DNA from: a virus
DNA length: 20,954 nucleotides
Virus record (IMG/VR): IMGVR_UViG_3300032820_000150
Span: 1-20,954 of that record
Strand: one strand, 5' to 3'
Numbering within the stretch: position 1 is the stretch's first letter; each line of letters begins with the position of its first letter. Position numbers and translations under genes: made by a program. Below the pieces are notes generated by a model, which saw only the letters and a program-made list of their open reading frames with translations, was not told the origin of the DNA and did not search any database. Positions 1 through 20,954 of the stretch are shown one piece after another.

Positions 1-381
1 ACATCCCAGCTAGGAACGGGTATGTCAGAAAGTTCAGGGGTTTTTACTTTCCCTTCGACAGGACATTGGTTAGTTCGTTTTCAAGCTCTATTTGTAAACA
101 ATGGAACAACAATGAATGAGGGTGCGACTTGGATTTATGCCTCTAATAATAGTGGCAGTAACTGGACTCAAATGACTGATACAGGTTCTTCTATTAAGGA
201 TGAGGCGGGTAGTGAATATAAAGCTGCGGCTGGTCAAATGTATCTTGACGTGACTAATGCTTCAACTTTCAGAGTAAAATTCGCTATAAGAAGTAGTGAA
301 GAAATCTTGGTAGTAACAGGTGGAGCAGCAGCTTCGGCTATCAGAACTTACGCTCAATTTGTTAAACAAGCTGACACCTAG
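1..381 (+). CDS. C-terminal part of phage tail/fibre-like structural protein (5' truncated)
   Basis: The frame is open from the first base of the window, so this is the 3' end of a longer gene and the ATG at 22 is probably internal. The visible 126 or so residues are rich in Ser, Thr, Asn, Gly and Ala with alternating hydrophobics. They read like a C1q/TNF-type beta jelly roll as found at the ends of phage fibres and other virion proteins: a GVFTFP-ST-G-HWLV strand pair near the start, then Asn/Ser-rich loops and a final TYAQFVK strand. It is followed 22 nt later by a tail assembly chaperone, the usual partner of a tail fibre gene. Role as receptor-binding or decoration protein is inferred; the domain assignment is by pattern only. 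Confidence 0.55.
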   Translation, partial: TSQLGTGMSESSGVFTFPSTGHWLVRFQALFVNNGTTMNEGATWIYASNNSGSNWTQMTDTGSSIKDEAGSEYKAAAGQMYLDVTNASTFRVKFAIRSSEEILVVTGGAAASAIRTYAQFVKQADT

Positions 382-403
382 AATTAATGAAAGGATATGA
401 ATA

Positions 404-775
404 ATGAAATTTTCCCCTGCATTTAGACCTACCCATATACAAGACGTACTGTGCCAAATGCACAGCGGTCAATGGTTTGGCTTTGATGGAGAGCTGATTT
501 ACGAAAATTTGGTGATCCATGATAAATCAATCGAAAAACCTGAAAAAGGTTATCTTGAATTTGAACTAGAAAAAATGCAAGGTGAATATGATTGGCATAA
601 AATTAGAGTAAAACGAGATGATCTTTTAAAAGAAACCGATCATTGGGCATTTGTAGATGCTGTGAAAATTATGTCGGATGCCATGAAAGATTATAGAAAA
701 TTATTAAGGGATATCCCTCAAGATTATGATAAACCAGAAGAGGTCATCTTTCCGATAAAACCAAATGAGAAATAA
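404..775 (+). CDS. Phage tail assembly chaperone-like protein
   Basis: The 123-residue protein has, at about residues 65-120, the signature of the phage tail assembly chaperone (Phage_tail_APC) family: RDDLLKETDHWAF, then YRKLLRDIP and a Pro-rich end with VIFPIKP. Family members assist folding or assembly of tail fibres and usually sit just downstream of the fibre gene, as here. The N-terminal 60 residues are less characteristic. A Shine-Dalgarno sequence (AAAGGA) precedes the ATG. It is followed after 2 nt by the small membrane protein gene at 778, so it links the structural block to the lysis block. Function is inferred from family and position. Confidence 0.7.
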   Translation: MKFSPAFRPTHIQDVLCQMHSGQWFGFDGELIYENLVIHDKSIEKPEKGYLEFELEKMQGEYDWHKIRVKRDDLLKETDHWAFVDAVKIMSDAMKDYRKLLRDIPQDYDKPEEVIFPIKPNEK

Positions 776-777
776 AA

Positions 778-978
778 ATGCCAGAACAACGATTCGACAT
801 AGAAATCGAAAGAATTAAAGGAGATATTAAGCTAATCAGGGCGAGTATCCATATGATTGAATTTAATCATCTCAAGCACATTCAAGATAGCATCTCAACA
901 ATTAATAAAATTTTAGGAGCGATTGGTTTCTTAGTAGCGTCGCAACTGGTGATTGCGTTAAGGCATCTTTTCGGCTAA
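778..978 (+). CDS. Small coiled-coil plus single-TM protein, lysis-cassette member
   Basis: A 66-residue protein: residues 1-42 are charged and helical (heptad-like IERIKGDIKLIRASI and HLKHIQDSISTINKI), and residues 43-63 form one transmembrane segment (ILGAIGFLVASQLVIALRHLF). This architecture, a cytoplasmic helix followed by a C-terminal membrane anchor, is that of XhlA-like or holin-accessory phage proteins. It starts 2 nt after the tail chaperone gene and lacks a clear Shine-Dalgarno sequence, so it is probably translationally coupled. It could be a holin, an antiholin or a holin partner, since a second membrane protein at 1239 is a holin candidate too. Confidence 0.6.
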   Translation: MPEQRFDIEIERIKGDIKLIRASIHMIEFNHLKHIQDSISTINKILGAIGFLVASQLVIALRHLFG

Positions 979-982
979 TCAC

Positions 983-1249
983 ATGTTTAAAATTATGGCG
1001 ATGATATGTTTTATGGGGGTTGGTAACCTCCAGCAGCACTTGTGTTTCAATGCAAGCATTCCCCATGAATTTAAAGGTAAGGCTGAATGCATGCAATATG
1101 TAAAAATGACAATCAATAAATTAGATGCTGATTTTAAGAAAAGAAAAGTAACAATGGCACTCAAATGTGTACCTCACTTGTCAATCAAGAAACCAAAGAT
1201 TAAAATTCCACAAGACAAGCGTAAATGGAGCGTAGAATATGCTTTTTGA
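983..1249 (+). CDS. Small Cys-containing, probably exported protein
   Basis: An 88-residue protein without a family I can name. The N terminus (MFKIMAMICFMGVG) resembles a short signal sequence. The body holds Cys21, Cys36 and Cys62 and a very basic C-terminal third (KKPKIKIPQDKRK). It lies between two membrane proteins in the lysis cassette and overlaps the next gene by 11 nt. A periplasmic or envelope role during lysis, for example a spanin-like component, is possible but there is no lipobox or clear spanin signature. The start codon lies 4 nt after the previous stop and has no good ribosome binding site, consistent with coupling. Confidence 0.5.
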   Translation: MFKIMAMICFMGVGNLQQHLCFNASIPHEFKGKAECMQYVKMTINKLDADFKKRKVTMALKCVPHLSIKKPKIKIPQDKRKWSVEYAF

Positions 1250-1619
1250 TTTATTAGGTTTTGGTATTAAGGCAGCCTGGGATGTTTTTAAAACTAAACA
1301 ACAGACTAAACGGCTTGAGGCTCTAGCCGAGCAAAAGCATACAGAGAAGATGCTTACTGGGGAAATAGAGTATAAGAAAGTCCTTGGGTCACAGCATGAC
1401 GCAAGCTGGAAAGATGAATTTGTATTGATTGTCGTGTCACTACCGCTATTGGTATTGGCGTATGCCGTCTTCTTTGGCGATGAACAAATAAGGGAAAAAC
1501 TTGACGTATACTTCTACTACTTCTCAGAACTTCCTTCATTCTACACATGGCTAGTAATTGGTATCTTTGGCGCAATCTACGGAATTAAACCAACAATGGA
1601 TTTATTTAGGAAGAAATGA
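1239..1619 (+). CDS. Holin candidate (two to three TM segments)
   Basis: A 126-residue protein. Residues 1-20 are an amphipathic N-terminal helix, residues 21-60 are highly charged, and two strongly hydrophobic segments follow at about 62-79 (FVLIVVSLPLLVLAYAVFF) and 103-117 (FYTWLVIGIFGAIYGIK), ending in a basic tail (DLFRKK). The layout and the W-x-DEF motif before the first membrane segment resemble the 3TM holins of gene transfer agents and marine phages. A holin would form pores in the inner membrane and release the amidase encoded immediately downstream with an ATGA overlap. TGGAG lies about 8 nt before the start codon. It overlaps the preceding gene by 11 nt. Confidence 0.6.
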   Translation: MLFDLLGFGIKAAWDVFKTKQQTKRLEALAEQKHTEKMLTGEIEYKKVLGSQHDASWKDEFVLIVVSLPLLVLAYAVFFGDEQIREKLDVYFYYFSELPSFYTWLVIGIFGAIYGIKPTMDLFRKK

Positions 1620-1993
1620 TAAAAGAAAGAGAATTTACTGAATATATAATTATTCACCATTCAAATACTTCAGATGACAGAGATTTAGGCCTTGAAGATT
1701 TAAAAGATTCAAAGTATCACTTCATTATTCGGCGTAATGGGTTGATTGAAATTGGTTTAGACAGTGATGCTGAGGGGGAATATCACACAGAGTCAATTGA
1801 CATCTGTCTCATAGGAAAATCTGAATTTGACGAGCGCCAGTTTGAGGGTCTGCGAGATCTAGTTCAGTTAACATTACGTCTTCATCCTGATTGTAAGATA
1901 GTAGGTCATGGAGATCTTGACGATACAGATTGTCCTGGATTTGATGTTGTTAAGTGGTTCAGCGAAGCCATTCCTTCCATTCATCGCCCATAA
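1616..1993 (+). CDS. N-acetylmuramoyl-L-alanine amidase (T7 lysozyme/PGRP type), endolysin
   Basis: A 125-residue Amidase_2 domain. It should hydrolyse the bond between N-acetylmuramic acid and L-Ala in peptidoglycan. Zn ligands are visible: His14 in IIIHHSNT, His98 in VGHGDL and Cys106 in TDCPGFDV, matching His17, His122 and Cys130 of T7 lysozyme. Tyr34 in YHFIIRRNG is the likely catalytic Tyr; Thr104 stands where T7 lysozyme has Lys128. No wall-binding domain or signal peptide is present, so release needs the upstream holin. T7 lysozyme also inhibits T7 RNA polymerase, but no such polymerase gene is seen here. The last 35 nt overlap, antisense, the end of the SNF2 helicase gene. Confidence 0.92.
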   Translation: MIKEREFTEYIIIHHSNTSDDRDLGLEDLKDSKYHFIIRRNGLIEIGLDSDAEGEYHTESIDICLIGKSEFDERQFEGLRDLVQLTLRLHPDCKIVGHGDLDDTDCPGFDVVKWFSEAIPSIHRP

Positions 1994-3401
1994 TTTGGGC
2001 AGCAATCTGTTTCTTATTCTTTAAAGACTTTATAATTAAATTATCTACAGTTTTCAATGTAGTAATATCTATATAGTTTACATTCCTAGTCTGTCCTATT
2101 CTGTGCGCGCGGTCCTCTGATTGTATTCGATGTTCTAAGTTATAACTATTACTGTAGTAAATAACAGTATTAGCAGCTTGCAAATTAAGACCAAATCCGG
2201 CAGTTGCTGGATTAGCGACAAAGAATCTAGCTTCTCCATGAGTAAAAGCCGTAATATTTCTTTCTCTATCTTTATCAGAAATAGCTCCCCAATACTCAAC
2301 TACTTGTTCTTCTCCATATTTATTTCTTAATTCTTTAGCAATCTCCCTTAGATTGGCTCTATAACATGCCCAAATAATGCACTTGTTAGCCACCTCTTCT
2401 GTGAGTTCTAAAAGAGCTGGCATCCTATTATTTTTGAGATGAGTCACATTACCTTCATTATCTATGAGATGCCCACAAACAATCTGATGTAACTTTGCCA
2501 GCATTGATAATTTATTAGGCACAGTTACGACTGTCTTTTCTAGTGCAGTAAAGCATAGATTCTTCATCTCTGTGTATGCCTTAATTTGTTCTTTTGTCAT
2601 GTCGATATAGCGATACTGATACGTTTTTGCTGGGAGATCTAAGCAGTCATCTTTTTTAACTCTATAGCTAAATGTCTTTATTATTTCATTAAGCTCTTCT
2701 GTTCTTTGAAAACCTACTACTTTCCTAAAAGATCGTCCTCCAAGATTCATGTTAGACATGATTGCATATCTATTTCTAAAACTATAATAAGAAGAATATC
2801 CTAAGTAAGATTCATCTAAAAATTGAGCTTGACTATATAAATCCAAAGGGTCTCTTGTAATCGGCTCTCCAGTCAAGATACGACGATAATCAACCATTGT
2901 GCCAAGGAGCGTGATTGCCTTTGTCCTCTTTGCCCGAGGATTTTTAATCGTAGTTGACTCATCAACAACCATGAGAATCCTACCAGACAAAACTAAGTTC
3001 CGAGTCCAGCGTACTCCTCTTTCACTGCTAAAAGCTTCTACGTTCATAATGATAATACGTAGATCATCCTTAAGTAATTTAATATCTTCAAGCTTTTCTT
3101 TTTCTTCTTTTCTTGGGCTAGCTGACCAAACAGCACAGCGATATACTACGTGCTCTGGAAGATGAGCTGGAATTTCATTAAGCTCCCAGTTTCGATAAGC
3201 GCCCTTCGGCGCGATAATAAGTAAGGTATTAATCTCACCTTTATCGTACAAATAAGCGGCGTTATCTAAAATTACCTTAGATTTTCCTGTCCCCATCTCC
3301 ATAAATAAGGCAAAAGACTCTTTTTCCTTGGAAATGTTCCAAGCTTTCAATTGGTGTACAAAAGGATCCGTTTTAAATGGATATGGTTTACTATGCGACA
3401 T
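1959..3401 (-). CDS. SNF2/SF2-family DNA helicase or translocase
   Basis: A 480-residue superfamily 2 ATPase. Motif I is MEMGTGKSK (residues 34-42, Lys40), motif Ia is IIAPKGAYRNW (62-72), motif II is VVDEST (145-150, a DEST variant of DEAH), motif III is LTGEP (176-180), and motifs V-VI are GFGLNLQ and QSEDRAHRIGQ (427-437), the latter highly typical of SNF2 proteins. It lacks accessory domains and is compact for the family. Phage relatives, loosely analogous to T4 UvsW, remodel replication or recombination intermediates. It is the last gene of the leftward replication operon, 48 nt downstream of the UvrD-type helicase, and its 3' end overlaps the amidase gene. Confidence 0.9.
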   Translation of the reverse strand: MSHSKPYPFKTDPFVHQLKAWNISKEKESFALFMEMGTGKSKVILDNAAYLYDKGEINTLLIIAPKGAYRNWELNEIPAHLPEHVVYRCAVWSASPRKEEKEKLEDIKLLKDDLRIIIMNVEAFSSERGVRWTRNLVLSGRILMVVDESTTIKNPRAKRTKAITLLGTMVDYRRILTGEPITRDPLDLYSQAQFLDESYLGYSSYYSFRNRYAIMSNMNLGGRSFRKVVGFQRTEELNEIIKTFSYRVKKDDCLDLPAKTYQYRYIDMTKEQIKAYTEMKNLCFTALEKTVVTVPNKLSMLAKLHQIVCGHLIDNEGNVTHLKNNRMPALLELTEEVANKCIIWACYRANLREIAKELRNKYGEEQVVEYWGAISDKDRERNITAFTHGEARFFVANPATAGFGLNLQAANTVIYYSNSYNLEHRIQSEDRAHRIGQTRNVNYIDITTLKTVDNLIIKSLKNKKQIAAQIMGDEWKEWLR

Positions 3402-3449
3402 GGTTAGTTCCGTTCTCTATGGGCGCGTATGGACCCTGTTTTTTCATAT

Positions 3450-4922
3450 CTACAGCTCAAAATACATGTTTGTGTTCGGTTGCACAATATGGAGCGATTT
3501 TCGCGCTCTGGTGACCGCAACGTAAAAAACTCTAATCTCATCATCAGGAAGCGTGTGCATTTCTCGATAGGTGCGGGGTGCGACATCAGTTAATAATAGC
3601 ACATGGTCAGCTTCACCACCTTTAACGCCATGAACTGTACTAATCTTGATCCTCGGTTCTCGAGTCAAGTCTTCAGATTTTTTCCAAAGCATAATATAAT
3701 ACTCTCTTCTTTTCGGATTGATCTTATCTAACCGTTTATACCACAAACCCTTTTCAAAGTTAAAGTCTGCTAAGGTAAAGTATTTTTCAGGATCTATCCC
3801 TCTTGGACATCTTTCTGACATATAACGATAGATAAGCTTTATCTCACTTCCCAAGATAGATTCTCCATTAGATAATCTTTCCCAAGCATTAATAGCGTCA
3901 AATGTCTCAGAGTCCAACGGAGATTTTTGTCCTACAATAAGATAAGGATAGCCATTCTTAATGCAGATATTTTCTAGTTGGTGTAGCATATAACCATTCC
4001 TTGCCAAAAGATACCAGCTGTCTTTACCTATATCTACATCTTCTGGATCCATATACCAACAAACTTCCCCTTGCTCATCTCTAGGTTCAAACTTTTTAGG
4101 TATCCTTGACTTAATTCTTAAGTTTAACTTTGTGGCTAACTCCCATATAGAATTAGGTACTCTAAAAGAATGGTTTAAAATAGTGCTCTTTCCACTTAAT
4201 TTAATAAATTGTTCTACATCTGCGCCAGCCCAACGATAAATAGCTTGGTCGTCATCGCCAGCTATATAGACTATCTCTACTTCTTTACTTAACTTATTAA
4301 TAATATCCCACTGCAAAGAAGATAAATCTTGCGCTTCATCTACAAATAAGATACGAAGTTTAGGAAAATTTTCTTGTTCTAAAAAATTTAACAACATATC
4401 AGTATAATCAATAATCTTTCTCTTTTTCTTGTATTCTCTTAAAGCTCTTTCTAATCTTTCTAATTCAAACCAATCTATACTATCATCATTATATTCTTGG
4501 TAAACTCCTTCGATTGGCGTTCTTTTCATACGAGCTAAATTCTCAAGAAAAAATAGCTTATCACCAGGCTTCATACCAAACATTTGTCCTTCTTCTAATT
4601 TTCCTCCTTGGACTTCTAATCCAAGCATATCTCCAAGCTCTCTATAGTGGCTGTGCGTCATCACATCTCCTCTTCGTAAACCAAGTTGCTTAAAACATAG
4701 ACTATGTATTGTACGAAAGTAAGGTAGATCTTTTTCATCATACTTAAATTTCTCATAAGCTCTCTCTTTAGCTTCTTCCGCGGCTTTACGAGTAAAAGCT
4801 AAATAACCTATATGTTGAGGAAGTACACCACTATTCAAATGACTTTCAACCAAACTTAAAAGTTTAGTTGTTTTTCCTGTTCCTGGTGGACCTATTATTA
4901 CGTTTAGATTTGCGTGCTCCAT
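3450..4922 (-). CDS. UvrD/Dda-like superfamily 1A DNA helicase
   Basis: A 490-residue SF1 helicase, expected to unwind DNA 3'-5' if UvrD-like or 5'-3' if Dda-like. Motif I is IIGPPGTGKTT (9-19), motif Ia is YLAFTRKAAEEA (40-51), then FRTIHSL (69-75), motif II is FVDEAQD (193-199), motif III is AGDDDQAIYRWAGA (221-234), motif IV is NHSFRVP (250-256), motif V is STVHGVKGGEADHV and motif VI is YVAVTRARKSL near the C terminus. It is shorter than UvrD/PcrA (about 720 residues), implying reduced 1B/2B insertions. There is no DnaB-type helicase in the operon, so this or the SNF2 protein may serve at the fork. A GAGAAGAG ribosome binding site precedes the ATG. Confidence 0.9.
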   Translation of the reverse strand: MEHANLNVIIGPPGTGKTTKLLSLVESHLNSGVLPQHIGYLAFTRKAAEEAKERAYEKFKYDEKDLPYFRTIHSLCFKQLGLRRGDVMTHSHYRELGDMLGLEVQGGKLEEGQMFGMKPGDKLFFLENLARMKRTPIEGVYQEYNDDSIDWFELERLERALREYKKKRKIIDYTDMLLNFLEQENFPKLRILFVDEAQDLSSLQWDIINKLSKEVEIVYIAGDDDQAIYRWAGADVEQFIKLSGKSTILNHSFRVPNSIWELATKLNLRIKSRIPKKFEPRDEQGEVCWYMDPEDVDIGKDSWYLLARNGYMLHQLENICIKNGYPYLIVGQKSPLDSETFDAINAWERLSNGESILGSEIKLIYRYMSERCPRGIDPEKYFTLADFNFEKGLWYKRLDKINPKRREYYIMLWKKSEDLTREPRIKISTVHGVKGGEADHVLLLTDVAPRTYREMHTLPDDEIRVFYVAVTRARKSLHIVQPNTNMYFEL

Positions 4923-4972
4923 CTCTTCTCATACCCATCATTATTAATTGATACCTAAATTCATCCCATATA

Positions 4973-6487
4973 TTAAAATGGAATATCTTCTTTATTTTCT
5001 TTAACTTCTTTCGGAACTTCATATCCTTCCTCCTGTTTTTGAAAAGCTGCAATTGACCATAGATTTACTCCTTTTCCTTTCATATTCCAAAAATGATGTT
5101 CAGCTCCTCGTTGTTTCAAGCATGAAGTCACTTGATAAACTTTAAAGTCTCTGAAGTGCTGCCTATCAAAGAAGGCCATCAAGTCTGAAATTCTAAAGTA
5201 ATGCTTTCCATCTTCTGTCCATGGCTTTCCTAATAATATTTCATCTTTACTAAGCGCCTGCACTCTACTTGTACAAAATCTTTCAACCAACTCAAACAAT
5301 TGCCCTACTGCACTAGCATCTGCTGGGGCTTCAATCACTGTAAGACTTTCAAACAGGTTATTAATAAGTTGGTTCCAGGCGTTATCGCTCATTTTGGCAG
5401 GCATCATATTTAATTTTTCCATGCATCTTTTCTGGAATCTTCTTTGATTTTGAAGATCATCAGTTTCTAATTCTATTCTTCCTGTTCCTTCTATATCTAG
5501 AAACCAGATTGGAGGGTTAGAATTATATTTTGTAAGTGAATGAATAGCTGGCATCTGGCCATCATTTCCAATTCCATGCTTTCTAAGTTTACACATTGCG
5601 GCATTACAATAAGGAGCAATAGGAGCTCGACTACAAGTGTACTGATAAGTCTTCTTATCAGCTGATTTAATTACAGTTAGAACTTCTGTACTGGTTAAAG
5701 GAGGGTCCATGAACTTTATATTATACCTTTCCACCTCTGCGCGCCAAGTATCTGGAAAGGCTTTGCGGGCATAGACTGCTAAGTTAAAAAGTCCATTGTT
5801 TCTCGTACCTTCAGGGAACCCTTGTTTAGTCAGGACTTGAAGGCAAGGAGGCCCCTCCTTTAATTCACTGTTAGTTTTAATTTTGAAATTCTCTATTTCT
5901 TCAAAAGAATATTTCTTGACAACATTAATAAACTCTTCAGCTGAAAGTTTATTTCCAGCACTATCTAATCCATATCTTTCAGTCTTTTTAGCATCAAAAT
6001 AAGGCATGTTAATCCACCCTCCAACATCTCCACGAGAAGCTAGAATTTGAATTTGCTTTGGAAAAATTTCACTTCCCCCAAATCCTAATATAGAAGAAAA
6101 TTCTTCAAGCTTAGTCTTCATAATCTTTGCAGGCATCCATTCCTCACAAAATAAATATAAATGCGCGCCACCCGACTTTGAACGACATACAATCAAGGGT
6201 AACTTCAACTTGGCTATCTTTAATGCTAACTTTCTTAAATCTAAATCTTTATATTGGTCCACATCTATCGCCCCAAACTTGACTTGCGATTGGTCGTTAA
6301 TAGGAATAATTCCTAAACCTTTTTTCCCATCAAGATGGTCGATCCAATGTTGCGATGTGACTTCTTCTCTTACTGTTACAGCCTTGCCCGTGAGTTTCCC
6401 ATCGGCGCGAGAGTCTTTTACCTCATACGCGCCATGGGCACGTTCAAGACCGGAGAAAAGGTGACCAAATTCTCCGGCCTGAACCAT
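4973..6487 (-). CDS. Archaeo-eukaryotic-type (AEP/PrimPol) DNA primase
   Basis: A 504-residue protein. The N-terminal half is an AEP catalytic domain: FGAIDVDQY (71-79; Asp75 and Asp77 as metal ligands), SKSGGAHLYLF (103-113, the S-x-H motif with His109) and SEIFPKQ (139-145, Glu140). It resembles the TOTE-type AEP primases. Residues 211-310 form a PriCT-like region with four Cys (215, 285, 294, 299) in a PPC...C...C...C arrangement ending in KHGIG, which probably binds Zn or an Fe-S cluster. The extreme C terminus is KEDIPF, like the tip of bacterial SSB. Its ATG overlaps the stop of the upstream SSB candidate (TAATG). It should synthesise primers for the family A polymerase. Confidence 0.85.
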   Translation of the reverse strand: MVQAGEFGHLFSGLERAHGAYEVKDSRADGKLTGKAVTVREEVTSQHWIDHLDGKKGLGIIPINDQSQVKFGAIDVDQYKDLDLRKLALKIAKLKLPLIVCRSKSGGAHLYLFCEEWMPAKIMKTKLEEFSSILGFGGSEIFPKQIQILASRGDVGGWINMPYFDAKKTERYGLDSAGNKLSAEEFINVVKKYSFEEIENFKIKTNSELKEGPPCLQVLTKQGFPEGTRNNGLFNLAVYARKAFPDTWRAEVERYNIKFMDPPLTSTEVLTVIKSADKKTYQYTCSRAPIAPYCNAAMCKLRKHGIGNDGQMPAIHSLTKYNSNPPIWFLDIEGTGRIELETDDLQNQRRFQKRCMEKLNMMPAKMSDNAWNQLINNLFESLTVIEAPADASAVGQLFELVERFCTSRVQALSKDEILLGKPWTEDGKHYFRISDLMAFFDRQHFRDFKVYQVTSCLKQRGAEHHFWNMKGKGVNLWSIAAFQKQEEGYEVPKEVKENKEDIPF

Positions 6488-7224
6488 TAGAAGTCGCCTG
6501 TAGTTTCAGACTCTGAGCTTTCAGTTTTACTAGGAGGCGCGAGCTTTACTTGATCTTTACTTACACCCTCATGAAAACTTCGAGCTGTTTCATATTGGAG
6601 TTGTTCTGTAACAGGTTTCTCAACTTCGATATTCCAACCGAACCAAGATCCTTTGTCATTTTTTTCTTGCATAGATGTTAACTTATATCTATGACTAAAT
6701 GACGGAGGCGTTACAAATTTTCCAGTACTATCTTCGATTTTAAGTCCCATCATCATGCTATTCCAGCGTCTTGCTTTCTTTAATTGAGTGGAACTCATAC
6801 TGATAACAGCTTGCTCGTTATTTTTTAGTAATACAAAATAATAAGCAGTCTCGATTAGATTATTTCCGTTATCAAGAATGATTTCTCCTCGATCATTCCG
6901 AGCCTTTTGAGATTGGTCACTGCCTATAGGATGCTCTCCTACATAGCCGCCGCCAGTCTCGCGAGGTTTCCACTCTACAAATACTCTCTTATATGCACAA
7001 GGCACAACTTCAAGAGACTCGTAGAGATCATTCGACACAGTATTATAGATCATGCCAGCTTTCGCTCCCTCGACATTTTCTAACTGTGGACTCGTTTTTT
7101 GAAGCAAAACTAAATAAGGAATGGCAAGATCTTGAGACGTTATACCTTCGAAGCCCAGGTCTGCATCTTTTGAAAAATCAATAGATTTAGAATTAGGCTT
7201 TGTTTCAGATACTTCAGTACTCAT
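6487..7224 (-). CDS. Conserved phage replication protein, possible ssDNA-binding protein
   Basis: A 245-residue soluble protein lacking a catalytic motif. It has a central beta-rich domain (for example LAIPYLVLLQKTSPQLE, YVGEHPIG, SWFGWNIEVEKP) and an acidic, Ser/Glu-rich C-terminal tail ending in SESETTGDF. Acidic tails ending in an aromatic residue are typical of phage and bacterial SSBs (T7 gp2.5, T4 gp32, E. coli SSB). It lies directly upstream of primase with stop and start codons overlapping, and near the polymerase and helicases. I recognise it as a family common beside phage polymerases, but the ssDNA-binding role is inferred from tail and position rather than from a visible OB fold. 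Confidence 0.55.
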   Translation of the reverse strand: MSTEVSETKPNSKSIDFSKDADLGFEGITSQDLAIPYLVLLQKTSPQLENVEGAKAGMIYNTVSNDLYESLEVVPCAYKRVFVEWKPRETGGGYVGEHPIGSDQSQKARNDRGEIILDNGNNLIETAYYFVLLKNNEQAVISMSSTQLKKARRWNSMMMGLKIEDSTGKFVTPPSFSHRYKLTSMQEKNDKGSWFGWNIEVEKPVTEQLQYETARSFHEGVSKDQVKLAPPSKTESSESETTGDF

Positions 7225-7225
7225 A

Positions 7226-7744
7226 TTATTTACCTTTCTTAATAGTAGCTTTCTGCCCTATGTAGACACCCAACAGATCATGAGGCAGGGCTTTACCTCT
7301 TTCTGTTTGTTCTCTGATAAATGCTGAGAGTGACTGCGGGTGTACAGACACTCTATCAGAAAAACTGTAGCCTTTTTCTTGAAGAAAATCTTTGGCATAT
7401 TTAGCTTTAAGATCTTCACCACGACCAAATTGAACTTTTACCTCGTTCTTAATTAAGTCTCCATGATTATTATCTCTTAGCCATTCGAAAGCTTTTTCTG
7501 TATTCTCTCTACTAATATGACCACGATATATTGATCTTATCGAAACAGAACTTCCATCTTTTAACTTAACTTCTGCTAAGCCAAGCTCTGCAAATTTTTC
7601 TGGAAGGATTTTCTCTTCCAATTCTCTTAATTTTGTTATCGCTCTATCAAGAGATTCTTGACAATCTTGTACTATTAATGTTTGAGCTTCTATGTCTAAA
7701 GCTAATTTAGAAACCGCCTTTAACTGATCATCTGATAAATCCAT
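7226..7744 (-). CDS. Conserved phage protein of the replication block
   Basis: A 172-residue protein. Residues 1-55 form a coiled coil (leucine-rich, charged, through KLRELEEKILPEKFAE). Then follow LGLAEVKLKDGSSVSI, an EWLRDNNHGDLIKNEV segment, VQFGRGEDLKAKY, and a C-terminal VHPQSLSAFIREQTERG with LPHDLLGVYIGQKATIK. This combination is widespread in phages next to SSB or polymerase genes; I associate it with DUF7173, from memory and unverified. Biochemical role is unknown. It lies 1 nt upstream of the SSB candidate and overlaps the next upstream gene by 17 nt, so it is co-expressed with replication proteins. Confidence 0.65.
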   Translation of the reverse strand: MDLSDDQLKAVSKLALDIEAQTLIVQDCQESLDRAITKLRELEEKILPEKFAELGLAEVKLKDGSSVSIRSIYRGHISRENTEKAFEWLRDNNHGDLIKNEVKVQFGRGEDLKAKYAKDFLQEKGYSFSDRVSVHPQSLSAFIREQTERGKALPHDLLGVYIGQKATIKKGK

Positions 7745-7949
7745 TGTATTTAGTCCTCCAAATTTCTTTCTGTTCTAAATTTAATTCATCTGCCTTTTGT
7801 TTCGTCAGAGAATTAATCTCCTTTGGCGGAATAACCTCAACCAAAGCATATCTATATATATTGCCTCCTCCTCCCCATTGGAAGTGTAATAAATATTTTG
7901 GTTCTTTATATAAAGTTATATTTCTTGGATCAAAAGCTGCTAATGTCAT
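7728..7949 (-). CDS. Small hypothetical protein
   Basis: A 73-residue protein with no recognised family. It contains FQWGGGGNIYRYALVEVIPP in the middle, a Gly-rich turn between likely beta strands, and a charged helical C-terminal half. Its support is positional: it exactly fills the space between the genes at 7226 and 7950, overlapping the former by 17 nt and abutting the stop of the latter, in the same direction. The opposite-strand frame here has no such fit. Confidence 0.5.
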   Translation of the reverse strand: MTLAAFDPRNITLYKEPKYLLHFQWGGGGNIYRYALVEVIPPKEINSLTKQKADELNLEQKEIWRTKYNGFIR

Positions 7950-8264
7950 CTATTTTCTCCCAAATATATTACACTTAACTTTATAATAAAGTCTTTCTTG
8001 TCGATCCCATTTAAGAAAATTTACTTTTCCATTATTGAAATCGCTTGCTATCGCACTAGCGAGACCTATTGCAATCGGGTCTCCCATCGCTAAAAGATAA
8101 TCGTCGTCATTATAATCCTTTAAACCTTTAACCAACCTTCGTACAGTTGGGGCAGGTGACAGAACTATATTTCCAGGTGGCAGTAGCAATACTAGTTCTC
8201 CAAATTTCTGAGCAGGCATAAGGTTACGATTTTTAACCTCCTGCACTACATATACATTATTCAT
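7950..8264 (-). CDS. Conserved phage hypothetical protein
   Basis: A 104-residue protein recognisable as a family common in phage replication regions: it begins with NVYVVQEV, has MPAQKFGELVLLLPPGN, SPAPTVRRLVKGLKDY, a DDDYLLAMGDPIAIGLASAIA segment and LKWDRQERLYY near the end. No catalytic motif is apparent. The alternation of short strands and helices suggests a compact globular protein. It overlaps the upstream nuclease gene by 4 nt and abuts the downstream small gene. Function unknown; its partners are replication proteins. Confidence 0.65.
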   Translation of the reverse strand: MNNVYVVQEVKNRNLMPAQKFGELVLLLPPGNIVLSPAPTVRRLVKGLKDYNDDDYLLAMGDPIAIGLASAIASDFNNGKVNFLKWDRQERLYYKVKCNIFGRK

Positions 8265-8668
8265 TCTTCTTTCTCATATATCTTTTGAGTAATCTCATTC
8301 CAGCGCCAAGGTTTTCCCCATATATAGGCTCTAGAAAATTCACTCAAGTTAAATTTAATCTTATCACTATTAATTGAATTATACACTTCTTTTATTAAAA
8401 TATTACTTCTAATTAAATAAAGTAGTTCATTTTTTCTAATCAATACCTTTACATTCTCTCTATTTTTCTTTGCTTCTTGCATAAAAGCTAACTGAGAACT
8501 TTGAAAATAGACAGTCTGTCCAGAGGCAATTTTTAATTCTAACCACACCATAACCCCACGATGACAAGCATGGATGTCAGGTACTCCAGCCATTCCTAAA
8601 TTTTCTATCCGGCATAAATGACCTGGAATATTCTTACGAATTAGCTGCCATAAATCTTTTTCTGTCAC
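8261..8668 (-). CDS. VRR-NUC-type PD-(D/E)xK nuclease
   Basis: A 135-residue protein whose first 65 residues match a small VRR-NUC nuclease: RIENLGMAGVPDIHAC with Asp31, VWLELKIASG with Glu44 and Lys46 (the PD...ExK core) and FQSSQLAFMQE with Gln59 (the conserved Q after the core). Stand-alone phage VRR-NUC proteins are thought to act as structure-specific nucleases, such as Holliday-junction or branched-DNA resolvases. The C-terminal half (70-135) is basic and less conserved. It overlaps the polymerase gene by 4 nt (ATGA), consistent with coupled translation and a role in replication or in resolving concatemers before packaging. Confidence 0.8.
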   Translation of the reverse strand: MTEKDLWQLIRKNIPGHLCRIENLGMAGVPDIHACHRGVMVWLELKIASGQTVYFQSSQLAFMQEAKKNRENVKVLIRKNELLYLIRSNILIKEVYNSINSDKIKFNLSEFSRAYIWGKPWRWNEITQKIYEKEE

Positions 8669-10563
8669 CTACATTCTCCCCACGATGGGCCTTTCTCTAA
8701 TGTTACCTTTAAAGGCACCTCTAATTCTACACAGTTTTCCATGATCTGGGCAATCTTTTTTAGTTCGTTTTCATCTTTATAAGAAATATCTATTTCATCA
8801 TGTACCTGTAAATGAGGGACAACATTTAATTCAGTATATAAGTCTAACATAGCCTTCTTTGTTAAATCTGCTGAGGCGCCTTGAATAAGAGCATTTAGCG
8901 CCTTATGAGTATAAGCTCTTCTTAAAGGTCTACCTTTCCACACTTTTTCTGCATCAATCTTTCTTAAAGGCATTTCCTTGTTAGGCCATCTTAAAGTAGA
9001 ATCAGCTGGCTCCCAATAGTCAAAATGTCTTTTTCTTCCAAGAAGAGTTTTAATCTCACCTCTATATAAGGCAGCTTTAGAGGCTTCATGCATTAAACCT
9101 TTTACAAACGGAACATTGCCATGATATTTCTCCAATAGAATAGTTGCAGCATTATAATTTAAATTAAGCATCTGTCCTAGCTTAAATGTTCCCATTCCAT
9201 ACATAATACCTAAGTTAATTGTCTTCGCAGTCTTTCTATCTATATCTGCCATTTCTGCTACTAATGTATGGAAGTCGGCTTCCTTTTGTTTATAGGCTTC
9301 ACAAGCTTCTTTTGAACCTCTAATGTTACGCAGCACAGCATAATGAACTAGCATCCTAGGTTCTTGTTGATTATAATCTAAGCGAGCCCACTGGTGTCCT
9401 TCTTCCGGAAGAAATAATGACCTAACCAATGGGCCCCAATACTCGTCTCGAGCCGGAATCTGCTGTAAATTAGGGTTACTAGAACTAAACCGTCCACTTC
9501 TAGTCCCTTCAGAATCTCTTCTTAGTTGATGAAATTGAGCGTGGATACGTCCTTTAACAGACATATCAAGGCACACTTTTTTTATAAAATCTCTCCTCAT
9601 CTTATTAACTTTTCGAAACTCAGCGACCATTTCCAAAAACGGATCTTTGCTATTACCCATAAATTCTGCAGTAAATGAAGGATTGCCAGCTTCAGTAACT
9701 GGGAACCAGGTTCTAGTTTTTTCGCAAGCTAATGCAAGTTGCTCGCTGCTCCAAGGTTCAACAGGAAATCCGGCTTTCTCACGAAGCTTGACTAGCATCT
9801 CTCCTTCTTTCTTTTCATACCTAGAGTTTAATTGTTCTGCCTTATCTATATTAATTCTTACACCCTTAAATCTCATATCTAATATTAATGGAATTAGTGC
9901 GGTCTCCAATCTAAAAATTTCTTCTAATCCATTTTCTTTTAAAATTTCAATTTGTTTTTGAAATATCTCCAAAGTATTTACAGCATCAATTTCAGCATAT
10001 CCACCTACGTAGTGAGGAGGTAATTGCCACATATCTTTTTTAGGATCTAAGTTATAAGCTTCTGCGGCTGCCTTTAATAAGGTTTCATCTTTTCCACGTC
10101 CCAAATATCTTTGACTAAGAACTTCTAAGCTATATCCTTCTTTTCTTTCTTCATCTATTAAAGGCTCGGCTACTTGAATATCATAAAAATGACCTTTAAC
10201 ATTAATACCAACGGAACGCAGCCATTCTAGATCATAAAGAATATTAGCGCCAACTTTAAAAATATCAGTCTCTAATTGCTCTTTTAACCAAGCAAGGACT
10301 TTTTTCCTATCTAAATTTCCGCCCCCTTCATGACCGATTGGATAATATCCCTTAAACCCTGTATCAGTAGCAAGAGAAACTCCGATAAGCTTACCATCAT
10401 TTCTTACGCCACCAGGTCCCATTGTCATTAGGTTTGGGTCACAAGTTTCACAGTCAAACGCAATCAGCTTAGCTTTTGTCAAGTCCGGGAAGTCCGGTGG
10501 AGGGGTCCACCTTGATTCCGGAGTCCACAACGGCATTTGCCGGGGTCCATAATCGACGGGCAT
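8665..10563 (-). CDS. DNA polymerase I (family A) with 3'-5' exonuclease
   Basis: Residue numbers below count from an ATG at 10584 (639 aa). The exonuclease domain has Asp44/Glu46 (FDCET), NILYDLEW with Asp118 and the YAEID motif with Asp200. The polymerase domain has motif A (LDYNQQEPR, Asp403), motif B (R450, K454, L458, Y462 in KTAKTINLGIMYGMG) and motif C (VHDE, Asp596). There is no 5' nuclease domain. Leu458 aligns with E. coli Phe762. I prefer the ATG at 10563 because AAAAGGA lies 9 nt upstream, whereas the ATG at 10584 has only a distant GAGG. Either way the gene overlaps the 3' end of the deaminase gene by 95 to 116 nt. Confidence 0.97.
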   Translation of the reverse strand: MPVDYGPRQMPLWTPESRWTPPPDFPDLTKAKLIAFDCETCDPNLMTMGPGGVRNDGKLIGVSLATDTGFKGYYPIGHEGGGNLDRKKVLAWLKEQLETDIFKVGANILYDLEWLRSVGINVKGHFYDIQVAEPLIDEERKEGYSLEVLSQRYLGRGKDETLLKAAAEAYNLDPKKDMWQLPPHYVGGYAEIDAVNTLEIFQKQIEILKENGLEEIFRLETALIPLILDMRFKGVRINIDKAEQLNSRYEKKEGEMLVKLREKAGFPVEPWSSEQLALACEKTRTWFPVTEAGNPSFTAEFMGNSKDPFLEMVAEFRKVNKMRRDFIKKVCLDMSVKGRIHAQFHQLRRDSEGTRSGRFSSSNPNLQQIPARDEYWGPLVRSLFLPEEGHQWARLDYNQQEPRMLVHYAVLRNIRGSKEACEAYKQKEADFHTLVAEMADIDRKTAKTINLGIMYGMGTFKLGQMLNLNYNAATILLEKYHGNVPFVKGLMHEASKAALYRGEIKTLLGRKRHFDYWEPADSTLRWPNKEMPLRKIDAEKVWKGRPLRRAYTHKALNALIQGASADLTKKAMLDLYTELNVVPHLQVHDEIDISYKDENELKKIAQIMENCVELEVPLKVTLEKGPSWGECR

Positions 10564-10966
10564 TTTTCCATATCCTTTTCGCATCTAAGTTAATATATTC
10601 CTCATCAAACAAAAGTTCTCGACAAGACGTGTTTAATAATAATTTAACGCATGTAATGCACGGACTTAACGTCAAATAAGCTTTACTAATCTTTTGAGTA
10701 TCTCTGCACTGTAATAAAGCGTTTTGTTCAGCATGAATTGCCTCACATTTATCCAGTCCCTTTCCACTAGTATATTTTGCACCTGGACATGGTTTAGTAA
10801 TACAATGTACTTGGCCTTTTCCAACTCCATTATAACCAGTGGCAACAACAAAATTATTGTCATCGATAAGTATGCAGCCAACTTGTCGTCTTACACAAGT
10901 ACTTCTGGTACTAACAAGATGCGCCATTGACAAGAAATATGAGTCTCTACTTGGACGTCGCATCAA
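10469..10966 (-). CDS. dCMP deaminase
   Basis: A 165-residue Zn-dependent cytidine/deoxycytidylate deaminase converting dCMP to dUMP. Zn ligands are His78 in CEAIHAEQNAL (Glu80 as proton donor) and Cys103/Cys106 in SPCITCVKLL. The N-terminal region (RRQVGCILIDDNNFVVATGYN) is typical of dCMP deaminases, and extra Cys residues (24, 31, 55, 60, 74) may form a second structural site. It supplies dUMP and sits two genes downstream of the thymidylate-synthase-family gene. The last roughly 33 residues (rich in Trp, Pro, Gly, Asp) are encoded in DNA that also encodes the N terminus of DNA polymerase in another frame. Confidence 0.9.
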   Translation of the reverse strand: MMRRPSRDSYFLSMAHLVSTRSTCVRRQVGCILIDDNNFVVATGYNGVGKGQVHCITKPCPGAKYTSGKGLDKCEAIHAEQNALLQCRDTQKISKAYLTLSPCITCVKLLLNTSCRELLFDEEYINLDAKRIWKNARRLWTPANAVVDSGIKVDPSTGLPGLDKS

Positions 10967-11159
10967 ATATCCTTCTTATAATATACATTCGTATAGCAGA
11001 CAAGAAAAAGTAAGTTAATGTGATTAATCCAGCTTCATTATAAGTAAAGGTAATACCAAAGAAGTACGGCATCCCAAACAGTGTGAAAGTATAACTAATC
11101 ACTAAACCTACTGTTACTTGAGTCATTGACTCAATGAACGACATCAATCTTGTCTGCAT
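10947..11159 (-). CDS. Small phage membrane protein (DUF7220-like)
   Basis: A 70-residue protein with two hydrophobic segments (about 14-34 and 41-58), starting QTRLMSFIESMTQVTVGLVI and ending in the basic YIIRRIFDA. The pattern of RLMS-x-IE, two membrane helices and a terminal RR-x-F matches a small membrane protein family widespread in phages that I know as DUF7220 (from memory). Its function is unknown. It overlaps the deaminase gene by 20 nt and the upstream TS-family gene by 16 nt, so it lies inside the nucleotide-metabolism cluster. A role at the inner membrane is likely. Confidence 0.7.
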   Translation of the reverse strand: MQTRLMSFIESMTQVTVGLVISYTFTLFGMPYFFGITFTYNEAGLITLTYFFLSAIRMYIIRRIFDATSK

Positions 11160-11935
11160 TTATCTAACAAATCTCCATTCTCAGCTCTTTCAATAAGCCA
11201 CTCTACCAAGTTATGTGGGCTATTAAAACCTATAAAAGGGTTCTGTGACTCAGTTACTAGAACTATTTTTTCGTCATAGTCGCCAGAACGCAATTTCTTT
11301 ACCTTATCGAAATCGTCCCAATAAAGATGTTGACTCCCAGCATTAATATAGAGCATACCAAGTGTCAAAGAATAACCTTTCCTATGTTCCCACAATAATG
11401 AGAGATAGTGCGAGATCATGGTAAAGTTAAACACATCATATGGCCATCCCAACCAGATATCACTCGATCTCATGGTCGCAATGCAATGAAGTCTTCCATC
11501 CCTTATTAAGAACTGTAATGCAACAGTGCAAGGAATATCCTTACTTTGTCTTGGATTCTTACGCCACAAAGTCATTACTGCCTGTCGAGAAAACTCATCC
11601 TCAACCAAACAGTCTACGATGTATGTAAGTTGATCCACGACCCTCGGTCCATAAGCACCGGAGAAGAAATATCCATCATCAGAAAAACTAGCGATTTCCT
11701 TTGAGAATGGTTTTAAACTTGCTACAGTATTTCCGCCAATCAAAATGGTAGCGGCTTCTGCAGCCATGAATTTATAACCTAATTTTCTCTCCTTGTACGT
11801 TACAAATGGATGAGACATTGGAACTGCTGTCTGAAAATTAACGTGCTCTCGGGTGTCTAAGTCTTTTGGATTGAACTCCTTTCCCGTATTGAGCAAGTGC
11901 AGGGCAGTATGATACCAAACATCATTTGCTGTCAT
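11144..11935 (-). CDS. Thymidylate-synthase-family dNMP hydroxymethylase (probable dCMP hydroxymethylase)
   Basis: A 263-residue member of the thymidylate synthase superfamily. Seen: Arg117 (SRQAV), catalytic Cys136 in DIPCTVALQFLIRDG, the phosphate/base region MRSSD (155-159), GWPYDVF and AGSQHLY (His203, Tyr205). In true thymidylate synthase the residue after GLPF is Asn (Asn177 in E. coli) and recognises uracil. Here it is Asp167, as in T4 dCMP hydroxymethylase (Asp179), and GS replaces the TS GD before H-x-Y, as in T4 gp42. I therefore favour 5-hydroxymethylation of dCMP using methylene-tetrahydrofolate. ThyA or dUMP hydroxymethylase remain alternatives. It overlaps the kinase gene by 4 nt. 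Confidence 0.75.
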   Translation of the reverse strand: MTANDVWYHTALHLLNTGKEFNPKDLDTREHVNFQTAVPMSHPFVTYKERKLGYKFMAAEAATILIGGNTVASLKPFSKEIASFSDDGYFFSGAYGPRVVDQLTYIVDCLVEDEFSRQAVMTLWRKNPRQSKDIPCTVALQFLIRDGRLHCIATMRSSDIWLGWPYDVFNFTMISHYLSLLWEHRKGYSLTLGMLYINAGSQHLYWDDFDKVKKLRSGDYDEKIVLVTESQNPFIGFNSPHNLVEWLIERAENGDLLDKCRQD

Positions 11936-12945
11936 ATTATCACCTCCTTCAAATCATTATATAAAGGGTCCCCCGTCTTTAGGCTACCTAAAAATCTCCT
12001 ATAGTACTGAGGGTGTTTTAAAACCGCATGGGTTTTAATCTCGTTTTTATCTAAAGCTTCTTTTGCTTCTTTTCCTAATGCAATAATCTTGATATGACCA
12101 TTTGCAGCCTTAGGAAATCGTAAATCAAGTTGTCCTGTTATTGGATGATGTATATTTGTCCAAGCACAATTTCTTTCTTTGATCCACAATTTATTTAATA
12201 TAGTTGTAAAGCTTAAACTGCAATTTCCGTATTCAAAAAATGGCCAAAACAATCTTTTATATTTAGGGTTCACTTTATCACCTACAAATAGATATTTAGC
12301 AAATTGCTTATGTCCTAAGATGTTATGCTCATTTGGATTTAAAGCAGTTAGCCACTGTGTCATTCTCATCTTTTTTGCGGCATGCATAATCATATCAATA
12401 AACATATCTTTGTGCGCACCCCACTTTTCAATGGTGTAAGGTAAAAAATAAGGAATCTCTTTAGCGCCTCCATTAAGAATAATTTGATCAATATAATTTC
12501 CTTTATCTTTATGGTCTTTGTCTCCATTATAAAACTTTGTGTATAGCTCGCTAACTTCTTTAATATCTTCATACATCTCTGTGCGCTCTTCTTTCATCTT
12601 TTTAAATCTTTTAGCAGTATTTTCATCAGGCAGGCACATCACGTAAACTGCACCGTATTTTAAACCGGCTCGTTCTAAGAACCTTCCTTGAAGCGGCCAA
12701 GCACTACCACCTCGATATATACTTGCATAGCAGCCTTCACTCGGCCACCAACGATCAAGAATGACGTTATGAGTTACCGCTGCTTTTCCAGCAACCCTAA
12801 TTGCCGCTGTATGGTAATCAAACATCCTGTCCTTGTATCTATAACCAAGGTGGAAATACTTAGTTTTTGGATACTTCTCTATAATTGCCTTCGCGAGAGT
12901 AGTCTTACCTACTGCATCGGGGCCATCTAAAACTATTATTCGCAT
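11932..12945 (-). CDS. dNMP-kinase-like P-loop protein fused to a UDG-superfamily-like domain
   Basis: A 337-residue two-part protein. Residues 1-160 resemble thymidylate/deoxynucleotide kinases: P-loop LDGPDAVGKTT (6-16), VILDRWWPSE (61-70) as the DR-x motif, and a lid-like KRFKKMKEERTEMY. Residues 218-337 look like a uracil-DNA glycosylase superfamily fold: LFVGDKVNP (219-227), AWTNIHH (261-267), IIALGKEAKEAL (287-298) and KHPQYYRRFLG (310-320), equivalent in order to the GE-x-PG, TN, LG-x-x-A and HPS motifs, though GE-x-PG is altered to GDKVN. The kinase would phosphorylate dNMPs, perhaps a modified one. The C-terminal domain may bind a base or nucleotide without glycosylase activity. Overlaps both neighbours by 4 and 10 nt. 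Confidence 0.7.
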   Translation of the reverse strand: MRIIVLDGPDAVGKTTLAKAIIEKYPKTKYFHLGYRYKDRMFDYHTAAIRVAGKAAVTHNVILDRWWPSEGCYASIYRGGSAWPLQGRFLERAGLKYGAVYVMCLPDENTAKRFKKMKEERTEMYEDIKEVSELYTKFYNGDKDHKDKGNYIDQIILNGGAKEIPYFLPYTIEKWGAHKDMFIDMIMHAAKKMRMTQWLTALNPNEHNILGHKQFAKYLFVGDKVNPKYKRLFWPFFEYGNCSLSFTTILNKLWIKERNCAWTNIHHPITGQLDLRFPKAANGHIKIIALGKEAKEALDKNEIKTHAVLKHPQYYRRFLGSLKTGDPLYNDLKEVII

Positions 12946-13319
12946 AAGTCTTTTAAGACAGGTGCTTTCCAGCCAACTGGCTTTACAACATCTATCTTTG
13001 ATCGTTTTGTTTTCATTCTAACTTTCTTCATATTTGTTTCATGGACTCTATCCCAGGCCTCTTCAAAATCAAAGCCCATAAGATAGGATGTGCCTAACGC
13101 CACATATACAGTATCAACTAACCCATCAAGAACCTGCACTTTATCATTTTCATAAATTCCTTTGAGTATCTCAGCAAGCTCCTCTTGTTGGTGACTGCAC
13201 CTAGCCAGCATGATTTCCTCTTCAAGCATTCTTGGGCGTCCAGCATATCCAAGCAGAAACTTTCGATGAAAGTCTTCTACGTCTCTGTAGAAACTTCCTT
13301 TTCTTCCGCGTTTGTACAT
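12936..13319 (-). CDS. MazG-like all-alpha NTP pyrophosphohydrolase
   Basis: A 127-residue helical protein with the all-alpha NTP-PPase pattern: QQEELAEIL (Glu46, Glu47, Glu50) and VLDGLVDTVYVALG (Asp65, Asp69), spaced like the Mg-binding EExxE...DxxxD helices of MazG/dCTPase proteins. FEEAWDRVHETNMKKV near residue 85-100 is typical of phage MazG-like and PRA-PH-like proteins. It should hydrolyse a (d)NTP to (d)NMP and pyrophosphate. Next to a dCMP hydroxymethylase candidate and a dNMP kinase, a dCTPase role as for T4 gp56 is attractive but inferred. It overlaps the kinase gene by 10 nt and the methyltransferase gene by 43 nt. Confidence 0.8.
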   Translation of the reverse strand: MYKRGRKGSFYRDVEDFHRKFLLGYAGRPRMLEEEIMLARCSHQQEELAEILKGIYENDKVQVLDGLVDTVYVALGTSYLMGFDFEEAWDRVHETNMKKVRMKTKRSKIDVVKPVGWKAPVLKDLCE

Positions 13320-14182
13320 TTTACTAACTCTCTCCAGTGTGTAGATGAACCAAGTCTGCCCTCAATCTTATCTATTGGTCCAAAGTTCCTTTCTTCGAGC
13401 TTTAATCGTCCACAAAATTGAGTCTCCCAAAGACAATTTCGGGAGTGTTGCGGGTAAAGCGGGGCAAATATCGTTGCGATATAATTGCTATCGTAATATT
13501 CTTTTAATTTGTCAAACATCTCTTCAGTCTTTAGATCCATGTGGATGCGATAATCTTTAATTGAGGCAAATGTCCCCCAATGATCTAGAATCTTGAATCC
13601 CATATGTTCTAAGAGAGAACCGAACGCCTCATAGGTCATCTCATTAACATGGTTTGCGGCGGCCCCTACCTTTTCATCCCAGCAAGGGGTCGAGAACCAG
13701 CATGTATTATCATCACTGACATGCTCGCCAATGTTGCCAAGTATTTTAATCGCGGTCCACGGCTCAACATGCTCTAGGACTTCAAAACAAGTAACATAGT
13801 TAGGTTTCCACCCTTCTCCCATTTTCATCTCAAACCATAATTTAAGGTCAAGGAGTGAAAAATCTTCATTCTGAATAAGTTTAGGTTGAAAGGTAGTCTT
13901 TTCAAACATCGAAGGAATTTCCATCGCGTTGAAATCCACACCTAAATATGACATAGGTGCGAGTCTCGAGGTCATTAAGGTACGAGCCAATGGCATGTCC
14001 TTTCCACATCCCACATCTAGAATATTGGCTTCTTTGTATCTTTTCTTGAGACTAAGATATTTCACCACATGCGTCCAGCGCAAGCAATGAGCAATATAAT
14101 CCCTATGGAGAAAACCTCGAGCCTCGGCTTGTACAATACTCAGATGAGTATTGTCGATCTCTTTGCCTCTTGCATTAGCCAT
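13277..14182 (-). CDS. Class I SAM-dependent methyltransferase
   Basis: A 301-residue Rossmann-fold methyltransferase. Motif I is ILDVGCGKDMPLA (54-66), the acidic residue at the end of strand 2 is Asp83 in YLGVDFN, and the post-motif region VTCFEVLEHVEPW (130-142) is typical of UbiE/UbiG-like small-molecule methyltransferases. No DNA methyltransferase NPPY/DPPY motif is seen, so a small-molecule or protein substrate is more likely than unmodified DNA bases. Residues 10-40 are helical and the last 60 residues are a family-specific extension. It is the second gene of the leftward operon. The substrate is unknown; context with nucleotide-modifying enzymes makes a modified nucleotide one option. 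Confidence 0.82.
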   Translation of the reverse strand: MANARGKEIDNTHLSIVQAEARGFLHRDYIAHCLRWTHVVKYLSLKKRYKEANILDVGCGKDMPLARTLMTSRLAPMSYLGVDFNAMEIPSMFEKTTFQPKLIQNEDFSLLDLKLWFEMKMGEGWKPNYVTCFEVLEHVEPWTAIKILGNIGEHVSDDNTCWFSTPCWDEKVGAAANHVNEMTYEAFGSLLEHMGFKILDHWGTFASIKDYRIHMDLKTEEMFDKLKEYYDSNYIATIFAPLYPQHSRNCLWETQFCGRLKLEERNFGPIDKIEGRLGSSTHWRELVKCTNAEEKEVSTET

Positions 14183-14456
14183 TGTTAGGCCTCTTTGTCA
14201 AAATCAGAAAACCAGCATCAACTAAGAGTTTCTGGTAATATGTTAAAATTCTATTTGCCCCACCCTTTTGCTTCGTCTTGACTAGTGTCTGCATGGCTTC
14301 TAAAAGAGCTGGCCGTTTTAATGCGCCCGCCTCTAAGAGAATCTTAGCAATATTGCGTGCTTGATTGGGTAAGGGAGGCCGCCTCTTATTTACATCTTCT
14401 ATAGTGAGCATCGACGGCATTTGATAAACCCACTTATTTTTTGTCTTTCTTCTCAT
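14175..14456 (-). CDS. Small basic protein, possible winged-helix
   Basis: A 93-residue protein that opens the large leftward operon. AGGAGA lies 6 nt before the ATG. The N terminus is very basic (RRKTKNKW). Residues 30-90 (ARNIAKILLEAGALKRPALLEAM, then ILTYYQKLLVDAGFLILTK) read like three helices followed by a short beta hairpin, as in small winged-helix DNA-binding proteins. First genes of phage early operons are often regulators, but no family is recognised. It overlaps the methyltransferase start by 8 nt. Confidence 0.6.
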   Translation of the reverse strand: MRRKTKNKWVYQMPSMLTIEDVNKRRPPLPNQARNIAKILLEAGALKRPALLEAMQTLVKTKQKGGANRILTYYQKLLVDAGFLILTKRPNNG

Positions 14457-14470
14457 ATCTTTCTCCTAAA

Positions 14471-14510
14471 AAGAGGGGGGCTGGAAACGGGAATCTCCGG
14501 AGCTCCCCTT
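14471..14510 (-). promoter_or_regulatory. GC-rich hairpin in the leader of the leftward operon
   Basis: AGGGGGGCT (14474-14482) pairs with AGCTCCCCT (14501-14509), 9 bp with one G-T wobble and an 18-nt loop. The loop side holds overlapping palindromes CTCCGGAG (14495-14502) and GGAGCTCC (14499-14506). In the leftward transcript the stem is followed directly by CTTTTT and then the AGGAGA ribosome binding site of the first gene. It could be an attenuator, an RNase-processing site or an operator; it also reads as a weak terminator on the minus strand. Confidence 0.45.
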
Positions 14511-14590
14511 AATTTAACATGAACATCATTTCAAAACAAGCACAAAGAGAAACAACTTATCCGAATAACTCCGTCGTGTTAACTCTAAGT

Positions 14591-14623
14591 ACTTAATATA
14601 TATAATAATTCTTCCAATAATAA
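14591..14623 (-). promoter_or_regulatory. Promoter-like motif for the leftward operon
   Basis: Read on the minus strand, this stretch holds TTGGAAGA (14610-14617) followed by ATTATTATATATATTA, nearly the same as the motif at 17367-17393 upstream of the rightward gene at 17418 (about 21 of 24 positions). It lies about 135 nt upstream of the first gene of the 12.5-kb leftward operon, before the leader hairpin. There is a TATAAT-like core but no good TTGACA element, so the promoter may use an extended element or a phage-modified polymerase. Confidence 0.5.
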
Positions 14624-14662
14624 AAGTAAACATTTATTTTACCTCTTTTTTAAAAAAAGAAG

Positions 14663-14712
14663 TGTACTTATAAAATCGGATGAAATATAATTATATTATA
14701 TGATAATATATA
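14663..14712 (+). promoter_or_regulatory. Probable promoter for the rightward gene at 14726
   Basis: A very AT-rich stretch with GAAGTG, TACTTATAAAAT (14666-14677) and two later TATA-rich blocks up to 14712 lies just before the ribosome binding site AGAAAGGAG (14712-14720). GAAG followed by ACTTAT resembles the GAAGACTTAT core of the repeated element at 18169. Weaker than the other copies; assignment rests mainly on position in a divergent control region. Confidence 0.35.
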
Positions 14713-14725
14713 GAAAGGAGAAAAA

Positions 14726-15301
14726 ATGTCTTGGAATATTAAATCTTTTGATGCTGTCAATCAAGACCCTGGCTTAGGGGAAGATATGGTAGTTGAAAAT
14801 CGTGGCGATATTGTGAAACATCTGCAGCACCTTATCTTAGGTGATAACTTCAGAGAAGTTTTAAAAGAATATGGTTCAGATGGCCTTCTTACAAATATAG
14901 GTCGGCATTCTGATGTCCATCCTACCGAAAACTTTTCAATGTACTACTCGCCTATTGAAAGTACATTCATTAAGGAAGACAGAGTATTGAATAAGTGGGC
15001 AATTGAAGCACGCTTAAACTTTATAAAGTGGTCCCAGGAAAAAAGAGGTGAGACTATCGAAATTCAACGTCGAATGCCTCAATTTGTTGGGAATGTTTGT
15101 GTGGTGCAATTTATACCAAACTCATCGCACATTGCAGTGACTCACGGAATGACCCTTGCTGAGCATCAGGGTGAGTTTGAAGAGCACCCTTACCATCAGA
15201 AAATCTTAGAAGAGTGCGATGGGATTACTGATGAAGTTAATAAACTTACAAAAAAGTTAAGGAATACAATCGATGAAAAATCGGAAGCTAAGGCGTCGTG
15301 A
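14726..15301 (+). CDS. Hypothetical protein, first gene of rightward operon
   Basis: A 191-residue soluble, acidic protein with a strong ribosome binding site (AAGGAG, 7 nt before ATG). I do not recognise a family. Visible features: DPGLGEDMVVENRGDIVKHL near the N terminus, a NFSMYYSPIES segment around residue 75, an aromatic/basic helix (FIKWSQEKRG) near 105, a hydrophobic strand pair VGNVCVVQFIPN, and a charged helical C-terminal tail (EEHPYHQKILEECDG onward) that is partly coiled coil. It is divergent from the replication operon and followed by small genes. An early or host-interaction role is possible, by position only. Confidence 0.7.
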   Translation: MSWNIKSFDAVNQDPGLGEDMVVENRGDIVKHLQHLILGDNFREVLKEYGSDGLLTNIGRHSDVHPTENFSMYYSPIESTFIKEDRVLNKWAIEARLNFIKWSQEKRGETIEIQRRMPQFVGNVCVVQFIPNSSHIAVTHGMTLAEHQGEFEEHPYHQKILEECDGITDEVNKLTKKLRNTIDEKSEAKAS

Positions 15302-15518
15302 GAAAATGACACCTGACGATACTTATCGAAAGATAAGGGTTAATGGGGTAGAGCATGTACTCTACCCTACACTTTACGTGACGATGAACCGACGTGTTTT
15401 GGCAGCGCGTATTGGTAGGGACGGGGAATTTGTCCGCAAGGATGGAGAACTTGTTCCTTACCAAGCTGCGGGATATGTTGATATTGAACGCATCCGTAAA
15501 AAACAAGGAGATGCATAA
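15273..15518 (+). CDS. Small hypothetical protein
   Basis: An 81-residue protein, basic at the N terminus (KNRKLRRREK) and with a central VNGVEHVLYPTLYVTMNRRVLAARIGRDGEFV that looks like beta strands. AAGGA lies 9 nt upstream of the ATG at 15273, which overlaps the preceding gene by 29 nt. A second ATG at 15306, 4 nt after the preceding stop, would remove the basic N terminus and is a real alternative. The region from 15306 on is the better-looking protein. No family recognised. The stop overlaps the next ATG (TAATG). Confidence 0.6.
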   Translation: MKNRKLRRREKMTPDDTYRKIRVNGVEHVLYPTLYVTMNRRVLAARIGRDGEFVRKDGELVPYQAAGYVDIERIRKKQGDA

Positions 15519-15643
15519 TGAAAAGTCATACTGACTGGGAACAGGAGATAAAAATGAACAACGTCTGGAAAATAGTTAGCTGGACAGTTGCCGGTATCTG
15601 GTTCTTAATATTAGTCTACGTAATCTTACAGGTTTGGGACTAA
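15518..15643 (+). CDS. Small single-TM protein (41 aa)
   Basis: The ATG overlaps the previous stop (TAATG) and AAGGAG lies 8 nt upstream. The 41-residue product has a hydrophilic start (KSHTDWEQEIK) and one transmembrane helix (residues 17-38, VWKIVSWTVAGIWFLILVYVI), ending VWD. A second ATG at 15554 preceded by CAGGAG would give a 29-residue version that is almost all membrane helix. It overlaps the next small membrane gene by TAATG as well. Function unknown; tandem small membrane peptides in early phage regions often target host membrane functions. Confidence 0.55.
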   Translation: MKSHTDWEQEIKMNNVWKIVSWTVAGIWFLILVYVILQVWD

Positions 15644-15768
15644 TGTTGACGTTTTTAAGTTGGTTATTTTCGCCACTTTTACTGCTAGCCGCGGGCCTCG
15701 TCCTGATATTTATATTAGGAATATCCGCGGCATTTGCGGTTGTATTGGCGATTATTGGCTCAAAATGA
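15643..15768 (+). CDS. Small hydrophobic membrane protein (41 aa)
   Basis: A 41-residue, almost wholly hydrophobic peptide (MLTFLSWLFSPLLLLAAGL, then IFILGISAAFAVVLAIIGSK) sufficient for one long or two short membrane helices. It begins within the TAATG overlap with the preceding gene, so it is very probably translationally coupled. No clear ribosome binding site of its own. The stop codon lies within a hairpin (15757-15771). No family recognised. Confidence 0.5.
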   Translation: MLTFLSWLFSPLLLLAAGLVLIFILGISAAFAVVLAIIGSK

Positions 15769-15771
15769 GCC
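15757..15771 (+). terminator. Hairpin at the end of the rightward operon
   Basis: GGCTC (15757-15761) and GAGCC (15767-15771) form a 5-bp stem around the loop AAAAT; outside it ATT and AAT can pair around a 2-nt bulge. The hairpin contains the stop codon of the last rightward gene. There is no T-tract after it, so it may stabilise the 3' end rather than terminate on its own. Confidence 0.35.
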
Positions 15772-15782
15772 CCAATACTATA

Positions 15783-15922
15783 TACCAATAATGAACTTTA
15801 TTATGTAGAATCAATGGTTTAGGCCATCGCAGGAGAGATAGTTATTGGTCTATTGGTAACTTTACAACAAAAAAAATAAAAAAAAGTTCAAAAACCCCTA
15901 TATACTAACACTTTAGAAGTGT
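15783..15922. other. Convergent intergenic region with inverted repeats and A/T tract
   Basis: No gene is visible. ACCAATAA (15783-15790) and TTATTGGT (15842-15849) are a perfect 8-bp inverted repeat enclosing ATGG/CCAT; a further ATTGGT follows. 15869-15885 is A8-T-A8, i.e. a long T-rich tract for leftward transcripts. ACACTT (15908-15913) and AAGTGT (15917-15922) form a tight 6-bp hairpin with loop TAG. Together these probably terminate one or both converging operons. Confidence 0.4.
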
Positions 15923-15963
15923 AACTTTGAAGTGTCCTTTATTTTGTAGCCCTCAATTTAGGG

Positions 15964-15987
15964 GAAGAACTAGTCGTATAGTTCTTC
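15964..15987 (-). terminator. Perfect 9-bp hairpin at the end of the leftward mini-operon
   Basis: GAAGAACTA (15964-15972) and TAGTTCTTC (15979-15987) are perfectly complementary with a 6-nt loop, and the element covers the last codons and stop of the leftward gene ending at 15970. No immediate T-run follows on the minus strand (CCCCTAAATT), so this is a 3'-end hairpin, possibly helped by the ACACTT/AAGTGT hairpin and T-rich tract further on. Confidence 0.4.
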
Positions 15988-16233
15988 GGTATAATCATCT
16001 GTACTAATCTTAGTCCGTTTGTCGTATCTCCTATCTATATAATCGTAATTCTTTTTATATTCTCTTAGTTTTTCTCTCAACACTTCGATGGGGGCATTAC
16101 GATAAGCCCAACCCAACAAAGCATCGTCAAGGTAACCGATATTTAAATCAACTGCTGTGTCTCGTTTCGCAGATGTGTTCCTCCAAACCTCCATTAGTTT
16201 GGTTCTGGTTTTCGTTCCATACCTTAGTTCCAT
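15970..16233 (-). CDS. Small hypothetical protein
   Basis: An 87-residue, charged protein with GAGG-type ribosome binding site (GTGAGGT, 6-7 nt before ATG). It is predicted mostly helical, with NIGYLDDALLGWAYRNAP in the middle and a basic then acidic end (EYKKNYDYIDRRYDKRTK, ending TEELYD). No family recognised. It follows the 68-residue gene by 1 nt in the same direction, and its 3' end forms a hairpin. Confidence 0.55.
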   Translation of the reverse strand: MELRYGTKTRTKLMEVWRNTSAKRDTAVDLNIGYLDDALLGWAYRNAPIEVLREKLREYKKNYDYIDRRYDKRTKISTDDYTEELYD

Positions 16234-16234
16234 T

Positions 16235-16441
16235 TTAGTACCTCACTATATTGGTTGTTTCATCATGTCTTTTTTCTAATTTGTCTTCTATTTTTAACTC
16301 CCATTTACGAAACTTCTTGTGAAGTTTCAAAAGTTGATCATTATATTTTAGGAAGTCAGGATTTTGGCTGGTCTTATATTTTGTGGCATGCGCATATAAA
16401 GACTGCCTAATCCACTTTATTTCTCTCATATTAAGTTTCAT
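16235..16441 (-). CDS. Small basic helical hypothetical protein
   Basis: A 68-residue, very Lys/Arg-rich helical protein (KLNMREIKWIRQSLYAHATK at the start, LHKKFRKWELKIEDKLEKR later). A strong ribosome binding site, AAAGGAGAT, lies 5 nt before the ATG. Upstream, in its leader, lies the folded block at 16472-16723, so its translation may be controlled by that structure. No family recognised; DNA or RNA binding is possible from its charge. Confidence 0.55.
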   Translation of the reverse strand: MKLNMREIKWIRQSLYAHATKYKTSQNPDFLKYNDQLLKLHKKFRKWELKIEDKLEKRHDETTNIVRY

Positions 16442-16471
16442 CTTATCTCCTTTCTTTAATTTAAGTTCAGC

Positions 16472-16558
16472 GGCGAGTACGGAGAAACCCTACTTTCATC
16501 ATGAGCCCATATGTTTACTCCGATGAAAGTTGTACGAAACATGGGTAAAGTACTCGCC
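16472..16558. ncRNA. Candidate structured RNA: pseudoknot within a 9-bp closing stem
   Basis: Seen directly: GGCGAGTAC (16472-16480) pairs perfectly with GTACTCGCC (16550-16558). Inside, ACTTTCATC (16492-16500) pairs perfectly with GATGAAAGT (16522-16530), and CCCAT-AT-GTTT (16506-16516) pairs with AAACATGGG (16537-16545) with a 2-nt bulge. The last two stems interleave, with loops of 5, 5 and 6 nt, which is the geometry of an H-type pseudoknot. A competing pairing CGGAG/CTCCG (16480-16484, 16518-16522) could give a switch. It lies in the leader of the leftward gene at 16441, so the minus strand is the likelier transcript, but strand is not proven. Confidence 0.6.
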
Positions 16559-16566
16559 TCATCACC

Positions 16567-16630
16567 GGGAAGATTGTTATTTTTTGTATACTAAATCATT
16601 AACTACAGTTAATATTACAAAAATCTTCCC
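16567..16630. ncRNA. Long imperfect hairpin, part of the folded block
   Basis: GGGAAGATT (16567-16575) pairs perfectly with AATCTTCCC (16622-16630). Further in, TTTTTGTA (16581-16588) pairs with TACAAAAA (16616-16623, sharing two bases with the outer arm), and ATTAAC (16598-16603) pairs with GTTAAT (16608-16613) around a 4-nt loop. The result is one long stacked hairpin between the pseudoknot module and the branched module. It contains no plausible gene. Confidence 0.55.
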
Positions 16631-16636
16631 TTTACA

Positions 16637-16723
16637 GGGGGTCGCCGATTTTACTCGGCTATGTTGCCAGGGATTTCACCCACATATATGCAACGCCATT
16701 ACAGCGTACTGGTTCCATCCCCC
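16637..16723. ncRNA. Candidate multibranched RNA module
   Basis: GGGGG (16637-16641) and CCCCC (16719-16723) close a domain holding GCCGA/TCGGC (16644-16648 with 16655-16659), GTTGC/GCAAC (16663-16667 with 16690-16694) that encloses GGG/CCC, and ACGC/GCGT (16693-16696 with 16704-16707). CCCT/AGGG with a GTAA loop lies just outside it on the minus strand. The three-arm layout is cloverleaf-like but has no tRNA T-loop or CCA end. Probably a single folded RNA of about 250 nt with the two neighbouring modules. Known classes were not matched. Confidence 0.5.
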
Positions 16724-16730
16724 ATAATCT

Positions 16731-17036
16731 CTAATAACTTTTTCTAGCTTCCTTCTTAATATAAATAACATTTCCAACCATATAATCTTCAGACAGTGGA
16801 TTACTTTTTCTCCATAGTTTAGTCGCAGCTACATTAATCGGTAATTGATGAAGTTTGCCTTCTTCGTTAACTATGAGACAGTCACCATCTTCCAGCTGAA
16901 CACACGCAATATAACCACAGACAAATCTTTGCGCCCTTTTTAAGTCGGGCTCGTCTTCTTTTTTGTCTATCGTCCAGAGTGAGTTAGTAGGTTTCAGTGA
17001 CTCCTCTGCCTGTAATTTTTCGAACTTATGCTTCAT
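16731..17036 (-). CDS. DUF3846-like small protein
   Basis: A 101-residue protein. Residues 36-95 fit the DUF3846 pattern known from phages and plasmids: RFVCGYIACVQLEDGDCLIV, NEEGKLHQLPINVAATKLW and YMVGNVIYI. The first 35 residues are charged and variable. No biochemical function is established for the family. It overlaps the upstream Cys-rich gene by 11 nt and is followed by the folded non-coding block, beyond which lie two more leftward genes. Confidence 0.72.
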   Translation of the reverse strand: MKHKFEKLQAEESLKPTNSLWTIDKKEDEPDLKRAQRFVCGYIACVQLEDGDCLIVNEEGKLHQLPINVAATKLWRKSNPLSEDYMVGNVIYIKKEARKSY

Positions 17037-17268
17037 TTTTCAGTTCCTCCATTGTTACCATACCTAATCGTAGAGGCATTACAATGTCAACATTACATTG
17101 CATGCAACATCTAGGGTCACCATCCCGCTGTTTTAAGACTTCGTCAGAGAACTCATACGGGTGAGCGCTTTCACCACCCCGCCAGTATTCTTTTCCATTC
17201 GCATCAGTCTTTATTTCACATAGACCACCGCAAATGTCGCATTCTATTCGCTTTTTCATCTCAGCCAT
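17026..17268 (-). CDS. Small zinc-finger-like protein
   Basis: An 80-residue protein with a CDIC pair (Cys10, Cys13), Cys17, and a CCMQC cluster (Cys54, Cys55, Cys58). Two CxxC knuckles about 40 residues apart suggest a treble-clef or zinc-ribbon fold. Between them is YWRGGESAHPYEFSDEVL. Ribosome binding site AAAGGAG lies 6 nt before the ATG. It is the first gene of the leftward mini-operon and could be a regulator or adaptor. Exact family unknown. Confidence 0.65.
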   Translation of the reverse strand: MAEMKKRIECDICGGLCEIKTDANGKEYWRGGESAHPYEFSDEVLKQRDGDPRCCMQCNVDIVMPLRLGMVTMEELKNEA

Positions 17269-17287
17269 GTTTTCTCCTTTCTTACTT

Positions 17288-17325
17288 TATTATCTTTATA
17301 TATAATAAAGCATCCTAAAATTAAA
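17288..17325 (-). promoter_or_regulatory. Promoter-like element for the leftward mini-operon
   Basis: Read on the minus strand: TTTAATTTTAGGATG followed by CTTTATTATATATAAAG and ATAATA. This is a diverged copy of the element at 17851 and 18169 (TTTAATTATTAGAAGA then TTAT-rich DNA). It lies about 20-57 nt upstream of the ATG at 17268, back to back with the rightward copy at 17367. Confidence 0.4.
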
Positions 17326-17366
17326 TAATACATCTAATTTTATAAAATAGAAGTTTTAATAAAAAA

Positions 17367-17393
17367 TTGGAAGATTTATAATATATATAATAG
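17367..17393 (+). promoter_or_regulatory. Promoter-like motif upstream of the rightward small-gene operon
   Basis: TTGGAAGA (17367-17374) followed by TTTATAATATATATAATAG, containing two TATAAT hexamers (17377-17382 and 17386-17391). About 25-50 nt upstream of the ATG at 17418. The same pattern occurs on the minus strand at 14591-14623 and in the repeats at 17851 and 18169. No TTGACA-like -35 box at normal spacing. Confidence 0.5.
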
Positions 17394-17417
17394 TAATAGT
17401 ATTAATTAGGTGAACTT

Positions 17418-17594
17418 ATGATTTATGATGTGTTTTTTAAGATGCACTTGGAAGACGGGGTTGTTATTGACAATCTTGATATTGAGAACGCCTTCAATGA
17501 TGTGAAGATTACTGACATTGAGATTGATGAAGAAAAAAGTATTAAAGATGGCGGTAAACAAGGGAAGATAATAATCAAGGTTATAGAAGATTAA
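17418..17594 (+). CDS. Small acidic protein (58 aa)
   Basis: A 58-residue open frame: MIYDVFFKMHLEDGVVIDNL, then an acidic stretch with many Asp, Glu and Ile, a DGGKQG turn and a final IIIKVIED strand. AGGTGA lies 5 nt before the ATG, and the next gene starts 12 nt after the stop with its own AAGGAG. The alternating hydrophobic/acidic pattern suggests a small beta protein; its acidity would fit a DNA-mimic or an inhibitor, but that is speculation. No family recognised. Confidence 0.55.
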   Translation: MIYDVFFKMHLEDGVVIDNLDIENAFNDVKITDIEIDEEKSIKDGGKQGKIIIKVIED

Positions 17595-17606
17595 AAGGAG
17601 AATTAA

Positions 17607-17843
17607 ATGAACAACAAGGAAATGAAGCTTATATCTGATGCACTGAAACTTGTGTGTGAAGATATCGCCTTCAAAAGAATACAAAGTAAACAAGAGCATG
17701 AAGATAGCGGTCTGGAGTATACGTTTGAAGATGTCCACCGTATCCCTGCCGAGTTAAATAAGATGTATGAAACTATGACTGCATTATATTTAAAACTAGA
17801 TGAAGAGTTAAAAGGGAAGTTAGAAAAAATAGAAGTAAAATAG
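17607..17843 (+). CDS. Small helical hypothetical protein (78 aa)
   Basis: AAAAGGAG lies 6 nt before the ATG. The 78-residue product is charged and helical (KEMKLISDALKLVCEDIAF at the start; ELNKMYETMTALYLKLDEEL near the end) and has no transmembrane segment. No family recognised. It is the second gene after the promoter-like motif at 17367 and is followed by the first 60-nt repeat. Confidence 0.6.
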   Translation: MNNKEMKLISDALKLVCEDIAFKRIQSKQEHEDSGLEYTFEDVHRIPAELNKMYETMTALYLKLDEELKGKLEKIEVK

Positions 17844-17850
17844 CAGTTTT

Positions 17851-17910
17851 ATTTAATTATTAGAAGATTTATAATTATAATAATAGAAGTTAATATTAAT
17901 TAGAAAGGTG
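17851..17910 (+). repeat. 60-nt intergenic repeat, copy 1 (promoter-like)
   Basis: This stretch and 18169-18228 agree at about 55 of 60 positions. It runs from ATTTAATTATTAGAAGA through TTTATAATTATAATAATAG to TATTAATTAGAAAGGTG, so it carries both a promoter-like core and the ribosome binding site of the next gene. It makes the gene at 17919 separately expressible. Confidence 0.6.
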
Positions 17911-17918
17911 TTTTTAAA

Positions 17919-18161
17919 ATGGTTGAAGCTGTGCAAACTGCTGTAAATAAATTGGCAGCAATACCAACTAAACATAAAGAAGTCGCGATGGCATTAGAAG
18001 CTTTGTTTAGTTTGGCTATTGAAGTTAATAAACAACATAGCAACTACGTTAAAAATTTGGAGTTTGTTATATATGACGAGTTGTCGCAGAAACTTGAAGA
18101 TAGACTTGGAGATGCTTATAATAATTATATAAGCGGCACAGAGTGGCAGATTAAAAAATAG
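17919..18161 (+). CDS. Small helical hypothetical protein (80 aa)
   Basis: AGAAAGG lies about 10 nt before the ATG, provided by the upstream repeat. The 80-residue product is predicted all-helical (VEAVQTAVNKLAAIPTKHKE, then ALEALFSLAIEV and a charged region EFVIYDELSQKLEDRLGD), without Cys or membrane segments. No family recognised. It is flanked by the two copies of the 60-nt repeat, like a regulatory cassette. Confidence 0.6.
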   Translation: MVEAVQTAVNKLAAIPTKHKEVAMALEALFSLAIEVNKQHSNYVKNLEFVIYDELSQKLEDRLGDAYNNYISGTEWQIKK

Positions 18162-18168
18162 TAGTTAT

Positions 18169-18228
18169 ATTTAATTATTAGAAGACTTATTATTATAATA
18201 ATTAAAATTAATATTAATTAGAAAGGTG
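18169..18228 (+). repeat. 60-nt intergenic repeat, copy 2 (promoter-like)
   Basis: Second copy of the element at 17851-17910, differing at about five positions (for example GAAGAC for GAAGAT). It again ends in GAAAGGTG, supplying the ribosome binding site for the gene at 18235. Confidence 0.6.
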
Positions 18229-18234
18229 ATAAAG

Positions 18235-18567
18235 ATGGAAAAGAAGTATTACGTCAACATTTATAAATTAGAAGATGTAAATGGTGGTACAGCTGTTAAA
18301 TCTACATTGCAGAGGACTGTGAAGGCGTTTACGGAGAAGACACTAGCTGATGAGTTTTCTGATGAAGTAGAACAACATTTAAGTCTAGCTGCAGATGTCG
18401 TTTCAGGAGAATATCGTGGCGGCCATACTGCTACAATTTGCCAAGATGATGTAGGACAGCTGGAGAGAGATTATGTACTTGCAGTTGCTAATACTTGGTT
18501 GCCAGGAGGCCGTTGGGCTGAAGAGTCTTATGTAACTGAGGTCGAAGAACAGGCGAAGAAGAGCTAA
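18235..18567 (+). CDS. Small hypothetical protein (110 aa)
   Basis: The ATG at 18235 is preferred: GAAAGG lies 8 nt upstream. An in-frame GTG at 18226 overlaps that ribosome binding site and is unlikely. The protein starts KKYYVNIYKLEDVNGGTAV, then has a helical centre (FTEKTLADEFSDEVEQHLSL), a Gly/His-rich segment (YRGGHTATICQDD) and a C-terminal WLPGGRWAEESYVTE. It appears to be a small alpha/beta protein. No family recognised. It is the last gene before a strong rightward terminator. Confidence 0.65.
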   Translation: MEKKYYVNIYKLEDVNGGTAVKSTLQRTVKAFTEKTLADEFSDEVEQHLSLAADVVSGEYRGGHTATICQDDVGQLERDYVLAVANTWLPGGRWAEESYVTEVEEQAKKS

Positions 18568-18579
18568 CAGAAGTTTAAA

Positions 18580-18601
18580 GTATCAGCGGATCAGTTGATA
18601 C
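18580..18601 (+). other. Small hairpin after the small-gene operon
   Basis: GTATCA (18580-18585) and TGATAC (18596-18601) are perfectly complementary around a 10-nt loop. It sits between the last rightward gene and the strong terminator at 18630. Confidence 0.35.
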
Positions 18602-18629
18602 AGAACCAAGAAGTATCCATCTTCTATCA

Positions 18630-18667
18630 GCCGCGCGCTCCTATCCGGGGGTCCGCGGCCTTTTTTT
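18630..18667 (+). terminator. Rho-independent terminator of the rightward small-gene operon
   Basis: GCCGCG (18630-18635) pairs with CGCGGC (18654-18659). After one C-C mismatch the stem continues GCTCC (18637-18641) with GGGGT (18648-18652), with two G-T wobbles. A 6-nt loop closes it, and after C18660 a run of seven T (18661-18667) follows. Strong intrinsic terminator for transcripts from 17418-18567. Confidence 0.85.
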
Positions 18668-18670
18668 GTA

Positions 18671-18822
18671 TTCAGAAGCCGCAGCACCCGCCTCGCCGCC
18701 CCGTTTACCGATACCGCACCCCTTTTTGAAGTAGCTGAAGCCGCATCGTCCGCTGCCGCCGCACCAGATAAAAAAACCTGGGCCTCTTCAGCCGCCGCCT
18801 CTGCACTCCCGGGGCCGGAAAA
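18671..18822. other. GC-rich non-coding island with GCCGC repeats
   Basis: By hand count about 64% G+C over 150 nt, far above the AT-rich flanks. It contains many GCCGC/GCCGCC units (18677, 18695, 18740, 18753, 18791). All frames give low-complexity Ala/Pro/Arg translations with no start codon plus ribosome binding site. It lies exactly between a rightward terminator (18630-18667) and a leftward terminator (18825-18903), so neither operon need transcribe it. Candidates are an origin, a packaging site or inserted foreign DNA. Confidence 0.5.
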
Positions 18823-18824
18823 AT

Positions 18825-18903
18825 AAAAAAATCCTCCCTCGATTAGGTACAAGTTTGGTCGTAGATGACCAGAACCCGTTTGGCAGACCCTTTCGAGGGA
18901 GGA
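18825..18903 (-). terminator. Leftward terminator with large structured loop
   Basis: TCCTCCCTCGA (18832-18842) and TCGAGGGAGGA (18893-18903) are a perfect 11-bp inverted repeat with a 50-nt loop. In the leftward direction the stem is followed by seven T (18825-18831), then A and more T. The loop holds TGGTC/GACCA (18856-18860, 18867-18871) around a 6-nt loop. It lies about 80 nt past the stop of the leftward gene at 18985. The unusual loop size suggests a small RNA released by termination. Confidence 0.65.
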
Positions 18904-18984
18904 CTAATTCAGGATGACATTTATCTGAGCCTATAGATCTCTCAATCTACACAGATCAAGTATCCTTATCCTCCAGGTACCCTT

Positions 18985-19344
18985 CTAGTTAACTTTAGAA
19001 GAGGACTTGGATGGTTCCTTGACTTCAGTCTTAACACTAGGATTAGGTGTGCTAAGTAGACCTCTTGCACGGAAGCCGTCCACAGGAAGGTTGCTGTAGT
19101 ACTCAAAGACGCCCTTCCAAGAACTAGCCATGCCAGAGTGAAGCTGGATGTGTTGTCCCTTATGAGTGAATCCAGCGCAGAGCTCATGCCAGAAAGCAAT
19201 CATTTCCTCGCGAGAGTACTCAGACACACCCTTAACGATAAGAGCTGTTAGAATAGCTCGTACCTGGGGTGTCGAAGTAATCGCAAGAAGAGACTTACAT
19301 CCATCAAGGTCCCATACGTAGCGTAGCGTTAGTCCACTTTTCAT
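18985..19344 (-). CDS. Hypothetical protein (119 aa)
   Basis: AGGAAT lies about 7 nt before the ATG. The 119-residue protein begins KSGLTLRYVWDLDGCKSLLA, continues with a helical ILTALIVKGVSEYSREEMIAFW, HELCAGFTHKGQHIQLHSGMASSW and an aromatic VFEYYSNLPVDGF, and ends in a Ser/Lys-rich tail (KEPSKSSSKVN). No family recognised. Codon use is richer in G+C than in the AT-rich operons to the left. A ten-codon frame ends in an ATGA overlap with its start. It is leftward, divergent from the terminase genes, with a terminator-like structure downstream. Confidence 0.6.
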   Translation of the reverse strand: MKSGLTLRYVWDLDGCKSLLAITSTPQVRAILTALIVKGVSEYSREEMIAFWHELCAGFTHKGQHIQLHSGMASSWKGVFEYYSNLPVDGFRARGLLSTPNPSVKTEVKEPSKSSSKVN

Positions 19345-19391
19345 ATGATATTCCTGAATGTAGTACGTGACATTTTATCCTGAGAGTCGGA

Positions 19392-19429
19392 GCGGTCTGT
19401 CACTTAACCGCAGGCGTCGCCTCGACCGC
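19392..19429. other. Nested inverted repeats in the leader of the leftward gene
   Basis: GCGGTC (19392-19397) pairs with GACCGC (19424-19429), enclosing AGGC/GCCT (19412-19415, 19419-19422). GCGGT can instead pair with ACCGC (19407-19411), an alternative fold. It lies about 50 nt upstream of the gene start at 19344, in its 5' leader. Switch, operator or protein-binding structure are all possible. Confidence 0.4.
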
Positions 19430-19453
19430 ACTTTTCAGCCTTAGCTTACCCTT

Positions 19454-19481
19454 GCCTATAGTCGATAGACTGACTACAGGC
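19454..19481. terminator. Hairpin downstream of the leftward gene at 19494
   Basis: GCCTATAGTC (19454-19463) and GACTACAGGC (19472-19481) form a 10-bp stem with one A-C mismatch and an 8-nt loop, 13 nt past the stop of the 53-residue gene. There is no T-run, so it may be a processing or 3'-end-protecting hairpin rather than a true terminator. Confidence 0.4.
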
Positions 19482-19493
19482 GAGGAGAGCTAG

Positions 19494-19655
19494 TCACGAC
19501 TCATTGCTAATAAGTCTTCCGTCATGATACACGTAGCCGTCAAGCGTACCGGCGTAGTCGTAGCCTTCATGCTCGTCTAGTACGCTTACTGGATCAGCCA
19601 GTTCCACTAGTAATGCGGTCAATGGCTGATGATAGTGAGATACCCATTTGATCAT
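19494..19655 (-). CDS. Small hypothetical protein (53 aa)
   Basis: A 53-residue frame with a strong ribosome binding site (AAAGGAAG, 5 nt before ATG). The product begins IKWVSHYHQPLTALLVELAD and continues with an acidic, aromatic-rich end (DEHEGYDYAGTLDGYVYHDG). It looks like a small beta protein, and the Y-x-G-x-L-D-G-Y-V-Y-x-D-G strand-turn pattern supports real coding. No family recognised. It precedes the gene at 19344 in transcription order. Confidence 0.55.
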   Translation of the reverse strand: MIKWVSHYHQPLTALLVELADPVSVLDEHEGYDYAGTLDGYVYHDGRLISNES

Positions 19656-19706
19656 GATACTTCCTTTCTACGAGTCTTACTCGCCTGGTTTATAAAAAAC
19701 GTTTGC

Positions 19707-19759
19707 ACAGGCCTCCTAAACTTAGCCATATAACAGGCCTGGGCGTAAAATAGACGCCT
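19707..19759. repeat. ACAGGCCT direct repeats and hairpin upstream of the terminase operon
   Basis: ACAGGCCT occurs at 19707-19714 and 19733-19740, 26 nt apart start to start. It is followed directly by GGGCGT (19741-19746) pairing with ACGCCT (19754-19759) around a 7-nt loop. TTTATAAA palindromes lie on both sides (near 19690 and 19804). Such clustered repeats upstream of terS are typical of packaging or regulatory sites, but no cos or pac can be proven from this. Confidence 0.4.
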
Positions 19760-19811
19760 AAGCAAGCGCTCTATTTCTACTTACTCGTTTTAGTGGGGAG
19801 GATTTTATAAA

Positions 19812-19846
19812 CGGACAAAATAACAATATACATTTATGTTATATTG
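19812..19846 (+). promoter_or_regulatory. Probable promoter with overlapping dyad for the terS operon
   Basis: CGGACA (19812-19817) and TATGTT (19835-19840) are separated by 17 nt, an acceptable sigma-70-like pair. CAATATA (19824-19830) and TATATTG (19840-19846) are a perfect inverted repeat with a 9-nt centre that overlaps the -10 region, so it may be an operator. The first gene starts 30 nt downstream. Confidence 0.4.
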
Positions 19847-19875
19847 GGGTATCTTTATCCCTTAGGAGTATAATT

Positions 19876-19962
19876 ATGGATATGAATTTTGGTCTTTTAC
19901 AGTTATTTGCTCTAGGCGGACTGATATGGTTTATCTTATGGCTGATAAAGTGGAGATATTAA
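19876..19962 (+). CDS. Small single-TM peptide (28 aa)
   Basis: A 28-residue frame with TTAGGAG 8 nt upstream of the ATG. The product is MDMNFGLLQLFALGGLIWFI followed by LWLIKWRY: one transmembrane helix with a basic end. It is the first gene after the promoter at 19812 and is followed 12 nt later by another small membrane protein with a strong ribosome binding site. Size and signals support a real small gene, but no family is known. Confidence 0.5.
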   Translation: MDMNFGLLQLFALGGLIWFILWLIKWRY

Positions 19963-19974
19963 TTAGGAGGAAAC

Positions 19975-20097
19975 ATGTGGATATTTGAAAGAATGAAAGA
20001 TATGTGGACTTGGTTCAATGTAGACGAAGGTAAGAAAGCCCTTAAGTGGTTTATTATTGGTTGTATCGTTGTCCTGGTTTTCGGTTATTTTTCGTAG
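19975..20097 (+). CDS. Small single-TM protein (40 aa)
   Basis: TAGGAGGAAAC precedes the ATG, the strongest ribosome binding site in this stretch. The 40-residue product has an amphipathic Trp-rich N terminus (WIFERMKDMWTWFNVDEGKK) and a C-terminal membrane helix (ALKWFIIGCIVVLVFGYFS). It lies 8 nt before terS in the same direction. Role unknown. Confidence 0.55.
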   Translation: MWIFERMKDMWTWFNVDEGKKALKWFIIGCIVVLVFGYFS

Positions 20098-20105
20098 GAG
20101 ATTAA

Positions 20106-20393
20106 ATGCACGGAGGCAGTAGACCAGGTTCGGGACGCCCGAAGGGCTCACTAGGCACTAAGAGCCTTGTTGTGCTTGAAAAGCTTAAAGAATTGAATTG
20201 TGATCCGATTGAGGCACTAGCTAATATTGCCCAGGATCCGAATAATACGCCTGAACTTAGGTTCCAGGCTAATAAGGAGCTTGCCCAATACGTCGCACCG
20301 AAAAGAAAGGCAGTCGAGCTTGACGCAACACTAGACGGCGGCCTTAACGTGAATGTGGTGAGTTTTGATGAAACAGAGAAAAAAGAAGAGTAG
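20106..20393 (+). CDS. terS: Terminase small subunit
   Basis: A 95-residue protein starting HGGSRPGSGRPKGSLGTK, the typical Gly/Arg-rich N terminus of phage small terminases, followed by helices (LVVLEKLKELNCDPIEALANIA, then RFQANKELAQYV) and a PKRKAVEL turn, ending in a charged, acidic tail. It should recognise the packaging site and recruit the large subunit. TAGGAG lies 5 nt before the ATG. The large subunit gene starts 2 nt after the stop. It is short for a TerS but within the range seen in phages of this kind. Confidence 0.8.
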   Translation: MHGGSRPGSGRPKGSLGTKSLVVLEKLKELNCDPIEALANIAQDPNNTPELRFQANKELAQYVAPKRKAVELDATLDGGLNVNVVSFDETEKKEE

Positions 20394-20395
20394 AT

Positions 20396-20954
20396 ATGGA
20401 TATAACGGTCCCGCACGATTGGAGACCGCGCGATTACCAATTACACCTCTGGAAGTATCTGGAGAAGGGTGGAAAACGCGCAGTTGCTGTGTGGCACAGG
20501 CGAGCTGGAAAAGATTTACTATCAGTGAACTTTTGTGCGACGCAAGCTATAAAACGCAAGGGCCTTTATTGGCATTTGCTGCCTACCTACAACCAAGGCC
20601 GGAAGATTATTTGGGACGGTATGACAAAGACGGGAAGGAGCTTTTTGTCGCACTTTCCAGATCCACTTGTCGCTGCAGTAAACAACACAGACATGAGGTT
20701 GACACTTAAGAATGGCTCTATTTACCAAGTTGTTGGAACAGATAACATTGACAGGCTTGTGGGATCAAACCCAGTTGGTGTCGTGTTCTCCGAATACAGT
20801 CTTCAAGATCCAAGGGCCTGGGATCTCATGCGTCCCATCTTGGCAGAGAATGGCGGATGGGCGGTTTTTATTTATACCGCTAGAGGTCGAAACCACGGAT
20901 ATGACCTCTTCAATATGGCAACTAGAAACGAAAAGTGGTTTTCCCAACGACTAA
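20396..20954 (+). CDS. terL: Terminase large subunit (3' truncated by window end)
   Basis: The frame is open from the ATG at 20396 to the end of the window (186 codons visible). It has the ATPase domain: Walker A WHRRAGKD (residues 33-40), an adenine-binding region with RPRDYQL, Walker B GVVFSEYSLQDP with the catalytic Glu in FSEYS, and the coupling motif IYTARGR. This is the phage DNA-packaging motor; the nuclease domain lies beyond the window. The start overlaps nothing but follows the TerS stop by 2 nt, with GAAGAG near by as a weak ribosome binding site. The direct continuation should be portal and capsid genes. Confidence 0.93.
   Translation, partial: MDITVPHDWRPRDYQLHLWKYLEKGGKRAVAVWHRRAGKDLLSVNFCATQAIKRKGLYWHLLPTYNQGRKIIWDGMTKTGRSFLSHFPDPLVAAVNNTDMRLTLKNGSIYQVVGTDNIDRLVGSNPVGVVFSEYSLQDPRAWDLMRPILAENGGWAVFIYTARGRNHGYDLFNMATRNEKWFSQRL

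Follow-up and report, generated by a model that had tools for sequence, protein, structure and literature searches.

Phage T7 offers the closest described precedent for paired tails on replication proteins; the terminal phenylalanine of gp4 and the exchange of tails belong to what is known of that system, and the terminal phenylalanine of gp2.5 is reportedly important. The acidic C-terminal tails of T7 gp4 are reported to bind basic patches on the gp5 polymerase (PMC12593628, PMC8472574), and a third paper implicates the gp2.5 tail in binding both the polymerase and the primase-helicase (PMC5686142). In bacteria, the tip of the E. coli single-stranded DNA-binding protein (SSB) reads DDDIPF (PMC5872125). 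Among the matches listed in a search of open-licence titles and the beginnings of abstracts, none concerned an SSB-type tip on a phage primase.

We analyzed a 20,954-base virus record of IMG/VR, hereafter the window, in which such a tip is found (Table 1). The primase ORF begins with ATG and its 504 residues end in ...EVKENKEDIPF, the last codons being AAA GAA GAT ATT CCA TTT TAA; the KEDIPF ending claimed by an earlier, sequence-only reading was thereby borne out. Profile searches found both an AEP catalytic domain (PF22548 AEP-TOTE, 40.4 bits against a cut-off of 27) and PriCT_1 (PF08708, 23.3 bits, cut-off 21.1), and the protein matched phrog_21866, “primase,” with an E value of 2.7e-100. 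Its profile also matched PDB entries 7nqf/7nqd (E 2e-13), which carry the table name “TPR_REGION domain-containing protein” and which we take to be CAPP (CRISPR-associated Prim-Pol). Residues D75, D77, S105, and H109 were invariant in alignments A1 and A6, so the DxD and SxH-type motifs, presumably the catalytic motifs of an AEP primase, are retained; both aspartates and the histidine align with D and H of 7nqf. The AF2 model of the primase has a folded body (mean pLDDT 83.8), with block means of 58, 49, and 42 at its end and values below 50 at residues 487-492 and 496-504. KEDIPF has the make-up of an SSB-Ct type tip: acidic residues lead into hydrophobic-Pro-Phe, and together they form the free C-terminal end of a tail predicted to be disordered.

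Table 1. Positions of the primase, its tail, and neighboring features in the window.
Feature	Position	Strand	Basis
SNF2-type helicase	1959..3401	-	PF00176 + PF00271
UvrD-like gene	3450..4922		
AEP primase, TOTE/CAPP-like catalytic domain + PriCT_1, 504 aa	4973..6487	-	PF22548, PF08708, phrog_21866
SSB-like tip KEDIPF of primase	4976..4993	-	ORF translation
Primase C-terminal tail, about residues 483-504, predicted disordered	4976..5041	-	AF2 pLDDT
Pam3 gp34-like protein, candidate phage ssDNA-binding protein	6487..7224	-	PF23977
gp34 tip TTGDF	6490..6504	-	window-clade form; relatives mostly P-aromatic (27/39)
Pam3 gp33-like protein, adjoins gp34, without tip	7226..7744	-	PF23984, 98 bits
Family A DNA polymerase	8665..10584	-	PF00476, 200 bits

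The stop codon of gp34 and the start of the primase have base 6487 in common. Beyond gp34 follow a gp33-like gene (PF23984), a gp32-like gene (PF23992), a nuclease-like protein, the family A polymerase, a dCMP deaminase, and a thymidylate-synthase-like protein; the other flank of the primase consists of the UvrD-like and SNF2-type helicases. Region 10469-14182 contains the dCMP deaminase and the thymidylate-synthase-like protein, a protein that weakly matches thymidylate kinase, another of PRA-PH (MazG-like) type, and also a methyltransferase, and is possibly a pyrimidine-hypermodification cluster (compare the relative L212, where “pyrimidine hmase” is annotated). No CRISPR gene was found among the ten window proteins scanned by profile. 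Constraint from an overlapping gene as the source of the tip was ruled out because 50 bases separate the tip from the UvrD-like gene; the one ORF that does cover it, a mechanical 62-aa TTG ORF at 4864..5052, has nothing in its favor.

We assembled 209 loci encoding primase homologues, drawn from IMG/VR and from named phages; two of the searches contributed their best 80 relatives, out of 597 and 141, respectively. Together with the window (L023), this resulted in 210 loci, 202 of them with a full C-terminus, which formed 42 clusters at 70% identity. Eight of the 210 were left out of the counts because their primase is truncated or short (L007, L008, L047, L058, L113, L198, L201, and L209); L008 does end KEDIPF. 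With the end of one member standing for each cluster, 16 of 42 clusters end in PF, 28 in an aromatic residue, and 37 in a large hydrophobic one, and counting by majority likewise gave 16 and 28 of 42. By member, 66/202 end in PF and 104/202 in an aromatic residue, and a single pelagiphage-type cluster, mostly ending IV, holds 78 of the 202. The SSB-like tip that had been read from this one primase is thus real and conserved. In the window's own cluster all seven members end in F and six in [IV]PF, the seventh (L006) ending ESVF, and in a close alignment of five sequences F504 is the only invariant residue beyond F482. The sequence-only reading had staked its proposal on conservation of the tail in homologues; this holds throughout the window's cluster and for the clusters with aromatic ends, and fails in 14 of the 42, where the ends include SDL, SIL, DML, EEM, DLN, and FRT and, in three Nanhaivirus-type clusters, GEA, GEA, and GQD.

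To compare the tip with the linker, we calculated mean pairwise identity over the last six positions and over the preceding sixteen in five clusters. Tip identity was higher in three (L059, 0.57 vs 0.17; L089, 0.66 vs 0.41; L120, 0.84 vs 0.64) and not above the linker in two (the window's, 0.66 vs 0.62; L063, 0.40 vs 0.40). Such variability would suit a reading in which nothing docks, the acidic tail serving solubility or charge shielding (holding the primase away from ssDNA, for instance) and drift accounting for the aromatic end; several of the 14 clusters without an aromatic end retain acidic residues (SDL, DML, EEM), and a tip no better kept than its linker in two of five clusters is consistent with it too. 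Set against this, the terminal P and F stand above linker conservation in the other three clusters while their codons change synonymously (CCA TTT, CCG TTT, CCC TTC), and the tip recurs in dissimilar primases, described below. With the absence of acidic-aromatic ends from ten other families as a further counterargument, we consider the reading without docking very improbable.

Those families come from a scan of the neighborhood, in which complete mechanical ORFs of at least 80 aa were grouped and families present in at least 5 loci were kept, yielding 12 families from one locus per cluster plus seven phage records, with four duplicates removed. Two families carry the tip: gp34, with aromatic ends in 38/44 and PF in 24/44, and the primase, with aromatic ends in 29/43 and PF in 17/43. 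Both tails are therefore aromatic at the family level, and the window itself has DIPF and GDF. In the ten other families, which include gp33, both helicases, and the polymerase, 4/198 ends are aromatic, 0/198 PF, and 0/198 acidic-aromatic; the gp33 family has 0/45 aromatic ends. Two of the ten (11 and 5 members) resemble antisense ORFs, and none of the four aromatic ends is theirs. The tip is confined to the primase and gp34 among these 12 neighborhood ORF families. From composition, a PF end is expected at about 0.0016 and a [DE][ILVA]PF end at 6e-5; these odds, along with the lack of PF ends in the 198 ORFs of other families, ruled out a chance origin of the tip.

The product of the gene next to the primase belongs to the Pam3 gp34 family (PF23977, 220.8 bits against a cut-off of 27) and ends ETTGDF. 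The sequence-only reading had remarked that this adjacent SSB candidate ends differently from the primase. That is correct for TTGDF in the window and does not extend to most relatives, in which gp34 bears the tip: among the gp34 proteins paired with primase clusters, 35/39 end in an aromatic residue and 22/39 in PF, with ends including DDDIPF, DDVPF, EDIPF, and EAPF. TTGDF is therefore a minority form.

The AF2 model of gp34 (pLDDT 91.8) had as its best solved fold match the phiC31 recombination directionality factor (RDF; Z 8.6 over 150 residues). Ranks 2-10 (Z 5.2-6.6) included BRCA2 (6.6), T4 gp32 (5.7), RB69 gp32, Rim1, and RPA, with bacterial SSBs lower in the list. We take the BRCA2, gp32, Rim1, and RPA entries to be OB proteins that bind ssDNA. 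The best Foldseek match, PrgE, was weak (E 0.0019; none below 0.001), and a search of PDB with the gp34 sequence gave no believable match. Each fold match is weak; taken together they favor an OB-like fold, and on this prediction gp34 is probably a phage SSB. PF00436, the profile of the canonical bacterial SSB, matched neither gp34 nor any of 23 phage records, some of them fragments (the control was positive in 10/14 genomes), and a canonical SSB elsewhere in the phage was rejected on this result. Relatives of gp34 were present in 506 of 50,697 phage records.

Several observations on gp34 stand apart from its tip. The place of the phiC31 RDF at the top of the fold matches hints at a common fold between RDF and the phage SSB candidate. 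In MW202510 the gp34 frame (L212:13812-14597) is unannotated, an opposite-strand CDS (13914-14663) covering most of it, and in PP931173.1 and PV067731.1 a gp34 homologue is annotated “primase.” A text search of PMC9382816 turned up nothing on Pam3 gp34, the two gp34 hits being to that of Pam1.

Next, we compared primase and gp34 tips within each phage, using 39 pairs. When relatedness is ignored, the last three residues are more alike than in shuffled pairs (mean BLOSUM score 5.9 vs 3.0, p 1e-4), and the last residue is the same in 23/39 pairs vs 17.5 shuffled (p 0.002). Partial Mantel tests gave p values of 0.12, 0.05, 0.03, and 0.02 for the last 1, 2, 3, and 4 residues, and simulation of independent tip evolution on the tree gave 0.20, 0.053, 0.015, and 0.008 for the last 1-4. 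Matching within a phage is a tendency that goes moderately beyond common ancestry, and for the last residue alone it does not. Matching pairs (primase/gp34) include KAEF/HSEF, ENIV/QDIV, PNY/GNY, PPFV/IPFA, and EDIPF/EDIPF. The window clade is a mismatch, with DIPF on the primase and GDF on gp34, and in 10/42 clusters gp34 is aromatic but the primase is not, three of them Nanhaivirus-type (L013, L020, and L021) and the others L022, L028, L036, L038, L045, L048, and L063. As an acidic-aromatic end is a simple target, two tips with matching letters need not use one pocket.

The sequence-only reading had looked to the host, suggesting that the primase may dock onto host SSB-interacting proteins or displace SSB from them. 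The DIPF tip would then enter host SSB-tip pockets (DnaG, Pol III chi, PriA, ExoI, etc.) and either recruit those proteins to phage primers or compete with host SSB for them. The DEDIPF and EEIPF forms are indeed near the bacterial DDDIPF. As described in PMC5872125, the DnaG pocket salt-bridges the terminal Phe carboxylate, its basic residues face the acidic ones, and other SSB partners have pocket features in common with it. A free KEDIPF end could fit a pocket of the DnaG type, and in the window's lineage the host-like DIPF tip could bind host pockets.

Where hosts could be compared, the letters point the other way. The E. coli phage ECML-117 ends its primase in KDEF and its gp34 in AEEF, unlike the DDDIPF of its host. 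The SSBs of Salmonella and Providencia hosts presumably end in DDDIPF as well; their phages have KSEF and KAEF on the primase and TEM and SEF on gp34, and it is another, small phage protein that bears DDDIPF there. With GDGF and AEQF in Serratia phages, neither the primase nor the gp34 ends of the phages of these four hosts contain Pro. Because both ends differ from the DDDIPF form in those phages, the letters of the primase tip appear to go with the phage's gp34 and not with the host form. Two further points count against capture of host proteins: pelagiphage-type tips end NIV or DIV, and in Kokobel2, PMBT28, and SH-Ab 15497 it is a separate small phage protein that ends DDDIPF or DDDLPF. The presence of the tip on gp34 too makes a primase-specific mimic unnecessary. 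We therefore do not treat host mimicry as the leading general function, and consider capture of host proteins by the tip unlikely; the earlier proposal is partly supported, and we turn it away from the host and towards gp34, the SSB candidate that the phage itself encodes.

The small DDDIPF/DDDLPF proteins lie in phages that also encode gp34 (L211:2578-2907, L213:30248-30589, and L214:31377-31676), and those of Kokobel2 and SH-Ab 15497 (L211 and L214) match phrog_18154, “single strand DNA binding protein,” without a Pfam match. In phiVC8, the annotated SSB p31 (L215:28677-29192, minus strand) continues for 14 residues past DDDIPF, which, as annotated, places this tip away from the free end. 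A scan of genome contigs returned a Patescibacteria MAG fragment (L235) with a cut-off primase and a gp34 ending EEHM, and a Neorhizobium contig, perhaps a provirus, with a distant primase relative ending KPPI (L236:4851-6491) and no gp34 within 11 kb of it. At L104:6001-8192, a primase match of 513 residues extends over 2,192 bases, which may reflect an insertion in the gene.

Two other primase classes in phages with gp34 end alike. The AEP-D5 primase (DUF5906) ends KPPF, KDPF, KPPF, and KDPF in Pseudomonas YuA, Ab18, Bordetella CN2, and PaMx11, whose gp34 proteins end KPVF, KAPF, KPVF, and KTPF. The AEP-like N-terminal domain RepB_primase scored above the cut-off in Ab18 and below it in YuA, so distant kinship of this class to the window primase is possible. 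VapE-type proteins end GEDF, KDEF, GDGF, GDAF, HAGF, and GGGF in SN, ECML-117, MyoSmar, Carpasina, Karil-Mokiny-1, and Pluto, with gp34 ends of AEEF, AEEF, AEQF, ADNF, AENF, and ADNF. A VapE-like domain was matched in Pbunavirus SN, the other VapE-type proteins being picked up by similarity, and the class is called primase by annotation alone (SN, SP13, and MyoSmar). With small profiles of 4 and 5 sequences, HHalign detected no homology between either of these classes and that of the window primase (the two probabilities were 0.6 and 2.4%), and one weak region common to D5 and VapE (27.6%).

For these classes we sampled 110 IMG/VR loci (one search giving the best 80 of 157), from which 42 contigs of at least 29.8 kb were chosen by hand, near-duplicates mostly being left out. 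We found gp34 in 38 of the 42 (VapE 14/15, D5 24/27; the four unmatched contigs may be fragments), and all 38 gave pairs, one with gp34 split across the record ends. The VapE class (14 pairs, 12 clusters) has F on both proteins in 12/12 clusters and P at position -2 in 0/12 of each; tips matched with p 0.004-0.006 by shuffling that ignores relatedness. The D5 class (24 pairs, 20 clusters) has both ends aromatic in 16/20, with P at -2 in 12/20 primases and 16/20 gp34 proteins; shuffling, again ignoring relatedness, gave p 0.24, 0.12, and 0.02 for the last 2, 3, and 4 residues. In phiVC8, which has a PrimPol-D5 primase, neither the primase nor gp34 ends in an aromatic residue. We tentatively suggest, with confidence somewhat short of even, that three primase classes each acquired a copy of the gp34 tip, that the tips co-evolve, and that the tip serves as an entry ticket to a widespread gp34-based replisome. 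The tip bearers in this suggestion are primases or primase-associated helicase proteins, and two of the classes are without detectable homology to the window's.

For the function of the tip, we lean slightly, at a little better than even confidence, towards docking of twin primase and gp34 tips on a common acceptor within the replisome of the phage itself, by analogy with T7. The flexible acidic tail of the primase, with its hydrophobic-aromatic tip, would be the twin of the gp34 tip; the two would dock, by turns or in competition, into one phage replisome acceptor, and the primase would thereby be kept at gp34-coated single strands, close to the polymerase or helicase. We infer three parts of this from models and from the analogy, namely gp34 as an SSB, the docking, and the acceptor.

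As to the acceptor, the family A polymerase is a candidate by its likeness to the T7 case. Polymerase class differs among these phages (the window encodes a family A enzyme, whereas that of Pbunavirus SN and of ECML-117 is annotated as Pol III alpha), while gp34, the gene in the gp33 position, and a helicase recur side by side in the phages examined (gp33 in L218-L220 by position); the gp34 fold, gp33, and the SNF2-type helicase are therefore at least equal candidates. The helicase core has a net charge of +10 by charge count, which makes it a candidate acceptor, although net charge, at -4 for the gp34 core, is not decisive. A special case of the twin tails has gp34 itself as the acceptor: the primase tail would fill the OB groove of gp34, which gp34's own tail would fill when DNA-free, and the primase would be recruited directly, much as PrimPol is by RPA. 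Acidic C-termini lie on neighboring molecules in crystals of the Enc34 SSB and likewise of T7 gp2.5, according to PMC5686142, and gp34 accompanies all three primase classes, its gene adjoining that of the primase in the window with one base in common. Against a gp34 groove stand the net negative core of gp34 (mean -4.5 by charge count) and the distance of more than 10 kb between primase gene and gp34 in those D5 and VapE records that were examined for gene order, and we regard this special case as rather unlikely. If the twin-tail reading is true, the paired-tail principle of T7 reaches a large phage group, the relatives of gp34, and phrog_2402/PF23977, a family without an assigned function, gains a probable role.

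Among known systems, CRISPR-associated Prim-Pol and TOTE AEPs resemble the window primase in the catalytic domain, as seen in the 7nqf/7nqd profile match and PF22548; the window primase differs in lying in a phage replication module and in bearing a C-terminal tip. Human PrimPol likewise combines primase and polymerase and is brought to an SSB through short motifs (PMC5457501), but those motifs bind RPA, whereas here a free C-terminus resembles the tip of the SSB candidate. The bacterial SSB-Ct shares the acidic residues, the aliphatic-Pro-Phe at the extreme end, and a predicted disordered tail; here, in contrast, both the primase and the SSB candidate carry the tip, and Lys is among the preceding residues. 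The likeness to T7 is that within a single phage a flexible acidic tail, predicted in our case, closes both the SSB, or here its candidate, and the primase, and that there is a family A polymerase too. No T7 chain was matched in the PDB sequence searches with the gp34 and primase profiles. Unlike in T7, the window primase is of AEP type and has no DnaB-like helicase fused to it, the tips frequently take the xPF form of bacterial SSB, and two other primase classes end alike. The principle is already known from T7; the setting and the breadth are new.
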